Below the pieces are notes generated by a model. That model did not search any database. It was not told where the DNA came from and worked only from the letters and a program-made list of their open reading frames with translations. The translations under genes were made by a program, and so were the position numbers. Below, piece by piece: positions 1-64,000 of a DNA stretch of 64,000 bases (positions within the stretch are counted from its first letter, which is position 1; every line of letters begins with the position of its first letter). This DNA comes from Candidatus Latescibacterota bacterium (GTDB lineage: Bacteria; Latescibacterota; UBA2968), in the NCBI GenBank assembly GCA_022821275.1, contig JAJEDY010000100.1:1-64000 (forward strand), in the 5' to 3' direction.

Positions 1-528
1 CTAAACCAGTGTCGACGACATGGCCGCGTGCCATCTGAGGGACTCAAAGGCATTGCCAATGTAATGGGGGAAGTGCTCCCCTTATTTGCAATGTGCGATG
101 TCATGGATATTGGCACAACGGTAGATAGCTCCAACACGGGACGACCAACCGCATTTGTATATGATCGGCATCCGGGAGGCATCGGCTTTTCGGAAAAAGC
201 TTATGAGATGGTCGAAGACGTCATAACAGCCTGTTGGATGGTCGTATCGGAATGCGAATGTGAAGCGGGATGTCCGTCGTGTGTGGGCGCGCCATTGCCC
301 CCCGGCGACGATGGCAATACGAGAGGAACGATTCCCGACAAAGAAGCCGCCCTCGTCTTGTTACATGCCATGTTGCAAAAAGAACCTTATGTACCCAAAC
401 ATCCGCGTCTTGAAATATCCATCACAGGTGATATTGCTACTCACAGCGATGAAAAAATTCCCGTCCGTCCTCTGTCGGCAAATGTCGAGGCAAAAATTCG
501 CAAAAAAGTAAAGGAGTTCAAGCGGTGA
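1..528 (+). CDS. C-terminal part of a DUF1998 DEAD/DEAH-box helicase (MrfA-like), partial at 5' end
   Basis: The frame is open from the first base of the window, so the start lies upstream and only about 176 C-terminal residues are seen. The GTG at 28 is merely the first in-window start codon. The visible part matches the DUF1998 region at the end of MrfA/YprA-type SF2 helicases. It has the stretch YDRHPGGIGFSEKAYE followed by a four-cysteine cluster, CECEAGCPSC, which in this family binds zinc. These helicases are ATP-driven 3'-5' translocases linked to DNA repair. The motor domains are off the window, so activity cannot be judged. The end, VEAKIRKKVKEFKR, is basic. No partner gene is visible. 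Confidence 0.8.
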   Translation, partial: LNQCRRHGRVPSEGLKGIANVMGEVLPLFAMCDVMDIGTTVDSSNTGRPTAFVYDRHPGGIGFSEKAYEMVEDVITACWMVVSECECEAGCPSCVGAPLPPGDDGNTRGTIPDKEAALVLLHAMLQKEPYVPKHPRLEISITGDIATHSDEKIPVRPLSANVEAKIRKKVKEFKR

Positions 529-821
529 CGACTCCCAATCGTGAACGTGTTGGGCTTCTCGGTGATTAACCCCACCTTGGTACATCGTCCTGGACCAATA
601 GGCAAAGCTATATATCTTGTTCACTGGTGAAAGCAGACCACGTATGGTCTGACCCATAGGTTTTACCTACACGGGTGGTATGTTTTGTGTAGAACTCCAT
701 ACCTGATATTAGGATAGTCACACTTTGGCTGTATGTCAACGTTCATATACCCTAAAGCTAAAAAAGGAAGCCCTTATATCCCACCGCTAAAGCTGATGGG
801 TTTTACGGGCTATTTGATAAA
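529..821. other. 293-bp gene-free stretch ending in an IS200/IS605-like hairpin
   Basis: No convincing reading frame is present. The right end carries a nested imperfect palindrome at 769-811. AGCCC (769-773) pairs with GGGCT (807-811), CCCA (780-783) with TGGG (797-800), and GCT (786-788) with AGC (791-793), followed by TTTTAC. This arrangement, with CTAAAG near the loop, resembles the subterminal hairpins at the ends of IS200/IS605-family elements. No TnpA or TnpB frame survives. It could also act as a weak terminator or leader hairpin just before the prenyl synthetase start. The transposon reading is tentative. Confidence 0.3.
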
Positions 822-1868
822 ATGGAAACGCGATTAAAAAATTATTTGGAAACCTGGGTGCCTCGCATTGACGAGGAAATGTATCGGTTCTTGCCAAAAG
901 ATAAAGATCCAATTGATTATTTGTACGCACCTATGCGCGATTATCCCCAGCGCGGCGGCAAGCGGTTCAGGTCGGCACTGGTGCTGCTGGGCATTGAGGC
1001 ATTTGGGGGTGATCCCGGTGTGGGGTTGCGCACGGCTGCTGCTTTTGAGTTATTTCAGTCCTTTGCCTTGGTACACGACGATATTGAGGATGCCTCTTTA
1101 ATGCGGCGCGGAAAACCGTGCTTGCATCTGATACACGGGATTCCACTGAGCATTAACGTGGGCGATGCGCTCTATTCCAAAGTGTTTGAAATATTATATG
1201 CAAATCGCGAAATATTAGGGGAGACAACAACGCTCGACTTGCTTCAGGAAATGATCCAGGGCGCACAAATAACCTTTGAAGGACAGGCATTGGATATCGG
1301 CTGGATTGATGCCGAAGTCATTCCCGATGTACGCGATTTTGTTGACATGCTGCGGCGCAAAACGGGATGGTATAGCGGTCGGGGTCCCTGTACCATGGGT
1401 GCGATTATTGCGGGTGCTGGCAATGACATGAAACGGGCGATTGGCGATTTTGGCGAGGCCATTGCCGTTGCGTTTCAAATTCGCGATGACTTGCTCAATA
1501 TCGTCGTTGAAGATACCGATGCAATATTAGCACCTACAACCACATCCGGGGGTTATGGCAAAGAGCGCGGCGGAGACATCGCCGAGGGCAAGCGCACCTT
1601 GATGGTCATCGATTTGCTCAACCACTGTACGCCAGAGGAAAATCAAAAAGTGCGCGAAATTCTGGACCGAGATCGAGATGCAACATCGCAAGAAGAAGTC
1701 GAGTGGGTAATTGAATTGATGGGAAGATATGGCGCAATTGAAAAAGCGCAACGGGCTTGCCAAACGCGCGCCGAATCTGCCGAAGCACGCCTCGCCCAGT
1801 TGCCCCCATCGGAATCGAGAGAAGTACTCAGAGAAATGTGTTCATTTTTGGTCGAGCGCGTATTTTAG
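822..1868 (+). CDS. polyprenyl synthetase (geranylgeranyl/farnesyl diphosphate synthase family)
   Basis: A 348-residue trans-prenyltransferase that condenses isopentenyl diphosphate onto allylic diphosphates in the cytoplasm. It has the family's substrate-binding GGKRFR (about residues 45-50), the first aspartate-rich motif DDIED (86-90) and a second region, IRDDLLN (220-226). The second motif ends in Asn rather than the usual Asp, a tolerated variation in which the first two metal-binding aspartates remain. The residues before the first motif (HDD preceded by FALV) lack bulky aromatics directly upstream, which is compatible with C20 or longer products, but chain length cannot be fixed by eye. 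A GGGP synthase homologue at 51774-52523 could use a C20 product. The ATG at 822 gives the full family length. Confidence 0.85.
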   Translation: METRLKNYLETWVPRIDEEMYRFLPKDKDPIDYLYAPMRDYPQRGGKRFRSALVLLGIEAFGGDPGVGLRTAAAFELFQSFALVHDDIEDASLMRRGKPCLHLIHGIPLSINVGDALYSKVFEILYANREILGETTTLDLLQEMIQGAQITFEGQALDIGWIDAEVIPDVRDFVDMLRRKTGWYSGRGPCTMGAIIAGAGNDMKRAIGDFGEAIAVAFQIRDDLLNIVVEDTDAILAPTTTSGGYGKERGGDIAEGKRTLMVIDLLNHCTPEENQKVREILDRDRDATSQEEVEWVIELMGRYGAIEKAQRACQTRAESAEARLAQLPPSESREVLREMCSFLVERVF

Positions 1869-1870
1869 AT

Positions 1871-1904
1871 CGCGGATGATGCGGATTCCGCAGATTGCGC
1901 GGAT
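1871..1904. repeat. GCGGAT-rich dispersed intergenic repeat
   Basis: Directly after the prenyl synthetase stop, GCGGAT recurs at roughly 10-base intervals on either side of a central ATTCCGCAG. The stretch resembles widely dispersed non-coding repeats of the 'CGCAGATT..GCGGATT' type seen between genes in many bacteria. It has no reading frame of its own. Only one copy is seen here, so the assignment rests on resemblance alone. Confidence 0.3.
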
Positions 1905-1972
1905 AAACTGTCTGAGAGACGGTCAGTTGTACACTGCTCCGTTATTCGTACATTCATAAAAAGGAGGCATAC

Positions 1973-2644
1973 ATGAAGTTCTTTATCGATACAGCCAATT
2001 TAGACGAAATCCGCGAAGCCCAGGCCATGGGTGTGCTGGATGGCGTGACGACAAATCCTTCTCTTATGTCGCAAGAAGAAGGGGAATTTGAAGACATCAT
2101 TCGCGCAATCTGCGGAATCGTAGATGGACCGGTAAGTGCAGAAGTGGTCAGCACCGACACCGAAGGCATGATCGCCGAAGCGCGCCGAAATGCCGCGATC
2201 CACGAACAGGTCGTGGTGAAAATTCCGATTACACCGGATGGTCTAAAGGCGATCAAAACGTGTTCGGATGAAGGGATTCGCATAAATGTAACCCTGTGCT
2301 TCTCTGCAAATCAAGCACTGATGGCCGCCAAAGCAGGCGCGACTTATATCAGCCCATTTATTGGCCGCCTGGATGATTTGGGCCAAGACGGCATGGAATT
2401 GATCGGGACAGTCCGCCAGATTTACGACAATTATGGATTTGAAACCCAGGTACTGGCCGCAAGTTTGCGCTCGCCCAAACACGTTGTCGAATGTGCCCTC
2501 GCCGGCGCAGACGTGGCGACCCTTCCGCCCGATGTATTGAGCAAGTTACTCGCACACCCCTTAACCGACATCGGTCTGGAACGCTTCCTCAACGATTGGC
2601 GTGCCTGGCAAGCCGCAAAAAATAGCGACCCTGTGGTGGTTTAA
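1973..2644 (+). CDS. fsa: transaldolase / fructose-6-phosphate aldolase family protein
   Basis: A 223-residue TIM-barrel class I aldolase of the short FSA/TalC type. It starts [13 protein letters not shown] and contains GVTTNPSL (about 24-31) and VVKIPIT, in which Lys83 is the Schiff-base lysine. The length and motifs fit the small transaldolase subfamily, which either transfers dihydroxyacetone units (pentose phosphate pathway) or cleaves fructose 6-phosphate. The two cannot be told apart by eye. A strong Shine-Dalgarno, AAAGGAGG, lies 7 bases before ATG. Its TAA overlaps the stop codon of the convergent sulfatase-fold gene inside the palindrome TTAA (2641-2644), so the two genes end on each other with no intergenic terminator. 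Confidence 0.88.
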
Positions 2645-4065
2645 CCCATTCTTCTTCTCCCCTGCACAAACATAGCACCTGGTGCTGGCGCGTTGTCGCA
2701 CACTTCGTTAAACGTGGCGGGCAGGGGTTGGTGAATCACTGCCTGGATGCGCGACCTTTGCAAAGCCACCACATCGGGATAATCTGCGGCGACATTGGTA
2801 TTCTCATCGGGATCGGCCGCAAGATCAAAGAGTTCTTCATTGTTCACATCATTTAGACTCACCGTATAATTCCATTGATCATCGCGCACTGACGTCCTGC
2901 CTGTGGCAGGTCCGGTTGAAAAAGCAGCCCAGCCAATCACAACGTGATCCCGCACAGCATTCACCTCTCCTGTCACCAGCGGCCAGACATCTGTCCCATC
3001 CACCGCCTGGCAGGGAATACCCAGCAAGCCCAACACAGTGGGCAACAAATCGTGCGCCTGCACAAAACCCGAGACGCGCTTGCACACATCGGGATGTCGC
3101 ACCATCCAGTTCAACCGCGTGTTGTACGGATGCAGGCGATCTGGTCCTTTGCCAAATTGCCCGTGATCCAGTACCTGCGTGCCGTGATCTGACATCAACA
3201 TCACAATCGTATCGCTTTTCAAACCCAGATCATCGACCCGATCCAGCAGGTGCCCCACCCAGCGATCCACCAGCGTGACCTCCCCAAAATAAAGCGCTTT
3301 GATCCGCTCTCTCTCCGCATCGCTCACCCCATCGCCTTCATTTCCAGCTCCAGGTGTAATAAAATCCTTCCCATCCCAATCGGGCATATACCGATCCGCA
3401 TATTCCCGCGGCGGATCCCAGGGTTCGTGCGGATCAAAAGAATCGATCCACAGAAAAAACGGCGCATTGCGTGCATTTTCGCTCAGCCAATCCGCCGCGC
3501 GCCGAAACACACGCGCACAACTATAATCATCCTCGCGTTGCCGAAACTTCTGATTGAACATGTACTGCATCAGCCCGACATGCCGATCCCAATTGATCGG
3601 TTCACGCACATGCAGGCGCAATAAATCTTCTATTGCTTCCCGCGTACCAAACCGCCAGTTGTCGCTCTCCTGCCCGCGGATAAAATCATACGTCACAAAT
3701 CCGCGCGTATAATTCATCGTCGGCTTGAACATGTGATACGTATCGGCGACCAACCCGGTCATATACCCATTTGCTACCAGAATTTCAGCGAGCGTATCCT
3801 GTTCCGGCGGAATTTTGTGCCAACCGGGCGCGTGATGCCAGTGCCCGCGCCGGTCAAAATTGTACCGCCAGGGAAAGGTGCGCCGCCCCGTAAACAAACC
3901 CCGCCTCGTCTGCAATGTCGGCTGGCATTCCCCGAAAGCCCGTTCAAACACCACGGACTCTGCGGCAAACGCATCCATATTCGGCGTCTCGACAAAACTC
4001 AGCTTCTGATTTGGTCCGACAATATCGGCGCGAAACGTATCCAGACAAATACAAATCACATTCAT
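2641..4065 (-). CDS. sulfatase-fold (alkaline phosphatase superfamily) hydrolase with Thr at the nucleophile position
   Basis: A 474-residue protein with the sulfatase fold. It begins [17 protein letters not shown] (metal-binding LDT, Asp9) and has [13 protein letters not shown] around residues 49-61 and the metal site SDHG. In true sulfatases the equivalent motif is C/S-x-P-x-R, whose Cys or Ser becomes formylglycine. Here the series reads T50-L-Q-T-R54, so the nucleophile position is Thr. Thr is used by phosphodiesterases and phosphomutases of the same superfamily, so it may hydrolyse a phosphoester rather than a sulfate ester. It is the last gene of a three-gene minus-strand operon, 19 bases after the membrane protein gene. 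Confidence 0.8.
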
Positions 4066-4084
4066 CTCAAATCTCCTTTATTTT

Positions 4085-6100
4085 TTAAAAATACAAACTG
4101 TGCCCATGTCCGCGAAACCACAACGCATCGATAATAAACGACACGCCAGCGCCGGAGAAGTGCCCCACGACGAGACCGACAAAAAAGGGTTTCGCGCCGT
4201 TGTACAGCATCAAACCGCCAAAGCGAATCAAAAGTGTTTTAATCGCCCAGGCGACAAATAGCGACAACAGGGTCCATCGCACTTGTCCCACAGAAGCAAT
4301 TGAAAACCCGATGGGATGCAAGCGCCACCAGGCGAACCGATGGCGCAAATACGTCAGCAAAATCGTCACGAGTGCGCCAATGCCCAAAAACGCAAAATGA
4401 CCAAATTTGAGCGTCTCTGCCGCCTTAATTTTCGCCACAACCGTATCATAAGGAACCTGTCCCCCGCGGCGAAATACCCACTCGCCAAAATTGTACGCAC
4501 CCGAAGCATACGCCAGCTTGAGTGAAAAATAAAACGACACGATCAGACTGATACCCAGTGCCAAACCAACTGCGGAGAGATAAACACCTTGAGGAAATCG
4601 ACGCTCGCTGTGTACGCGTGCGGCATTCGCGCCAAAAGGCATAAATGTGGCAATGGGGTCACACGCCCACCCGTAAGACAACCCCAGCCCTGTCATCGTT
4701 GAACCCGTCAAATCCGCCGGCCCAATGAGATGCATCGGATAAGCCTGCGGCACGAGAGGTCCCCGCACAAAAACCAGTCCGCCTTCAATGACAATGCGCG
4801 TCAGACCCAGATAAAGCGTAATAACCGCAAAAAGAAGCAACAAAGCCACACCGGGATGGATGCCAATGCGCGTCAGCCAGAAAAGAATGTACACAACCCC
4901 GAGCACAATCCCTATCAGTGCTATGCGATACCCCATGATCTCATCGCGGTCTGAAACGCCATTCTGCTTTCCCAATGCGGTTCGCCACACACCGCGCAAG
5001 TGTTCGCGCGCAACCCAAACACCGCCCAGGACAATCGCTATAAACGCCCCAAATCCCTGCCATCCCAACGCTGCTGGACTAACCGAATAAACCTCTGATG
5101 TGCCAATGGTAAATCCCGTGCGATTAAACAGCGCGACCTCGGCCATATTAAACAAATTGAAAAACCACACACTGAAAATCACATCCACATTGACAAAATA
5201 CGTAATCCCCACCAGCGGCAACGAGAAATTTGTCGAAATTCCCGGCCAGACCTGCCCGCCCGGAATACTCAATCGAATAGCGGGAATACTCGGCCAGGCC
5301 TCAAAAAAATAACCCGGCACATTCCACGCAATTTTGCCTGCGGCAATGGCAAAGCCGATCCAGAACAACCGACTACGCATAAATTTTGGCAAAATTCGAC
5401 CATCTTCGGCGCCATCCATCATCGCCAATGGCACATCAACCAGGGGAAAATTCAGCCGCTCTTTATCTACCCACTGCTTGCGAAATACCGCAATAAGACA
5501 AGTACAAAGCGTCAGCGTTGCGACAATCACTGATCCCCACCAGAACAACGGCATAATCCACACACCCCACGGGATTTCTGCGCCTGGCGGCAACCCCTCA
5601 AAAAACCATGCCACTGCGCGCCCACCTCCGGGCACAGCCCACAGAGGCACATGGTCGTGTATAAATTCGCTCCAACCATTTTCAGTTGTCGCAAAATAAA
5701 AAGGCGAAGCCGACACGGAAATCACATAACCAGTCACCCCATAAGTGGGCACGGATACCGCCGCTAAAAGCATCGTATAGACCACGCCCAACTCATCGCC
5801 CGTCAATCCCCCCTCGCGCTTCACTATCTTCAAAATGGGGTTCAAAACCACAACCACAAAAATGAACAACGCCGCCAACCCCAGCGGAAAATAATTGGTC
5901 GTCAACAGCGTGGATCGCACAATCCACTCGGAAAACGGCGCCAACAGATTCACCGCAACAACGACCAGCACCCCAACCATCAATGCTTTTGGCGTCATGA
6001 TATGCCGCTGACGGCCAAACTCTATTTCTCGGGAAAAGTCTCTCGTAGCCACTGGCGCATTTCTCTGGGCGAATTCAATATCGCGTCTCTCACCTCTCAC
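4085..6100 (-). CDS. large multispanning membrane protein (DUF6785-like), possible transporter
   Basis: A 671-residue hydrophobic protein with more than ten predicted transmembrane stretches, for example ALMVGVLVVVAVNLLAPF and FIFVVVVLNPILKIV. It resembles the uncharacterised DUF6784/6785 membrane proteins found beside polysaccharide-lyase and sulfatase genes. It lies between a heparinase-like lyase and a sulfatase-fold enzyme, so uptake of released saccharides is a reasonable inference but is not shown. The GTG start at 6100 overlaps the upstream TGA (GTGA) and has GGGAGGGG eight bases ahead, which favours translational coupling. An internal ATG at 5998 lies nearer the first membrane segment but lacks a ribosome site. 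Confidence 0.7.
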   Translation of the reverse strand: MRGERRDIEFAQRNAPVATRDFSREIEFGRQRHIMTPKALMVGVLVVVAVNLLAPFSEWIVRSTLLTTNYFPLGLAALFIFVVVVLNPILKIVKREGGLTGDELGVVYTMLLAAVSVPTYGVTGYVISVSASPFYFATTENGWSEFIHDHVPLWAVPGGGRAVAWFFEGLPPGAEIPWGVWIMPLFWWGSVIVATLTLCTCLIAVFRKQWVDKERLNFPLVDVPLAMMDGAEDGRILPKFMRSRLFWIGFAIAAGKIAWNVPGYFFEAWPSIPAIRLSIPGGQVWPGISTNFSLPLVGITYFVNVDVIFSVWFFNLFNMAEVALFNRTGFTIGTSEVYSVSPAALGWQGFGAFIAIVLGGVWVAREHLRGVWRTALGKQNGVSDRDEIMGYRIALIGIVLGVVYILFWLTRIGIHPGVALLLLFAVITLYLGLTRIVIEGGLVFVRGPLVPQAYPMHLIGPADLTGSTMTGLGLSYGWACDPIATFMPFGANAARVHSERRFPQGVYLSAVGLALGISLIVSFYFSLKLAYASGAYNFGEWVFRRGGQVPYDTVVAKIKAAETLKFGHFAFLGIGALVTILLTYLRHRFAWWRLHPIGFSIASVGQVRWTLLSLFVAWAIKTLLIRFGGLMLYNGAKPFFVGLVVGHFSGAGVSFIIDALWFRGHGHSLYF

Positions 6101-8286
6101 ACCAGTTGCCCCTCCCGAATCTCCTGCCCATATACCCGCACTGTTTGTCCATTTGCGAGAGCTATGTTATTAACCCATCCATCGGCCAACTCCATCGCGC
6201 CAGCTTCGGCATCGGTCTCCCCATCAGAAACGCGTATCCACCCCTCGCCAGCTTCTGATTGCACAAAATAAAACTCCCTGTCATCGCGCAACGCGATCCG
6301 CCCGGCAATCGCAACTCGTCCATTATCCCCCACGGCGGGAATGTATTCCACATGTGCGACAGGAGAGACTTCACCCGCCTTCACGGGATATAAAACGTAT
6401 GACATCAGCATGGGGCCATCGCCCTCCGATTTAAAAATTGCCGTTGGAATGGGTTCGCACTGATAGGGTCCCCCTCGGGGAATCCAACCCTGCACGGTCG
6501 GTTCTTCCTGTCCACTTACAATCTGCACATCTATCGGCTTTGTCGAAATGGCATAAATGCCCAGATTGCTCTCTCCCACACTATTCTTTGTCATAACACC
6601 GCGCCCATTCGCCAGCACCTCGGCATCATCCGCATCCAGATGAAACATCGCTTCATACGTATGGGACGCCTCATCCGAGGGCCTGAGAATATCCGTCACA
6701 ATCCAGAACTCGGGTTTCACAAACAAAATCGACCGCGTATGTGTAACCGTCTGATCCCGCTCAGGTCCATATCCCAAATCGTAACTCGCCGACGCATAAT
6801 CGCATTTCTCGTTTGAAACCCACGTATGCGGCAGCGGCTCGGACACCACGTATTCCTCCCGCGATTTCCCGCGCTGATTCTGCTCCATCCCATCCACCAT
6901 CACCGTATTGTGCGCGCGGGTTGACAGCACATAAGTGCGCCACTGCGACGAATCGTATGGATAATTCCCCGGATCCACCACATGCACGCGGCCGTGTGCG
7001 TACAGCATGATATTCAGCTTATCTTCGTGCTGATGCCCATAGCCAAACGGACCGCCATCAAAAAAGAGATAGAGATCATCCGGTTCCCAGCCCGAACGCA
7101 TGACAAAATGCCCCGCATAGGGAAAAGCGCACGCCAGAGTTTGCGGCTTTGTTCCTTCCGCACCCCCAGAACCCGCCCATTGAAAATCCGTCCGTTCTGG
7201 AAAAAACCTGAACCCGCCTTGCATGTAGGGCACAATATCCGTCTGGCCGCCATCATTGAGCGCGGGCAAACGCAAATTGGGCATCGCCAGATACAGGTCG
7301 TAGTGATACATCCGCTCCAATTTTGCGACATAATCTGCCGGCAGGGGCAAATCATTTAACCGCGCAATCGCGAGCGCCATCACAAAATTTCGCAAACTCA
7401 CCTGATGATACCCACTCGACAACTCAATCTGCGCGCCATCCGGATAAACCTGCTCATCCAATTCCCGATACAGCGACTGCATTGCAATCTCGCGCCAGCT
7501 TGCGGCTTCTTTGAACTCGGGGAACAATGCCCCAACGTGATATTGCCCATTGGCCTGCATCGTCTGCCAGTTGCCACCGCGCGGCCATAACGTGAGATGC
7601 CGCGCGTGTTCGACCATACTCTTCACCATCAAACACACATCGTCATCCGCAAATGTTTTGGACGAAAGAAAATAGTAAAACGCCGCAGGCCACGTTTGCC
7701 CCATCCGAATTCCACATTCAATCGTACGCCAGCAATTCGTGCGATCCGTACCCATCTGTGCATCATCTTTCCAGGTATTGCCATCCTCATCCACCGGCAT
7801 CAACACATGTTCAATCCAGTGCCGCATCTGCCGTCTGAATGCCTCGGCATATTTTTCATCGCCTGTCTTCCAATACGCCTGCCCCAGCGTGACCCAAAAC
7901 GGATGGCGCGACAACTGCCACGTCCATTCCCTATAATTGATCGGATCCAATTCCCAATTGATCACATCCCCAAACGCCTCTTCCACATCGCAACTCACCA
8001 GCGTGTTTGCCACAATGCGGTCGGCTTTTTCGAGATCGACGTCTCTGATCGCACGGTCTCCCACGCGCACCAGTTCGACCTCGGCATCCCGGTCTTGAGG
8101 CTCTGACCGATTTCGCCAATCCGAAAACCATCGCGGATGTTCTCGCGTGCGAACGTGTTCTGCAAATGCACGCCGCGCCTCTGTCCAATCTCGCGCCTCT
8201 ACCGCCTTTTTCACAGCTCTCATATCTTCACGCGACAAATCGAGCGCCTCAAAAAACGCTTCATCGCTCAACCGTGGTCCACTCAT
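6097..8286 (-). CDS. heparinase II/III-family polysaccharide lyase
   Basis: About 729 residues with an N-terminal alpha-barrel-like domain followed by the heparinase II/III beta-sheet domain. The diagnostic stretch is FGYGHQHEDKLNIMLYAHG, with the family's HxHxD core, followed by VVDPGNYPYDS. Such enzymes cleave uronic-acid-containing polysaccharides (heparin-like glycosaminoglycans or alginates) by beta-elimination. No signal peptide is seen, so the enzyme may act on imported oligosaccharides in the cytoplasm. The ATG at 8286 is chosen over the upstream one at 8319 because CTGGAGGA sits just before it. First gene of the minus operon that continues into the membrane protein and sulfatase-fold genes. 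Substrate unknown. Confidence 0.82.
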   Translation of the reverse strand: MSGPRLSDEAFFEALDLSREDMRAVKKAVEARDWTEARRAFAEHVRTREHPRWFSDWRNRSEPQDRDAEVELVRVGDRAIRDVDLEKADRIVANTLVSCDVEEAFGDVINWELDPINYREWTWQLSRHPFWVTLGQAYWKTGDEKYAEAFRRQMRHWIEHVLMPVDEDGNTWKDDAQMGTDRTNCWRTIECGIRMGQTWPAAFYYFLSSKTFADDDVCLMVKSMVEHARHLTLWPRGGNWQTMQANGQYHVGALFPEFKEAASWREIAMQSLYRELDEQVYPDGAQIELSSGYHQVSLRNFVMALAIARLNDLPLPADYVAKLERMYHYDLYLAMPNLRLPALNDGGQTDIVPYMQGGFRFFPERTDFQWAGSGGAEGTKPQTLACAFPYAGHFVMRSGWEPDDLYLFFDGGPFGYGHQHEDKLNIMLYAHGRVHVVDPGNYPYDSSQWRTYVLSTRAHNTVMVDGMEQNQRGKSREEYVVSEPLPHTWVSNEKCDYASASYDLGYGPERDQTVTHTRSILFVKPEFWIVTDILRPSDEASHTYEAMFHLDADDAEVLANGRGVMTKNSVGESNLGIYAISTKPIDVQIVSGQEEPTVQGWIPRGGPYQCEPIPTAIFKSEGDGPMLMSYVLYPVKAGEVSPVAHVEYIPAVGDNGRVAIAGRIALRDDREFYFVQSEAGEGWIRVSDGETDAEAGAMELADGWVNNIALANGQTVRVYGQEIREGQLV

Positions 8287-8403
8287 GTCTTCCTCCAGTT
8301 CAATCACTTGCCTCCACAATACTCTGTATCCTCTCTTAAAATATCACAATGACACTGACCTGCCACTGTTTTCTGAGCAGGACAAAACCCCCGCGCTTTT
8401 TTT

Positions 8404-8436
8404 TTGTATTTGCCGCGCAACACACCTATATTGCGC
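8404..8436 (+). promoter_or_regulatory. candidate promoter with overlapping operator for the plus-strand catabolic operon
   Basis: TTGTAT (8404-8409) and TATATT (8427-8432) are 17 bases apart, a plausible housekeeping promoter just before the PhyH gene at 8458. A perfect inverted repeat, GCGCAA (8415-8420) and TTGCGC (8431-8436) separated by 10 bases, overlaps the -10 region. That is where a dimeric repressor would sit. The 171-bp gap also holds the start of the divergent lyase operon, so both may share control. No regulator gene is adjacent. Confidence 0.4.
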
Positions 8437-8457
8437 CACACATGAAAGGAGACCGTC

Positions 8458-9255
8458 ATGTTTTACGACACCGAGAAACGACAGTACAGGAAGCAAGGGT
8501 TTTGTATCGTCGATGACGCCGTTGATCCCGATATGCTAAAACCTCTGTTAGAAGCTGCGATTCGCACCAAGCAAAAGGTGCGTTCAGGCGAAGTGGATTT
8601 GTACACCCACCGCTCGGAGGACGGCGAACCCTGGGCGATTCGCGGATTATTTGCCCCCGAGATGAACGAGCCGATTTTTGCCGAATATCTGATGTCAGAA
8701 CCCATAATGAAATACGTGCGTGCATTCTTAGGCACACAGCTACAATTGGGAGGTGCCCTCATCTTCACAAATCCATATCAAGCGGATTACGGTTTTGGTT
8801 GGCACCGGGATTTTGGGAGTAAAGAACGCGACGGATCGTATCAAGTGGAAATGGAAATTTTGAATCGTCCCCAAAGGGGTTTGGGGTGGCATCTCGCACT
8901 GGTGGATGACTATTGCTTGCAAATTGTGCCCGGCAGTCACAAAAGGTACCGCACTGCCCACGAGCGCAGGTGCTTGTTAGAAGACCGCCACGACGATATC
9001 CCGGGACAGTATGCCGTGCCTCTCAAAGCAGGACAAACCGTATTTTGGACTGGCAATTTAATTCACCGCGGCGTAATGAAAAAGGATGTGGAGAGATTGA
9101 CCCTGGCCGGAAACTGGGGTATGTATTCAAAGGATGGCAAACCCGGCGAGACAGACCCGCGTCTGAAGTGGATGCTCGCGGACAATGTACGCGAATTTTT
9201 GCCAAAAGAAATGCTGCCATTGTACGATCGGTGGCGGGTATTGCAAAAGGGGTAA
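8458..9255 (+). CDS. phytanoyl-CoA dioxygenase (PhyH) family protein
   Basis: A 265-residue Fe(II)/2-oxoglutarate-dependent oxygenase. The iron-binding HxD is WHRDFG (His116, Asp118), and the distal histidine is probably His203 in TGNLIHRG. IVPGSHKRYR is typical of the family. It would hydroxylate or oxidatively cleave an unknown small substrate in the cytoplasm. GAAAGGAG lies seven bases before ATG. It opens a tightly spaced plus operon with enolase-superfamily, creatininase and FAH-family genes (gaps of 18-32 bases), which suggests it modifies an intermediate of the same route. It is one of three PhyH paralogues in the window. Confidence 0.85.
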   Translation: MFYDTEKRQYRKQGFCIVDDAVDPDMLKPLLEAAIRTKQKVRSGEVDLYTHRSEDGEPWAIRGLFAPEMNEPIFAEYLMSEPIMKYVRAFLGTQLQLGGALIFTNPYQADYGFGWHRDFGSKERDGSYQVEMEILNRPQRGLGWHLALVDDYCLQIVPGSHKRYRTAHERRCLLEDRHDDIPGQYAVPLKAGQTVFWTGNLIHRGVMKKDVERLTLAGNWGMYSKDGKPGETDPRLKWMLADNVREFLPKEMLPLYDRWRVLQKG

Positions 9256-9273
9256 AGCCGTAAAAGGTAAAAT

Positions 9274-10386
9274 ATGAAAATTACCCATATTGAAGCCATT
9301 CATTTGCGGTTACCGGAGATTGTAGAAGCAGCCGATGGGACTCAAGACTGCCTGATCGTGCGGGTGCATACCGATGCGGGCATAACGGGATTGGGTGAAG
9401 TCGTATCGTGTTCCTATGTAGCCAAAGCCGTAATAGAAGCACCGCGCTCTGCGCCATTTCGCCACGGCCTATCGGCGATCGTAACCGGCATGGACGCGCT
9501 GGACTTTGACGCAATTCACAACGCCATGATCGAAGGCGTATCCTGGTATGGTCCAGGCGGCGTGGCGCGACAGGCCATGAGTGGCATTGACATGGCACTG
9601 TGGGATATTCGAGGTCAAGCCGAAGGCAAACCCGTGCGCAAGCTATTGCGAGGAGATGCAGCAGATGCAGTGCCTGCTTATGCAAGCGTCCTGTGGCCCG
9701 AGCGTCCGGAATTGGTAAAGGAAACCGCCAGCGCATTTTTGGCACAGGGATATCAATCTGTAAAATACGGTTGGGCGCCAATGGGGCCAGATGCAGATTT
9801 AGACGAGGCACTGGTCGCAGCGGCACGAGAGGCTTTGGGACCAGATGTAAATTTGATGGTGGATGCCGGTCGCGCGTGGGATGCGGAAACAGCGTTGGAG
9901 CGCGTGGCGAGATTTAAAAAACACAATGTATTCTGGCTCGAGGAGCCGTTGCACCCGTTTGACGTCCAGGGATACGGCGAACTCTCAACTCAGTCATCCA
10001 TCCCAGTTGCTGGTGGCGAAGCGATGACTCTGGTAAGCGAGTACGCCGACTTGTTGCACAATGGCAAACTCCACTTTGTACAACCCGACCTGGGACGCGT
10101 AGGCGGCATTACCGGCGGCCTGGAAATTGAAAAATTGGCCAAAGAGGCGGGGGCACGTGCCGTGCCTCACGCATTTGGCACCGGAGTCTTGTTGGCAGCA
10201 TCTGCCCAATGGGCCGCAGCGAGCGAACAGCCTCTGACAGAATACACGCGAGCGCCATCTCCTCTGGCACAAAAACTCGCCCAACACGAGATGACGTTTC
10301 GCAATGGTGCGCTACATCTGACAGACCAACCCGGACTGGGTGTAGATCTGGATGAAGATGTGGTTGCGAAGTTCCAAGTGAAATAG
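9274..10386 (+). CDS. mandelate racemase/muconate lactonizing enzyme family protein (enolase superfamily)
   Basis: A 370-residue enolase-superfamily enzyme. The capping domain is followed by the barrel with SVKYGW (catalytic Lys region), metal ligands in VDAGRAW, WLEEPL and AGGEAM, and a candidate general-base His in VPHAFGTG. Members abstract the alpha proton of carboxylates and often act as acid-sugar dehydratases or racemases. Next to a FAH-family enzyme and across from a lyase operon, an acid-sugar dehydratase role is likely by inference. The second barrel Lys position reads KYGW rather than a full KxK, so the exact reaction is uncertain. Confidence 0.83.
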   Translation: MKITHIEAIHLRLPEIVEAADGTQDCLIVRVHTDAGITGLGEVVSCSYVAKAVIEAPRSAPFRHGLSAIVTGMDALDFDAIHNAMIEGVSWYGPGGVARQAMSGIDMALWDIRGQAEGKPVRKLLRGDAADAVPAYASVLWPERPELVKETASAFLAQGYQSVKYGWAPMGPDADLDEALVAAAREALGPDVNLMVDAGRAWDAETALERVARFKKHNVFWLEEPLHPFDVQGYGELSTQSSIPVAGGEAMTLVSEYADLLHNGKLHFVQPDLGRVGGITGGLEIEKLAKEAGARAVPHAFGTGVLLAASAQWAAASEQPLTEYTRAPSPLAQKLAQHEMTFRNGALHLTDQPGLGVDLDEDVVAKFQVK

Positions 10387-10418
10387 TTTGTACCCTGACT
10401 ACTTAGAAAGGTGAAAAA

Positions 10419-11282
10419 ATGGCCTCTGTAAAAGATATCTACAAATTTGACGAACTGACCTGGCCCGAAGTGAATGAAGCGGTGGAAATGGGAAAAATTC
10501 CGATTATTCCAACTGGCGCAGTCGAACAGCACGGGCATCACTTGCCCTTGAAAGTCGATCATCTATGTGCCAATGCCGTGGCGACCGAAGGCGCGCGCTT
10601 AAAACCGGAATACAGCCTGGTGCTACCGCCCGTGAGTTATGGTTATGTGCACCACGTCATGGACTTTCCCGGCTCGCTGAATATACACTACGAACACTTC
10701 ATTCAGTACCTGCTGGACATCTGCAAAAGCCTTGCCTATCACGGCTTTAAGAAAATGATACTCGTCAATGGACACGGTTCCAACCACAATCTGGTCGAAA
10801 TGGTCGCCCGACGCACAATCGTAGAAACAGACGCGAGCTGCGCTTTCTGTTCGTGGTGGCAATTGCTCAAAGTCGATCCAGACTTTGACAAAGAATGGCG
10901 CGAGAGCGTATTTCCCGGCGGGTGTTCGCATGCGGGCGAATTGGAAACATCCATGTTGCTCCACTTGTCTCCGGAAAGCGTGCGCAAGGATAAAATTAAG
11001 AGCGAAATTGCCAGGACCAATAAACGGGGATCCAAATTTGTCTGGACTGATCTGTTCAGCAGAGGACCTGTGGGAATAATTGAATGGACGAGTCAATATA
11101 CGGATTCCGGCGTGATGGGAGAGGCGGAAAAGGCAACAGCAGAAAAGGGCAAAATTGTATTTGAAGAAGCGAGCAAAAATCTGGCGCAATTCGTCGAAGA
11201 ATATTATCATCAAAAGATTGAAACCCCCACGCAAAAGCAGGCACAAGAACCGACATTTCCATTGTCATTTACCAGTCATTGA
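10419..11282 (+). CDS. creatininase-family amidohydrolase
   Basis: A 287-residue protein of the creatininase family, a metal-dependent cyclic-amide hydrolase fold. Metal-site motifs are seen in order: PTGAVEQHGHHLPL (about 31-44), VNGHGSNHN (around residue 110) and CSHAGELETS (around residue 170). Family members hydrolyse creatinine or related lactams or formamides, and some act on sugar-derived lactones or amides. The operon position, 32 bases after the enolase-superfamily gene and 21 before the FAH gene, suggests ring opening of a catabolic intermediate. A Shine-Dalgarno-like AAAGGTG precedes ATG. True creatinine use cannot be inferred. Confidence 0.82.
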   Translation: MASVKDIYKFDELTWPEVNEAVEMGKIPIIPTGAVEQHGHHLPLKVDHLCANAVATEGARLKPEYSLVLPPVSYGYVHHVMDFPGSLNIHYEHFIQYLLDICKSLAYHGFKKMILVNGHGSNHNLVEMVARRTIVETDASCAFCSWWQLLKVDPDFDKEWRESVFPGGCSHAGELETSMLLHLSPESVRKDKIKSEIARTNKRGSKFVWTDLFSRGPVGIIEWTSQYTDSGVMGEAEKATAEKGKIVFEEASKNLAQFVEEYYHQKIETPTQKQAQEPTFPLSFTSH

Positions 11283-11303
11283 GCATTCGCACAAGGAGAA
11301 AAT

Positions 11304-12266
11304 ATGAAACTCGCGACTTATTCAGTCGGCGGACAAGAATCCATTGGCGCAGTCGTCGCAGATGATGCGATTATCGTCGATCTCGCAGCAGCGGACAGCG
11401 CATTAGCCCAATCGGAAAATCCTCCCTTTTTTACGGATATGCTAACCCTTCTCGAAGCCGGAGCAGAGGGACGATCTGCGGCACAACAGGCGGTGGCTGA
11501 TGCTGAAAAGCGTTTGAATGGCAAACCAGATGGCGCGACCAGTTTTGCCGTCAACGACGTCAAATTGAACGCACCAATGCCCAATCCGCGCAAATTATTC
11601 TGCCTGGCGGGCAATTACCAGGATCACATTGAAGAAAGCGGCACGACCAAGATGCAAATTCAGGATAAGGAAACGCCGCGCGTATTTATGAAGCCCCCAA
11701 CCTCGACTGTAATCGGACCGGGCGATCAAATTTTGATTCCCCCCATCGCAAGAGGCGTAGATTGGGAAGGCGAATTAGCCGTCGTAATGGGCCGAGAGGC
11801 AAAAGGTGTACAGGCAGAAGACGCGCTGGATTATGTCGCGGGTTATACGGTCATGAACGATGTCTCCGAGCGCATGTTACAAATCAAAAAACGCACAGAC
11901 AGTCGGCCAAGAGATGAATGGTTCGACTGGTTGAATGGCAAATGGCTGGATACCTTTGCCCCACAAGGACCGTGGATTGTAACCTCAGACGAAATCACAG
12001 ATCCACACACCCTCGACATCAGCACGTATGTGAACGGCGACCGCAAGCAACACAACAACACGGGACAAATGTTGTATCCCGTAGATAAAATTATCGAATA
12101 CATCTCGGCAATTATCACACTCGAACCGGGCGACTTGATCAGCACGGGCACAATTTCGGGCGTGGGCGATACAACGGGAACCTATATGCAACCGGGCGAT
12201 AAGGTAGAAATTGAAATCTCGGGCATTGGCCGATTGGTAAACACGGTGGCTGCGAGTGAGAAATAG
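11304..12266 (+). CDS. fumarylacetoacetate hydrolase (FAH) family protein
   Basis: A 320-residue FAH-fold enzyme. It has the small N-terminal domain and then the catalytic domain with CLAGNYQDHIEE, the metal ligands in DWEGELAVVMG and AGYTVMNDVSER. The end is GDKVEIEISGIGRLVN, the usual FAH C-terminus. Members cleave or isomerise 2-oxo and 2,4-dioxo acids, including products of acid-sugar dehydration, which fits its place after an enolase-superfamily enzyme. ACAAGGAG precedes ATG. A strong hairpin follows the gene, so this may be the end of the main transcript, with the sulfatase gene reached by readthrough or its own promoter. Confidence 0.87.
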   Translation: MKLATYSVGGQESIGAVVADDAIIVDLAAADSALAQSENPPFFTDMLTLLEAGAEGRSAAQQAVADAEKRLNGKPDGATSFAVNDVKLNAPMPNPRKLFCLAGNYQDHIEESGTTKMQIQDKETPRVFMKPPTSTVIGPGDQILIPPIARGVDWEGELAVVMGREAKGVQAEDALDYVAGYTVMNDVSERMLQIKKRTDSRPRDEWFDWLNGKWLDTFAPQGPWIVTSDEITDPHTLDISTYVNGDRKQHNNTGQMLYPVDKIIEYISAIITLEPGDLISTGTISGVGDTTGTYMQPGDKVEIEISGIGRLVNTVAASEK

Positions 12267-12291
12267 CTGTCTCACTCTTGAAAAAAATAAT

Positions 12292-12320
12292 GGCAGGCAC
12301 GGGCAACCGCTGCCTGCCTT
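12292..12320 (+). terminator. hairpin between FAH-family and sulfatase genes
   Basis: GGCAGGCA (12292-12299) and TGCCTGCC (12311-12318) form a perfect 8-bp stem with an 11-base loop, followed by TTCTGCTT. The T content after the stem is modest, so it may be a partial terminator or an RNA-stabilising hairpin that tunes expression of the sulfatase gene. Confidence 0.5.
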
Positions 12321-12347
12321 CTGCTTACTGGTGAAAAGGAATCGAAC

Positions 12348-13775
12348 ATGACCCGACCAAACTTGCTCTACATCCACTCAGATCAGCACAGCCCAAAAGT
12401 ACTCGGCTGTTATGGCGACCCACTCGTACAAACGCCACATCTGGATGCACTCGCTGCACGAGGCATAATATTTAACAATGCCTATTGCCCATCACCCGTA
12501 TGCACGCCATCGCGGATGTCGATGTTAACCGGACGATATCCGTATGAAAATGAAGTGTGGACAAACCATCACATCCTGGATTCGGGGCGACCAACCCTCG
12601 CACATGCAATGGGCGCGGCGGGCTACCATCCCGTGCTCATAGGCCGCATGCACGCCCTGGGCACAGACCAGTTGCACGGGTATGTAGATCGTCCCATTGG
12701 GGACCATTCTTCTAATTACCCGGGCACAGGCGATGCCCCCAGCAACTTAATCCAATCGGTTCAAAAATCAGGTGTGGGTCAGAGCAGTTACGAAGTACAC
12801 GATGAAGATGTGACAGCAGCAGCAATTGATTTTATCAATCGCGAGGGCATAAAAAAACGCAGCGGACAAACGGATACCCCCTTTTGCTTGCACATAGGAT
12901 ATATGCTGCCACACTCGCCGTACATTGCGCGAAAAGCAGACTACGATCAGTACATCGATGTGATTACACCTCCAAAACATCCCAAACCAACAGACGATGA
13001 ATCGCATCCCTTTTTTCAATGGTGGCGAAAACGGAACTGTTTTTTGGAAATTGAAGATACCGATACCACGCGTGCACGCGCGGCTTACTGGGCACTGATT
13101 ACAACGATAGATCGCATGATCGGACAGATTTTGGAAGCATTAGAACGGAATGGATTTACCCAGAACACAATGATCGTATATTCATCAGACCACGGAGAAC
13201 AGGTGGGTGAAAAAGCATTGTGGATGAAGCGGACATTTTACGAAGCGTCCGTTCGAGTACCGGCAATTATTTCCTGGCCCGATGTGCTGCCCAAAGGAGA
13301 AATAAATGATCGCGTCATCAGCGCATTGGACTTGAATGCGACCATGCTCGACGCATTGGGTGCATCCGAATTGCCCCACTCACGCGGGCGTAGCCTGTTG
13401 CCATTGCTGCGCGGTGAAGTGGATACCTGGGAAGATATTGCCTTCTCAGAATACTGTATCTACGAAGGTCATTACCAGCGCATGATTCGACAGGGCGATT
13501 GGAAACTGATTTACTATCACGGATACGATCCGCAATTATTCAATCTATCCGAAGATCCAGAGGAATTGCACAATCGGGCGGACGATGGAGCCTGTCAGCC
13601 CATTCGAGAAGAACTGACAGCAAAAATACTGGATGGATGGGACCCGGAGTGGGTTGCGAAAAAGATGCTGGAAAAAAGAAGGGATCTGGAAGTCATTCGG
13701 GAATGGGCAAGCGCGACTAATGCACCCGAGCAATGCCAGTGGCCTCAAGCCCCGGGGATGACGTATCTGGAGTAA
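12348..13775 (+). CDS. sulfatase (type I, Cys-type formylglycine motif)
   Basis: A 475-residue sulfatase. The signature is C52-T-P-S-R56 in SPVCTPSRMSMLTGR. Cys52 would be converted to formylglycine by an activating enzyme that is not in this window. Metal-site residues appear in HSDQH (Asp12) and SSDHGEQVGE. No signal peptide is evident, which suggests a cytoplasmic or periplasm-independent role on small sulfated molecules. The C-terminal section PQLFNLSEDPEELHN is typical of arylsulfatase-like enzymes. AAAAGGAAT precedes ATG. Together with the opposing lyase operon it supports degradation of a sulfated carbohydrate. The substrate is not predictable by eye. Confidence 0.88.
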   Translation: MTRPNLLYIHSDQHSPKVLGCYGDPLVQTPHLDALAARGIIFNNAYCPSPVCTPSRMSMLTGRYPYENEVWTNHHILDSGRPTLAHAMGAAGYHPVLIGRMHALGTDQLHGYVDRPIGDHSSNYPGTGDAPSNLIQSVQKSGVGQSSYEVHDEDVTAAAIDFINREGIKKRSGQTDTPFCLHIGYMLPHSPYIARKADYDQYIDVITPPKHPKPTDDESHPFFQWWRKRNCFLEIEDTDTTRARAAYWALITTIDRMIGQILEALERNGFTQNTMIVYSSDHGEQVGEKALWMKRTFYEASVRVPAIISWPDVLPKGEINDRVISALDLNATMLDALGASELPHSRGRSLLPLLRGEVDTWEDIAFSEYCIYEGHYQRMIRQGDWKLIYYHGYDPQLFNLSEDPEELHNRADDGACQPIREELTAKILDGWDPEWVAKKMLEKRRDLEVIREWASATNAPEQCQWPQAPGMTYLE

Positions 13776-13865
13776 AAGTGGAATTTAATCCTTGATCCAT
13801 AATCGCATTTCCGATATTTTCAATCCAGAAAAAATATCTACAAGGATTTTGAGGAGGGATGATTG

Positions 13866-14693
13866 ATGGCGCGGTTGAAATTTTGGGCCGACCGATTTTT
13901 TGTCGGCCTTTTTTGTGTACTCATGGCGAGTTTAAGCGGTTGCGATTTTCTATTACCAAAAGAAACAGTCTATGTCACCGTTGCAATTCTGAACTTGCGC
14001 GAGAAACCGACGACAAAATCGCAGGTGGTTGAGCGTTTGCAGCGCGGTCGTGAATTGGAGATTTTTGAAAAAGCCAATCCCTGGTTACGTGTACGCACAG
14101 ATGGAAAAACTGAGGGATGGGTACATGGCAATTATGTCGGAGACGCCGCAGCCGTGCGTGCGGCTTTGCAAAAAGACCTTGCGCGTCGTTCTTCAAGCAC
14201 GCGAAAAAAACGGCCTGTGACGCAACCCGTTCAGCCTGCAACTGAACCGCAAGAAACGCCAGCACCCCAGGTAACGCAACCGGCAACCGGCGCCCTATCC
14301 ATCGATGGTATGATCGCGGGGATGCCCGAAGATCTGATACTGGAAGAAGTAGATCCCCTCGAGGGCCAGCCGCGCCATTTTGGCGCAACGGGCAGTGGAC
14401 AGGTCGTCCTGGAGTTCTGGGGTCCTGAAGCCGACTTGTTGCGCTCCGAAATTATGGTAACCGTGCTCGATATATCCGATGCCGACTTGAACCGCAATGC
14501 GGACCTCGTGCGCTTGTTTATTCGAAATGCCGTACCACAATGGCAACGCGACACACCCTGGGTCGCAAACTTTTTGCGAGAATTGTCGAGCCAGGATGTA
14601 GGCACAGGCGGATTTGACACGCGCAGTAAAACCGTCAGATTTCGCTTTATCAAACCCCTGAGCGCAATTCGCGTAACAATTGAAAAAGCGTAG
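13866..14693 (+). CDS. SH3-domain lipoprotein
   Basis: About 275 residues. A hydrophobic signal ends in the lipobox L-S-G-C, so it should be lipid-anchored at the cell envelope. A bacterial SH3 domain follows (about residues 35-92), with NLREKPTTKSQVVERL and GWVHGNYVG, then a Pro/Gln/Thr-rich linker and a C-terminal domain of about 130 residues that I do not recognise. SH3b domains usually bind peptidoglycan or peptides. The ATG at 13866 is preferred to the TTG at 13863. GAGGAGGG lies a few bases upstream. Transcribed towards dnaK, with a shared terminator between them. Confidence 0.75.
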   Translation: MARLKFWADRFFVGLFCVLMASLSGCDFLLPKETVYVTVAILNLREKPTTKSQVVERLQRGRELEIFEKANPWLRVRTDGKTEGWVHGNYVGDAAAVRAALQKDLARRSSSTRKKRPVTQPVQPATEPQETPAPQVTQPATGALSIDGMIAGMPEDLILEEVDPLEGQPRHFGATGSGQVVLEFWGPEADLLRSEIMVTVLDISDADLNRNADLVRLFIRNAVPQWQRDTPWVANFLRELSSQDVGTGGFDTRSKTVRFRFIKPLSAIRVTIEKA

Positions 14694-14718
14694 TAATTAG
14701 GGCACCCCTACTTAAACA

Positions 14719-14751
14719 AAAACGCCGAGAGCTATTCACCCTCGGCGTTTT
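14719..14751. terminator. bidirectional terminator between the SH3 lipoprotein gene and dnaK
   Basis: AAAACGCCGAG (14719-14729) and CTCGGCGTTTT (14741-14751) form an 11-bp perfect stem with an 11-base loop. The A run on one side and T run on the other give a U tract in both directions, as expected between convergent genes. Confidence 0.85.
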
Positions 14752-14768
14752 GTTGTAATATCCAGCCT

Positions 14769-16688
14769 TTACTTCTTCTTGTCATCTACAACTTCATATT
14801 CAGCGTCAACAGCCCCATCATCGCCTTGTTTGGGACCTTCTGCATCACCTGGTGGTGGCTCCCCTGGCGCACCCTGAGCCTCATCTGCTGAGGCTTGTTG
14901 ATAGAGTTCACTCGCAACCTGATGCCAGACCTGGGTGAGATTTTCATTCGCCGATTTAATCGCATCGACATTATCACCCTTGAGGGCATCTTTGACCTTG
15001 TCAACGGCCTCTGTCACTTTGGCCTTTGTATCATCGCTGACCTTATCGCCCATCTCCTCCATCTGTTTTTCGGTCTGATGCACCTGCTGCTCGGCCGCAT
15101 TTTTGGTCTCCACAGCCTCGCGTTTCTGCTTGTCTTCGGCGGCATTCGCCTGTGCATCGTTGACCATTTTATCAATCTCCGCATCTGATAACCCCGACGA
15201 AGCCTCAATGCGAATATTTTGCTCTTTGCCCGTACCCTTGTCCTTTGCCGAGACATTGAGAATGCCATTTGCATCGATGTCAAATGTGACTTCAATTTGC
15301 GGCACACCACGCGGCGCAGGCGGAATACCATCCAGGTGAAACCGACCAATCGTGCGATTATCTACTGACATATCGCGTTCACCTTGCAAGACGTGAATCT
15401 CCACCGAGGGCTGACTGTCCGCAGCAGTTGAAAACACTTCGGTCTTTTTCGACGGAATCGTGGTGTTGCGATCAATAAGGCGCGTCATCACACCACCGAG
15501 CGTTTCAATACCCAGCGAGAGCGGCGTCACGTCGAGCAACAACACATCGGTCACATCGCCCGAAAGCACACCCGCCTGAATAGCCGCGCCAATGGCGACG
15601 ACTTCATCGGGATTTACCCCTCTATTAGGCTCTTTTCCAAAAACTTCCTGCACAATTTCCTGCACTTTGGGGATACGCGTTGAACCGCCCACCAGAATCA
15701 CTTCGTCAATATCAGAAGCCGAAAGACCGGCATCTCGAATAGCCTGTAAACAGGGCTGTTTGGTGCGCTCGACGAGATCATCGACGAGTTGCTCAAATTT
15801 CGCGCGTGAAAGGTTGACATTGAGATGCTTGGGCCCAGACGCATCAGCCGTGATAAATGGCAGATTGATATCGGTAGATGCGGAACTCGACAGTTCGCAC
15901 TTGGCTTTTTCCGCCGCTTCTTTCAGGCGTTGCAAAGCCATGGGATCCTGGCGCAAATCCACGCTATTCTCTTTCAAAAATTCCTCAGCCAGAAAGTCAA
16001 TAACGCGCTGGTCAAAGTCATCGCCGCCCAAATGGGTATCACCATTGGTCGATTTGACTTCAAAGACGCCATCGCCCAGTTCGAGAATAGAGATGTCAAA
16101 CGTGCCGCCACCGAGGTCGTAAACCGCGATTTTTTCCTCGCTCTTTTTGTCCAGGCCATACGCCAGGGATGCAGCGGTTGGCTCGTTGACAATGCGCAAC
16201 ACGTCGAGACCCGCAATTTTTCCGGCATCTTTGGTGGCCTGTCGCTGTGCATCATTAAAATATGCGGGAACCGTGACCACAGCCTGGGTAATGGTTTCGC
16301 CGAGATAATCCTCAGCGGTTTGCTTCATCTTTTGAAGCACCATCGCCGAAATCTCGGGCGGGGTATATGTCTTGTCGTCGAGTTGTACAGACGCCAGTCC
16401 ATTGGCGTCACTCGTGACCGTGTAAGGCACTTCGGAAATTTCAGTGCTCACCTCTTCGCGACGACGCCCCATAAACCGCTTGATAGAATAAACGGTTTGG
16501 GCTGGATTGGTCACAGCCTGCCGTTTGGCAACCTCACCAACGAGGCGCTCCCCATCTTGTGCAAATGCAACGACAGAGGGCGTGGTGCGCCCCCCTTCTG
16601 AATTTGGAACAACAACCGGGTCGCCGCCTTCCATCACAGCGACACAAGAGTTGGTCGTTCCCAGATCAATGCCTATTACGTTGCTCAT
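14769..16688 (-). CDS. dnaK: molecular chaperone DnaK (Hsp70)
   Basis: A full-length 639-residue Hsp70. The ATPase domain begins [19 protein letters not shown] and includes [20 protein letters not shown], the phosphate loop YDLGGGTFD and the adenosine motif [13 protein letters not shown]. The linker [13 protein letters not shown] leads to the substrate domain and an acidic, Gly/Pro-rich tail ending [10 protein letters not shown]. It folds and protects cytosolic proteins with DnaJ and GrpE, which are not nearby. AAGGAGAATTCTAAG precedes ATG. No CIRCE element is seen. A TTCCATG/CATGGAA inverted repeat lies in the 65-base gap after fmdB. DnaK may be co-transcribed with the FmdB gene. Confidence 0.97.
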
Positions 16689-16710
16689 CTTAGAATTCTC
16701 CTTATTTGGC

Positions 16711-16730
16711 TTCCATGTCAGGGCATGGAA
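16711..16730 (-). promoter_or_regulatory. inverted repeat in the dnaK leader
   Basis: TTCCATG (16711-16717) and CATGGAA (16724-16730), separated by six bases, form a perfect 7-bp palindrome about 20 bases upstream of the dnaK start and just before its ribosome site. It does not match CIRCE. It could be an operator or an RNA hairpin near the start region. Confidence 0.35.
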
Positions 16731-16753
16731 TATGATAGAACATGATTTTTATT

Positions 16754-17059
16754 TTACGCCGCTTTAGAGTCTGAACTCTTTGACTCAGAGGTCTTTTTTG
16801 TCTTTGATTTCTTCTTGTCAGATTTCTTTTCTTTAGATGCTTCTTTGTCCTTCTTCGCTGCCTCTTTGTATCCTTCACTTCGATAATCGGTAATGTAAAA
16901 ACCCGATCCCTTAAAAATCAGACCCGCACCGCCGCTGATGAGACGCTCGACCTTTTGCTCGCCGCATTCTGGACACAGGCGAATGGGTTCGGCGGTGATG
17001 GAGTGAAACGCTTCAAATTCGTGCCCGCAGGCAGTACACGCATATTCATAAGTCGGCAT
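16754..17059 (-). CDS. FmdB-family zinc ribbon protein
   Basis: A 101-residue small protein. It begins MPTYEYACTACGHEFEAF and carries a zinc ribbon built from CTAC (residues 8-11) and CPEC (around 34-37), with GSGFYITDYRSEGY characteristic of the FmdB regulatory-protein family. The C-terminal 40 residues are a low-complexity Lys/Ser/Glu tail, common in this family. Its molecular role is not established in the literature I know. Proposed roles include transcriptional regulation of amide metabolism. It lies upstream of dnaK on the same strand. Confidence 0.85.
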   Translation of the reverse strand: MPTYEYACTACGHEFEAFHSITAEPIRLCPECGEQKVERLISGGAGLIFKGSGFYITDYRSEGYKEAAKKDKEASKEKKSDKKKSKTKKTSESKSSDSKAA

Positions 17060-17198
17060 AACATATCCTTTGACTTGTATTGGTGGAATTAACAGGTATT
17101 CTATAAAGCAATATATATACCATAAAATCCGAAAATTTGTAATTTTATATAGAACAATAGTTTATTCTCAATTTTGAATTTTCGGAACTTCGAACACC

Positions 17199-17231
17199 TT
17201 GCCATATTGTCTGGATTATTGCCATATTGTC
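17199..17231. repeat. tandem direct repeat upstream of the FmdB gene
   Basis: TTGCCATATTGTC occurs at 17199-17211 and again at 17219-17231, a 13-base unit with a 20-base period. It lies in the 243-bp gap between the FmdB gene start and the sucC terminator. Two near-helical-phase copies could be a regulator binding site, but no matching regulator is recognised. Confidence 0.3.
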
Positions 17232-17248
17232 AATTCAAGACACAACAA

Positions 17249-17279
17249 AAAGGGGCGCACTGTCATCATGCGCCCCTTT
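17249..17279 (-). terminator. Rho-independent terminator after sucC
   Basis: AAAGGGGCGCA (17249-17259) and TGCGCCCCTTT (17269-17279) form an 11-bp stem with a 9-base loop. Read on the minus strand, the stem is followed by a U-rich tract (A run at 17247-17251 on the plus strand). It ends the sucC transcript before the FmdB gene. Confidence 0.85.
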
Positions 17280-17302
17280 GTATTTCAGGCTCTGGTATCG
17301 GG

Positions 17303-18469
17303 TTATGCGGCATCTTGAACCGCAGCAACAACGCCTTCGGCGGCTTCCTGGAGCTTGCGGGCAACAGTAAATTCGAGACCCGAATTCTCGAGAATTTGCG
17401 CGCCTTCTTCGGCGTTGGTCCCCTGCAATCGCACCACCAGCGGCACATTAATTTCGATATCTTCAAGCGCGGCAACAACGCCTTCTGCCACGCGATCGCA
17501 GCGCACAATACCGCCAAAAATATTGATAAGCACCGCTTTGACCGCTTCGTCGGACGTGAGAATACGCATCGCATTTTTGACGCGCTCGACATTGGTGCCC
17601 CCACCAACATCGAGAAAGTTAGCCGGTGACGACCCCGCGTATTTGACAATATCCATCGTAGCCATCGCCAGACCTGCGCCATTGACCATACAACCGACTT
17701 CCCCATCGAGTTTGATATAATTGAGATCGTATTTTGAAGCTTCGACCTCGAGCGGGTCTTCCTCGTCAACATCGCGCAATTCATAGATATCCGAATGGCG
17801 ATACATCGCACTATCATCGAAATTCATCTTGGCATCCAGAGCCAGAACCTCACCGCTTTTGGATACGACGAGAGGATTGATTTCTGCGAGCGAACAGTCG
17901 GTCTCCTCATAGGCTTTGTAAAGGGCAGAGATAAATGCGACCCCCTGTTTGAGTTGATCACCTTCAAGCCCCAGACCAAGTGCAAGACGCCGTGCCTGAA
18001 AAGGCTGGAGACCAACGCCGGGATGAACGACCTCTTTGAGAATTTTTTCCGGAGTCGTTGCAGCCACCTCTTCAATGTCCATGCCACCCGCACGGGAAGC
18101 CATAACGACCAGACGCGACTGCGCGCGGTCCAGCACAATACCCAAATATAATTCGCGGTCAATATCCGTCGCATTTTCCACCCAAACGGACTTGACCTTT
18201 TGCCCCCCAGAACCCGTTTGCGGGGTGACGAGTTGCATGCCTATAATTTCGGATGCCACTTCTCTGGCTTCTGTCGGGTCAGCTGCGAGTTTAATACCGC
18301 CCCCCTTGCCGCGACCCCCTGCGTGGATCTGTGCCTTGACAACCACTGCACCACCGAGATCTCTGGCAATCGCTTCGGCCTCTTCGGGCGTACGAGCAAC
18401 CGCGCCATTCGGCACGGGCACGCCAAAAGATCCGAGAATTTCTTTAGCCTGATATTCGTGAATTTTCAT
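17303..18469 (-). CDS. sucC: succinyl-CoA ligase (ADP-forming) subunit beta
   Basis: A 388-residue ATP-grasp subunit of succinyl-CoA synthetase (TCA cycle). It begins MKIHEYQAKEILGSFGVPVP, then KAQIHAGGRGKGGGIKLA (nucleotide binding), DCSLAEINPLVV and the C-terminal ligase part with DVGGGTNVERV and NIFGGIVRCD. The length is normal. The partner sucD normally follows directly, but here a terminator comes after sucC and the next gene is fmdB, so the alpha subunit must be encoded elsewhere. Upstream on the same strand is an unrelated enolase-superfamily gene, 35 bases away. Confidence 0.95.
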   Translation of the reverse strand: MKIHEYQAKEILGSFGVPVPNGAVARTPEEAEAIARDLGGAVVVKAQIHAGGRGKGGGIKLAADPTEAREVASEIIGMQLVTPQTGSGGQKVKSVWVENATDIDRELYLGIVLDRAQSRLVVMASRAGGMDIEEVAATTPEKILKEVVHPGVGLQPFQARRLALGLGLEGDQLKQGVAFISALYKAYEETDCSLAEINPLVVSKSGEVLALDAKMNFDDSAMYRHSDIYELRDVDEEDPLEVEASKYDLNYIKLDGEVGCMVNGAGLAMATMDIVKYAGSSPANFLDVGGGTNVERVKNAMRILTSDEAVKAVLINIFGGIVRCDRVAEGVVAALEDIEINVPLVVRLQGTNAEEGAQILENSGLEFTVARKLQEAAEGVVAAVQDAA

Positions 18470-18504
18470 CTTACTCCCTTGTGTTTACGTTATCAAACGC
18501 CAAC

Positions 18505-19596
18505 TCAAACAGCGTATTTTTCCAGCACATCTCGATCAATCTCAATCCCCAATCCCGGCGCATCGGGCACGGGCAATTCGCCATCTACAGCCTGAATCGG
18601 ATTTACAGCCAACTCCGTCCGCAACTCATTCTCCGTCATATCGTATTCAAACAAGGATGGAATTGGGTTCAAAGCATCCGGCGCATCGGGAATAGTCGCC
18701 TGCCAGTGAACAGTCGCCGCCAACCGAATATGACTGCCCCACATATGCGGCAAAACCCGCACATAATTTGCGCTCGCCATCACCGCAATATTGCGACATT
18801 CGCTAAACCCGCCTGCAATGCTGATATCGGGCTGCACAATATCCAGTGCCCGCTGCTGGATCAACTCGCGGAACGCCCAACGCCCGGCCAGCCCTTCCGC
18901 GCCCGCAATGCGTATGGGCAACGCGCCTTTCACCTGCAAATACCCGCGCACATCATCCAGTGGTATCGGCTCTTCATACCAGAACAAATCATTGTGCGCG
19001 ATCTTATGCCCCACATCAATAGCCGTACCCACATCATATCCGCAATTGGCATCCACGGCAAACAACACATCGTCGCCTATTGCCTGCCGAATTGCCGTTA
19101 CATTTTTCACATCGTAATCCGCGCCAAATCCGATCTTCATTTTCATCGCAGAGAAGCCCATATCGACATACCCTTTTGCCTCATCGACAAGTGCCCGTGT
19201 CACATCGGGGCGGTCTATGCGAAATAACCCGGTGGCATACGCGGGAATTTTATCTCTCACCTTCCCACCCAACAATTGATACACCGGCATATCGAGCGCC
19301 TTGCCCATCAAATCCCACAGCGCAATATCTATCCCACTGATCGCCTTTGGGCTTACCCCATCATCGGACAACGCCTGATAGATCGCACCACAATCAAACG
19401 GACTGCGCCCCACAATATGCGCGTCAATCGCAGATCGATGGACCTCACCTGTACCCTCACCCCACCCAATCAAGCCATTATCTGTAACGATCTCCACAAC
19501 TTGCGCCTGACGACTCGTGGACCATCCCCTCGAAATCGCGAACTTCTCTCGCAATAGGTATCGCAAATGATATGTTTTTACCTCGGTGATCTTCAT
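18505..19596 (-). CDS. mandelate racemase/muconate lactonizing enzyme family protein (enolase superfamily)
   Basis: A 363-residue enolase-superfamily enzyme with an intact MLE-type active site: MKMKIG (KxK, about residues 157-162), metal ligands in FAVDANCG, WYEEPIP and AGAEG, and a C-terminal LPHMWGSHIRLAA. It starts MKITEVKTYHLRYLL. It would isomerise, racemise or dehydrate a carboxylate substrate. Unlike the copy at 9274-10386 it has a canonical KxK, and it is not in a catabolic operon. Its neighbours are sucC and an M16 peptidase. Substrate unknown. Confidence 0.87.
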   Translation of the reverse strand: MKITEVKTYHLRYLLREKFAISRGWSTSRQAQVVEIVTDNGLIGWGEGTGEVHRSAIDAHIVGRSPFDCGAIYQALSDDGVSPKAISGIDIALWDLMGKALDMPVYQLLGGKVRDKIPAYATGLFRIDRPDVTRALVDEAKGYVDMGFSAMKMKIGFGADYDVKNVTAIRQAIGDDVLFAVDANCGYDVGTAIDVGHKIAHNDLFWYEEPIPLDDVRGYLQVKGALPIRIAGAEGLAGRWAFRELIQQRALDIVQPDISIAGGFSECRNIAVMASANYVRVLPHMWGSHIRLAATVHWQATIPDAPDALNPIPSLFEYDMTENELRTELAVNPIQAVDGELPVPDAPGLGIEIDRDVLEKYAV

Positions 19597-19612
19597 CTAT
19601 AAATCCTTTGAG

Positions 19613-22507
19613 CTAATCCACAAACAAATCATCCAATGTCACGGGCGTAACCGTGCCGAGAGTACTCAGACTATTGAGATCAAATTTGGTCGTATCGCCC
19701 ATAATAGAAATGAGTTTGGGACGTTTGGCAATATGCTGCTTGTGGAAATCGAATACAATCGGCATCTCAGCCTGGAGAATGTGACCAAACCGCTCTTTTC
19801 GCGGATCGGGCGTCTGGTTGCGGCGTTCCCAAATACGCAACACACCGGGTAATTCACGGTATTTAATCTTGGCGACGCGATAGCGATTGACCACAGAATT
19901 TTTCGCCTCTACAAAACGCTCGGGCGATTCGGGCAAATCGTCAATCAACTCGACCAGCGCAGCAACAGCTTCGGGGGTTTTGTCAGCCTGGCAGCCAATA
20001 TATCCCCACATGACATTCTGATCATTGCTGCGTCCGCCGAGGTCATACCGCGCAAATGTAGAATAAGCCAGCGCTCGGGCTTCGCGCAATTCCTGAAAAA
20101 CAATACCCGACATACCCCCGGCAAAATAATCGTTGTAGAGATCAATAGCCGGACGGAGGGCTGCATCGAATGCAACGCCTCCAGACTCGACAAAGACCTG
20201 CGACTGGGCCGTTTCTTTGTGAAAGAATCGGATTTCGGTTTTGTCCGGCGCGTGAACCTTCAGATACTCATAAGCGGGGGGCGTCTTCAATTCGCCACTG
20301 TCAGAGAAATGTTTTTGCAGTGTCGCAAGAACCTCATCCAGCGGCCTGGAACCCCCGTAAATCAGAGCATGTTGATAGGTCGGCAGGCTGGATATCAAAC
20401 CGTGTAATTCTGCAACCGTGAGCTTTTGTAATGCTTCAGACGAGATACTGCGTTTATACGACGAATTGTCGCCATAGCGACTGTAGAAACGCAGGGCATT
20501 GCGTAGAGACCGGGGATCTTTCTTTTGGTCTTCGCGTTGCGCGAGGGTAATTTTGACGAGCTCATCGAGCGTGGCCTGATCAGCAGTCGGACTCTGAGTA
20601 TATTTCATCATCAGCGCAAGAGATGCATCAAAATTTTCATCTAAACCGGAAATACTGATATTGGTTTCAGTATTTGACACGCCAATATTGAAATCCGTGC
20701 CCAGTTTGTACCATTCTTTCTTCAGCGCATCGGGAGACAGATCGCCGGCACCGGATTTGTCCATGAGTGATCTGGCCGTGCCGAGTCGGTTATCCTGATA
20801 CGTGCCCATATCCACGCTCAGCGTAAACGTGAAAAGATCGTTAACCGGATTTTTCACATAGTAGAGTTTTACACCGTCCCGCACCTGTGCAATCGTATAG
20901 TCTTTGTCGGTGACAAAAACGGGAGAAAGTTCATCGGTAGGCATAGCCAACACATCTTTTGCAAATTCGGATTGGCGGGTCGGATCAATATCAATTTTGT
21001 CGATTTCGGGCTTCTCTATCTTAGGCAATTCGTGTTGTTCGTCAATGCGATACCCCGCAACATAGTCCTCGCCAAAATAATGATTGGCTACGCGCATAAT
21101 ATCATCCCGCGTGATTTTTTCCATACGGGCAATTTCAGCAACCTCTTGATCCCATTCGGCAAATCCCAGAAACGCACTGGTCATTTGTCTGACCCGGCTG
21201 CGATTGGATTCCAAACCCCGTTTTTGATTCTTTTTAAAATCCGTGACAATCGCAGATAGCAGACCTTCGTCAAATTCGCCGCGTTTGATCATGGCAATCT
21301 GATCCAACAAAAGTTGCTCAACATCTGCGAGTGTTTGATCTTTTTTTGGAATACCCCACAGATATTGCGTGCCGTAATCATTGAGTAAATAGGGATAGCT
21401 TCCCGCGCGTCTCACTTTCTGCTGCTGCACGAGATTGAGATTGATAAGCCCCGCAGTGCGATTGTCCAGGATCATATCAATCAGCTTCAGAGCTTCGGCG
21501 TCTTTGTGGCCGCGATGGTTTGTGCGAAAGGCCAGAAGTACGTATTCTTCGCCCTGAAATTTGACCGTAACGCGCTCGGCACCTTTAAGAGGTGGTTCTT
21601 CCCATTTTTGGAGCGCGGGAATATCTTTGGCCTTCCATACTGAGAAATGTTCATCTATCAGTTGAATCGTCGCGTCAATGTCAATATCGCCAGAAATACA
21701 AATCGCCATATTGTTGGGCACGTAATAAGTGCCGTAAAATTGGTACATATTTTTGAGCGAGGGGTTTTTGAGATGCTCAACCTCGCCAATCGTGGTTTGC
21801 TGCCCGTAGGGATGATTTTTGTATAGATGTTTATTCACAGCCTCGCTGATGAGCCAGCCCTTGTTGTCCAATGTGCGGTTCTTTTCTTCATATACCACTT
21901 CGAGCTCGGGTTGGAACAGGCGAAACACGGGATTTTGAAACCGTTCGGACTCAATTTTTGCCCAGTGGTTGAGATAATTGCTGGGCAACCCCACTTTGTA
22001 CACGGTTTCTTCATGCCAGGTATGTGCATTCAAGCCACTCTCGCCCATAGCTTTGTAGAGCTTGTCGAGTTCGTTGGGAATGGCGTATTGTGCCGCCTGT
22101 TGAGACGCCTTGTTGATCTCTGCGTAAATGGCCTTGCGTTTTTCGGGATCGGTTTCGCGGAAGTGGTCTTCATACAATGCGATAATGCGGGCAATATGGA
22201 CCTTTTCTTTTTTGTAATCCAAAGTCCCGATATTTTGCGTGCCCTTAAAAAGCATGTGTTCCAAATAATGCGCCAGACCCGTAGATTCGGCGGGATCGTG
22301 TTTGCTTCCCGCACGCACGGGGATTTCGGCATAAAAACGCGGTTCTTCGTGGTTTTCAGTGAGATAAACTGTGAGACCATTGTCGAGCTTATAGATGTGT
22401 ACATTCATCGGATCGTCGGGATTGGGCGCATTGAGGCGCGTAAACCCGGCGAAGACAGGTGAAGCGAGCAGTGTAAGAGCAAAAGTAAGGGCAAATAATT
22501 TCTGCAT
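19613..22507 (-). CDS. secreted M16-family zinc metallopeptidase (pitrilysin-like, double domain)
   Basis: About 964 residues. The start at 22507 is preferred to the longer frame because CAAAGGAG lies seven bases upstream and a clean Sec signal peptide follows directly (MQKLFALTFALTLLASPVFA). The inverted zinc motif is H80-Y-L-E83-H84 in GLAHYLEHMLFKG, with the downstream Glu expected near EVVYEEKN. The length covers the four-lobed clamshell of single-chain M16 enzymes. The C-terminal half lacks a second HxxEH, as expected. It degrades peptides in the periplasm or envelope. It stands alone between the enolase-superfamily gene and the DUF790 gene. Confidence 0.92.
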   Translation of the reverse strand: MQKLFALTFALTLLASPVFAGFTRLNAPNPDDPMNVHIYKLDNGLTVYLTENHEEPRFYAEIPVRAGSKHDPAESTGLAHYLEHMLFKGTQNIGTLDYKKEKVHIARIIALYEDHFRETDPEKRKAIYAEINKASQQAAQYAIPNELDKLYKAMGESGLNAHTWHEETVYKVGLPSNYLNHWAKIESERFQNPVFRLFQPELEVVYEEKNRTLDNKGWLISEAVNKHLYKNHPYGQQTTIGEVEHLKNPSLKNMYQFYGTYYVPNNMAICISGDIDIDATIQLIDEHFSVWKAKDIPALQKWEEPPLKGAERVTVKFQGEEYVLLAFRTNHRGHKDAEALKLIDMILDNRTAGLINLNLVQQQKVRRAGSYPYLLNDYGTQYLWGIPKKDQTLADVEQLLLDQIAMIKRGEFDEGLLSAIVTDFKKNQKRGLESNRSRVRQMTSAFLGFAEWDQEVAEIARMEKITRDDIMRVANHYFGEDYVAGYRIDEQHELPKIEKPEIDKIDIDPTRQSEFAKDVLAMPTDELSPVFVTDKDYTIAQVRDGVKLYYVKNPVNDLFTFTLSVDMGTYQDNRLGTARSLMDKSGAGDLSPDALKKEWYKLGTDFNIGVSNTETNISISGLDENFDASLALMMKYTQSPTADQATLDELVKITLAQREDQKKDPRSLRNALRFYSRYGDNSSYKRSISSEALQKLTVAELHGLISSLPTYQHALIYGGSRPLDEVLATLQKHFSDSGELKTPPAYEYLKVHAPDKTEIRFFHKETAQSQVFVESGGVAFDAALRPAIDLYNDYFAGGMSGIVFQELREARALAYSTFARYDLGGRSNDQNVMWGYIGCQADKTPEAVAALVELIDDLPESPERFVEAKNSVVNRYRVAKIKYRELPGVLRIWERRNQTPDPRKERFGHILQAEMPIVFDFHKQHIAKRPKLISIMGDTTKFDLNSLSTLGTVTPVTLDDLFVD

Positions 22508-22609
22508 AATGCACTCCTTTGAAAGTGAACCGTGTCGTGAATTTTTCAGGTCGGATAATTTATCTATTTTTTGATGCCGTGAAAAGCATAAATGTTTCAT
22601 TATCACTAT

Positions 22610-23842
22610 TTAATCATTTACACAGTCTTCCGGGCGAATTTTATCGAGGCGTTGGACGACATCCTGGGGTTGAATTCGGGTTTTAAAAAAGAAGACATGC
22701 CCGGGCACATCCTCGAAATCTTCTTCCTCGACATTGAGATCACGAGAAACAGCGACGACGAGATCCTTGCGATTGGCGCGGCGGAGTTTGTCGAGTTTGC
22801 GCCTCAGATAATCGGGATGCCAAAAACCGACGATCTCGAGCAACGCCGTGCGCCCATCGGGATGGCGGAAAATAAAATCGGGAATAAAGACCGTATTCTT
22901 GAGATTCACAATCTCTGTTTCGCGTTCGAGTTCCCAGTCGGTCTTAGCTTTTTCAAAACGCGTAGCAAAAGTCTCTTCGAGGAGAGAATCGTACACCGTC
23001 TGATCTTTGTAATGCGAAATCAAATTGTGGGTGTCATCCAGAACAAAATCGCCTTCTCGGCCATCTTTGAGCTTGACCTTGGCTTCCATTTTCCATCGAG
23101 TACACAGGAGCAGCGCAGGCAAAAAAACAGCCATCTGAATGCCGTATTTTTGCGAGAGACGAAACAGGCTCACAGGACCGTCGAGGACGATTTCGTATCC
23201 CGCATCCCGGTCACCGCGAATATCGTGTATCAGGCGATAAAATTTGATAAACTTGAAAAGCTGTTTGTAGCGCACGGGCAAGTTGCGATGCACCGAGAGT
23301 CGCATGCGAGTGCAGCGATAGAACATAGCCTGCGCAAGTGCGACATTGTAGCGGTTGAGCAACCACGCGGGATCGGGCGCGTCAACGCGATCCAGATAGT
23401 GATTGACGGGAAGGTCTGCGTAGAGGCTATGCGCGATATTTTCCGACGAGGTCTGGTATTTAAGCGCGACCTGGTCGAGAATGTGTTCGCGTGTGACGGG
23501 ATAGAGGAGATCGGATTCGCGGACAATGGGGTGATTCTCTCGGCTGAGGCCAAAAACCTGTGTGCGAATTTCCTCGGGTTCAACAATGCTGTCAATGCGA
23601 AACTCACAGCGGTCGTCTTCGAGCAATTTCGTCAGACCGCGTTGAACGCGATAATCCGTTGCCTCGGCCGCGCGCAGGTCCAGCGCACTGTGTAATTCAC
23701 CGCGCGACTTGCCCTGGTGATCGACGAAGATATCGATAATTTCCTCTGCCAGCGCGATGATACTGGATGCTGTTGTATCCACATAGCGAGGCTCGATATA
23801 AGGCCCGCGGCGACGCACGAGCAAAAGGTCGGAAGTGAGCAT
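22610..23842 (-). CDS. DUF790-family predicted nuclease (Bax1-like)
   Basis: A 410-residue protein of the DUF790/Bax1 family. It starts MLTSDLLLVRRRGPYIEPRYV and its C-terminal half looks like a restriction-endonuclease fold, with NTVFIPDFIFRHPDGRTALLEIVGFW (cut here as PDFIFRH and LLEIVGFW). In archaea Bax1 partners the XPB helicase, and the two genes are usually adjacent. Here an XPB-like helicase is encoded at 33374-34774, about 9.5 kb away on the same strand, with an accessory island between. A role in nucleotide excision-type repair is inferred from family knowledge. No clear Shine-Dalgarno precedes the ATG. Confidence 0.8.
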   Translation of the reverse strand: MLTSDLLLVRRRGPYIEPRYVDTTASSIIALAEEIIDIFVDHQGKSRGELHSALDLRAAEATDYRVQRGLTKLLEDDRCEFRIDSIVEPEEIRTQVFGLSRENHPIVRESDLLYPVTREHILDQVALKYQTSSENIAHSLYADLPVNHYLDRVDAPDPAWLLNRYNVALAQAMFYRCTRMRLSVHRNLPVRYKQLFKFIKFYRLIHDIRGDRDAGYEIVLDGPVSLFRLSQKYGIQMAVFLPALLLCTRWKMEAKVKLKDGREGDFVLDDTHNLISHYKDQTVYDSLLEETFATRFEKAKTDWELERETEIVNLKNTVFIPDFIFRHPDGRTALLEIVGFWHPDYLRRKLDKLRRANRKDLVVAVSRDLNVEEEDFEDVPGHVFFFKTRIQPQDVVQRLDKIRPEDCVND

Positions 23843-23871
23843 AAATCAGTAAGACTTGAAACGCCTGCCCC

Positions 23872-24636
23872 TTACAGGACAGGCTGAAGTGCCTCTTCCA
23901 CGGATAGTGGAAAAATTTCTGTCACATCGCCTTCAAGGCGCAAGGCGAGATCTGCATAACTATCGTGATCCGTTTTGCCCTTATTGATAATAACATAGGG
24001 CGCACCGCGTTCTGCTGCCATCAATGGAAAGCTCGCGGCGGGATAGACGGATAAGGTAGAACCCAGAGATATCGCCAGGTCGGCATTGGCCGCAGCTTTT
24101 GCTGCCCGATGCAAGTCATCTTCAATGAGCAATTGACCAAAGCTGACAGTGGCAGATTTGAGATAACCTCCGCATTCGCACAGAGGAGGCTTTCTTGTAC
24201 GGCGAAAGGCGGCATAGTGACGTTCGGGATCGCTGCGTTTGCCACAGGTCTGACATTCGACTTCTGCATTGGTGCCGTGTAGTTCGACCAGGCGTTCAGG
24301 AGAGGTGCCAGCCCGGGTATGCAGGCCATCGATATTTTGCGTGATAACACATTCAATTTTGTCTGATCGCTCGAGCTTCACAACAGCCATGTGAACGGCA
24401 TTGGGACGGGCGTTTTCAAAGGCAGCCCAGCCTGCGAGCTTTTGATCCCATGCTTCGACACGTGCTTCTTCAGAAGTCATAAAATCCCGGTAATAAACCG
24501 GTCGCCGGGTTTTCCACACGCCATCTGGCCCGCGAAAGTCGGGTATGCCACTCGCGGTGGAAACACCTGCCCCCGTAAAGATGAGAATGCGCTCGGCATT
24601 TTGGATGTATTCGACGAGTTCTGTATTGGGCGTCAC
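23872..24636 (-). CDS. Sir2-family NAD-dependent protein deacylase
   Basis: About 254 residues. It has the NAD-binding GAGVSTASGIPDFRG, the catalytic ITQNIDGLHTRAG with LHG (catalytic His) and a zinc-binding set of four cysteines: CQTC and a CEC pair. It removes acyl groups from lysines using NAD. The frame extends upstream to 24807, but the GTG at 24636 is preferred. It overlaps the Smr gene stop as GTGA, it matches the family's N-terminus, and the extension is covered by another gene. It forms a coupled pair with Smr, in the cluster DUF5069-Smr-Sir2-DUF790. Confidence 0.9.
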   Translation of the reverse strand: MTPNTELVEYIQNAERILIFTGAGVSTASGIPDFRGPDGVWKTRRPVYYRDFMTSEEARVEAWDQKLAGWAAFENARPNAVHMAVVKLERSDKIECVITQNIDGLHTRAGTSPERLVELHGTNAEVECQTCGKRSDPERHYAAFRRTRKPPLCECGGYLKSATVSFGQLLIEDDLHRAAKAAANADLAISLGSTLSVYPAASFPLMAAERGAPYVIINKGKTDHDSYADLALRLEGDVTEIFPLSVEEALQPVL

Positions 24637-24905
24637 GATTGTGTCTTCATGTTGAGTACAACCGAGGTCGAACCCCAGTTGTGATCGGTGAGATAATACG
24701 CGATAACATCGGGGCGGCGTTTTAAGATGGTGTGAACGATTTCGCGCAGAACACCCGTGCCCTTGCCGTGAATAATACGCACGTCGGAAATACCGCGCAG
24801 TTTGCATTCATCGAGATAATCGGGCACGAGAGCCTTGACATCATCCGGATGAAAGTGGTGCAGATCGAGTTCGCCATCAATTGGAAGTTCGACGGGTTCG
24901 GGCAT
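24633..24905 (-). CDS. Smr-domain protein
   Basis: A 90-residue stand-alone Smr domain. It has LDLHHFHPDDV (the LDLH core) and VRIIHGKGTGVLRE (the HGKGxG loop). Smr domains bind or nick nucleic acids. Stand-alone versions act as endonucleases, and some rescue stalled ribosomes. The ATG at 24905 is chosen because it lies 10 bases after the upstream stop and has AGAGGGGA before it. The longer frame to 24977 runs into the DUF5069 gene. Its TGA overlaps the Sir2 GTG, so the two proteins are probably made together. Confidence 0.85.
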   Translation of the reverse strand: MPEPVELPIDGELDLHHFHPDDVKALVPDYLDECKLRGISDVRIIHGKGTGVLREIVHTILKRRPDVIAYYLTDHNWGSTSVVLNMKTQS

Positions 24906-24915
24906 ATCCCCTCTC

Positions 24916-25770
24916 TTATCCCAGGTTGTAGGCGTGTGCATCGTCCAGGTCGAGCAAGTCAAACCATGTGGTGACATCGGTGCGGCCAGGTGCCACGCGC
25001 TCCAGCGTTGAGTTAAAAATCTCCATTTGCTGTTCGCCTTCGGGACCTTTTTGGGAGAGAGCCGCGTTCAGACCCGAGATTTCATCCTGAGTGCGATCCG
25101 TGTGTTCGAGCACCCAATCCCCGAGTTCGATATCGTTGACATTGTGATAGGCCGCATCCTGAAAATCTTCGGCGGATATATTGAGAAAATCGAGAATAAC
25201 CTTATCAATGGGACAATCGTAGATATAATCGTTGAGTTTGCCCGCCTTTGCCGCGCGTGCCTTATCGCCCATGCGTGATCCGCCGTAAATACCCGCGACA
25301 TCGCTGTTATACGGCGAGCGTGGTGGGCGTTCGGTCAGATCGGTATCCCGGTAACAACCCCAGTCGTCGAGTTCCATAGATTGGAGCATCGTTTTTACTT
25401 TATCGGGATCGGCATTGAATTTTTCAAGGCGATCTTTTAAGCGCTGGCGACTCGCTTCATCAAAAGGTTCCCATGTGAGAAGCTCGTTGTTGTACGCCTG
25501 GATTTCCTCTTCAGTTTTAGGGTAATTTTCGCGTAGCCAATCGCACAATTCCGCGTCATTCATGCGCTCAGCCGCGTCGGCAAAGTCATCATGCGAGACG
25601 CCGAGAAAATCGAGTACTATTTTATCCAACCCCGAATTCTCGCCATAGAGGTGTTCACCAATCGTATTTGCCCGGTGCGCCCGCGCTTTATCGGTCAAGC
25701 GAGCAAGTGAGACAATCCCGAGCATTGAAGTATTGGTCGGCCGGCGAGGGGGTTGTTTCGTCATATCCAT
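24916..25770 (-). CDS. protein with two DUF5069 domains
   Basis: A 284-residue soluble protein with two copies of the DUF5069 domain, about residues 5-130 and 145-275. The repeats share LARLTDKARAHRAN / GSRMGDKARAAKAG and DKIVLDFLGVSHDDFADAA / DKVILDFLNISAEDFQDAA. Single-domain members are common in bacteria, often with no known role. A tandem arrangement in one chain is less usual and may reflect internal duplication, giving a built-in dimer. AGAAAGGC lies before ATG. It leads the Smr-Sir2 cluster with a 10-base gap. Function unknown. Confidence 0.75.
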   Translation of the reverse strand: MDMTKQPPRRPTNTSMLGIVSLARLTDKARAHRANTIGEHLYGENSGLDKIVLDFLGVSHDDFADAAERMNDAELCDWLRENYPKTEEEIQAYNNELLTWEPFDEASRQRLKDRLEKFNADPDKVKTMLQSMELDDWGCYRDTDLTERPPRSPYNSDVAGIYGGSRMGDKARAAKAGKLNDYIYDCPIDKVILDFLNISAEDFQDAAYHNVNDIELGDWVLEHTDRTQDEISGLNAALSQKGPEGEQQMEIFNSTLERVAPGRTDVTTWFDLLDLDDAHAYNLG

Positions 25771-25848
25771 GGTATGCCTTTCTATTTTTTGTTTTGGGTT
25801 ATATCAGCTAAAAGTTGCTGAAGGTGTGGTTTGGCGTTGGGCCTATCT

Positions 25849-26139
25849 TCATAACACTATCATTTCTTTTAGAACAGTGTCTCGAATTTCCTCCCGAAGC
25901 GACTCTTTAGGGACAACATCTACCTTGCGATGAAGCTTTGTCTCCAGAAAATCTCCGACCCTGATCAGATCGAATAGGCTTGCCTCATCGTCAAAATCTA
26001 TCAAGACATCTATATCACTGGTATTTCGCTGTTCATCCCGCGCTAAAGATCCAAATAAGCTAATTCCTCGCACTTTGTGTTGCAAAAGATCGGGTTTCAA
26101 TGCCTTTAGTGTGTTCACTATTTCTGTTTTATCCATCAT
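25849..26139 (-). CDS. minimal nucleotidyltransferase (MNT/HI0073 type)
   Basis: A 96-residue single-domain nucleotidyltransferase of the beta-polymerase fold. It has the family signature GSLARDEQRNTSDIDVLIDF (GS followed by DxD) and a third acidic residue in VDVVPKE. Such proteins usually work with a HEPN-domain partner as a toxin-antitoxin module, where the transferase adds nucleotides to the HEPN toxin. No HEPN gene is present. Instead, the ATG at 26139 overlaps the stop of a DUF4160 gene as ATGA. This makes a coupled three-gene unit with DUF2442. The longer frame to 26190 only reads into that neighbour. Confidence 0.85.
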   Translation of the reverse strand: MMDKTEIVNTLKALKPDLLQHKVRGISLFGSLARDEQRNTSDIDVLIDFDDEASLFDLIRVGDFLETKLHRKVDVVPKESLREEIRDTVLKEMIVL

Positions 26140-26396
26140 TCCAATGGAGCTATTTTGCCGGGATTCTCTAAATCTTGTGCCCGTTCCCAAGCTGTCCTCA
26201 ATTCCGCTTGATGTAAAGACGCCCAGCGAAGCACAAGTCGTTGCTCTCTTGTCGGCAAAAATCCTTTTAATACTTCAAGGGTTTCAATTCCAATAACTGC
26301 CTGGTTATCACCATACAGTGCGTGAAAATGCGCTGGCGGATGTTCTCTAAAATGAATTTGGATGATAATTCCGTAAAAGCGACAAAGTTCAGGCAT
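26136..26396 (-). CDS. DUF4160 domain protein
   Basis: An 86-residue small protein that begins MPELCRFYGIIIQIHFREHPP and continues HFHALYGDNQAVIGIETLEVLKG (shown partly), the signature of DUF4160. This family is commonly encoded next to DUF2442 and has been suggested to form a toxin-antitoxin-like pair, though I know of no settled mechanism. Its start overlaps the DUF2442 stop by 8 bases and its stop overlaps the nucleotidyltransferase start by 4 bases. All three are therefore translationally linked. The ATG at 26396 is preferred to the one at 26408 by family length. Confidence 0.82.
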   Translation of the reverse strand: MPELCRFYGIIIQIHFREHPPAHFHALYGDNQAVIGIETLEVLKGFLPTREQRLVLRWASLHQAELRTAWERAQDLENPGKIAPLE

Positions 26397-26673
26397 TCTC
26401 AATCGCAACTTGTGTGCCCGGCATCACTTCGGCCACAGATTTGCCCGTGAGTTCCATATATAGCGCGTCCGAACAAATATCCAAATCATCGCCCCAGGCT
26501 ATTGCGCCCCCATCTGCCACGCGCACAGTCTCAAAGAATGTGCGGTCATTCCAGGCTGCAAACACACCGCGCCCAGCCATATCTGAAAGGTCTATCTCAC
26601 CCGCAACCCCATCCGAATAGCGCACCCAGATGCAGTAACCATCACGCGGTTCCACTGCTATTGGTCGTATCAT
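26389..26673 (-). CDS. DUF2442 domain protein
   Basis: A 94-residue small protein with the DUF2442 pattern. An N-terminal strand-rich part (IRPIAVEPRDGYCIWVRYSDG, given in pieces as IRPIAVEP and WVRYSDGV) is followed by GEIDLSDMAGRGVFAAW and a Trp-Gly-Asp near WGDDLDICSDALY. DUF2442 proteins usually sit beside DUF4160 proteins and may be the DNA-binding or antitoxin partner. First gene of the overlapping DUF2442-DUF4160-MNT set, at the edge of the accessory island. Mode of action unknown. Confidence 0.82.
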   Translation of the reverse strand: MIRPIAVEPRDGYCIWVRYSDGVAGEIDLSDMAGRGVFAAWNDRTFFETVRVADGGAIAWGDDLDICSDALYMELTGKSVAEVMPGTQVAIENA

Positions 26674-26753
26674 TGCAGTTCTCCTTTTGCTATCGTTTCA
26701 ATTATCCCAACAAATAAAAAGTGTAGCAACAACGCCATTTTGTCAACCGCATT

Positions 26754-26835
26754 TCAAAATATCTGGCGTCTCTTTTCATCGTACGCATCGCATTCTCTGC
26801 CGCGGGAGAGACGATTTTCAAAGGATAGCGTGTTT
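26754..26835 (-). pseudogene. remnant of the 3' end of an XPB-like helicase gene
   Basis: Read on the minus strand, this non-annotated stretch ends FENRLSRGRECDAYDEK followed by RRQIF and TGA. The intact XPB-like helicase (33374-34774) ends VEDRISRRRRQHDAYDG, then KQREMF and TGA. The match covers about 22 residues ending at the same stop. At DNA level 14 bases are identical (CATCGTACGCATCG, at 26777-26790 and 33397-33410) within a longer similar stretch that runs past both stop codons. Upstream of about 26835 the similarity fades. It is a decayed copy of the helicase C-terminus and marks the left edge of the accessory island. Confidence 0.72.
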
Positions 26836-26871
26836 GCATGCACAGTGACGCAAAAATGACTTCGTGACGTT

Positions 26872-27246
26872 CTACCACACGGCATGCTTAAAGTGTGTTA
26901 AAATGGTTTGATCTTTTGTTACGAGTGTATTGTCGTTCAACCCCGCTTGCGCCACGATGATGCGGTCAAACGGATCGCGTGTCCATGAATACTGTTGAGC
27001 ACACTGGACAATTTGATAGAAGTTTTTATCACAGACATTAAGCCCTATTGCCTCTGACAAGGCGGAAATAACCGTTTGTGGTTTTGGGGTGATGCGTTTG
27101 ACCTCGAGCAAATATTGCAATTCTAAACTGACGATTGGAGAGATATAAATATCATTTTTATTAATGTGTGATCTGACCTTTGTGCTCAATTTTTCTGTTT
27201 GACCAGCATATAACCATACCACAACATGGGTGTCAAGGTAGATCAA
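26872..27246 (-). CDS. vapC: PIN-domain ribonuclease toxin (VapC type)
   Basis: A 124-residue PIN domain. Acidic residues fit the catalytic set: Asp5 in MIYLDTHVVVW, a Glu in VSLELQYLLEV, and Asp residues in SWTRDPFDRIIVAQA. VapC toxins cut tRNA or rRNA and stop translation until neutralised by their antitoxin. The gene overlaps the upstream antitoxin gene by 14 bases, the usual antitoxin-first order. The base composition is visibly more AT-rich than the surrounding housekeeping genes, which fits transfer. Just downstream is the XPB-gene remnant. Confidence 0.9.
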   Translation of the reverse strand: MIYLDTHVVVWLYAGQTEKLSTKVRSHINKNDIYISPIVSLELQYLLEVKRITPKPQTVISALSEAIGLNVCDKNFYQIVQCAQQYSWTRDPFDRIIVAQAGLNDNTLVTKDQTILTHFKHAVW

Positions 27247-27469
27247 GATTCACCTCCTTGTCCCACGTAATATGAACCAGATCATCAGGATTGCCTTTAA
27301 TCACATTCTTCCTTTTCCGCAAGTTTTGAAGTTTATCTGTACTTTCGATTGGTGCGATAATGAGCTTTCGATCTCCTTTATTGATTTTGACTGGCACACC
27401 CGTATTCAAGATCTCGTCCAATATCTGGTAAATATTCCCGCGCAATTCGGTTGGCGTAATTGTTTTCAT
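27233..27469 (-). CDS. Phd/YefM-type antitoxin
   Basis: A 78-residue antitoxin. It begins MKTITPTELRGNIYQILDEI, typical of the DNA-binding N-terminus of Phd/YefM proteins. VPVKINKGDRKLIIAPIES and a flexible acidic tail (ITWDKEVNLDLP) would mask the PIN active site. It forms an overlapping operon with the VapC-like toxin and probably represses its own promoter. A Shine-Dalgarno, GGGAGTG, lies upstream of ATG. One arm of a long palindrome (27479-27491) lies directly before the start and is a candidate operator. Confidence 0.87.
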   Translation of the reverse strand: MKTITPTELRGNIYQILDEILNTGVPVKINKGDRKLIIAPIESTDKLQNLRKRKNVIKGNPDDLVHITWDKEVNLDLP

Positions 27470-27478
27470 GTCACACTC

Positions 27479-27579
27479 CCGAGCAAATAGGTCACTTCAC
27501 GACAGACTGTAAAAGTTAAAATAATGAAAAAAGCGTACGTGTCAATATTTAACACGTACGCCTTTACCCTATTGCTCGG
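27479..27579 (-). terminator. nested palindrome: terminator of the helicase gene plus outer inverted repeat
   Basis: The inner stem, GCGTACGTGT (27533-27542) with ACACGTACGC (27552-27561), is a perfect 10-bp hairpin. On the minus strand it is followed by six U residues (A run 27527-27532), a good terminator for the upstream helicase gene. An outer pair, CCGAGCAAATAGG (27479-27491) and CCTATTGCTCGG (27568-27579), encloses it with a single-base bulge. The outer left arm lies at the antitoxin ribosome site, so it may double as an operator or be the end of a small palindromic element. The rest of the 218-bp gap shows no gene. Confidence 0.7.
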
Positions 27580-27687
27580 TTGTCCCGCATTTCAAAATAT
27601 ATCTCGATGTTTGTCAATCTCCCCTTGTCAGAATCAGGATGGGCAAAATTTGAAGATATACAGGATATACACCCGCATGCTCAATAT

Positions 27688-29787
27688 TCACCCCAATTCA
27701 CGCTCTATCAACCCAATATCTTCTCGGAATTTATTCTTGATTATCTGAATAATCCGACCACTCTCGACATGTTTAATAAACTCTAAAACTGAAGAAAATC
27801 CTAAATCCCTCGTACATCGGGCAGAAACAGTTCCATACGTAACTTCCAGTTGTTCAGCTATACTATGGAAAACCTCTGTATGGCTTTTACCATTCCTCAT
27901 CAGTTGAATAACTGGTATGAGATAATCTTGAAGATGATCATAACTTCCCGGCGGCGGTGGAGGTGGAGTAGGAGGCCCGTCACCATTACTATCAGGCAGT
28001 AGATCAATGTTCTGTGCTGTACGCTGCACCAGATACATTACTTTGTCGCGTGCGCTGTTGAATATCAACTTTGTATCAACTGGCTGGTTTTTCATTTTAG
28101 CCAACTCATTTTTCCAGCCGGACAGTTTTGACCTGAGATTATCTTCCCAATCGCCATACATACGCCACTTTTGAGGATTGTTGGTCGGACGTTTGTCAAC
28201 GGAAAGGCCGTTAAGATAACTTTCAAACAGGCGTTCCAACTCAGACTCGTCCTCCAATACTGTCTCGCGTTTTTCAATGAGCCTGCATAGCTCATTACGC
28301 CGCTTATCAGCAGCACCCATAACACTTTGCCGCTCTGTTTCAAGCAGTTCTTTAAGCAGAGTAGCCAGCCTGTTGCCAAGATCGTCTTCAATCGGGGATT
28401 CAGTCATATCGTTCTCCGGGTCGTAAATATCAATCAATTCATCCAGTGGTTCGGTAACAGGCAAATGAGCCTGTATATGAGCATCAATGTGGCACAAGTC
28501 ACACACCAACTGGTGAGCATCGCCACAGAAGTCCTCAAATCGCCAGCGTTTCCATGCACGCCATTTACCGCAACGTCCACAGTCTTTGCCGAAAGCGTAG
28601 CCACAGTTCCTGCAATGATGACTGGCGGCATGAGATACTGTTTCACATTCTGGGCACCAGACAATCGGTGCCTCGCCTAAAAATTGCTCTCCACGCGGTT
28701 TCAGAGACCATTCCCGATCTCCTTCGGGCAATCCGTGAGTCACTGAATTGGCGGCCAAATCCAGAATCAAACAGTTGCTGTTTTTTGGACGCAAGCCCCT
28801 GCCAGCCATCTGCAAGTACAAAGCAAGACTCTTGGTAGGTCGAGTAATTGCAATGCAGGCTGCGTCGGGCAGGTCAAATCCCTCGGTCGCAACGATTACA
28901 TTGACCAGCACTTTGATAGTACCATCTCTGAAACCGTCTATCGCTTTTTCTCGTTCCTCGCGATTACTGTCACCGAGAATGACCGCAGCCGGTATGCCAG
29001 CATCGTTAAACACGGCGGTCAAATTATGGGCGTGATTCACAGAAACAGCATAGGCGATGGTTGGCCGGTCAGCGGCGTGTTTTTGCCAGAACGCCAGCAC
29101 CCCCGCTGTCATGACATTTGGCCGGCATTGATTCGCCTGTTCAATGCCCGACTCAGTGTAATCTCCGGTGCGGTCAACCTCGCCACCAATGATGCGCTGT
29201 TCCGGTGGAGATATCAGTGTTTGGACACCACATAGCCAATTATCACCCTGCAAATCAGCGACTTGCGGCCCGCAGTTCAGCGTGCCAAACAGGTGGTCAA
29301 ATCCCTCCTTCTTCGACAACCGCCATGGCGTGGCTGTCATACCTAAAATGCGACCAGGCCATTGCTTCATCGCCCGCTCCCAACCCTCAGCGGCAGCGTG
29401 ATGTGCTTCGTCAATCACCATCAAATCATCGGTGTTATATCTGTTCCAAATTTCTCTGTTAGCGGTGCGTCTGCCCACGGTCTGAGCCATCAAAATGACT
29501 ACACCCTGACTCATTGCAGGCGCATCGGTTCCTGGCGTCCAGTTCACGTCTGTCATTGCCGAAATATGGGCATCTGTTAGCATCCCACAAGTCTGCGTGG
29601 CCAATTCCTTGCGATGCGTTAGCCAAACTACCTTGCGCCCGCCCGTGAGCCAGTCAGACAGCAGTGCCCCAGCGATAATAGTCTTGCCACCGCCAGTAGG
29701 CAGTTGCATCATCACCCGCGTTTTGGCATCTAAAGCATCTTGAACCTGCCTCAACAGGTCTTGTTGGTATGGTCGCAGTTCAACCAT
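27688..29787 (-). CDS. DEAH-box SF2 helicase with zinc ribbons and a C-terminal HTH-like region
   Basis: A 699-residue helicase of the restriction-enzyme ResIII/SSL2-like class. It has Walker A TGGGKT (31-36), DEAH (126-129), the SAT-like motif GMTATPWRLS and the motif VI region YLQMAGRGLRPK. Four CxxC pairs follow (WCPEC, HCRNC, CGRC, CDLC), making one or two zinc ribbons. A Glu-rich helical segment comes next, then a polyproline linker near residue 600 and a C-terminal part resembling a winged helix (EVFHSIAEQLEVTYGTVSAR). It lies in the AT-rich island, 52 bases after an unknown 389-residue protein on the same strand. Defence or DNA-processing by the pair is plausible but unproven. Confidence 0.85.
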   Translation of the reverse strand: MVELRPYQQDLLRQVQDALDAKTRVMMQLPTGGGKTIIAGALLSDWLTGGRKVVWLTHRKELATQTCGMLTDAHISAMTDVNWTPGTDAPAMSQGVVILMAQTVGRRTANREIWNRYNTDDLMVIDEAHHAAAEGWERAMKQWPGRILGMTATPWRLSKKEGFDHLFGTLNCGPQVADLQGDNWLCGVQTLISPPEQRIIGGEVDRTGDYTESGIEQANQCRPNVMTAGVLAFWQKHAADRPTIAYAVSVNHAHNLTAVFNDAGIPAAVILGDSNREEREKAIDGFRDGTIKVLVNVIVATEGFDLPDAACIAITRPTKSLALYLQMAGRGLRPKNSNCLILDLAANSVTHGLPEGDREWSLKPRGEQFLGEAPIVWCPECETVSHAASHHCRNCGYAFGKDCGRCGKWRAWKRWRFEDFCGDAHQLVCDLCHIDAHIQAHLPVTEPLDELIDIYDPENDMTESPIEDDLGNRLATLLKELLETERQSVMGAADKRRNELCRLIEKRETVLEDESELERLFESYLNGLSVDKRPTNNPQKWRMYGDWEDNLRSKLSGWKNELAKMKNQPVDTKLIFNSARDKVMYLVQRTAQNIDLLPDSNGDGPPTPPPPPPGSYDHLQDYLIPVIQLMRNGKSHTEVFHSIAEQLEVTYGTVSARCTRDLGFSSVLEFIKHVESGRIIQIIKNKFREDIGLIERELG

Positions 29788-29839
29788 AATGATCTAAAAA
29801 CCTTTAGAGTTATCATTGAGCATGCGCTTTCTCTACACA

Positions 29840-31009
29840 TTACTCAAAGGCTGTGAACACCGCCCTCACTTCCCGAATATGTGGGGCCTGATCTCTATGC
29901 GGAAAGACACAAGGGCGATCAAGCAATGTCGCTTGCACGAGTTGTTCAATTTCCTCTGTGCGTCGGCAGTCCAGTGCAATAACCTTACCGAAACAGCTCT
30001 TCTCGCTTAGTCGTGCGGGTAACACAGCGTCATAAGGGAGCGGTGGTCCGATTTTATTTATCAATAACTCCATCGTCTGTGCGAGACGCTTTGTGATCTT
30101 CGGCTGGCAGATAAAATCCGGGAAGCCAGTATCGGCCAGTGAGAAATCCACTACAAGGATACGAAGATAATCAAGGTCTGGTTCCCCACACTGACGTTTC
30201 TTCAGCTTGTCGAGTAGTTTTCGTCCCCATTCGCTCTCCGCGATATCTTTTGGATTGCCTATCCCGAAGAACAACTTGCTGTCGGTGGATTGGGTAGGCA
30301 GAGAAAAATAAATATCGCGATTTTCGGTATCATCGTAAACTTTCTGAAGAGTTGCTACCAGCCAAACCTTATCGTTCGGGCCTGCAAATTGCCGTTTATG
30401 ACCTGCATGTGCATTCTTTACCCATTTTGCCGCTTCTGGTTGCAGACAGGCAAGCCACTGACGAACGGCCTTCTCGTTACCGATTTCGTACGCATAAAAC
30501 CCATCCATATCTTTTGCGGTTTTAAGTTGGAGATCGATTTCGAATCCCAGGTCTATGTCCAGATACTTAAAAATCGAGGAGATAAGCCGCTTCACGAGTT
30601 GGAATCCAAAGAAATCAATGGGGCAATACAACTCAATGCATGCACTCAACCCACTGGCAGTCAGATCAATGTCGTAATATTTTAACCCTGGTCGTGCTGA
30701 GACCGCCGCCCACGCCTGCGCTTCTGGAATATTCTGGAGATGCGCGAGAAGGAAAAGCTCACCAAGTGCCTGTTCGAACTGGATTGGATCGGTTTGCTGC
30801 ACGACCCGTTTACCTATAGTGTCTGAAGATGGCAGGTGTTTGTTCAGTAATATGAGCAATTTTTCAAGGTGCTCGTAGTGCGTATTGCCGAGTACACGGA
30901 CGATCTCAAGTTCGCTTCGGCCTGAACACGGTATATTGATCACTCTGTCGATTTCAGGAAAACGCTGTATCGCATCATGAACGTCTTGAGTGATTGGATA
31001 GCTTAGCAT
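29840..31009 (-). CDS. protein of unknown function encoded with the island helicase
   Basis: A 389-residue soluble protein that I do not recognise. The ATG at 31009 is preferred to 31036 because AGAGGTCAAGAA lies before it. The middle part has a pattern reminiscent of PD-(D/E)XK nucleases: a helix with Glu (FEQALGELFLLAHL), then KYYDIDLT and ACIELYCPID. The expected ExK reads E-L-Y, so the lysine is missing and the fold call is weak. No membrane segment or signal is seen. It precedes the helicase gene by 52 bases, which suggests co-transcription. It may supply target recognition or cleavage for the helicase. Function unknown. Confidence 0.65.
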   Translation of the reverse strand: MLSYPITQDVHDAIQRFPEIDRVINIPCSGRSELEIVRVLGNTHYEHLEKLLILLNKHLPSSDTIGKRVVQQTDPIQFEQALGELFLLAHLQNIPEAQAWAAVSARPGLKYYDIDLTASGLSACIELYCPIDFFGFQLVKRLISSIFKYLDIDLGFEIDLQLKTAKDMDGFYAYEIGNEKAVRQWLACLQPEAAKWVKNAHAGHKRQFAGPNDKVWLVATLQKVYDDTENRDIYFSLPTQSTDSKLFFGIGNPKDIAESEWGRKLLDKLKKRQCGEPDLDYLRILVVDFSLADTGFPDFICQPKITKRLAQTMELLINKIGPPLPYDAVLPARLSEKSCFGKVIALDCRRTEEIEQLVQATLLDRPCVFPHRDQAPHIREVRAVFTAFE

Positions 31010-31019
31010 TTCTTGACCT

Positions 31020-31364
31020 CTACGGATATAAACCAATACTGCAAACAGTTTTAGACGTCACCGGAGGGCACAACTCATTATCTTTCTTGCCGAAACTTCT
31101 GCCAAAAATCAGAAAATCGCCAAACCCAATTGTGCCATCTCCATCCAAATCGTACTTCGCGTCATACTGCTCATCGCCGCGACTTAATCCAAACAGGCTT
31201 GTAAAAAGCAAAAAGTCGCTAAAATCAACAGTACTATCACCATTAAAGTCGGGATTAGGAGTTTGAGGTGTAATGTATAGCGACATATCCCACAGCAGAA
31301 CTGTGCTATCCCCAAACAATAACAAAGCCTTTGGGGTTGATATAAGGCAGTAGATACTATACAT
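31020..31364 (-). pseudogene. truncated C-terminus of a WD40-plus-dockerin-like protein
   Basis: The frame reads GDSTVLLWDM, the end of a WD40 blade. It continues into two EF-hand-like dockerin repeats: DFNGDSTVDFSDFLLFTSLFG and DLDGDGTIGFGDFLIFGRSFG (given without flanks). A tail with CPPVTSKTVC follows. The same dockerin pair occurs in the secreted protein at 58002-58592. The frame has neither a signal peptide nor the many preceding WD40 blades such proteins carry. The frame begins at a short direct repeat flanking a MITE-like element, so the 5' part was probably lost when that element entered. It ends 10 bases before the unknown protein's start. Confidence 0.65.
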
Positions 31365-31582
31365 CTATTTTTTAACGCGATGTGTGACTTCAAAACTGCC
31401 ATAGAATAATGCCGACAAATAGATATAAAAAAGTCAAAACCACTGGATTGCGGCTAACCCCCTGCCGCAATGACGACTCTAAAACCTTTGTTTTTCTGAC
31501 TGCTGACTATTGATCGCTTGTTTAGCTGAATACGATAATAAAGTCACACATGACGTTATTTTTTAATCAGCATCTATTTTTT
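31362..31582. mobile_element. MITE-like element with terminal inverted repeats and a central REP palindrome
   Basis: AACGCGATGTGTGACTT (31374-31390) and AAGTCACACATGACGTT (31541-31557) are inverted repeats with two mismatches, enclosing 150 bases with no gene. At the centre lies a palindrome, ATTGCGGC (31447-31454) with GCCGCAAT (31464-31471). The 12-base sequence CATCTATTTTTT occurs directly before the left end (31362-31373) and again at 31571-31582, a possible target duplication with 13 extra bases at the right. The element separates a truncated WD40/dockerin gene from an unrelated membrane protein gene. No transposase is present, so it would have moved in trans. Confidence 0.5.
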
Positions 31583-32141
31583 GGAAAGATGCGAAAACAC
31601 GCATTCGACTGATAGAATTAGCCGCGTCTAAATTATCTACTTTAAGTTCAAAAGTACCTGAAATTTCTTTCGGAACTGATGGAAGAATAACAAATTCAGA
31701 TCCACCCCGGGGGTTATGTCGCGCAATCTCTAATTTGTTAGCATCCCAAAAACGAAGACCATAATTCACTCGTAATCTTTTTCCTGTTTCATTATACCAG
31801 TTTATTTTATATGCCCCTTTCACTGCAATCATCCCTACCTCTCTTCGCGTTTCTGCTACTTTTCCCCTTAACTCTCTATGAGATATAAATCTCCAAATCG
31901 CGTCATTGCAAATCTCTCTTGCGTCAACTTTCCAACATCCCGTCTCTTCTTTGCGAAGTTCAGTATTTAATCCTGATTGTAACTTTCCACACCCAAACAC
32001 GGCAAACAAGAACAGAAGTGAAATCCCAAAATTCCATCTCCATTTTTGGAGATCAGGCATCACTTTCTTCTGATAGAAAAGGAACCAAATTGCAGGTACT
32101 ATGCCTAAAAGTTTTCCAACATAAATCGCTGTATACATCAT
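31563..32141 (-). CDS. membrane-anchored protein of unknown function
   Basis: About 192 residues, unrecognised. Two hydrophobic stretches lie near the N-terminus (YVGKLLGIVPAIWFLFY and FGISLLFLFAVFGCG). The second ends in a lipobox-like FGC, so either two membrane helices or a lipid anchor is possible. The remaining 140 residues look like a beta-rich extracytoplasmic domain (YKINWYNETGKRLRVNYGL, FELKVDNLD). A GTG at 32147 is possible, but an ATG at 32141 or 32138 fits AAGGTGG better. AT-rich, inside the island, and its 3' end abuts the MITE-like element. Confidence 0.5.
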   Translation of the reverse strand: MMYTAIYVGKLLGIVPAIWFLFYQKKVMPDLQKWRWNFGISLLFLFAVFGCGKLQSGLNTELRKEETGCWKVDAREICNDAIWRFISHRELRGKVAETRREVGMIAVKGAYKINWYNETGKRLRVNYGLRFWDANKLEIARHNPRGGSEFVILPSVPKEISGTFELKVDNLDAANSISRMRVFASFQKIDAD

Positions 32142-32405
32142 CTCCACCTTGTTGAAATGATCTCTGTTTCATTCACCATTGGGAGAGCAATATAGAATGA
32201 ATCAATGAGATAGACCGACGCCTGTATTCTTCATATGTCAAAACACTGCTCGTCGCGTGCCAGAGGTGAAATGTAGCCCCCACCCCGGGTTATGAGAATA
32301 CAGCACCTGCTACGGTGCATATAGTCGCTATTCCTTCTCGCTCGCGCTTAATACGATCAACTTCATGCAGAGGGCTTGTGCTGTACAAATAATATGATGA
32401 AATAT
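32142..32405. other. gene-poor stretch with a possible coding relic
   Basis: No intact gene is seen. On the minus strand a frame open from 32424 to the TAA at 32290 reads, near its end, HEVDRIKREREGIATIC followed by TVAGAVFS. It looks protein-like but I cannot assign it, and it has no start codon. It may be the end of a deleted gene. The other strand is also partly open here, so chance cannot be excluded. Confidence 0.25.
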
Positions 32406-32468
32406 ACAAGTTCTGTACACTTGTTCAAATTTCGCTTTGACAAAAACTAACATACTTGATATGTATGT
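32406..32468 (+). promoter_or_regulatory. promoter with two palindromic operators upstream of the antitoxin relic
   Basis: TTGACA (32437-32442) and TATGTA (32460-32465) are 17 bases apart. Two inverted repeats share the same 6-7-6 geometry: ACAAGT/ACTTGT (32406-32411, 32419-32424) and ACATAC/GTATGT (32450-32455, 32463-32468). The second covers the -10 box. This is the layout expected for an autorepressed antitoxin promoter. Confidence 0.55.
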
Positions 32469-32486
32469 AAAATGAGGAAAACAACG

Positions 32487-32660
32487 ATGACACACAAAGA
32501 ATTAAAAATGAAGGCACTTACAGACCCCGAAACCAGGGCCGAGTATGAAGCTCAAAAAACTGAGTTTGAATTACTCGACAAGCTGTTAGACGCCAAGAAA
32601 CGCGCTGGATCGCGGCTAAAACCATGCCGCGATGACGGCTTTGTTCATGGACTTGACTGA
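32487..32660 (+). pseudogene. HigA-like XRE antitoxin relic cut by a REP-like palindrome
   Basis: The frame starts MTHKELKMKALTDPETRAEY and continues ELLDKLLDAKKRAG, the N-terminus of XRE-family antitoxins of the HigA type. At the point where the helix-turn-helix (usually LTQ-x-E-VA) should begin, the sequence passes into a palindromic repeat (32605-32640). It then ends SRLKPCRDDGFVHGLD. The DNA-binding domain and any toxin gene are missing. GAGGAAAACAACG precedes the ATG at 32487. An earlier ATG at 32472 is in frame but lacks a ribosome site. The intact operator-like promoter upstream supports a former toxin-antitoxin locus. Confidence 0.6.
32609..32633. repeat. REP-like palindrome, second copy
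   Basis: ATCGCGGC (32609-32616) and GCCGCGAT (32626-32633) form a perfect 8-bp palindrome within CTGGATCGCGGCTAAA and CCGCGATGACGGCT. The copy at 31447-31471 has the same frame, CTGGATTGCGGCTAA and CCGCAATGACGACT. The CTGGAT..stem..ATGACG layout resembles dispersed repeats known from several proteobacteria. This copy interrupts the XRE antitoxin relic. Confidence 0.55.
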
Positions 32661-32705
32661 TACCCCACAGTACGCGATAAGTTTTTTACAACTGCGATAG
32701 AAAAA

Positions 32706-32730
32706 GCCCGGTTCCTTCTCGGAATCGGGC
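32706..32730 (-). terminator. terminator after the methyltransferase gene
   Basis: GCCCGGTTCC (32706-32715) and GGAATCGGGC (32721-32730) form a stem with one mismatch. On the minus strand it is followed by five U residues. A T run also follows on the plus strand (32738-32746), so it may stop transcription in both directions. Confidence 0.75.
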
Positions 32731-32744
32731 CATCTTTGTTTTTT

Positions 32745-33362
32745 TCAGGAAAGCTTAACGGCAATGAGATGCGACTTTTGCAGGGGCAGGATACACGTCA
32801 GATAATCGGGCGCCTCATCCAGACGGCTCTTAAAGGCGGACCAATCCGGATCCATATACCATTGTTCGACCGCAGACCAGCCATCGACAAAGATGAAAGC
32901 CCCTGGTGCCAGACGGCTTTCCAGCATATCGAACATAGGCGCAAAAGCGTGCAGGCCAAAATCGACAAAAACGAAATCCACACACTCTGGAAGAGCCGCG
33001 ATAAAAACATCACCGGTACTGGTGTGACACGCCACCAGATGATCCAGACCAGCGGCTCGCAAATTTCCCCGGGCCGCCGCGGTTTTTTCGGGCATCTGAT
33101 CCAGGGTAAAAACGCGGCCTCCCGTATGCTGCGCTGCGGCAGCCAAATGCAACGTGGAATAGCCGTGCGACGTGCCAAATTCGACCAGCGTTCTCGCCCG
33201 CTGGTGAACCGCTGTGAGACACAGATAATGAGCGACCTCTGGGCTGGCGGCCTTGAGGCGTAGCGGATCAGTAGAACCGGCTCGGCGCTCCTCCTGGTCG
33301 CGGCTGTGCAGATGGGCGACAAGCACGCGTTGGGCCGGGGTAAAGAGATCTTCGATATGCAC
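32745..33362 (-). CDS. class I SAM-dependent methyltransferase (O-methyltransferase-like)
   Basis: About 205 residues with a Rossmann fold. It has LVEFGTSHGYSTLHLA (SAM-binding motif I), GGRVFTLDQMPEKTAAARGN and FVFVDFG (motif post-II). The pattern resembles the Methyltransf_24/O-methyltransferase group, acting on an unknown small molecule. The GTG at 33362 is chosen because GAAAGGGGA lies six bases before it. The frame is open up to a TTG at 33377 that overlaps the XPB stop. With the helicase gene just upstream (11-base gap) it is probably the last gene of a kinase-helicase-methyltransferase transcript. Confidence 0.8.
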   Translation of the reverse strand: MHIEDLFTPAQRVLVAHLHSRDQEERRAGSTDPLRLKAASPEVAHYLCLTAVHQRARTLVEFGTSHGYSTLHLAAAAQHTGGRVFTLDQMPEKTAAARGNLRAAGLDHLVACHTSTGDVFIAALPECVDFVFVDFGLHAFAPMFDMLESRLAPGAFIFVDGWSAVEQWYMDPDWSAFKSRLDEAPDYLTCILPLQKSHLIAVKLS

Positions 33363-33373
33363 AGAGTCCCCTT

Positions 33374-34774
33374 TCAAAACATTTCTCGTTGCTTCCCATC
33401 GTACGCATCGTGTTGTCTGCGGCGGCGGGAAATGCGGTCTTCAACCGTATTGCGGGAAATCACCTCGTAGAGAATGGCGTGTTTGCCTTCGCGGCGGCGC
33501 AAAATGCGCCCCAGTCGCTGGACGTGTTCGCGGATCGTACTCGTTCCCGAAAGCACAACCGCGACATTGGCTTCAGGTACATTGACCCCTTCGTTGAGCA
33601 CGCGAGAAGTGACAAGTGCGAGAATGTCCCCCTCATTAAAAGCTTTGAGGATTTCCCTGCGCTCCTTTGTGCGGGTCTGGTGCGTAATGGCGGGAATGAG
33701 AAATTGTTCTGAAATATTATAAACAGTTTCGTTATCATTGGTAAAAATAAGCATGCGGTCGCGAGGATGTTTTTTTAGCAGGTCTTCCAGCACGCGCAAC
33801 TTAGCGGTTGTGCCCAGAGCGACTTTGCGATAGCGACGATAGGCGAGCATCGCCCTTCGGCCATCGCTGGAGCGAGCCGAAAGACGCACGAAATTTTGCC
33901 ATCCAGAAGCACTGCCCAAACGCAGATTCTTGGACTCCAGAAAAGCGTTGAATTGCGAACGCGCAGTTTCGTATTCGACCCGCTCCTCGGCCACCATATC
34001 GACTTCGATGCGCTCTGTATTGTACTCGGAGAGATAATCGCCAGACAGGTCGCGGATACCCTTTTCATAAACAGTTGGCCCCACGAGGTCGCGCAGCATA
34101 AGATGGCGACCATCGGGACGTTCGAGCGTGGCAGTAAGCCCCAGACGATAGGGCGCAATAGAAAGCTCTGCACCGTGGGAATAGGATTCGCCGGGCAAGT
34201 GATGGACCTCATCAAAAACGAGAAAACCAAAACGATTGCCATAGCGGTCCATGTGCATATACGCACTGTCGTAAGTCGTTACAGTGAGGTCTTCAAGCTC
34301 GTGATATCCCCCACCCAGGATGCCGATATCACAGGAAAAAGCGTCTTTGAGCAAGTCATACCACTGATTCATAAGATCAATCGTAGGCGCGACAACAAGC
34401 GTACTGCGGGCCACTTCCGCAATCCCCATCAGCGCGAGAAGCGACTTGCCCGACCCCGTGGGCAGGACAACCACGCCGCGATATTGATTTGATTGCCAGG
34501 CATCAAAGGCTTCGGCCTGATGCGGATGTGGGGTGTGTTCGCGGTTGAAATTGAGCTTGAGGCGGTTGTAGCGCGGGACCACATTTTTTATACCAACATC
34601 CCCAGCCTGTAATGCTTCGATAATATCGCGATACCGATGTGCCTGAGCGCGCCAGCGTCCCACGCGGCTATCCCATATAAACGGAGATGGCGGCTCATAG
34701 TCCGCTGGCGGATCCAGAAGAACGAGCGTGCCATCGTCGAACGCAAGGCGCATGTCGGGAGATGGAGATGGCAA
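33374..34774 (-). CDS. XPB/Rad25-like DEAD-type helicase
   Basis: A 466-residue SF2 helicase. It has an N-terminal damage-recognition-like region, Walker A PTGSGKS (105-111), the DEVH box typical of XPB (188-191) and motif III LTATLERPDG. The second motor domain has VTSRVLNEGVNVPEANV and QRLGRILRRREGKHA. The basic tail ends QHDAYDGKQREMF. XPB helicases unwind damaged DNA and in archaea pair with the Bax1 nuclease. The DUF790 gene at 22610-23842 is the likely partner. The start is uncertain: TTG at 34774 has GAGG upstream, ATG at 34753 has none. A decayed copy of its 3' end lies at 26754-26835. Confidence 0.88.
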   Translation of the reverse strand: MPSPSPDMRLAFDDGTLVLLDPPADYEPPSPFIWDSRVGRWRAQAHRYRDIIEALQAGDVGIKNVVPRYNRLKLNFNREHTPHPHQAEAFDAWQSNQYRGVVVLPTGSGKSLLALMGIAEVARSTLVVAPTIDLMNQWYDLLKDAFSCDIGILGGGYHELEDLTVTTYDSAYMHMDRYGNRFGFLVFDEVHHLPGESYSHGAELSIAPYRLGLTATLERPDGRHLMLRDLVGPTVYEKGIRDLSGDYLSEYNTERIEVDMVAEERVEYETARSQFNAFLESKNLRLGSASGWQNFVRLSARSSDGRRAMLAYRRYRKVALGTTAKLRVLEDLLKKHPRDRMLIFTNDNETVYNISEQFLIPAITHQTRTKERREILKAFNEGDILALVTSRVLNEGVNVPEANVAVVLSGTSTIREHVQRLGRILRRREGKHAILYEVISRNTVEDRISRRRRQHDAYDGKQREMF

Positions 34775-34805
34775 TATGAGTACCTCGAAGGATGGAGTAT
34801 AGATT

Positions 34806-34872
34806 TCTCACACAAAGACACGGAGACGCAAAGAGATGGGACTGGCAGGAGGTGAGAACCTGTCTCCTGCCC
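34806..34872. repeat. intergenic repeat-like sequence and hairpin between kinase and helicase genes
   Basis: 34806-34836 reads like a widely dispersed non-coding motif (TTTGCGTCTCCGTGTCTTTG on the minus strand). Next to it, GGCAGGAG (34845-34852) and CTCCTGCC (34865-34872) make a perfect 8-bp stem with a 12-base loop. No U tract follows on the minus strand, so it is more likely an RNA-stabilising hairpin than a terminator. Confidence 0.35.
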
Positions 34873-34883
34873 TTCATCTTTAA

Positions 34884-35513
34884 CTACGGTCTCGCCAACC
34901 GAATCGCGTGATCAGCAGCAGTGAGATAGGGAAACGATTGGTCGAGAAAGGCTTGGAGCAAGGTGTCTGCATTCAGATCTGATGTATCGATCTGAAATTT
35001 TTGTTTAAAAAAGGATTTGCGAAATTCTTCGTGGAATGCCTCCTGGACTTCTTCGATATCCGACTCGGGTACAAGGGGAAAATCGTGTGGATCGTCTTTC
35101 ATGCGCTGTTTGATAACCTCAGGACTGGCTGTGAGATGCACCAGAATGATATCTTTGGGCATGTCTTTTTCCCATGCCTGGGGATTTTCGACCGGGCGCG
35201 CCAGATCGGGATAGTAATAGCGTTGGCCATAGACCATTTCCTCAATGTGGAAACCCGTGAGCAAGACGTGCTGGTAATTGTGAACCAGGCGCACGTGATA
35301 AGCGATCTGAAACCGCTGAAAACGCTCTTTGATGGGCGATGGCAATTCGGCCATGGCCTTTTGATCTGCGGGATTCGTAAGGGTTTGCTGGTCGGGAACG
35401 GAAAAGTGATCGTCCATGTGATGGCGAATACCGCGCTCCATGCCCCATTTTTGAATGGCTTGAACCAGCGTGGTTTTGCCCGTGTATTCTGTACCAATTG
35501 CAATGACGCGCAT
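34884..35513 (-). CDS. P-loop nucleoside/thymidylate kinase-like protein
   Basis: A 209-residue protein that starts MRVIAIGTEYTGKTTLVQAI. The phosphate-binding loop is GTEYTGKTT and a base- or Mg-site Asp lies in HHMDDHFSVP. The LID-like stretch is QRMKDDPHDFPLV. The overall layout resembles deoxynucleoside or thymidylate kinases, but the acceptor is unknown. The ATG at 35513 is well supported by AAGGAG seven bases upstream. The frame continues to 35801 only by running into the divergent TetR gene. First gene of the set that continues with the XPB-like helicase and the methyltransferase. Confidence 0.75.
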   Translation of the reverse strand: MRVIAIGTEYTGKTTLVQAIQKWGMERGIRHHMDDHFSVPDQQTLTNPADQKAMAELPSPIKERFQRFQIAYHVRLVHNYQHVLLTGFHIEEMVYGQRYYYPDLARPVENPQAWEKDMPKDIILVHLTASPEVIKQRMKDDPHDFPLVPESDIEEVQEAFHEEFRKSFFKQKFQIDTSDLNADTLLQAFLDQSFPYLTAADHAIRLARP

Positions 35514-35648
35514 GTGAAGCTCCTTGTTGAAAAGTCGGTTTAGATAGACTATATTTAGTTTCGGAACAGCCCATATTATCAATTTACAAAACTTAAAGCA
35601 AAGCAAAAAAAGACGCAGACTTATCGAATCTATCGTAAAAGGCACACC

Positions 35649-36260
35649 ATGGGACGCACGAGCGATGCAAAAGAGCGGCTGATACAGGCTGCAATGGATT
35701 TGTTTTTTACGCGCGGTTATACCGACGTGGGCGTACAGGAATTGTGCAAAGCTGCTGGGGTAAAAAAGGGAAGTTTTTACCACTTCTTTGAAACCAAGCA
35801 AGACCTCGTGCTGGCTTCATTAGATCGATGGTGGGAGATCACACGAGAGACCGCCTGGGAGCGGGCTTTTTCATCGGAACGACCACCTCTGGAGCGGATT
35901 TCGCGTTTTTTTCAACTGGTCTATGAGCAAAATTGCCAATTTTACGAGCAGCACAAACAGCTTTGCGGATGTCCATTTGGCAACCTCGCCGTGGAAATGA
36001 GCGCGCACGAGCCGCTGATCCGCCATAAAATTGACCGTATTTTTGAGGATGTAATCGGTCGGTTGCAAAGAACACTCGACGAAGCAGTAGAAGCCAGTGA
36101 TCTGTCTCCCATGGATACGCGAGAAACAGCACTGGCATTGTGGGCGTATTACGAAGGCATTTTGATACTGGCCAAAACGCGGCAAGATCTGGATCTATTA
36201 AAACGGCTGGGACAGCGCGCCGTGCGATTTTTGCAAGTATCGCGGCGACACGTAGCCTGA
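35649..36260 (+). CDS. TetR/AcrR-family transcriptional regulator
   Basis: A 203-residue repressor. The N-terminal helix-turn-helix is RLIQAAMDLFFTRGY and VQELCKAAGVKKGSFYHFF. The C-terminal ligand domain contains QLCGCPFGNLAVEMS, typical of the subgroup with a conserved Cys in that position. It binds as a dimer to a palindromic operator, probably in the 135-bp gap shared with the divergent kinase gene. The PhyH gene starts 7 bases after its stop, so the regulator and oxygenase are co-transcribed, and the oxygenase product or substrate may be the ligand. Confidence 0.9.
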   Translation: MGRTSDAKERLIQAAMDLFFTRGYTDVGVQELCKAAGVKKGSFYHFFETKQDLVLASLDRWWEITRETAWERAFSSERPPLERISRFFQLVYEQNCQFYEQHKQLCGCPFGNLAVEMSAHEPLIRHKIDRIFEDVIGRLQRTLDEAVEASDLSPMDTRETALALWAYYEGILILAKTRQDLDLLKRLGQRAVRFLQVSRRHVA

Positions 36261-36267
36261 GGATCTT

Positions 36268-37050
36268 ATGACCCTTTCGAAACAATATCAAAAAGATGGC
36301 TTTTGCGCTATTTATGACCCGATTTTTCCAACCGCTGTCGTCAATGCCGCAATCGAAGGCATGGATGCTGTACGCGCGGGGAAATACGATACCGGACACC
36401 CGCCTGAAAACTCCCGATGGAACCCCGGCGATGATCCCAAAGCACTTTGCAAAATTGAAATGCCTCAATTTGCCAGTCACGCCATCATGGACCTGGTCTC
36501 GCATCCCGCCCTCGGCAAACTCGCCGCTGAAGTCACAGGCGCAAAAATGGTACAGGTTTGGTGGGTGCAACTGCTCTACAAACCTGTAGGCGAACCCACA
36601 GATCAACGCGTTACCAACATCGGATGGCATCAAGACCGCTACTACTGGCGAATATGGGAAGACGGCAGCGAACTCTTCACAGCGTGGGTCGCCCTCAGCA
36701 ACATCACACCCGATGCAGGACCAATGCGCTTTGTCCCCGGATCACACCGCTGGGGGCTTTTGGATATCGACTTTGGCTTTCAACAACAAGACCTCGACAC
36801 ATTGCGCAGCGGCATATCAATACCCGAACAGGCCACCTGGCGAGAAGTTCCCATGCTCCTGCCCCCCGGCGCATTGAGCCTGCACGACTGCTTCACGCTC
36901 CACGGCAGCGGACCCAACCGGTCAGATGGACCTCGTCGCAGCTTTGCCATTCACATGCGCACCGAAAACGCGCGCCCCGTCAACGACGCACGACAGGGCC
37001 TCGCCCGACACATTGATGACCTATCCAAATGCCCGGTTATTTATGGGTAA
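36268..37050 (+). CDS. phytanoyl-CoA dioxygenase (PhyH) family protein
   Basis: A 260-residue Fe(II)/2-oxoglutarate oxygenase. The HxD is H121-Q-D123 in NIGWHQDRYYW. The distal His is His212 in FTLHGSGPN, and a 2-oxoglutarate-binding Arg lies in RRSFAIHMRT. VPGSHRWG is the family's turn motif. Located 7 bases after a TetR regulator and 30 bases before fhs, which suggests one-carbon release, for example formaldehyde or formate from demethylation, as a testable link. That link is inference only. Confidence 0.86.
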   Translation: MTLSKQYQKDGFCAIYDPIFPTAVVNAAIEGMDAVRAGKYDTGHPPENSRWNPGDDPKALCKIEMPQFASHAIMDLVSHPALGKLAAEVTGAKMVQVWWVQLLYKPVGEPTDQRVTNIGWHQDRYYWRIWEDGSELFTAWVALSNITPDAGPMRFVPGSHRWGLLDIDFGFQQQDLDTLRSGISIPEQATWREVPMLLPPGALSLHDCFTLHGSGPNRSDGPRRSFAIHMRTENARPVNDARQGLARHIDDLSKCPVIYG

Positions 37051-37080
37051 AACCAATGCATCTTTGATAAGGAATCCTTT

Positions 37081-38754
37081 GTGCTACCCGATATAGAACT
37101 CGCCCGCCAAACGCAGTTGCTCCCCATCGCCGAAGTCGCCTCCAGACTGGGAATTGGCCCCGAACATCTCGAATACTACGGCCTCGCCAAAGCCAAAATC
37201 GCGCAAGAATTTTGCCAAAGCCTCGAAAACGCGCCAGCTTCTGGCAAGCTGATTCTCGTATCGGGGATCAACCCGACCCCGGCTGGCGAAGGCAAAACCA
37301 CCACCACCATTGGCCTGGGGGACGCGCTCAATCGCATCGGCAAACGCGCCACAATATGTCTTCGAGAACCCTCGCTGGGGCCTTGCTTTGGCATGAAGGG
37401 CGGCGCAACTGGCGGAGGCTATGCTCAGGTGGCACCGATGGAAGATATCAACCTGCACTTTACGGGGGATATCCACGCGGTTACCACGGCTCACAACCTG
37501 CTCGCCGCTGCACTGGACAACCACCTCCACCACGGCAACACACGCTGCATTGATCCCCGCCGCCTGGTCTGGAACCGCGTCCTGGACATGAATGATCGGG
37601 CACTGCGTAAAGTCAGCATCGGCGTGGGGGATACCGCCAGGTCCTTCCCTCGACAGTCGGGCTTCGACATTACCGTTGCCTCAGAAGTCATGGCGATTCT
37701 CTGCCTCTCCGAGTCGCCGGACGATCTCAAAGCGCGCCTCAGCCGCATCGTTGTCGGTCAGACCCACAGCGGTCAGAGCGTTTGCGCCTCAGACCTCGCA
37801 GTACACGGCGCCATGGCGGTGCTCCTCAAAGATGCGTACAAGCCCAACCTGGCACAAACCCTCGAAGGCAATCCTGCCTTGATCCACGGCGGTCCTTTTG
37901 CCAATATCGCGCACGGCTGCAATTCCATTACCGCCACCTGTCTGGCCTTGCGTCTCTCGGAATACACCGTTACCGAAGCAGGCTTTGGTGCCGATTTGGG
38001 GGCGGAAAAATTTCTCAATATCAAATGCCGTCAAAGCGGCCTGGCACCCGATCTCGTGGTGCTCGTGGCAACCGTACGCGCGCTCAAGTACCACGGCGGC
38101 GTTTCGCTTAAAAGGATCGCGCGACCCAATGTCAAAGCGGTCGAAAAGGGCATTGCAAACCTCGAAAAGCACATTGAAAATATCCGTGGCTTCGGCTTGC
38201 CCGTCATGGTGGCGATCAATGTATTCGCCGCGGATACAGACGCGGAAATCCAGTGCATTCGCGACAAGTGTGCCGCCCTGGGCGTTGGAGCCGTACCAGC
38301 CGACCACCACGCACGCGGCAGTGCCGGTGCCGAGGACCTGGCCCGAACTGCCGCGCAAGTAATTGAAAACAACGCCAGCGATTTCAAGTTGCTCTATCCA
38401 AACGACATGCGGCTGTGGGACAAGGTGCGTACTATCGCGCAAAAAATTTACGGCGCCGACGACATCAGGGGCGGCGAGATGCTGAGGGATAAGTGCAGAC
38501 AGTTGGAAGATGAGGGCTATGGACACTTGCCGATATGTATCGCCAAGACGCAGTATTCGTTTTCGACCAATCCCAACCTCAGGGGACGGCCACGCGGCTT
38601 TGATGTACCGGTCCGAGATATCAAGGTCTCCGCCGGGGCCGGTTTTGTGGTCGTGCTGACCGGGGATATCATGACAATGCCCGGCCTGCCCAAAAAACCC
38701 TCGGCCGAGACGATAGATTTTGACGATGCGGGCAATATCAAAGGACTCTTTTAA
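37081..38754 (+). CDS. fhs: formate--tetrahydrofolate ligase
   Basis: A full-length, 557-residue enzyme that makes 10-formyltetrahydrofolate from formate, ATP and THF. The P-loop is [18 protein letters not shown] (about 66-83). Family blocks include [23 protein letters not shown] (shown in part as [14 protein letters not shown]), [19 protein letters not shown] and the end [19 protein letters not shown]. The start is GTG at 37081 with AAGGA upstream. It follows the PhyH gene by 30 bases on the same strand. Confidence 0.95.
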
Positions 38755-38787
38755 TTCGTTTCAAATTGTACCAGGCAAGGAGCACCT

Positions 38788-40335
38788 ATGAGCAACCTCT
38801 ATCTCGGACTCGACGCCAGCACACAGAGCTTGAGTGCCATCATCATAGACATCGACACCCGCAAAGTCGTGTACGACGTCTCTTTAAACTACGACGAAAC
38901 ACTACCACACTATGGCACTCAAAATGGCGTCCTCGACCATCCCGACCCCAAAATTGTTCACTCGCCACCTCTCATGTGGGCCGAAGCCCTCGATGTACTT
39001 TTTAAAAAAATGAAAACCGAGGGCATACCCCTCGGCAATATCCGGGCCATCTCTGGCTCGGGGCAACAACATGGCTCTGTCTATCTCAAAACCGCGGATA
39101 TCTTATCCAATCTCAATCCCTCAGAATCCCTCGTAGAAAACCTCGAAGGGATATTCTCCCGCGACACATCTCCCATCTGGATGGATTCCTCTACCCGCGC
39201 CGAATGCGATGAAATTTGCGACGCCCTCAGCGGCCTTCAAGCCACAGCCAGCGCCACGGGATCCACCACCTTTGAGCGTTTTACGGGGCCACAGATACGC
39301 AAATTCTACAAAACACAACCCGATGCTTATAACAACACCGCACACATCATGCTCGTCTCATCCTTCATGGCCTCTCTGATCGCGGGCAAAGTTGCCCCCA
39401 TCGATCACGGCGATGGCGCGGGCATGAACCTGATGGACATTCAGACCCGAACCTATCATGCTGCCGCGCTCGAAGCCACAGCTCCCGATCTATCCCATCG
39501 TCTGCCTTCCCTCGCAGAATCCCGCGCGATTATCGGCACAGTGAACCCCTACTTCGTCGATAAATACGGCGTCAATCCCAATGCACAGGCGCTCGTCTGG
39601 TCCGGTGACAATCCCAACAGCGTCATCGGCCTCGGTCTTATCCGCGAGGGCCTCGTCGCCATCTCACTCGGCACCAGCGACACCTACTTTGGCACAATGA
39701 AAAATTGCCAGACCGACCCGCGCGGCGAAGGTCACGTCTTCGTCTCACCCACTGGTGACTACATGACCCTTATCTGTTTCAAAAACGGCTCCCTCGCCCG
39801 CGAAGCCGTACGCAAATCTCATGGTCTGGACTGGAACGGTTTTTCCCATGCACTCCAATCCACCCCCCCGGGCAATCATGGCAAAATCATGCTTCCCTAT
39901 TTTGAACCCGAAATCATGCCCAATGTCCTCAATCCCGGCGCACACCGATTTGACCTCGACGAACAGGACGCCGCTGGCAATTGCCGCGCAGTTGTCGAGG
40001 CGCAAATGATGTCCATGCGCCTTCACTCAGAATGGATGGGCGTGCGTCCTTCAGCCATCTACGTCACAGGCGGTGCATCGGTCAATCCCGAAATCCTTCA
40101 AATCATGGCCGATGTGCAAAACTGTCCCGTTCATCAATTTGAAGTCACCAACAGCGCGGCTCTCGGCGCCGCACTCCGCGCCGCACAGGCGCACCTCAAC
40201 ACCACCTGGGAAGACATCAGCAAGGGCATCGCCGAATCCATCTCCGGCTCTGCCATCACCCCAACCAACACCGCAGTGTACGACGAACTGGTGAAAAAAT
40301 ATGCCGAATGCGAACAAATCGCGCTCAACAAATAA
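38788..40335 (+). CDS. FGGY-family carbohydrate kinase (xylulokinase-like)
   Basis: A 515-residue sugar kinase. It starts YLGLDASTQSLSAIIID (phosphate 1 region), has SGSGQQHGSVYL (sugar-binding signature) and WMDSSTRAEC. The second domain has AISLGTSDTYFG and AIYVTGGASVNPE. Catalytic Asp lies in DHGDGAGMNL. The QQHG motif is like xylulokinase, but the chain is a little longer and the exact sugar is not certain. AAGGAGC precedes ATG. It ends 3 bases from the stop of the convergent nitrilase gene. Confidence 0.88.
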   Translation: MSNLYLGLDASTQSLSAIIIDIDTRKVVYDVSLNYDETLPHYGTQNGVLDHPDPKIVHSPPLMWAEALDVLFKKMKTEGIPLGNIRAISGSGQQHGSVYLKTADILSNLNPSESLVENLEGIFSRDTSPIWMDSSTRAECDEICDALSGLQATASATGSTTFERFTGPQIRKFYKTQPDAYNNTAHIMLVSSFMASLIAGKVAPIDHGDGAGMNLMDIQTRTYHAAALEATAPDLSHRLPSLAESRAIIGTVNPYFVDKYGVNPNAQALVWSGDNPNSVIGLGLIREGLVAISLGTSDTYFGTMKNCQTDPRGEGHVFVSPTGDYMTLICFKNGSLAREAVRKSHGLDWNGFSHALQSTPPGNHGKIMLPYFEPEIMPNVLNPGAHRFDLDEQDAAGNCRAVVEAQMMSMRLHSEWMGVRPSAIYVTGGASVNPEILQIMADVQNCPVHQFEVTNSAALGAALRAAQAHLNTTWEDISKGIAESISGSAITPTNTAVYDELVKKYAECEQIALNK

Positions 40336-40338
40336 TTC

Positions 40339-41661
40339 TCAATACGCCTCAGCCTTCAAGGTCCCCGCGTTCTCTTCATCGACAAAAGCGCGATAGGTAT
40401 GTGGTCGTCGCTGCATCCAGTTAATCCCGCGAAAGCACCCGCGACTCTTTGGCATGAATCCATCCACGAGATTCACCTCAGCGGTCACAAACCGTTCACT
40501 GCCATCATTCCATGCCAGCACATGCCCGGTGCGATCAATAATACAACTGCCCTCCGCGCGATTTACCGCCACCACCATACACAACTGATTGTCCAGTGCC
40601 CGCGTCTGCATAATCCCGCGAAAGCGCTCGGGATCCCATGTGTGATCTTCTGGATGCCACGCGCGGTGATCACCCATAATTGGCAACAACAAAAAATCCG
40701 CGCCATTTAATCCGATCATCCGCGACGACTCAGCCGCCGAAGAATCCATACAAATATTGCACCCAATCCGTCCGATCTCTGTATCGAATACGGGAAAATC
40801 ATCACCCGGCAAAATACCCGAATCCATCTCGCCACCCACCGCCAGATGCACCTTGCGATATTTGCCATCCACGCCGCCATCGGGCGCGAACAACACGGCT
40901 GTATTGTGAACGGCATCGCCATCTCGTTCAATCACACCCAACAGCACATATACGCCATAATCGCGCGCAACATCCGCAAACGGCTCCGCCTCGGGTCCCG
41001 GCACGGGCACTGCCAGTTCCAATGGACTCCCTTTAATCCCGTATTGCAATGCGATCTCGGGCAATACAATCAAATCGGGTTTTTCTTTTTCACATATCTC
41101 CTGGCACAAAGACAAATAAAGATCGACATTGTCCCGAATCGACTCAAACCGACGGTCGCGATCTTCTCGCCGTCCCGTCGCGACACAAATTTTCACGGGT
41201 TTGTATGATTCCGCCACTTCGGTTGCGATCACTTTGGGCAATTGCCATTCGGATGATCCTTTAACCGACCAGCGAAACGTATAGCGCACGGTCAAATGTT
41301 CGGCATCTTCCGGGGCAGTGAGACGCCGTGAAAATTGCACAGTGTCGCCATTCCATTCGGGAAGGAGATAATCCCAGGACAAAACTTCGCCGCGCCGCCC
41401 ACTGTCCCGATCCAGGTGGCCCCAATACGCCTCACAGCGCAAAACATCGCGTGCCGTATCCACATCGCGAAACTGCGACTGGGCAACGATCTCATATATT
41501 TTGCCAGCCTCAACACCCGAATACGCGACCTGCCATCCACCAATACAGGTGCGCGTCCCATTTGCGGCAATTGCCAGTGTATCTCCACTGCGTTCTGTCA
41601 ATGGCGCGGCGGTCGGATGCGGCGCCCAGGGTTCAATAGACTCCAGTTGTAACTCTGACAT
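40339..41661 (-). CDS. carbon-nitrogen hydrolase (nitrilase superfamily) with N-terminal beta domain
   Basis: A 440-residue protein with two parts. The first 150 residues look like a beta-sandwich, perhaps carbohydrate-binding-like, with no family I can name. Residues 150-430 are a nitrilase fold with the Glu-Lys-Cys triad in IVLPEIAL, DGKYRKVHL and GCNICMDSS. Members hydrolyse amides or N-carbamoyl compounds. The fusion of a sandwich domain to a nitrilase is less common. No signal peptide. It lies 38 bases downstream of a PhyH gene on the same strand, so the two probably act on one pathway. Confidence 0.85.
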   Translation of the reverse strand: MSELQLESIEPWAPHPTAAPLTERSGDTLAIAANGTRTCIGGWQVAYSGVEAGKIYEIVAQSQFRDVDTARDVLRCEAYWGHLDRDSGRRGEVLSWDYLLPEWNGDTVQFSRRLTAPEDAEHLTVRYTFRWSVKGSSEWQLPKVIATEVAESYKPVKICVATGRREDRDRRFESIRDNVDLYLSLCQEICEKEKPDLIVLPEIALQYGIKGSPLELAVPVPGPEAEPFADVARDYGVYVLLGVIERDGDAVHNTAVLFAPDGGVDGKYRKVHLAVGGEMDSGILPGDDFPVFDTEIGRIGCNICMDSSAAESSRMIGLNGADFLLLPIMGDHRAWHPEDHTWDPERFRGIMQTRALDNQLCMVVAVNRAEGSCIIDRTGHVLAWNDGSERFVTAEVNLVDGFMPKSRGCFRGINWMQRRPHTYRAFVDEENAGTLKAEAY

Positions 41662-41699
41662 GGTATGCCTCCTTTTATATTATCCCAAACCTCGGACTA

Positions 41700-42545
41700 T
41701 TATTCGATCCAGTGACGGTACAAAGGCTTCACATCTTCCGGCAACCCGTCGTACACCTCTTTTTGCAATGGCATAGATTCGTAATTCTTCCCACCTGTCT
41801 CCACCACCATCATCTCGTGCTCGGGTTTGCCGATATGCGACGGATTCAAATTCAACCACCACGGGGCATAGCGCACAATCAATGCCACGCGCGGTTGATC
41901 ACTCTGATTTGATGCCACTGCATGCCACAAACGACTATCGTAAATCAGCACACTGCCCGCTGCGCCCTTCACCTGCATCTCGGAGGGATACGGCGCATCC
42001 TGATCCACATCGTCCATCCCACCTGAGGCCGGATTATCGAGCCATCGATGACTGCCCGGCACGAGAAATGTCCCGCCGTTTTGCTCATTAAACGCCGTCA
42101 ACATCCATATAGACGACAAATGCAATAACGCATCGGGATACGGCGAGGGAATATGCGATGCATTGGTGGCATTATACGGCCAATCCGCGTGCCAGTACCC
42201 CCTTTCATTGCCCGGATAATTGATCACACAATCGGTGCAAGAAACGCGCGCATAAGGTCCAAACAGCGCATCCACCACATCCATCATCTTTCGACTTGCC
42301 AGATAAGGAGCGAAAACCTGCGTCTCATTAATCACCTGCCGCAAACTCGCCACACCTTCTGCACCAACGCGATGTCCCCGCGCCCGGGTTGCGGCCAGTG
42401 CCGCCTCAGACTCCGCGTGTTTTTGCGCCTGTGCTGTCACTATGGCTTGCCGCACGGCATCCACTTCATCTTCGGGAATCACGTTTTCAACCACGTAAAA
42501 CCCATCGCGTTTGAGTTTTTCAAGGATATGAGAAACGGATATCAT
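41700..42545 (-). CDS. phytanoyl-CoA dioxygenase (PhyH) family protein
   Basis: A 281-residue Fe(II)/2-oxoglutarate oxygenase, the third in this window. HxD is H119-A-D121 in GYWHADWPYN. The distal His is His208 in YDSRLWHAVASN, and the Arg in RVALIVRYAP would bind 2-oxoglutarate. FLVPGSHRWLD is typical. The N-terminus carries an Ala/Glu-rich helix (residues 30-55). It is the first gene of a two-gene unit with the nitrilase and lies divergently from the sigma-54 envelope operon. Substrate unknown. Confidence 0.86.
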   Translation of the reverse strand: MISVSHILEKLKRDGFYVVENVIPEDEVDAVRQAIVTAQAQKHAESEAALAATRARGHRVGAEGVASLRQVINETQVFAPYLASRKMMDVVDALFGPYARVSCTDCVINYPGNERGYWHADWPYNATNASHIPSPYPDALLHLSSIWMLTAFNEQNGGTFLVPGSHRWLDNPASGGMDDVDQDAPYPSEMQVKGAAGSVLIYDSRLWHAVASNQSDQPRVALIVRYAPWWLNLNPSHIGKPEHEMMVVETGGKNYESMPLQKEVYDGLPEDVKPLYRHWIE

Positions 42546-42619
42546 TTACACCCTCCAGAATATTATTCCGCAATACTGTTGCAAAAAAGATACACATGTC
42601 GTATTGTTTCACAGAATGC

Positions 42620-42637
42620 ATACTTAATTTCAAGTAT
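42620..42637 (+). promoter_or_regulatory. inverted repeat about 100 bp upstream of the sigma-54 promoter
   Basis: ATACTT (42620-42625) and AAGTAT (42632-42637) are perfect inverted half-sites separated by six bases. The distance to the predicted start of transcription (about 42728) is near 100 bases, where enhancer sites for NtrC-family activators usually lie. A candidate binding site for the activator encoded at 46107-47468. Confidence 0.4.
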
Positions 42638-42701
42638 TAGATATACGCACAACTCTTTATTTTTTCAAATTTTATTTTTTTCCTCAAAAGACCCCTGACA
42701 T

Positions 42702-42718
42702 AGGCACGGTTTTTGCAT
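42702..42718 (+). promoter_or_regulatory. near-consensus sigma-54 promoter
   Basis: GGCACGGTTTTTGCAT fits the sigma-54 consensus TGGCACG-N4-TTGCA except for one flanking base. GG (42703-42704) and GC (42715-42716) are exactly ten bases apart, as required. The predicted start of transcription is about 42728, 25 bases before the Omp85-like gene. The operon it heads encodes an NtrC-family activator with GAFTGA, the partner that sigma-54 needs. Confidence 0.7.
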
Positions 42719-42752
42719 ACTTGTATCCAAAAACCACAAGAGTGCTGCCATC

Positions 42753-44021
42753 ATGTACAAATATCTCATCCTGCTCTGCTTGATTGCCACGCCTGCCCTG
42801 GGACAAATTGGGCATGAAATAGAAAAGATTGAAGTGCGCGGCAATGAAAAAACCCGTGTTGAAATCATTCACCAGGTCTTACCCATAAAGGTGGGGGATA
42901 ACCTGCGCGAAGGAGATATCGACCGCTGCCGCATAGTCCTGGAGCGACTGCTGCTTTTCCGAACTGCATTTGTCAATGTCAAACCCGGTGCAGAAAAAGG
43001 CAAAGCCATTCTCGTGGTCTATGTACAGGAAAAGCGTTTTGGTGACCTGGGCGTAAGTCTTGAATATTCCGAACTCGATGGTTTTGGCGCATCTACAAAT
43101 GCCCATTATGCCAACCTGCGTGGAGAGGGAAAATTGGTCGGCGTAGAATACGGTTTGGGGGAACGCTTTAAATACTGGGGGTTTCACTACAGCGATCCGC
43201 TCTTTCTCAAAACCAATCAGGCATTTCACATTCAGGTAACGGGGTCTTCTGCAGACCGAGACATCTTTCGCAATCCCGACCCCGATATCAGGGGACGCTA
43301 CGATCTCGAACGCATCGGATTTGCCATGGGTTTTGGTCAGCCTTCTCCCCTGCGTGCCTACCATTTCGTCTTAAAATACGCTTTTGAAGCCATACAAATC
43401 GGCGATTTTCAACACCCTCCTATCCCCACGGGAGGTGGAATTTTTGCCAATGAAATCAAAGCTGCCGTAGGACGGGAAACCCTCTCCACACTTTCTTTTA
43501 ACCTGTTTAAACAACCCGTGAGCGCGATCTGGGGGCAAGGTACGGATTTTAACGCCCGGCTCACACTGTCGTCCAAACTTCTGGGATCAGTTGCAAATTA
43601 TATCAAACTTCGCACAGAACTCTACCGGCACCAACAAGTTACCGCAGGACACATCCTCTCACTCGGCGTCAAAACAGGGGGGGTCTGGGGAAATCCGCCC
43701 TTTTACGAACGCTTTTATCTCGATGGGGATAATCAACTCAGAGGCATAGAGCGCCGCGTTATTGGGCCAGAAGGTGGCACCTTGTTTGTTGCGGCTGAAG
43801 CCCTCTATGCCATCGATCTCAAAACCCTGGGGCGGGTATATGCCTTTGCCGAAAGTGGCGGTGTACATCGCTCTGTAAACGGCAACGATCGGCGCGATGC
43901 CGACTTCGCCTTTGGCGTGGGCATGCTGCTCTTTAACCGCGTAGATATTAGCTTTGGAATCAGCACGGGAACACTCATCGTAAAATCACATCGCTTTGCT
44001 GGCGTCAAGATTGGTCTGTGA
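42753..44021 (+). CDS. Omp85/BamA-family outer membrane protein with a single POTRA domain
   Basis: A 422-residue protein. It has a signal peptide (MYKYLILLCLIATPALG), one POTRA domain (about residues 24-97, with IEKIEVRGNEKTRVEII) and a 16-strand-type beta-barrel. FYLDGDNQLRGIERR corresponds to the conserved LRGF region of the barrel lid. Proper BamA has five POTRA domains, so this short form is more like TamA/FhaC-like or patatin-less Omp85 proteins that insert or secrete specific substrates. First gene of a sigma-54 operon with DUF4390, a kinase and an activator, pointing to an envelope-stress role. Confidence 0.8.
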   Translation: MYKYLILLCLIATPALGQIGHEIEKIEVRGNEKTRVEIIHQVLPIKVGDNLREGDIDRCRIVLERLLLFRTAFVNVKPGAEKGKAILVVYVQEKRFGDLGVSLEYSELDGFGASTNAHYANLRGEGKLVGVEYGLGERFKYWGFHYSDPLFLKTNQAFHIQVTGSSADRDIFRNPDPDIRGRYDLERIGFAMGFGQPSPLRAYHFVLKYAFEAIQIGDFQHPPIPTGGGIFANEIKAAVGRETLSTLSFNLFKQPVSAIWGQGTDFNARLTLSSKLLGSVANYIKLRTELYRHQQVTAGHILSLGVKTGGVWGNPPFYERFYLDGDNQLRGIERRVIGPEGGTLFVAAEALYAIDLKTLGRVYAFAESGGVHRSVNGNDRRDADFAFGVGMLLFNRVDISFGISTGTLIVKSHRFAGVKIGL

Positions 44022-44028
44022 GGACGAG

Positions 44029-44640
44029 ATGGCCCGGTTCTTCATCATCCATACACTCACAGTTTGCTTGTTTGCCAACGTGCAACCCGCACTTGCACAA
44101 CACATACCGCAAGACAGTCTTTATATTTTTGTGCAATCCGACACCCTGCGCCTCGATGCAACCATCGATTCTCTCTTTTCAAAACGAACTATTGACGCCA
44201 TTGAATCGGGCATGACGACATCTATCGCCGTGCAATTTCGCCTGCGGACAGGCCGCGGAGATAATCTGGGACAAAGTAGCCTACTCAGGCGTTTGGAACA
44301 TGATATATGGGAAGGGCAATATCGCCTCATTCGGCAATCCGCGCGACCAGACACGCAGATTACGTCTCATTTTGAAGACATTCGACATGCGTGTTCTGAA
44401 CTTCGGGGAATTGCACTGGCTCAGCTTCCCTTTCCCGACGAGCCTATCACTTTGCAGATGCGGATAGACGTAAACCCGATCTCGCCCGAGCAACGAGAAC
44501 GCACGCGACAATGGCTCAAGATAATTGAAAAAGGCAGCTTTCTCGAGTTTTTTTTCTCTCTGGACAGGTCCGCATCTCCCGAATGGGTTGACCTGTTCAG
44601 ATTTCGCCCCAGCGCACTCCCACACCTTCTTGATGAATAA
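44029..44640 (+). CDS. DUF4390-family envelope protein
   Basis: About 203 residues with an N-terminal signal peptide (MARFFIIHTLTVCLFANVQPALA) and the beta-rich DUF4390 domain (LRLDATIDSLFSKRTIDAIESG, shown in part as FSKRTIDAIESG; later FRLRTGRGD and LEFFFSLDRS). DUF4390 genes typically lie directly before NtrY-type kinases, as here. The protein may sense envelope state for the kinase, but the function is not established. The ATG at 44029 has GAGGACGAG before it, 7 bases after the Omp85 stop. Confidence 0.8.
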   Translation: MARFFIIHTLTVCLFANVQPALAQHIPQDSLYIFVQSDTLRLDATIDSLFSKRTIDAIESGMTTSIAVQFRLRTGRGDNLGQSSLLRRLEHDIWEGQYRLIRQSARPDTQITSHFEDIRHACSELRGIALAQLPFPDEPITLQMRIDVNPISPEQRERTRQWLKIIEKGSFLEFFFSLDRSASPEWVDLFRFRPSALPHLLDE

Positions 44641-44661
44641 ACACTGCCTGGAGACACAACC

Positions 44662-46110
44662 ATGAGATCTATTCCCTTGCGCTGGCGCATCATCGCCTCC
44701 CTGATTGGTCTGGCATTGGGCACGACGCTCATACTCGCGCTGCTCGCGCGACACTTTTTGGCACTGAGTCTTCAAACTCAAACCAACGTCAATCTCGAGA
44801 TGGGCAGTGCGCTGACCAGTGCGCTTTCTTTGGCAAAAGAGAACTACGACGCAAAAAAACGGCAACTTCAGGATATTGGGCAGCTTTTGTCTGCACCGCC
44901 TCACCGCGACCTCAATGCCTTACACGCCGCGTTTGCAGATGCCGGTCTCGACGATCTGACCCTGCGTGTTTCGCCTCTCGAACAGATCGACATAGACCTT
45001 TCGCAAGGTCCCGTGGTCTCCAAAGTAGAAAATGATCAGTTGCAACTGGTAATCGCACTTCCCGATTCGCAACGCGCACTAACTGCCCTGCTTTCACTCG
45101 AAGCGCTCATCGATGTCGAAAATGCCGTGCATACGTACAAACATATTGAAATGGCAGAAGGCGATCTGCGCACTGCATTTCTACTCGCCTTTCTCGTCGC
45201 AGCAGCAGGCGTTGTCCTTCTGGCATCAGTGATTGGCGTTCGCATTGGTTTTGGGATCACGCGCCCGCTTAACGCACTACTTAAAGGCACGCGAGAAATG
45301 GGACGAGATAACCTGCAATACCGCATCCCCAAAGGCAGAGATGACGAGATCGGCTTACTTATCGAATCCTTTAACCAGATGGCACAAGACCTTGTAGAAA
45401 ACAGACGCAAAAGACTCGAAGCCGAGCAAATTGCAGCCTGGCGAGAAATTGCTCGGCGCCTGGCTCACGAAATAAAAAATCCGTTAACACCCATTCAACT
45501 CGCAGTGCAACAAATGCGCGATAAATATTCTGGCAATGACCCCGCGTATCAACAATTTGTAACCAACTGCACGGAAATCGTCACAGAAGAAGTCGAAAAT
45601 CTCAGATCTCTGGTTCAAGAATTTGCCAACTTTGCCCGCATGCCATCTCTCTCGCTGTCTCCCAGTGACCTCAATGAGTGTGTACACAATGTCGTTCGCC
45701 TCTACCCGAATGCCCACATTCACCTCGACCTGGAGGAAAATCAGCCCGCGCTCGAACTCGACATTGAGCAGATGCGCCGGGTGCTAATTAATCTTATAGA
45801 AAATGGCCTTGACGCCTCTGGCAAAAACGGCCAAATCGAGATACACACGCACATATCTAACGACACGGCTATACTGTCCATAATTGACAGCGGGCCGGGT
45901 GTGCCCTTAAAAGATCGCGCGCGCATCTTTCAACCCTATGTTTCCAAAAAAGAAAGCGGCATGGGCCTGGGCCTTGCCGTAGTACACAACATCATTGAAG
46001 ATCACGGGGGGCACATTTCGGTCAAAGATGCCCCTGCAGGAGGTGCACAATTCGATCTTCACCTCCCCATCCCCGACCGAGCCATAGCGCAACCGGAGGA
46101 ACAGCGATGA
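44662..46110 (+). CDS. NtrY-like sensor histidine kinase
   Basis: A 482-residue membrane kinase. It has TM1 (about 8-30), a periplasmic sensor region of about 140 residues, TM2 (171-193), HAMP (197-250), and a HisKA domain with the phospho-acceptor His269 in RRLAHEIKNPLTPIQL. The ATPase domain has VLINLIENGLDAS (N box), IDSGPGVP (G1) and MGLGLAVVHNI (G2). The NPLTPIQL continuation is typical of NtrY kinases. Its stop overlaps the activator gene by 4 bases (ATGA). It likely phosphorylates the activator in response to an envelope signal. Confidence 0.92.
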   Translation: MRSIPLRWRIIASLIGLALGTTLILALLARHFLALSLQTQTNVNLEMGSALTSALSLAKENYDAKKRQLQDIGQLLSAPPHRDLNALHAAFADAGLDDLTLRVSPLEQIDIDLSQGPVVSKVENDQLQLVIALPDSQRALTALLSLEALIDVENAVHTYKHIEMAEGDLRTAFLLAFLVAAAGVVLLASVIGVRIGFGITRPLNALLKGTREMGRDNLQYRIPKGRDDEIGLLIESFNQMAQDLVENRRKRLEAEQIAAWREIARRLAHEIKNPLTPIQLAVQQMRDKYSGNDPAYQQFVTNCTEIVTEEVENLRSLVQEFANFARMPSLSLSPSDLNECVHNVVRLYPNAHIHLDLEENQPALELDIEQMRRVLINLIENGLDASGKNGQIEIHTHISNDTAILSIIDSGPGVPLKDRARIFQPYVSKKESGMGLGLAVVHNIIEDHGGHISVKDAPAGGAQFDLHLPIPDRAIAQPEEQR

Positions 46111-47468
46111 ACCAAAATATTCTCATTATTGACGACGAAAGAAATATCCGCCGAACCTTAGACATGATCCTATCAGGTGAAGGCTATCAGGTCTTCACCT
46201 GCGCCTCGGCACAAGCGGGTCTCGACACAATAAAAAAAGAACGCATTCACCTGGTCTTGCTCGACATTGTTATGCCAGAAATCAGCGGTCTCGACCTGTT
46301 GCCCAAACTCCTTGAAGTGCGTCCCAATCTGGCAGTCATCATGATTTCGGGACACGGCAATGTGCAAAACGCCGTTCTCGCCATCAAACGAGGAGCTTAT
46401 GATTTCATGGAAAAACCCCTCGATCGCGACAAAGTACTCATGGCGATTTCTCGCGCCCTTCAAACTCGGAAACTCGCCGCGGAAAACCGCCACCTCAAAC
46501 AACAAATTGAGGGACGCTATGAAATGGTGGGGCAAAGTCCTGCCTTGACAGACATTCGCAACCAGATCGCGCGCGTTGCCCCCACCAATGGACGCGTCCT
46601 AATCCTCGGAGAAAGCGGTACAGGTAAAGAACTCATTGCCCGCGCCGTTCACAAAATGAGTCACAGGGCGAAAAATCCCTTTATAAAAGTAAACTGTGCT
46701 GCCATTCCCGAAGAACTCATTGAAAGCGAATTGTTTGGAAGTGATCGAGGCGCATTTACCGGCGCGGTCAGAACGCGCGACGGCAAATTCCTCCAGGCCG
46801 ATGGTGGGACGTTATTTCTCGATGAAATTGGCGACATGAGCCTGGCGGTACAGGCCAAGGTTTTGCGCGCGCTCGAGCAGGGTGAATTTGAACGGGTCGG
46901 CGGTGCCAAAACCTTTCGGGTGGATGTGCGCGTCATCGCTGCGACAAACAAAAATTTGCATGCCGAAGTCGAGCAGGGCAAATTCCGAGAAGACCTCTAC
47001 TTTCGCCTGAATGTGGTACCATTGACAGCACCGCCCTTGCGGGAGCGCCGCGAAGACATCCCCGCGCTGGCCGAACACTTCCTCAATGCCTATGCCGAAG
47101 AAAATGGATTTTTACCCAAAACACTATCGGCAGAAGCGCGGGACCTGCTCTTGCAATACGACTGGCCCGGCAACATCCGCGAACTGAAAAACCTGGTTGA
47201 ACGCCTCTCAATTATGGTTTCAGGAGACACCATCTACCCTGGAGATTTACCCACTTTAGATGGCATGACCATTCCAAAACAATCCGGTTCTTTCCCCGAT
47301 CTCGGCGCGGGAAAAACACTTCGCCAGGTGCGCGAGGCCGTTGAGCGGCACTACATTGCCGAAGCACTGGTCCGACACAGTGGCAATGTCACCCGCGCAT
47401 CCAGTGCCCTGGGCATCGAACGCACCAACTTGCACAAAAAAATAAAACAATACGACCTCGAAAGATGA
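46107..47468 (+). CDS. sigma-54-dependent NtrC-family response regulator
   Basis: A 453-residue regulator with three domains. The receiver has phospho-Asp53 in LLDIVMPE. The AAA+ domain has Walker A GESGTGKE (168-175), the sigma-54-contact loop GAFTGA (215-220) and Walker [12 protein letters not shown]. The C-terminal Fis-type helix-turn-helix is [23 protein letters not shown]. The ATG overlaps the kinase stop. It activates transcription with sigma-54 by ATP-driven remodelling. The operon's own near-consensus sigma-54 promoter makes autoactivation likely. Confidence 0.95.
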
Positions 47469-47482
47469 GCGCGTATTTACGC

Positions 47483-47512
47483 AAAAAAAAGCGCGGAAAT
47501 GAATTCCGCGCT
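47483..47512 (-). terminator. terminator after metK
   Basis: AGCGCGGAA (47490-47498) and TTCCGCGCT (47504-47512) make a 9-bp stem with a 5-base loop. On the minus strand it is followed by an 8-U tract (A run 47483-47490). It ends the ptsH-ptsI-metK transcript and lies between it and the convergent activator gene. Confidence 0.85.
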
Positions 47513-47542
47513 AAAAAAATTGGCAAGATGATATTGAAAATA

Positions 47543-48697
47543 TTACAGCCCAGCGGCTTTTTTTATGACATCGGCTTTACTCGTCTGTTCCCATGTAAAT
47601 TCTCCGCGCCCAAAATGACCATACGCAGCTGTAGAACGATACATGGGTCTGGTCAAATCGAGTGCTGCAATGATGCCAGACGGCGTCAGATCAAAGTGAT
47701 CGTCAATCAGATCAACGATTTTTGATTCTTCAATTTTGCCCGTGCCAAACGTATCTACGGCGACCGAAACGGGTTTTGCCACCCCAATAGCGTAAGCCAA
47801 TTGCACTTCGCATCGAGATGCCAGACCCGCAGCAACGACATTTTTGGCGACCCAGCGCGCCGCATAATGCCCACTGCGATCTACCTTACTCGGATCCTTG
47901 CCGGAAAACGCCCCACCGCCGTGCCGTCCCATTCCCCCGTACGTATCCACAATAATTTTTCGCCCGGTCAATCCACAGTCGCCGTGCGGCCCACCCACCA
48001 CAAATTTGCCGGTTGGGTTGACGTGATAAATCGTATCTCCGTCCAACAGATGCGTGGGCACCACCTCGCGGATCACTTTCTCCTTCACATCCCTTACAAT
48101 CTGCTCGTGCGATACGTCTTCATCGTGTTGCGTCGAAACCACCACTGTATGCACGCGAGCCGGTTCGGCCCCGTCGTATTCCACTGTCACCTGTGCTTTG
48201 CTATCGGGACGCAAATACGAAAGCCCTTTGTCCTTGCGAATTTGAGCGAGTTCCTTCACCAATTGGTGAGACAGGGTAATGGGCAACGGCATCAGTACAG
48301 GTGTTTCTCGACACGCATATCCAAACATCATCCCCTGATCGCCTGCTCCTTGCTCGGCGTGCAACCCTTCCCCAGCCGTTACCCCCTGCGAAATATCGGA
48401 CGATTGCTGGTCTAAAGCCACCAGCACAGCACAACTTCTGTAATCAAATCCATAGCTCGAATCCGTATAGCCAATATCTTTAATCACGCCGCGCACCAGC
48501 GACTGAAAATCCACGATGGCCTCGCTCGTCACTTCCCCCGCGACGACCACAAGCCCGGTTGTCACCAGCGTTTCGCAAGCCACCCTCGATTTTGGATCTT
48601 GCTTCAACATAGCATCGAGCACGGCATCCGAAATTTGATCTGCCACCTTATCGGGATGCCCTTCAGAAACTGATTCCGACGTAAACAAACGGCCCAT
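47543..48697 (-). CDS. metK: S-adenosylmethionine synthetase
   Basis: A full-length, 384-residue enzyme that joins methionine and ATP. It starts [20 protein letters not shown] and contains [12 protein letters not shown] (ATP-binding signature) and [16 protein letters not shown] (the second signature). The end, [16 protein letters not shown], is normal for the family. It begins 30 bases after the ptsI stop, so it seems to be expressed with the PTS genes. There is no room for a SAM riboswitch leader. Confidence 0.97.
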
Positions 48698-48727
48698 AAA
48701 CCCGCTCCTAGAAAAAAAATCAAAAAA

Positions 48728-50512
48728 TCAGAACAATGATAATCTCATTTGTAGTGTCGTCTCTCCACTATCCCCGCCGACGAACATCTCATCATCCTCA
48801 TCGGATAAAGTGGCGTTTACACGCGCCCGGATATCTGCGATCTCTTGCATATTGAGTACATCTTCGCCAAGTGCTTGAAGTTGATTAAAGGATGTAGTGC
48901 GAATTGCGCGTTTGACCTCGGGCAATGCCGAAGGCGTCATCGACAGCTTGTCAACCCCCATGCCCACCAGCAACAATCCAGAACGCGGATCTCCCGCCAT
49001 CTCGCCGCAAACAGTCACCGGTATATTTTGTGCATGCGCTGCATCGACCACGCCCTTGATCAATCGCAAGACCGCGGGGTGAAACGGATCGAATAAATAC
49101 GAGACGAGATCATTACCGCGATCAACTGCAAGCGTGTACTGGATCAGGTCATTGGTGCCAATGCTAAAAAAATCGACTTCCCGCGCCAATTGATCGGCTA
49201 TCAGTGCAGCAGAAGGGACTTCGATCATGACCCCAACGGGACACTGGAGATTAAAACGCACACCTTCTCGCGTCAATTCTTCGCGCACATCATTGAGCAC
49301 GGCAAGAGCCTCGCGCAATTCGTCAATCCCCGAAATTAAGGGCAACATCAACTTCACATTGCCAACGGCACTCGCTTTTAAGATCGCCCGCAGCTGTATT
49401 TTGAAAAGATCGCGATGCCTCAGCGTCAGCCGAATGGAACGCAACCCCAGAAAAGGATTCATTTCTGTCTGTGTATTGAGCACATGCGACATTTTATCGC
49501 CCCCCAGATCCAGGGTGCGAATCACGAGGGGATGCGGCGCAATGCGCCTGGCCATTTGCGAATAAGCGGCAACCTGAGATGCCTCATCGGGCAAACTATC
49601 GCTGGAGATATAGAGGTACTCCGTGCGGTACAACCCGACGCCTTCAGCACCGTAATCCATCGCAGAACGCACCTCGCTGGACAATTCCACATTGGCCTGT
49701 AACGCGACCCGAACCCCGTCCTCAGTCTGGGCGGGCAAATCTCGAGAATCGACCCACCCGGCCTTTCGCTTTCTCAATCTTTCGGCCAGGCCCCGATAAT
49801 GTGCGAGTGTTTCACTATCCGGGTTGAGAATAAAATCCCCGCGATGACCATCTACTATCGCCATATCGCCAATACGCGCATCAGATAGCGCGTCGGCAAC
49901 GCTGACAACAGCGGGAATCTCTAACCCGCGCGCCAGAATAATCGCGTGGGACGTGGGGCCACCAACCTCTGTCACAAGCCCCAAAACCCGGTCGGGTTGC
50001 AAGTGTGCCATATCGTCGGGCATCAAATCGCGCGCAACGACAATCGCTTTGTCGGGCAATCGGTCTAATCCGGCTTTTTCCCAATTCCCTAATTTGGCCA
50101 ATATCCGCTTTGCAATGCCCAATAAATCGGCACCGCGTTCTCTCAAATAATCATCTTGAAACGCTTCAAATTGACGACGCAAATTCTGGAAAGTCGTCCA
50201 GAAAGCGTATTCAGCATTATATTTTTCTATGTTTGGATATGTAAGCTCGAGAAGCATGGGGTCTTGCAACATGAGCAGATGCGCGTCGAATATCTGCGCG
50301 TGCTCTTTGCCCAGTATGTCCTCGACATGTGCCCGCGTAGCCGCGAAATCCTCAGACACTGCTTTGATTGCCTCTTGCAGTCGCGCTTTTTCTGTGAGAA
50401 TATCGCTGGGATCTATCCGGCGTTGCTCCACGGGAAACTCTTCCGAATCGTGCAAATACACCGGTGCAATTGCAATGCCCGGAGACGCCTGTATGCCTTT
50501 GAGATATTTCAT
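48728..50512 (-). CDS. ptsI: phosphoenolpyruvate--protein phosphotransferase (enzyme I)
   Basis: A 594-residue PTS enzyme I. It has an N-terminal HPr-binding domain, the active His189 in GGPTSHAIILARG and a linker. The C-terminal PEP-binding barrel has EYLYISSDSLPDE, RTLDLGGDK and SIGTNDLIQYTLAVDRGND, with the catalytic Cys in VTVCGEMAGD. It passes phosphate from PEP to HPr. It follows ptsH by 3 bases. No sugar-specific EII gene is in the window, so the system may serve regulation, as in nitrogen-type PTS, or feed distant permeases. Confidence 0.96.
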   Translation of the reverse strand: MKYLKGIQASPGIAIAPVYLHDSEEFPVEQRRIDPSDILTEKARLQEAIKAVSEDFAATRAHVEDILGKEHAQIFDAHLLMLQDPMLLELTYPNIEKYNAEYAFWTTFQNLRRQFEAFQDDYLRERGADLLGIAKRILAKLGNWEKAGLDRLPDKAIVVARDLMPDDMAHLQPDRVLGLVTEVGGPTSHAIILARGLEIPAVVSVADALSDARIGDMAIVDGHRGDFILNPDSETLAHYRGLAERLRKRKAGWVDSRDLPAQTEDGVRVALQANVELSSEVRSAMDYGAEGVGLYRTEYLYISSDSLPDEASQVAAYSQMARRIAPHPLVIRTLDLGGDKMSHVLNTQTEMNPFLGLRSIRLTLRHRDLFKIQLRAILKASAVGNVKLMLPLISGIDELREALAVLNDVREELTREGVRFNLQCPVGVMIEVPSAALIADQLAREVDFFSIGTNDLIQYTLAVDRGNDLVSYLFDPFHPAVLRLIKGVVDAAHAQNIPVTVCGEMAGDPRSGLLLVGMGVDKLSMTPSALPEVKRAIRTTSFNQLQALGEDVLNMQEIADIRARVNATLSDEDDEMFVGGDSGETTLQMRLSLF

Positions 50513-50515
50513 AGC

Positions 50516-50776
50516 TCAGTCAAATTTTGATTCAATCATCTCGACGATATGATCCAGTGCATTGCAAGCATCTTCACCTTCAACCCGCACCGTGATCACA
50601 GAATCCACTTCCGCAGCCAACATCATCACGCCCATAATGCTCTTGCCATTGATTGCCAGACCATCTTTTTCCAGTGTAATTTCAGAAGTAAATTTAGCCG
50701 CCGCCTGTACCAGCAAAGCTGCGGGTCTCGCGTGAATGCCCAGTTTATTTTTTACCGTAGCCCGTCGTTCCAGCAT
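50516..50776 (-). CDS. ptsH: phosphocarrier protein HPr
   Basis: An 86-residue HPr. With the ATG at 50776 the active-site histidine is His15 (LGIHARPAA) and the regulatory serine is Ser46 (NGKSIMGVM), the canonical numbering, which supports this start over the GTG at 50788. It accepts phosphate from enzyme I. Ser46 suggests possible control by HPr kinase, whose gene is not in the window. It is 3 bases upstream of ptsI in the same operon and follows the PfkB kinase gene. Confidence 0.93.
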   Translation of the reverse strand: MLERRATVKNKLGIHARPAALLVQAAAKFTSEITLEKDGLAINGKSIMGVMMLAAEVDSVITVRVEGEDACNALDHIVEMIESKFD

Positions 50777-50811
50777 CGTGTAAATCACCCATAATCAGAA
50801 ACAGTTGAAAT

Positions 50812-51702
50812 TCAATCTTCCGCGATCAGTTGCAAGACCTGCCCTTCTCCGTGAATATGGCCTGCGCCACCGGCCCTGACACATGTTAATGCCGCACTGC
50901 CGCTGGCAAATTGCACACTGCGCGTCAGCGTCCATCCCTGCAAATACCCGTAAATAAGACCCGCTCGAAATGCATCACCCGCTCCTGTTGTATCGCGCAC
51001 AGTAACCTGGTATGCGGGCTGCTCAAAACTATTGCCATTTTCCTGAAAAACCTGGCATCCCTGTTTTCCCCTGGTAATCACCACGGTTTCTATACCGGCC
51101 TTTAAAAGCCCAACCGCCACATCCGAGGGCATGCCCATTCTGTGTCGGCGCATAAAGCCGTCAGAATTGATCACCACATCACAGAATTTTGCAAGCGGGT
51201 GGTCCGGGGTCAGTTCAATAGCAAACACAGTTATATCATGCTCTCGTGCAATTTGAGCTGCTCGGATTGCATTTTCACCCAAAAAGGGATCGACCGATAG
51301 CAGAGAAACACCATCGAGATCCGCCTCGGTCAGTGGCCTGCTACGCAAATCGGGAAAATGTCCACAAATCGTTCGTCCACCGTTGACATCAGACAGGATA
51401 ACGGCATGTCCGGTGCGAACGCTCGGATCTATATCGAGCCTGCGAATATCCACATCAAATTGATGCATCGTGCGCAAAAAAAGTGCGCCCCTGCGATCAT
51501 CTCCCAATGCACATCCCATCAACCGCACATCAACCCCCAATCCGCTCAACGTCACCGCCGTATTGGTCGCTTCTCCACCGACAAATTCTTCATCTCGAAA
51601 CGCGCGCGTGTGTCCATTGCGCTCGGGAAACCAGGCCACTTGCACGATTTGATCGATACCCAGTACACCGTAACACAATACTGCGCCAGATGAAATAGCC
51701 AT
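50812..51702 (-). CDS. PfkB/ribokinase-family sugar kinase
   Basis: About 296 residues. It has the N-terminal GG motif in EEFVGGEATNTAVTLSGLG and the C-terminal anion-hole signature VRDTTGAGDAFRAGLIYG, with the catalytic Asp in GAGDAF. It phosphorylates a sugar or nucleoside. The substrate is not predictable. The start at 51702 is preferred over the frame's first start (51756), because a terminator hairpin for the upstream gene lies at 51718-51742 inside the extension. No strong Shine-Dalgarno is seen. It precedes ptsH by 35 bases. Confidence 0.82.
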   Translation of the reverse strand: MAISSGAVLCYGVLGIDQIVQVAWFPERNGHTRAFRDEEFVGGEATNTAVTLSGLGVDVRLMGCALGDDRRGALFLRTMHQFDVDIRRLDIDPSVRTGHAVILSDVNGGRTICGHFPDLRSRPLTEADLDGVSLLSVDPFLGENAIRAAQIAREHDITVFAIELTPDHPLAKFCDVVINSDGFMRRHRMGMPSDVAVGLLKAGIETVVITRGKQGCQVFQENGNSFEQPAYQVTVRDTTGAGDAFRAGLIYGYLQGWTLTRSVQFASGSAALTCVRAGGAGHIHGEGQVLQLIAED

Positions 51703-51717
51703 AACAATACGCTCGCA

Positions 51718-51742
51718 TAAAAAAACCGTCCGCAAAGACGGT
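51718..51742 (-). terminator. terminator after the GGGP synthase homologue
   Basis: ACCGTC (51725-51730) and GACGGT (51737-51742) make a 6-bp stem with a 6-base loop. On the minus strand a 7-U tract follows (A run 51718-51724). It lies 31 bases after the upstream stop and just before the PfkB start, so the kinase gene depends on readthrough or on a promoter that overlaps the hairpin. Confidence 0.7.
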
Positions 51743-51773
51743 AACGACATCCCCAATTGTCAAAAAAATGGAC

Positions 51774-52523
51774 TCAGTCGAGACAGTGAATGGCAGAGGA
51801 AAACGCGCCAATCAGCGCGGCATCCCAGCTCGTTTCTTCAAAAATGCTACCAACCACCACAAAGGATGCACCCAATGCGACCCGTTTTGCCGCAGCTTCG
51901 GGATCGCGAATGCCGCCACCGACAATGATTGGGATCGACACATAACTACAGACCGCCTGTACTATTTCTTCGGGTACCATCAACTCTGGCCCGCTACCGG
52001 CATCCAAATACACGCATTGCATACCCAAATACTCAGCGGCAAGAGCGTGTGCCATTGCAATCTCGGGTTTGTCGCGCGGCAAGGGACGTGTGTTGCTCAC
52101 GTATTCGGCTGTCGTTAGTTGCCCCGTATCCACGAGCGCGTAGCCGGTTGCAATGGCCTCTAAGCCGTGTGCTTTCAAAATTGGCGCGGCCCTGACGTGT
52201 TGTCCAATCAACAACTCGGGATTGCGTCCACTGATAAGCGACAAAAACATAATCGCATCGGCAGCCGCCGAGATCTGGTTGGTATCGCCGGGAAATATAA
52301 TCACCGGAATATCTACAGCGCATACAACTTCACTCACCATGCGATCAAAATTGGTGGATAACAAAAAACTACCGCCAATCAAAATAGCGTCTGCCCCCCG
52401 CGCTTCGCAAAGAGACGCCGTGCGCCCCAGATCTTTTTTGTCGAGCCTGTCGGGATCCAGATAGGGCAAAAACCCCGCCCCGCGACGATCGCGAATAGCC
52501 ACCAACTGTTCGAATATTGACAT
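51774..52523 (-). CDS. geranylgeranylglyceryl-phosphate synthase family protein (PcrB/GGGPS)
   Basis: A 249-residue TIM-barrel prenyltransferase-like protein. It has FLPYLDPDRLDKKDL, DAILIGGSFLLS, IIFPGDTNQIS and VYLDAGSGPE, and the phosphate-binding end VGGGIRDPEAA and GASFVVVGS. These match the GGGPS/PcrB family, which joins glycerol-1-phosphate to a polyprenyl diphosphate, the first ether bond of archaeal-type lipids. Bacterial members occur in the FCB group and Firmicutes. The prenyl synthetase at 822-1868 could supply the donor. A glycerol-1-phosphate dehydrogenase is not in the window. It lies 8 bases after alaS. Confidence 0.85.
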   Translation of the reverse strand: MSIFEQLVAIRDRRGAGFLPYLDPDRLDKKDLGRTASLCEARGADAILIGGSFLLSTNFDRMVSEVVCAVDIPVIIFPGDTNQISAAADAIMFLSLISGRNPELLIGQHVRAAPILKAHGLEAIATGYALVDTGQLTTAEYVSNTRPLPRDKPEIAMAHALAAEYLGMQCVYLDAGSGPELMVPEEIVQAVCSYVSIPIIVGGGIRDPEAAAKRVALGASFVVVGSIFEETSWDAALIGAFSSAIHCLD

Positions 52524-52531
52524 TGTGGCAC

Positions 52532-55147
52532 TTACCCTCCCACCTGCGCCCGAATGATGTCGGGCACTCGCGCCAGAGCCTCTCCGATCTTTTCGGGAAA
52601 CTTGCCACCGGCCTGCGCCAGATGGGGACGACCACCGCCACCACCACCCACGATCTGTGCGATGGCTTTGACAACATTGCCAGCCTGCACACCCCGACCG
52701 ATCAAATCGTCCGTCACCACGGCGAGAAGCGATGCCTTGCCATTTAAATTCGCACCAATCACGCCAACGCCCTCTGTACCCAGGGCATCGCGCAAACCAT
52801 CGCCCATTGTGCGAAACCCTTCCATATCGGACGGTGAGACCTCGGCGGCCACAACGCGCACCCCATTTACATTTATAGCACGGCTCACCAGCACATCCAT
52901 CTCTGAACCGGCCTGCGCCTGCCGCAAGCTCTGCAACTCGCGCTCGAGTTCGCGATTGTGCGCGATCAGGTGCGCGACCTTATCCGACAATTCCGATTTT
53001 GACGCATTCAGTTGCGACGATAGATCGGCTAAAATTTTCTTTTGCTCGCGCACGAGGGCTTCCGCACCCGATCCGGTGACCGCCTCAATACGCCGCACAC
53101 CCGCTGCGGTGCCCGTCTCTTGTGTGAGTTGAAACAGCCCGATTTGCCCGGTGCTTTGCACATGCGTGCCACCGCACAACTCCAGACTAAAATCCCCCAC
53201 CTGCACCATGCGCACCACATCGCCGTATTTTTCGCTAAACAGCATCATCGCACCCATTTCCACGGCGCGATCCAATGTGTCAAAAGAAATCTCGACAGCC
53301 CAATCCCGTCTGACCGCGTCATTGACAATGCCCACAATATCGTCTAATTGTGCGGGCGTTACACCTTCAAAATGCGTAAAATCAAAGCGCAACCTATCCG
53401 GGGCAACCAGCGAGCCAGCCTGATGTACATGATCGCCCAATACCTGCCGCAAAGCGCGATGCATCAAATGCGTGGCCGTGTGATTGCGCGCTGTATTCAA
53501 ACGGGTTTCTGCATCGACACGCGCCTTCACGCCTGTCCCCACCAGCCCTTCGGCCTGCCCATTGCACAGGCGACCCCGATGAACAATTGCTTCTCCTGCC
53601 TTGAAAGTAGTCGATACTTCAAAGCGCACACCTTTGCCTACAAGTTCGCCCTTATCCCCAACCTGTCCGCCAGACTCGGCATAAAATGGCGTCGTATCCA
53701 GATAGAGATCCAGCATCTTATCCTGTGCGGGTTGACAGGCGACAACGCGCGAATCGGATACAAGTGTTTCGTATCCCACAAATTCCGAATGTTTTTCCGG
53801 CAGTTTCCGATGTGTCTCTTGTGGTGCAAACACATTTTTGTTCGCCTCACGAGACCTCTCCTGCTGCGCCGCCATCTGCGCTTCAAAGCCCTCCTCATCT
53901 ACCTCAATACCTTTTTCGGCTGCCATTAGCCGCGTCAAATCAATGGGAAAACCATAGGTATCGTATAATTGGAAAGCATCTGTCCCGGAAATATGTCCTT
54001 TCGCCTGCATCGCGTCAAAAATTTCCAGCCCGCGATCCAGTGTTTTGCCAAACCCTTCTTCCTCAGACCGAATCACCCGCGTAATATAATCGCGTTTTTC
54101 TGCCACCTCGGGAAAAGCAACACTCATTTCACGGGCAACAGTCTCTATCAGCCTGAAAATAAACGGCTCATGCATCCCCAGCGTGCGTCCAAAACGCGCG
54201 GCACGGCGCAAAATCCGCCGCAAAACATAGCCCCGTCCCTCATTGGACGGCAGCACCCCGTCTGCGATTGCAAATGTGAGTGCTCGCACGTGATCGGCAA
54301 TCACGCGTATGGGCACCTGATGATCTTTATTATAGGGTTTTCGAGTAATCTCACTGATCGCCCCAATAATTGGCAAAAACACATCCGTATCGTACGTGGT
54401 TTGTACACCCTGCAAAATTGAACAAATTCGCTCAAATCCCATCCCCGTATCCACGTGCTGATCAGGCAAAGGCTGCAATATGCCATCGGCATCGCGATTG
54501 TACTGAATAAAAACCAGATTCCAGATTTCGACATAATCCTCAGCATCTAAATCCGGCACGGCACCTTGTTGCGCCGGGTCATCGCCGAGATAAAAGTGTA
54601 TTTCGGAACACGGGCCACAAGGACCCGTACTCCCCATCTCCCAAAAATTATCTTTCTTGCCCAGACGCAGCACGCGATTGGCGGGCAAATCCGTCACGCG
54701 CGTCCAGAGATTTTCAGCCTCCACATCGGCCTCCAGGCCGTCCTCCTCGTCGCCGCCAAAAACTGTTGCCCACATGCGATCTTTTGGCAACTGCCACACA
54801 TCTGTGAGCAACTCCCAGGCCCATGCTATGGCTTCTTTTTTGAAATAGTCGCCAAAAGACCAGTTGCCCAACATCTCAAAAAATGTGTGATGGTTGGGAC
54901 TGAATCCCACTTCTTCCAGGTCGTTGTGCGTACCCGAAACCCGCAAACACTTCTGCGTATCAACTGCTCGTGAATAAGGCCGACGCCCGGTGCCCAAAAA
55001 TACATCCTTAAACTGATTCATACCTGCATTGGTAAATAACAGCGTGGGATCGTCTTGCGGCAATAGGGGCGCACTTTGAACCCGCGTATGGACTTTGGAT
55101 TCAAAAAATGCCTGAAATTCTTCGCGAATTTGTACAGCAGTCTTCAT
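52532..55147 (-). CDS. alaS: alanine--tRNA ligase
   Basis: A full-length, 871-residue class II synthetase. The catalytic core has LLFTNAGMNQFKDVFLG and FFEMLGNWSFGDYFKKEA. The editing domain has NHTATHLMHRALR and the zinc-site CGGTHV. The C-terminal coiled coil and DHHA1 domain end GGGGGGRPHLAQAGG. It charges tRNA-Ala and edits mischarged Ser or Gly. It lies in the recA-recX-alaS order, 7 bases after recX, and is followed directly by the GGGP synthase homologue. Confidence 0.97.
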   Translation of the reverse strand: MKTAVQIREEFQAFFESKVHTRVQSAPLLPQDDPTLLFTNAGMNQFKDVFLGTGRRPYSRAVDTQKCLRVSGTHNDLEEVGFSPNHHTFFEMLGNWSFGDYFKKEAIAWAWELLTDVWQLPKDRMWATVFGGDEEDGLEADVEAENLWTRVTDLPANRVLRLGKKDNFWEMGSTGPCGPCSEIHFYLGDDPAQQGAVPDLDAEDYVEIWNLVFIQYNRDADGILQPLPDQHVDTGMGFERICSILQGVQTTYDTDVFLPIIGAISEITRKPYNKDHQVPIRVIADHVRALTFAIADGVLPSNEGRGYVLRRILRRAARFGRTLGMHEPFIFRLIETVAREMSVAFPEVAEKRDYITRVIRSEEEGFGKTLDRGLEIFDAMQAKGHISGTDAFQLYDTYGFPIDLTRLMAAEKGIEVDEEGFEAQMAAQQERSREANKNVFAPQETHRKLPEKHSEFVGYETLVSDSRVVACQPAQDKMLDLYLDTTPFYAESGGQVGDKGELVGKGVRFEVSTTFKAGEAIVHRGRLCNGQAEGLVGTGVKARVDAETRLNTARNHTATHLMHRALRQVLGDHVHQAGSLVAPDRLRFDFTHFEGVTPAQLDDIVGIVNDAVRRDWAVEISFDTLDRAVEMGAMMLFSEKYGDVVRMVQVGDFSLELCGGTHVQSTGQIGLFQLTQETGTAAGVRRIEAVTGSGAEALVREQKKILADLSSQLNASKSELSDKVAHLIAHNRELERELQSLRQAQAGSEMDVLVSRAINVNGVRVVAAEVSPSDMEGFRTMGDGLRDALGTEGVGVIGANLNGKASLLAVVTDDLIGRGVQAGNVVKAIAQIVGGGGGGRPHLAQAGGKFPEKIGEALARVPDIIRAQVGG

Positions 55148-55154
55148 CTTCTAT

Positions 55155-55664
55155 TTAACCCTCTTCATTTTCTATTTCAGACCACACCTTTTGGGCGACA
55201 TCTCGTACAACCGAAACTTCAAATCCCCTGCGCCCCAAAAAACCGTACATCCGTCCGAGCGCTTTCTCACGAGATAATCCCCGGTAGCGATTAGCCCTGC
55301 CCATCAGCAAATCAAGCGCGACACCTTCAATATCAATACCTGCCAAAACATCGTCCAAAACGCGATCGATTATCTCAGCCGGAACACCCCGACGCACGAG
55401 GTCGCGCACAAGTGCTATCCGTCCAGAAGGCCGCAACCGCAGCCGCTGCTCGACAAATTGACGCGCAAACAACACATCATCAATTAAATCGAGACGCTCG
55501 AGCATCGAGAGGGTCTGTTCAATCGCGCCTTGCTCATAACCTCGTCCAGCGAGTTTGTCGCAAATCTCTTTTTTTGTATAAGCCCTATTGCTCAGCAAGC
55601 GAAAGACATATGCCTTGGCCTTCTCAACGGCTTCATCGGTATCAAGCAAAGTGGGCGATTTCAC
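55155..55664 (-). CDS. recX: RecX regulatory protein
   Basis: A 169-residue RecX made of three-helix repeats: AYVFRLLSNRAYTKKEICDKL, LERLDLIDDVLFARQFVEQRL and RALGRMYGFLGRRGF-like segments (given in part). It limits RecA filament extension. The GTG at 55664 gives the usual length, with a weak ribosome site. It normally follows recA closely. Here the secreted repeat protein and a terminator lie between recA (58772-59803) and recX, so coupling to the SOS promoter of recA is probably lost. It is 7 bases from alaS. Confidence 0.88.
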   Translation of the reverse strand: MKSPTLLDTDEAVEKAKAYVFRLLSNRAYTKKEICDKLAGRGYEQGAIEQTLSMLERLDLIDDVLFARQFVEQRLRLRPSGRIALVRDLVRRGVPAEIIDRVLDDVLAGIDIEGVALDLLMGRANRYRGLSREKALGRMYGFLGRRGFEVSVVRDVAQKVWSEIENEEG

Positions 55665-55678
55665 GACAATTTCTCGCT

Positions 55679-55728
55679 AAAAAAGAACAACAGAGCGGGT
55701 ATTAAAATAGGCAAACCCACTCTGTTGT
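55679..55728 (-). terminator. terminator after the repeat-protein gene
   Basis: ACAACAGAGCGGGT (55687-55700) and ACCCACTCTGTTGT (55715-55728) pair over 14 positions with one mismatch and a 14-base loop. On the minus strand a 6-U tract follows (A run 55679-55684). It separates the secreted repeat-protein gene from recX. Confidence 0.85.
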
Positions 55729-55769
55729 CAAAGCCTAAAATGCGATTTCTTTCTCAGGTTTCCCGTGCG

Positions 55770-57971
55770 TTATTGTCCAGAACTCGTGTACGCATAGACC
55801 GCATTATCTCCGGCATCAACCACATAGAACAGGTCGTTGACGTAGATGATACCAAACGGATCACTGCTCGTCACATTGAAGTCTGCATCCTCATCACGCT
55901 GACCAGAACTCGTGTAACCATAGACCTGATCACCCCCGTTATCTCCGTTATCAACCACATAGAATCGGTCATTGGCATAGGTAATACCAAATGGATTAAT
56001 ATTGTTTTCATCCAGATCGAAGTCTGCCGCCGCATCGCGCTGACCAGAACCCGTGTATCCATAAACCTTTACACTCAAAAAATCAACCACATAGAACCGG
56101 TCGTTGGCATAGGTAATATTCGACGGAGTACTGTTGTTGCTATCCAGGGCGAAGTCTGCCGCCGCATCGCGTTGACCGGAACTCGTGTACGCATAAACCT
56201 TTTCATCTCCTCGATCAGACACATTTCCCCGATCAAGCACATAGAATCGGTTATCGGCATAGGTGATACCTTCCGGACCATTGTTATTGCCATCCAGGGC
56301 GAAGTCTCCTGCCGCATCACGCTGACCAGAATTCGTGTACGCATAGACCTTTGCATCCCTGGAATCAACCACATAGAATCGGTTGTTAGCATATACGACA
56401 CCTTCCGGATCAGTATTTTCGCCATCCAGAGCGAAGTTTGCAGTCGAGACACGCACCCCATTCGAACAGTTGTTATCTATATTGCTCTCTCCACCGACGC
56501 TTTGGACACACGCGCCGTAGTAGTATATCCCCACACTCGATGGCGCATTCAAGTCACTCGTCTGGCCACTCGCTTCCCCCGCATTGAGACTGCCGACGGC
56601 ACCCGCCGTACCAACCGCTGTATCACTCGTTGTAATCGAATCATCGGTCGAGAGGTAATAGCGCAAGGACGTCGCAGCCGAAGATCCCGCACCCTGATTG
56701 CGAACCGCAACACTCAAACTGAAGGTCTCGCCAGCATTCGGGCTACTATTGCTCACCGACGGCGATACAACAATTAGATCGGGACTTGGGTCGGCAAGCG
56801 TGTACCAATAGACCTTTGCACCTTCCGCTTCGAGCACATAGAATTGATTATTGGCAAAGGCGATACCTCTCGGATCACTGATACCCAGATCGAAATCTGC
56901 CGCCGCAACACGCTGGCCAGAACTCGTGTACACATAAACCCTTTCATCTGCGGAATCAACCACATAGAACAGATTGCCGACATAGATGATACCCGATGGA
57001 GAAGTGTTAGCCAGATTGAAGTCTGCAATCGCAACACGTTGACCAGAACTCGTGTACACATAAACCCTTTCATCTAAGGCATCAGGTACATAGAATTGGT
57101 CGTTGGCAAAGGTGATAGCCTGCGGATCATCGTTGTTACCAGCCAGATCGAAGTCTGCATCCTCAACACGCTGACCAGAACTCGTGTACACATAGATTTT
57201 TACATCCGAGGGATCAAGTACATAGAATCGGTCATTGGCATAGGTAATACTAAATGGATCACTATTAGCCAGATCGAAATCTGCATCCGCTACACGCTGA
57301 CCATCACTCCCGTATCCATAGACCTTTCTATCCCCCACATTGAGCACATAGAATTGGTCGTTGGCAGAGGTGATAGCCAGGGGCGTGCTATTGTTATGCA
57401 GATCGAAATCCGCACCCGAATCACGCTGGCCAGAACTCGTGTACCCATAGACCTTATCATTCCAGTAATCAACCATATAGAATCGGTTGTTGGCAGAGGT
57501 GATACCTCGCGGATCACCGGTAAACACGCGGAAGCCTGCATCCGCTACACGCTGACCAGAATTCGTGTACACATAAACCCTATTATCCCCGTCATTAACC
57601 ACATAGAATTGGTCGTTGGCAAAGGTGATACCTCGCGGATCACTGATACCCAAATCGAAGTCCGCAGCCGCATCGCGCTGACCATCACTCCCATACCCAT
57701 AAACCTTATCATCCCCGTCATCAACCACATAAAATCGGTCGTTTGCAAAGGTGATACTCGACGGGGAACTGCTATTCAGGCGGAAATCTCCAGCCACATC
57801 GCGCTGACCATCACTCCCATACCCATAGACCCTTGCACCCGCCTGGTCAAGCACATAGAATCGGTCATTGGCATAGAGGATATCCTGCGGATTGTTGTTT
57901 TTATCCAGATCAAAGGACGTCTCCCCACTGCCCTGACCACCTTCCCCACCATCGCTGACCGTGACGCGCAC
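55770..57971 (-). CDS. C-terminal portion of a secreted beta-propeller/CARDB repeat protein
   Basis: 733 residues made of 14 copies of a repeat of about 42 residues, consensus DFDL..P.GITYANDRFYVVD followed by KVYGYTSSGQRDAAA. Nine copies precede a CARDB-like domain (PDLIVVSPSVSNSSPNAG, ending YYYGACVQSVGGESN) and five follow it. The repeats resemble NHL/YVTN-type beta-propeller blades. The frame continues upstream past its first GTG (57971) to an in-frame TAG at 58002, and before that to the dockerin/CARDB gene. At the matching place in the second CARDB domain the codon is GAG. The two were very probably one gene. The protein is likely secreted and calcium-binding. Ligand unknown. Confidence 0.8.
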   Translation of the reverse strand: MRVTVSDGGEGGQGSGETSFDLDKNNNPQDILYANDRFYVLDQAGARVYGYGSDGQRDVAGDFRLNSSSPSSITFANDRFYVVDDGDDKVYGYGSDGQRDAAADFDLGISDPRGITFANDQFYVVNDGDNRVYVYTNSGQRVADAGFRVFTGDPRGITSANNRFYMVDYWNDKVYGYTSSGQRDSGADFDLHNNSTPLAITSANDQFYVLNVGDRKVYGYGSDGQRVADADFDLANSDPFSITYANDRFYVLDPSDVKIYVYTSSGQRVEDADFDLAGNNDDPQAITFANDQFYVPDALDERVYVYTSSGQRVAIADFNLANTSPSGIIYVGNLFYVVDSADERVYVYTSSGQRVAAADFDLGISDPRGIAFANNQFYVLEAEGAKVYWYTLADPSPDLIVVSPSVSNSSPNAGETFSLSVAVRNQGAGSSAATSLRYYLSTDDSITTSDTAVGTAGAVGSLNAGEASGQTSDLNAPSSVGIYYYGACVQSVGGESNIDNNCSNGVRVSTANFALDGENTDPEGVVYANNRFYVVDSRDAKVYAYTNSGQRDAAGDFALDGNNNGPEGITYADNRFYVLDRGNVSDRGDEKVYAYTSSGQRDAAADFALDSNNSTPSNITYANDRFYVVDFLSVKVYGYTGSGQRDAAADFDLDENNINPFGITYANDRFYVVDNGDNGGDQVYGYTSSGQRDEDADFNVTSSDPFGIIYVNDLFYVVDAGDNAVYAYTSSGQ

Positions 57972-58001
57972 CCCATCTGAGCAGTTATTATCCGTATTGC
58001 T

Positions 58002-58592
58002 CTAACCACTGACGCTCGCCACGCAGGCACCGTAATAGTACATTCCAGCACTCGACGGGACATTCAAACCGATTGATTTATCACTGGTTACAGAAGCGGC
58101 AAGACCGCCCACTGCATCCGTGCCAACCTCTGTATCACTCGTCGTGATCGTCGCGTCGTCCGAGAGGTAATACGTCAGCGTCGTCTCAGCAGCTTGCGCA
58201 TTTCCATGGTTGCGTACCGTCACATTCAGCGTGAACGCCTGCCCAGGCGTCAGCAGGGTATCGCTTACCGAAGGCGCTATAATAATGAGATCAGGGGCAC
58301 CACCGCCACCAGAGCCGGATGTACCAAAGGCACCGGCAAAGATCAAAAAATCGCCAAAACCTATCGCACCATCCCCGTCCAGATCGGCCCGGGCGTCATA
58401 CCTATCATCGCCTTGCCTGACGCCAAACAAGCTGGCAAAAATCAAAAAATCCGCAAAGCCAACCGTCCCATCGCCGTTGAGATCTCCAGACTGTGTAACA
58501 TCTGTCTGATTGCCCACGGAACCAGAGGCTTGCCCCACGCATAGCAACAACACAAGGGCAGTAATAAATGCGATCCCTTTGTTCAAAAACAT
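58002..58592 (-). CDS. N-terminal portion of the secreted repeat protein: signal peptide, dockerin-like pair, CARDB
   Basis: About 196 residues. Signal peptide (MFLNKGIAFITALVLLLCVG), two EF-hand-like dockerin repeats (DLNGDGTVGFADFLIFASLFG and DLDGDGAIGFGDFLIFAGAFG, each with D/N-x-D-G loops), a Gly-rich linker and a CARDB-like beta-sandwich (PDLIIIAPSVSDTLLTPGQ to YYYGACVASVSG). It stops at TAG, and the same frame continues as SNTDNNCSDGVRV into the repeats. Aligned with the second CARDB of the same protein, the stop replaces Glu (GAG to TAG). The ATG at 58592 is preferred over 58601 by ribosome-site spacing. Confidence 0.78.
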   Translation of the reverse strand: MFLNKGIAFITALVLLLCVGQASGSVGNQTDVTQSGDLNGDGTVGFADFLIFASLFGVRQGDDRYDARADLDGDGAIGFGDFLIFAGAFGTSGSGGGGAPDLIIIAPSVSDTLLTPGQAFTLNVTVRNHGNAQAAETTLTYYLSDDATITTSDTEVGTDAVGGLAASVTSDKSIGLNVPSSAGMYYYGACVASVSG

Positions 58593-58704
58593 TTGCGACA
58601 TCCTTTCTCAATTTCTCTGAAGGCCTGGGAAATAAAAAAGATGGAATTATCACCAGCACTCTCGATAAGATTCCCAGTTAGAGCATACGTAACATCATTT
58701 AATA

Positions 58705-58733
58705 AATTAAATTAGAGAAAATTGAGATGTCAA
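58705..58733 (-). promoter_or_regulatory. candidate promoter of the secreted repeat protein
   Basis: Read on the minus strand, TTGACA (58728-58733) and TTAATT (58705-58710) are 17 bases apart in an AT-rich 170-bp gap after recA. The -35 box is perfect and the -10 box weak. It would let the repeat-protein gene be expressed apart from recA. Confidence 0.4.
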
Positions 58734-58771
58734 CAACATACTTAGGTGGGTTCTTCCTCGGGTTCAAACAC

Positions 58772-59803
58772 CTAATCGACCGGGAGGCCCACGATCTCGC
58801 GCACCTCGCGTTCAATTTTTGCAGATAAATCCGCGTTCTCTTTCAGATGGCGCTTGACATTTTCGCGCCCCTGACCAAGCCGGTCATCCCCATAGGAGAA
58901 CCAGGTACCACTCTTCTTGATAGTCCCATGCAATTCGGCCATATCGATCAAACTGCCTTCTTTGGAAATGCCCTCGCCAAACATCAGATCGACTTCACAT
59001 TCCTTAAAAGGCGGTGCCATCTTGTTTTTTACCACGCGAATCCGAACGCGATTGCCAACGACCTCTTGCCCGTCTTTAATAGAACCAATGCGCCGAATAT
59101 CTATACGCACCGAAGCGTAAAACGGAAGCGCACGGCCACCAGTAGTCGTTTCGGGACTGCCAAACATCACGCCGATTTTCATGCGAATTTGATTGGCAAA
59201 GATCACACAGGTTTTGGACTGGCTGATTGATCCGACGAGTTTGCGCAGGGCTTGAGACATTAAACGGGCGTGCAGGCCCATGTGGGAATCACCCATCTCA
59301 CCTTCGAGTTCGGCACGCGGCACCAGAGCAGCCACAGAGTCTAAAGCCACGACCTCAAAAGCACCACTGCGCACGAGTGTATCCGTAATTTCGAGTGCTT
59401 CTTCGCCCGTATCGGGCTGGGCGATCAATAAATTTTCGAGATCTACGCCCAAACGCTCGGCCAATTCTACATTCAATGCGTGTTCTGCATCGACAAAAGC
59501 CGCCGCCCCACCGCGCTTTTGCGCCTCGGCAATAATGTGCAAAATCAAGGTCGTCTTGCCCGATCCCTCAGGGCCATATATTTCAACCACTCTTCCCTGG
59601 GGAACGCCACCTGCCCCCAATGCGACATCCAGGCTTATAGATCCCGTTGGAATAACCTCTGTGACAAGGGGTTGTCCATCCTCTCCCCCCAGGCGCATAA
59701 TTGCCCCTTGGCCAAATTGCTTTTCGATCTGGGCAATTGCATTGTCGATTGCTTGCTGCTTACCATCCATTTGTTGCGCACCTTTAATATTGCGTTTGGC
59801 CAT
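58772..59803 (-). CDS. recA: recombinase RecA
   Basis: About 343 residues. It has Walker [10 protein letters not shown], Walker [13 protein letters not shown], the L1/L2 DNA-binding loops ([36 protein letters not shown]) and the [13 protein letters not shown] block. It coats single-stranded DNA, drives homologous recombination and triggers LexA self-cleavage. The ATG at 59803 is chosen because AAGGAG is eight bases before it. The ATG at 59809 is too close. The promoter at 59879-59907 contains a GAAC half-site reminiscent of a LexA box. recX lies beyond the secreted repeat protein. Confidence 0.97.
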
Positions 59804-59878
59804 CTGCATCTCTCCTTACAAAAGGTTTGGGATCACGGCGCAGCCCCTCTCGTCTCCTGCACCGCACAATGTGCAATA

Positions 59879-59907
59879 ATTATAGTGAACATTTGTATAT
59901 CCGTCAA
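59879..59907 (-). promoter_or_regulatory. recA promoter with a LexA-box-like half-site
   Basis: Minus strand TTGACG (59902-59907) and a perfect TATAAT (59879-59884) are 17 bases apart, a strong promoter about 75 bases before recA. In the spacer GAAC-N4-GTAT (59887-59898, plus strand) matches one half of the Bacillus-type LexA site GAAC-N4-GTTC. The second half is degenerate. Confidence 0.6.
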
Positions 59908-59939
59908 GAAACTATTTGGCGATCTAAAACGGGACATTT

Positions 59940-60419
59940 CTAAAGCGACAAAGGTGCGAATACCAGCCACAGTCTCAGAATTAAATGTCCATAAATGCCC
60001 ACAGCCACATCGTCGGCCACGATACCCCACCCGCCGGGCAATGCCTCGGCCTGCCGGGCGGGCGGTGGCTTGATAATATCCAGTATGCGAAACACGAAAA
60101 AGCCAACTATGCCCATCAACACCGACTGCGGAAGCAGACTTACTGTCACAAAAAATCCGACAAACTCGTCGATCACCACACATCTGGGATCTTTACCCCA
60201 GGCTTTTTCGCATGCCCCGGATGTATAAACGCCCACGAAAAACAACCCAATCAACAGTCCTCCCCACGCCCAAGGGTTCAGTGGCGGCAACAGACAATAA
60301 ATCGCCAATGCCACCCCTGATCCGACTGTTCCCGGGGCAAAACCCGAATAACCAGAAAAAAAGCCGGTTGCAATCAACCGGACAAAAAACGATGGCTCAG
60401 AAGGCCGAAAATCTGTCAT
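59940..60419 (-). CDS. pgpA: phosphatidylglycerophosphatase A
   Basis: About 159 residues with four hydrophobic helices. Motifs are FAPGTVGSGVA, VIDEFVGFF and the long conserved stretch with FRILDIIKPPPAR, then GGWGIVADDVAVG, which carries the acidic catalytic residues. It removes phosphate from phosphatidylglycerol phosphate at the inner membrane. The ATG at 60419 is chosen, with a TTG at 60431 as the alternative. It follows pgsA by 30 bases. The two are consecutive steps of phosphatidylglycerol synthesis, so the order makes biochemical sense. Confidence 0.9.
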   Translation of the reverse strand: MTDFRPSEPSFFVRLIATGFFSGYSGFAPGTVGSGVALAIYCLLPPLNPWAWGGLLIGLFFVGVYTSGACEKAWGKDPRCVVIDEFVGFFVTVSLLPQSVLMGIVGFFVFRILDIIKPPPARQAEALPGGWGIVADDVAVGIYGHLILRLWLVFAPLSL

Positions 60420-60448
60420 AGATATGAGCAACCAGCTATTCGCTCGCC

Positions 60449-61090
60449 TTAAAATGTCTTGCGATTTTCAATTAAATACCGAACGCCTGAAACCACGGCA
60501 ACGAGGGTCACGACAGCCACCAGGACATTCAAAACCCAATATGAAACATCGCCCACGAGCACAATGGGTTGGGCGGCCAACTTAGCTTCGACCACGCGAA
60601 CATTGATAAAGACCAAAATGCCAAAAACAAGCACCAATTGCAGCATGGTTTTCCACTTTGCAAGTTGTGAAGTCACCACGGGCTTACCCCGTCGAATCGC
60701 AAAAATTCGCAATGCCGTAATCACGACATCGCGCACGAGCATCGCCCCGATAAGCCATGCTTCAACCATGCCCAAACGCACAAATGCAATCAACGCCGAA
60801 GATACCAGCAACTTATCGGCCAGCGGATCCATAAAGCGACCAAAGTTGGTCACTGTACCGTCGCGCCGCGCAATGCGCCCATCGTAGAAATCAGTCAACG
60901 AGGCCACAGTAAATACGAGCAGTGCGAGAATTTTGAAATACCAGTTGGCGGCAAAAATCAACAGCAAAAACACCGGCGTAAGCAACAGGCGCGACACCGT
61001 TAAGACATTGGGCACTGTCCACAACCGTTTTGGGGTACGCGGCTCAGGCATTGTCATGCGGTTCGATTCTATGGTATTTACCTGGGGCAT
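60449..61090 (-). CDS. pgsA: CDP-diacylglycerol--glycerol-3-phosphate 3-phosphatidyltransferase
   Basis: A 213-residue integral membrane enzyme with the CDP-alcohol phosphotransferase signature spread over DFYDGRIARRDG and FGRFMDPLADK (D-x2-D-G-x2-A-R-x8-G-x3-D-x3-D). It makes phosphatidylglycerol phosphate. NVLTVSRLLLTPVF is the usual N-terminal helix. The ATG at 61090 abuts the recR stop with no gap, and GGAG within recR provides the ribosome site. It is followed by pgpA, the next step. Confidence 0.93.
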   Translation of the reverse strand: MPQVNTIESNRMTMPEPRTPKRLWTVPNVLTVSRLLLTPVFLLLIFAANWYFKILALLVFTVASLTDFYDGRIARRDGTVTNFGRFMDPLADKLLVSSALIAFVRLGMVEAWLIGAMLVRDVVITALRIFAIRRGKPVVTSQLAKWKTMLQLVLVFGILVFINVRVVEAKLAAQPIVLVGDVSYWVLNVLVAVVTLVAVVSGVRYLIENRKTF

Positions 61091-61684
61091 TTAATACTCC
61101 CGACGGCCTTCCAGCGCGCGAGACAATGTCACTTGATCGGCCAGGGCGAGATCACTGCCCACCGGCAAACCGCGCGCAATTTGTGTGACAGATACTTCAA
61201 ATGGAGCCAAACATTGAGACAGATATTGTGCCGTGGCATCGCCCTCTACGGTAGGACCGTTGGCGAGAATCACTTCTCGAATTTCTCCCTGGCGCACGCG
61301 ATGGAGCAACTGGGAAATATTCAGATCTTCTGGGCCAATGCCATCCAGGGGCGAAATTCGCCCATCCAGTACATGATAAAGCCCCCGATAAAGTCCGGTG
61401 CGCTCAAATGCCAAAAGATCGCCGATAAAATCAACTACCATCACACGGGAACGATCTCGACGCATATCGCTGCACACAGAGCACGGATCAACCTCAGTCA
61501 AATTAAAACAAATTGAGCACCGCCGCACCCTAGTCTTGACGTCCACCATCAAATCGGCGAGTTCGCGCACCTCATCCGTATCCCATGTCAACATCTCCAG
61601 CGCGAGACGTCGAGCTGTTTTAGCGCCGATCCCCGGCAACCGATTCAAAGCGATAATCAATTTTTCAATGGCCTCTGATGCCAT
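61091..61684 (-). CDS. recR: recombination mediator RecR
   Basis: About 197 residues. It has a helix-hairpin-helix (NRLPGIGAKTARRLALEML), a C4 zinc finger from CSIC and CSVC, and a Toprim domain (VMVVDFIGDLLAFERTGLY, ANGPTVEGDATAQYL). It acts with RecF or RecO to load RecA on gaps. The ATG at 61684 is preferred (TTTGGAG upstream). It lies in the classic dnaX-ybaB-recR order and is translationally adjacent to pgsA. Confidence 0.95.
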   Translation of the reverse strand: MASEAIEKLIIALNRLPGIGAKTARRLALEMLTWDTDEVRELADLMVDVKTRVRRCSICFNLTEVDPCSVCSDMRRDRSRVMVVDFIGDLLAFERTGLYRGLYHVLDGRISPLDGIGPEDLNISQLLHRVRQGEIREVILANGPTVEGDATAQYLSQCLAPFEVSVTQIARGLPVGSDLALADQVTLSRALEGRREY

Positions 61685-61729
61685 GGAAAACTCCAAAAAC
61701 TACAGCGCGAGGACTTCGCTTTTCAAATT

Positions 61730-62056
61730 TTAGAACCCCGGCATATTCATGCCGGGCGGAATCAGGCCCGCTGTGGCTTTCTGCATTTCTGCCTCGGCCA
61801 TGTCCGCAGCTTTTTGACGCGCCTGCTGAACCGCCGCCAGCACGAGGTCTTCCAGCATTTCCACATCTTCGGGATCGACGACTTCGGGATTAATTTTTAT
61901 CGACAAAATATCTTGATGCCCACTGGCCCTTACTGTCACCATACCCCCACCCGAAGTTGCCTCTACCTCTTTTGCCCCCAGTTCTTCTTGCACCCTGGCC
62001 AGCTTGGCTTGCAACTTTTGAGCCTGCTTCATCATCGCGCCCATACCTTTTGCCAT
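61730..62056 (-). CDS. YbaB/EbfC-family nucleoid-associated protein
   Basis: A 108-residue small DNA-binding protein. It starts MAKGMGAMMKQAQKLQAKL, has EVEATSGGGMVTVRASGHQDILSIKI (in part: GGGMVTVRASG) and ends with a Met/Gly/Pro tail, AGLIPPGMNMPGF. Homologues form dimers that bind and bend DNA. It lies between dnaX and recR, its usual position. Confidence 0.93.
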   Translation of the reverse strand: MAKGMGAMMKQAQKLQAKLARVQEELGAKEVEATSGGGMVTVRASGHQDILSIKINPEVVDPEDVEMLEDLVLAAVQQARQKAADMAEAEMQKATAGLIPPGMNMPGF

Positions 62057-62084
62057 ACTTTAGCTCCTTTATCCTTTGCTACCC

Positions 62085-63806
62085 CTACCTGATCACTTCC
62101 CCACTAAACACCTGCATCACCATTTGTACCCGCTCATCTTCCTCTGCACTATTTTCTTCGGCTATTTGCTCTTTATTTTCATCGTAAACAACCTTGCACT
62201 CAATGGTAATTGTACCTCCAAAAACACCGCGTGCAACTTCTTCTACCAGAGCGCGTCCGCGCCGCACCTGATTGGCGTGAAATTCGAGATTCTTTTGAAA
62301 AGCCACCTTCAGAAGTCGCCCATCCATTGATTGCGGACGGCCTTCGGCCAAAAATGTGCCCAACGACATTCTCTCGTTCTTCACTGCCTGTACCAGTTGT
62401 TCCCACTTATCTTTTACAACAGAAAAATCTGGCGGCTCTTCTGCAGATACATCTGGCACCTGAGGTATTTCTTCTTTTGGCTGTTCTGCCACGGGACGAC
62501 CATTGCCCCTCTGTTGCGGTGGTGAAGATTGAGAAGCAGTCGTCGGTGGTGGCAACTTCTCTTCCCTAACGCGCGTATCTGATCCGGATGATGTCGCTTT
62601 CTGCTTTGGTGCAGGTTGGGGACAGGGCAATGATCGCCGCGCTCCAGTAGCTGTCCCATGTTTTTTTAACCCCCGCTCGAGTTGCTCTAATCGACCAATC
62701 AAAACCTGCAAATCTACACTTGCCGTCATCTGCACCAGCTTCATAACCGTCAATTCGAGCCAAAATCGCGGCTCGGTCACCCGACTAATCTGCGTTTCCA
62801 GTTCACTCACAGCATTGAGCATACGCACGAGATCTGCCTCTTCGAATTGCGCGGCGACCTCTGAATACTGCACGCGGTCAGTTTCTGGCAAATTTTCATC
62901 TGTTAAATCTCCCGCAGCACAAGCAACGAGCAAATGTCGAAAATGCGCCATCAGCCCCGCCACAAATTCACCCAGATCACTGCCTTCGCGTGCCAGTTCA
63001 TCAACAATCTCCAATGCGCGGGCACCATCCCGGTCCACAATGGCCTGCGTCAGGCCAAAATACACATCTCGGGGAATCAAACCCAGTAAATTCTGTATGG
63101 CACCTTCCGTAATATCAGCATCTGAGAATGCAATGACCTGATCCAGCAAACTCAGTGCATCGCGCATGCCCCCATCGGCTTTACGCGCAATCAAAAACAG
63201 AGCGGATTCTTCTGCTGTTACGCCTTCTTCATCCACAGCCATTTTGAGCTCTTCCACAATTGCCACGGGTGGAATGCGCCGAAAATTGTAGCGCTGACAC
63301 CGCGACAAAATGGTTTCAGGCACTTTGTGAGCTTCGGTCGTTGCAAATACGAAAACAACATGTGCTGGCGGTTCTTCGAGTGTTTTGAGCAAGGCATTAA
63401 AAGCCTCAGTCGTGAGCATGTGTACTTCGTCGATAATATAAACCTTGCGCTTGCCTTGCGAAGCCGCATATCCCACCTCTTCGCGCAATTGCCTGATTTC
63501 ATCAATCCCGCGGTTCGAAGCGCCGTCAATCTCCAGTACATCCATGCTGTTGCCCTGGCGAATGGCAACACACGAAGCACATTCCCCACACGGTTCAGCC
63601 GTTGGCCCCTGCTCGCAATTGAGTGCCATGGCAAGCAATCGCGCCGTCGTAGTCTTACCCGTGCCTCGCGGCCCGGAAAACAGGTACGATTGCGCCACGC
63701 GCCCCAGCCGGATGGCGTTTTGCAATGTGGTAGTCACATGGCTTTGTGCAACCACTGTCTCAAATGCCTGTGGCCTCCGCTTTCGGGCCATTACCGTGTA
63801 AGACAT
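62085..63806 (-). CDS. dnaX: DNA polymerase III subunits tau/gamma
   Basis: A 573-residue clamp-loader ATPase. It has Walker A SGPRGTGKTTTARLLA (44-59), a four-Cys zinc site (NCEQGP..CGECASC), Walker B IIDEVHML and the sensor ATTEAHKVPETILSRCQRY. Domain III ends near residue 375, followed by a Pro/Gln-rich linker and the tau-specific C-terminus. At codons 380-382 the in-phase A-AAA-AAA heptamer followed by a hairpin could direct a -1 shift, giving a gamma-like product of about 413 residues. GGAG lies before ATG. It is preceded by the SRP RNA gene and followed by ybaB. Confidence 0.95.
   Translation of the reverse strand: MSYTVMARKRRPQAFETVVAQSHVTTTLQNAIRLGRVAQSYLFSGPRGTGKTTTARLLAMALNCEQGPTAEPCGECASCVAIRQGNSMDVLEIDGASNRGIDEIRQLREEVGYAASQGKRKVYIIDEVHMLTTEAFNALLKTLEEPPAHVVFVFATTEAHKVPETILSRCQRYNFRRIPPVAIVEELKMAVDEEGVTAEESALFLIARKADGGMRDALSLLDQVIAFSDADITEGAIQNLLGLIPRDVYFGLTQAIVDRDGARALEIVDELAREGSDLGEFVAGLMAHFRHLLVACAAGDLTDENLPETDRVQYSEVAAQFEEADLVRMLNAVSELETQISRVTEPRFWLELTVMKLVQMTASVDLQVLIGRLEQLERGLKKHGTATGARRSLPCPQPAPKQKATSSGSDTRVREEKLPPPTTASQSSPPQQRGNGRPVAEQPKEEIPQVPDVSAEEPPDFSVVKDKWEQLVQAVKNERMSLGTFLAEGRPQSMDGRLLKVAFQKNLEFHANQVRRGRALVEEVARGVFGGTITIECKVVYDENKEQIAEENSAEEDERVQMVMQVFSGEVIR
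62619..62669 (-). promoter_or_regulatory. candidate -1 frameshift site in dnaX
   Basis: On the minus strand the codons TTA AAA AAA are followed by CAT. The heptamer A-AAA-AAA (62667-62661) is in the correct phase for -1 slippage. Three bases later GGGACAG (62657-62651) pairs perfectly with CTGTCCC (62625-62619). After the shift the -1 frame runs 31 codons (TWDSYWSAAIIALSP...) to TAG at 62566. Its position, just after domain III, matches where gamma is made in other bacteria. Confidence 0.6.
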
Positions 63807-63908
63807 AAAAACTCCAAAGGGGCCTTTCCAACCCCAGCCCCCAACCTCAAAAAAAGGTCGTGCACCGCGCTTCGAACCGCTACCCCGGGACGTTCAACGA
63901 GCGCTGGC

Positions 63909-64000
63909 TCCTGCCAGGTGCCCCTGCGGCACACGCACCAATTTGCTTACCGCTGCTACCTTCCGGTCCTGACGGGGTTCGGCATAGGCACGTTGCGCAG
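63909..64000 (-). ncRNA. ffs: signal recognition particle RNA (4.5S-type), 5' end off the window
   Basis: Minus strand reads AACCCCGTCAGGACCGGAAGG followed by TAGCAGCGGTAAG, the conserved helix 8 with the GGAA tetraloop, the symmetric loop and the asymmetric loop (AGCAGC). The flanks pair to lengthen helix 5. It then reads CCGCAGGGGCACCTGGC. This is the binding platform for Ffh. The 5' part lies beyond 64000, and the 3' end is estimated near the CCAGG stretch at 63913. The SRP RNA directly before dnaX is a known gene order. Confidence 0.9.

Follow-up and report, generated by a model that had tools for sequence, protein, structure and literature searches.

The RadD-like helicase encoded in the window (the whole stretch of Candidatus Latescibacterota DNA analyzed here, 64,000 nucleotides) and the 389-residue gene beside it are not a conserved pair. 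Among 18 related RadD-like helicase loci, the neighboring gene is present only in the window, and sequence comparison shows that the C-terminal ends of the helicases have been exchanged between relatives. The explanation we propose, to which we give about an even chance of being right, is that this protein is a stand-alone RadD-like helicase with an exchangeable tail, acting as a sensor or remodeller of DNA and carried as cargo of a genomic hotspot.

Two co-oriented open reading frames were found on the minus strand where the initial annotation had placed them (Table 1). The 389-residue frame lies upstream, counted from an ATG, and would encode 398 residues from an alternative TTG start at 31036; a gap of 52 bp separates it from the helicase gene. 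Overlapping this alternative start is a short, remnant-like ORF (31020-31364) in which a dockerin type I repeat was matched (2.5e-5).

Table 1. Features of the helicase locus, its hotspot, and one related locus. Positions refer to the window, except for the last row, which refers to locus L073.
Feature	Position	Strand	Basis
Hypervariable hotspot between DUF5069 and O-methyltransferase-like genes	25795..32718	.	Sister-species comparison
28-bp repeat	26722..26749	+	Hotspot of most sister species; beside G032 helicase at another site
Phd/YefM antitoxin (27233-27469) and PIN toxin (26872-27246)	26872..27469	-	Library search
Intrinsic-terminator-like hairpin, 17 pairs, after helicase and before Phd/PIN	27529..27565	-	Sequence
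RadD-like SF2 DEAH helicase, 699 aa	27688..29787	-	Library searches and alignment
Tail type A, residues 621-699, all-helical (relatives have type B, DUF4357, or unnamed type C)	27691..27927	-	Sequence comparison, model
Proline-rich linker, about residues 604-613	27949..27978	-	Alignment
Conserved helical module, residues 466-593, common to fused and free-standing relatives	28009..28392	-	Sequence comparison, model
Second Cys/His element, CGRCG...C...CDLCH, residues 403-433	28489..28581	-	Alignment
First zinc-ribbon-like element, CPEC...CRNC, residues 378-395	28603..28656	-	Alignment; sub-threshold UPF0547/DZR
RecA-like ATPase core, residues 1-350 (PTGGGKT, DEAH, TATP, QMAGRGLR)	28738..29787	-	Pfam, alignment
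389-aa neighbor, upstream of helicase, co-oriented	29840..31009	-	ORF call; no curated-strength library match
Tandem ORFs pairing the module with a type C tail, immediately after tail-B helicase (L073)	7075-8031 and 8053-8970	-	Sequence comparison

The identity of the downstream gene as a DEAH helicase was confirmed by Pfam matches to ResIII (7.7e-23) and Helicase_C (3.8e-15) and by a complete set of core motifs, with PTGGGKT at residue 30, DEAH at 126, TATP at 151, and QMAGRGLR at 326. The nearest solved structure is RadD (PDB 6jde/7r7j, E 4.8e-26, residues 3-381), a match that identifies the SF2 core as homologous to RadD. RadD is also the top model of the NCBIfam library, at 129.7 bits versus an equivalog cut-off of 720 bits. 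The best PHROG family is the DNA helicase family phrog_16 (1.1e-82), and the core is contained in 1806 phage records. Sequence thus places the window helicase in SF2, as a DEAH protein of RadD/phage phrog_16 type whose ATPase motifs are intact. RadD itself is a DNA repair protein that stimulates RecA strand exchange and binds SSB.

Two Cys-rich elements, putative zinc fingers by sequence, follow the core. They had been described as extra zinc ribbons, but E. coli RadD already has two zinc fingers (PMC9049331), so two such elements are expected in a relative; the UPF0547/DZR matches fall far below cut-off. The second element is a clade signature in the alignment, conserved in the helicase clade and missing from L018, a phage-type relative. 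Of the polyproline linker noted at the outset, the proline run stands, but it is missing in the nearest relative. The end of the protein had been considered winged-helix-like. An AlphaFold2 model of the C-terminal half (residues 450-699, eight sequences, pLDDT 79, pTM 0.42) does not bear this out, being all-helical without a wing, and a fold search with the model found no significant match in PDB or among viral models.

The 389-residue gene is almost unique as judged from sequence searches. No relative of its product was found in genome_contigs, viral_contigs, phages, plasmids, PDB, PHROGs, NCBIfam, or PADLOC, nor in 400 Chloroflexota genomes, where the search had no positive control. The sole other copy is an in-frame, internally deleted remnant in a genome of the same genus (G035), in which residues 1-73 run directly into about 357-387; synteny around it is conserved, and no helicase adjoins it. 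Over the 73 codons, 13 of 24 nucleotide differences lie at third positions, and 12 of the changed codons are silent and 8 are not. This third-position bias and the silent changes suggest, from a small sample, that the gene was probably a real protein-coding gene.

The initial annotation had assigned to this protein a PD-(D/E)XK-like pattern. The catalytic D...ExK motif of such nucleases is absent, with ELY replacing ExK, and the loose pattern without the Lys arises at chance level: it appeared in 42% of 5000 shuffles, and 14 of the window's 36 stop-to-stop frames with a length of 300 aa or more also contained it. Because the pattern was the sole support for a nuclease-like partner, that assignment is left unsupported. 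A single-sequence AlphaFold2 model of the protein (pLDDT 34) was too poor for a fold search. Two other candidate identities were rejected: an ISAs1-type transposase (PF13808, DDE_Tnp_1_assoc, 8e-5), which scored 23.1 bits against a cut-off of 32.3 and had no genome-level match, and kinship with a PD-T7-1 homologue, to which comparison revealed no similarity.

If the two genes formed one system, as had been suggested, they should recur together. The 389-residue gene is missing at all 17 helicase loci outside the window, and no co-occurrence in unrelated genomes of the kind expected of a conserved two-gene defense system was seen, an outcome that the initial annotation had itself named as refuting the idea. 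The gene directly upstream of the helicase varies among the loci compared: a WDPFWI protein in G032, and elsewhere genes that, read from their sequences rather than from library matches, carry HNH-like cysteine motifs (G021) or appear site-2-protease-like (L029) or DinB-like (L030). Homology between the window and G032 stops about 15-20 bp before the helicase start codon. The WDPFWI protein (phrog_19541) was considered as the true partner and rejected; in G032 it immediately precedes the helicase, in G021 it is about 5.5 kb away, and near the other helicases it is absent. The WDPFWI proteins at two helicase loci (L020 7160-7933 and L022 1684-2439) are 58% identical. Within the window, the strong terminator-like hairpin between the helicase stop codon and the Phd/PIN genes suggests that the 389-residue gene and the helicase may be cotranscribed, apart from the toxin-antitoxin genes.

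An operon-like order, the short gap, and a shared hotspot would suit a Hachiman-like defense system, in which the helicase senses DNA and the 389-residue protein is the nuclease. Hachiman consists of the HamA nuclease and the HamB helicase (PMC12278908). We consider this reading improbable, given the lack of co-occurrence, the chance-level nuclease pattern, and the failure of the 389-residue protein to match HamA (PF08878) or any PADLOC model; the helicase falls short as a HamB, its PADLOC match reaching only E 0.0014 over 70 residues. The statement that no described system contains this exact pair still holds, as no known pair matches.

What varies in the helicase family is its C-terminal end. 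The relatives comprise one from Candidatus Latescibacterota (G032/L020, 80%), several from Chloroflexota (including L021, L029, and L030), and a truncated copy (G021/L022); in one Chloroflexota order, 12 of 250 genomes have relatives, at 15 places in total. Within the phylum of the window, 7 of 64 genomes have a match at 1e-30, mainly fragments or the C-terminal module alone. Family members retain the core, zinc region, and helical module, and after about residue 600 continue into one of three unrelated tails; near this point the window protein ceases to be homologous to those Chloroflexota members that extend to it. Type A is found in the window and G032. Four members have type B, a DUF4357 domain, with consistent E values of 1.8e-7 to 2.7e-5 that fall short of the curated cut-off, and type C occurs in tandem in two. 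Two members have neither B nor C. A type A tail fragment elsewhere in the window's own genome (L031 5131-5781) overlaps an ORF whose end resembles the zinc ribbon of TnpB.

Three lines of evidence match the pattern expected from exchange of a C-terminal cassette. On a tree of the core, types B and C are intermingled within a clade of good support; forcing the four B rows into a single clade cost 33 log-likelihood units and was rejected (p-AU 0.0048), and grouping three nearby C rows cost 26 units (p-AU 0.03). At the orthologous loci L071 and L074, DNA identity is about 90% in the flank upstream and over roughly the gene's first 1000 nt, drops through the helical module, and is unrecognizable by about nt 1800, with unrelated tails beyond. 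Finally, downstream of the L073 helicase, which ends in tail B, lie two orphan ORFs that combine the module with tail C; the DNA of each is 81-82% identical to the helicase end fused in L070. These orphans have their own start codons, the first with an RBS-like GGAGG. Damaged copies carrying truncations, stops, or frameshifts (L020, L022, L030, L074, L079) fit accessory turnover, but fit decay too.

We tentatively suggest, at well under even confidence, that the clade undergoes C-terminal cassette switching: the helical module would serve as a recombination and docking joint, orthologous loci would trade the three tail types, and spare ORFs of module plus tail would be kept downstream or free-standing, which would diversify a sensor that counters phages or other mobile DNA. 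Programmed or ongoing exchange goes beyond what the pattern shows and is hypothetical. A further idea raised by the orphans is that module and tail on their own form the primary unit, as a small protein with a regulatory or conflict function, and that fusion made the helicase one of its carriers. Besides L073, this idea draws on free-standing type A modules in G020-G023, where no helicase was found within stretches of 16-17 kb, and on a hypothetical protein of Thermomicrobium, encoded next to parAB, that has a type C end. Most modules seen are nonetheless helicase-fused, although the searches mainly used the helicase as query, and we rate the idea as a long shot.

The description of the surroundings as a toxin-antitoxin-rich island holds more strongly than originally claimed. 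The island contains an MNT-like nucleotidyltransferase, DUF4160/DUF2442, and Phd/PIN genes, and lies inside a hotspot whose flanks are about 90-95% identical among sister species and whose interior is filled differently. G036 has an empty site of 93 bp. Other genomes carry a nucleotidyltransferase/HEPN-like pair (G029), a 1447-aa TmtA-family protein (G031, 1.8e-77), or a RES/HEPN-RES protein with small TA-like genes (G037), with further cargo in G030, G032, and G033. The PADLOC TmtA protein of the G031 hotspot (L045 8271-12614) has a NO VEIN-type C-terminal domain. These comparisons support the window genes being cargo of a hotspot with turnover of toxin-antitoxin and defense-type genes. No Rfam element was found within the island. 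The 28-bp intergenic repeat, TGTAGCAACAACGCCATTTTGTCAACCG, extends to about 50 bp and is present in 0-4 copies per genome and absent from reversed controls; its copies are flanked by differing genes, between TA or defense-type cargo, and it is possibly a recombination seam.

In the explanation we propose, the helicase would be an accessory protein acting alone, one of a clade of RadD-like SF2 DNA helicases or translocases with a RecA-like core, zinc region, and helical module. It would most likely use ATP to sense or remodel abnormal DNA ends, junctions, or intermediates of phage replication. The region past about residue 600, helical type A in the window, would be an exchangeable recognition or partner-binding tail that selects what the helicase recognizes. 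The toxin-antitoxin/defense hotspot would carry it as cargo, and the 389-residue gene would be cargo unrelated to it, perhaps cotranscribed with it. A role in conflict is suggested by the hotspot, the rapid turnover, the link of DUF4357 to the PADLOC candidate PDC-S14 (whose end the tail matches at 2.5e-16), and the neighbors of other copies: a PD-T7-1 homologue (PADLOC 1.6e-160, L022 3767-5146) about 3 kb from the truncated G021 copy, genes for a PvuII-type restriction endonuclease and a DNA methylase near a Chloroflexota copy (L077 13835-15608), and PIN and HicA toxins. We regard a defense role for the helicase as plausible.

The same anatomy fits repair, since RadD is a repair protein, and DNA repair is a serious rival to a conflict or defense role. 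The helicase could be a RadD-type helper in repair or recombination, or a domesticated phage replication helicase, with no defense role and a tail for recruiting SSB, RecA, or other host proteins. The kinship of the core with RadD and phrog_16, its abundance in phage records, and the location of most Chloroflexota copies amid ordinary metabolic genes all favor this alternative. Its patchy presence in both the window's phylum and the Chloroflexota order would be unusual for a housekeeping repair protein, as would the exchanged tails, orphan modules, and broken copies. We assign repair a distinctly minority probability.

The initial finding was therefore borne out in part, with the island supported and the pairing not, and it cautions that adjacency of genes in a hotspot does not make a system. 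If the tail of our proposed stand-alone helicase sets specificity, bacteria related to sponge symbionts and known chiefly from metagenomes would possess a helicase whose recognition end can be swapped, much as in restriction specificity subunits or the ends of polymorphic toxins. The L071/L074 and L070/L073 pairs provide ready sequences for probing what each tail recognizes.

Among known proteins, E. coli RadD (YejH) shares the SF2 RecA-like core, the zinc region, and a separate C-terminal domain (PMC9049331), in place of which the window helicase has a clade-specific helical module and exchangeable tails. Phage DEAD/DEAH helicases of PHROG 16 share the core and first zinc element, whereas the phage-type relative L018 lacks the second cysteine element and the helical module. 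Hachiman likewise places a helicase beside another gene (PMC12278908), but the HamB match here is confined to 70 residues at E 0.0014 and the HamA domain is missing. DUF4357 occurs in GmrSD homologues and GIY-YIG proteins (PMC4619093), and these and the PDC-S14 candidates resemble our family through this tail, which is confined to type B and absent from the window copy. The arrangement also resembles the CdiA-CT/Rhs orphan modules, in which one scaffold carries variable C-terminal ends with orphan ends downstream (PMC3150448); here, by contrast, the scaffold is an intracellular-type helicase, no immunity genes were seen, and the L073 orphans start independently.
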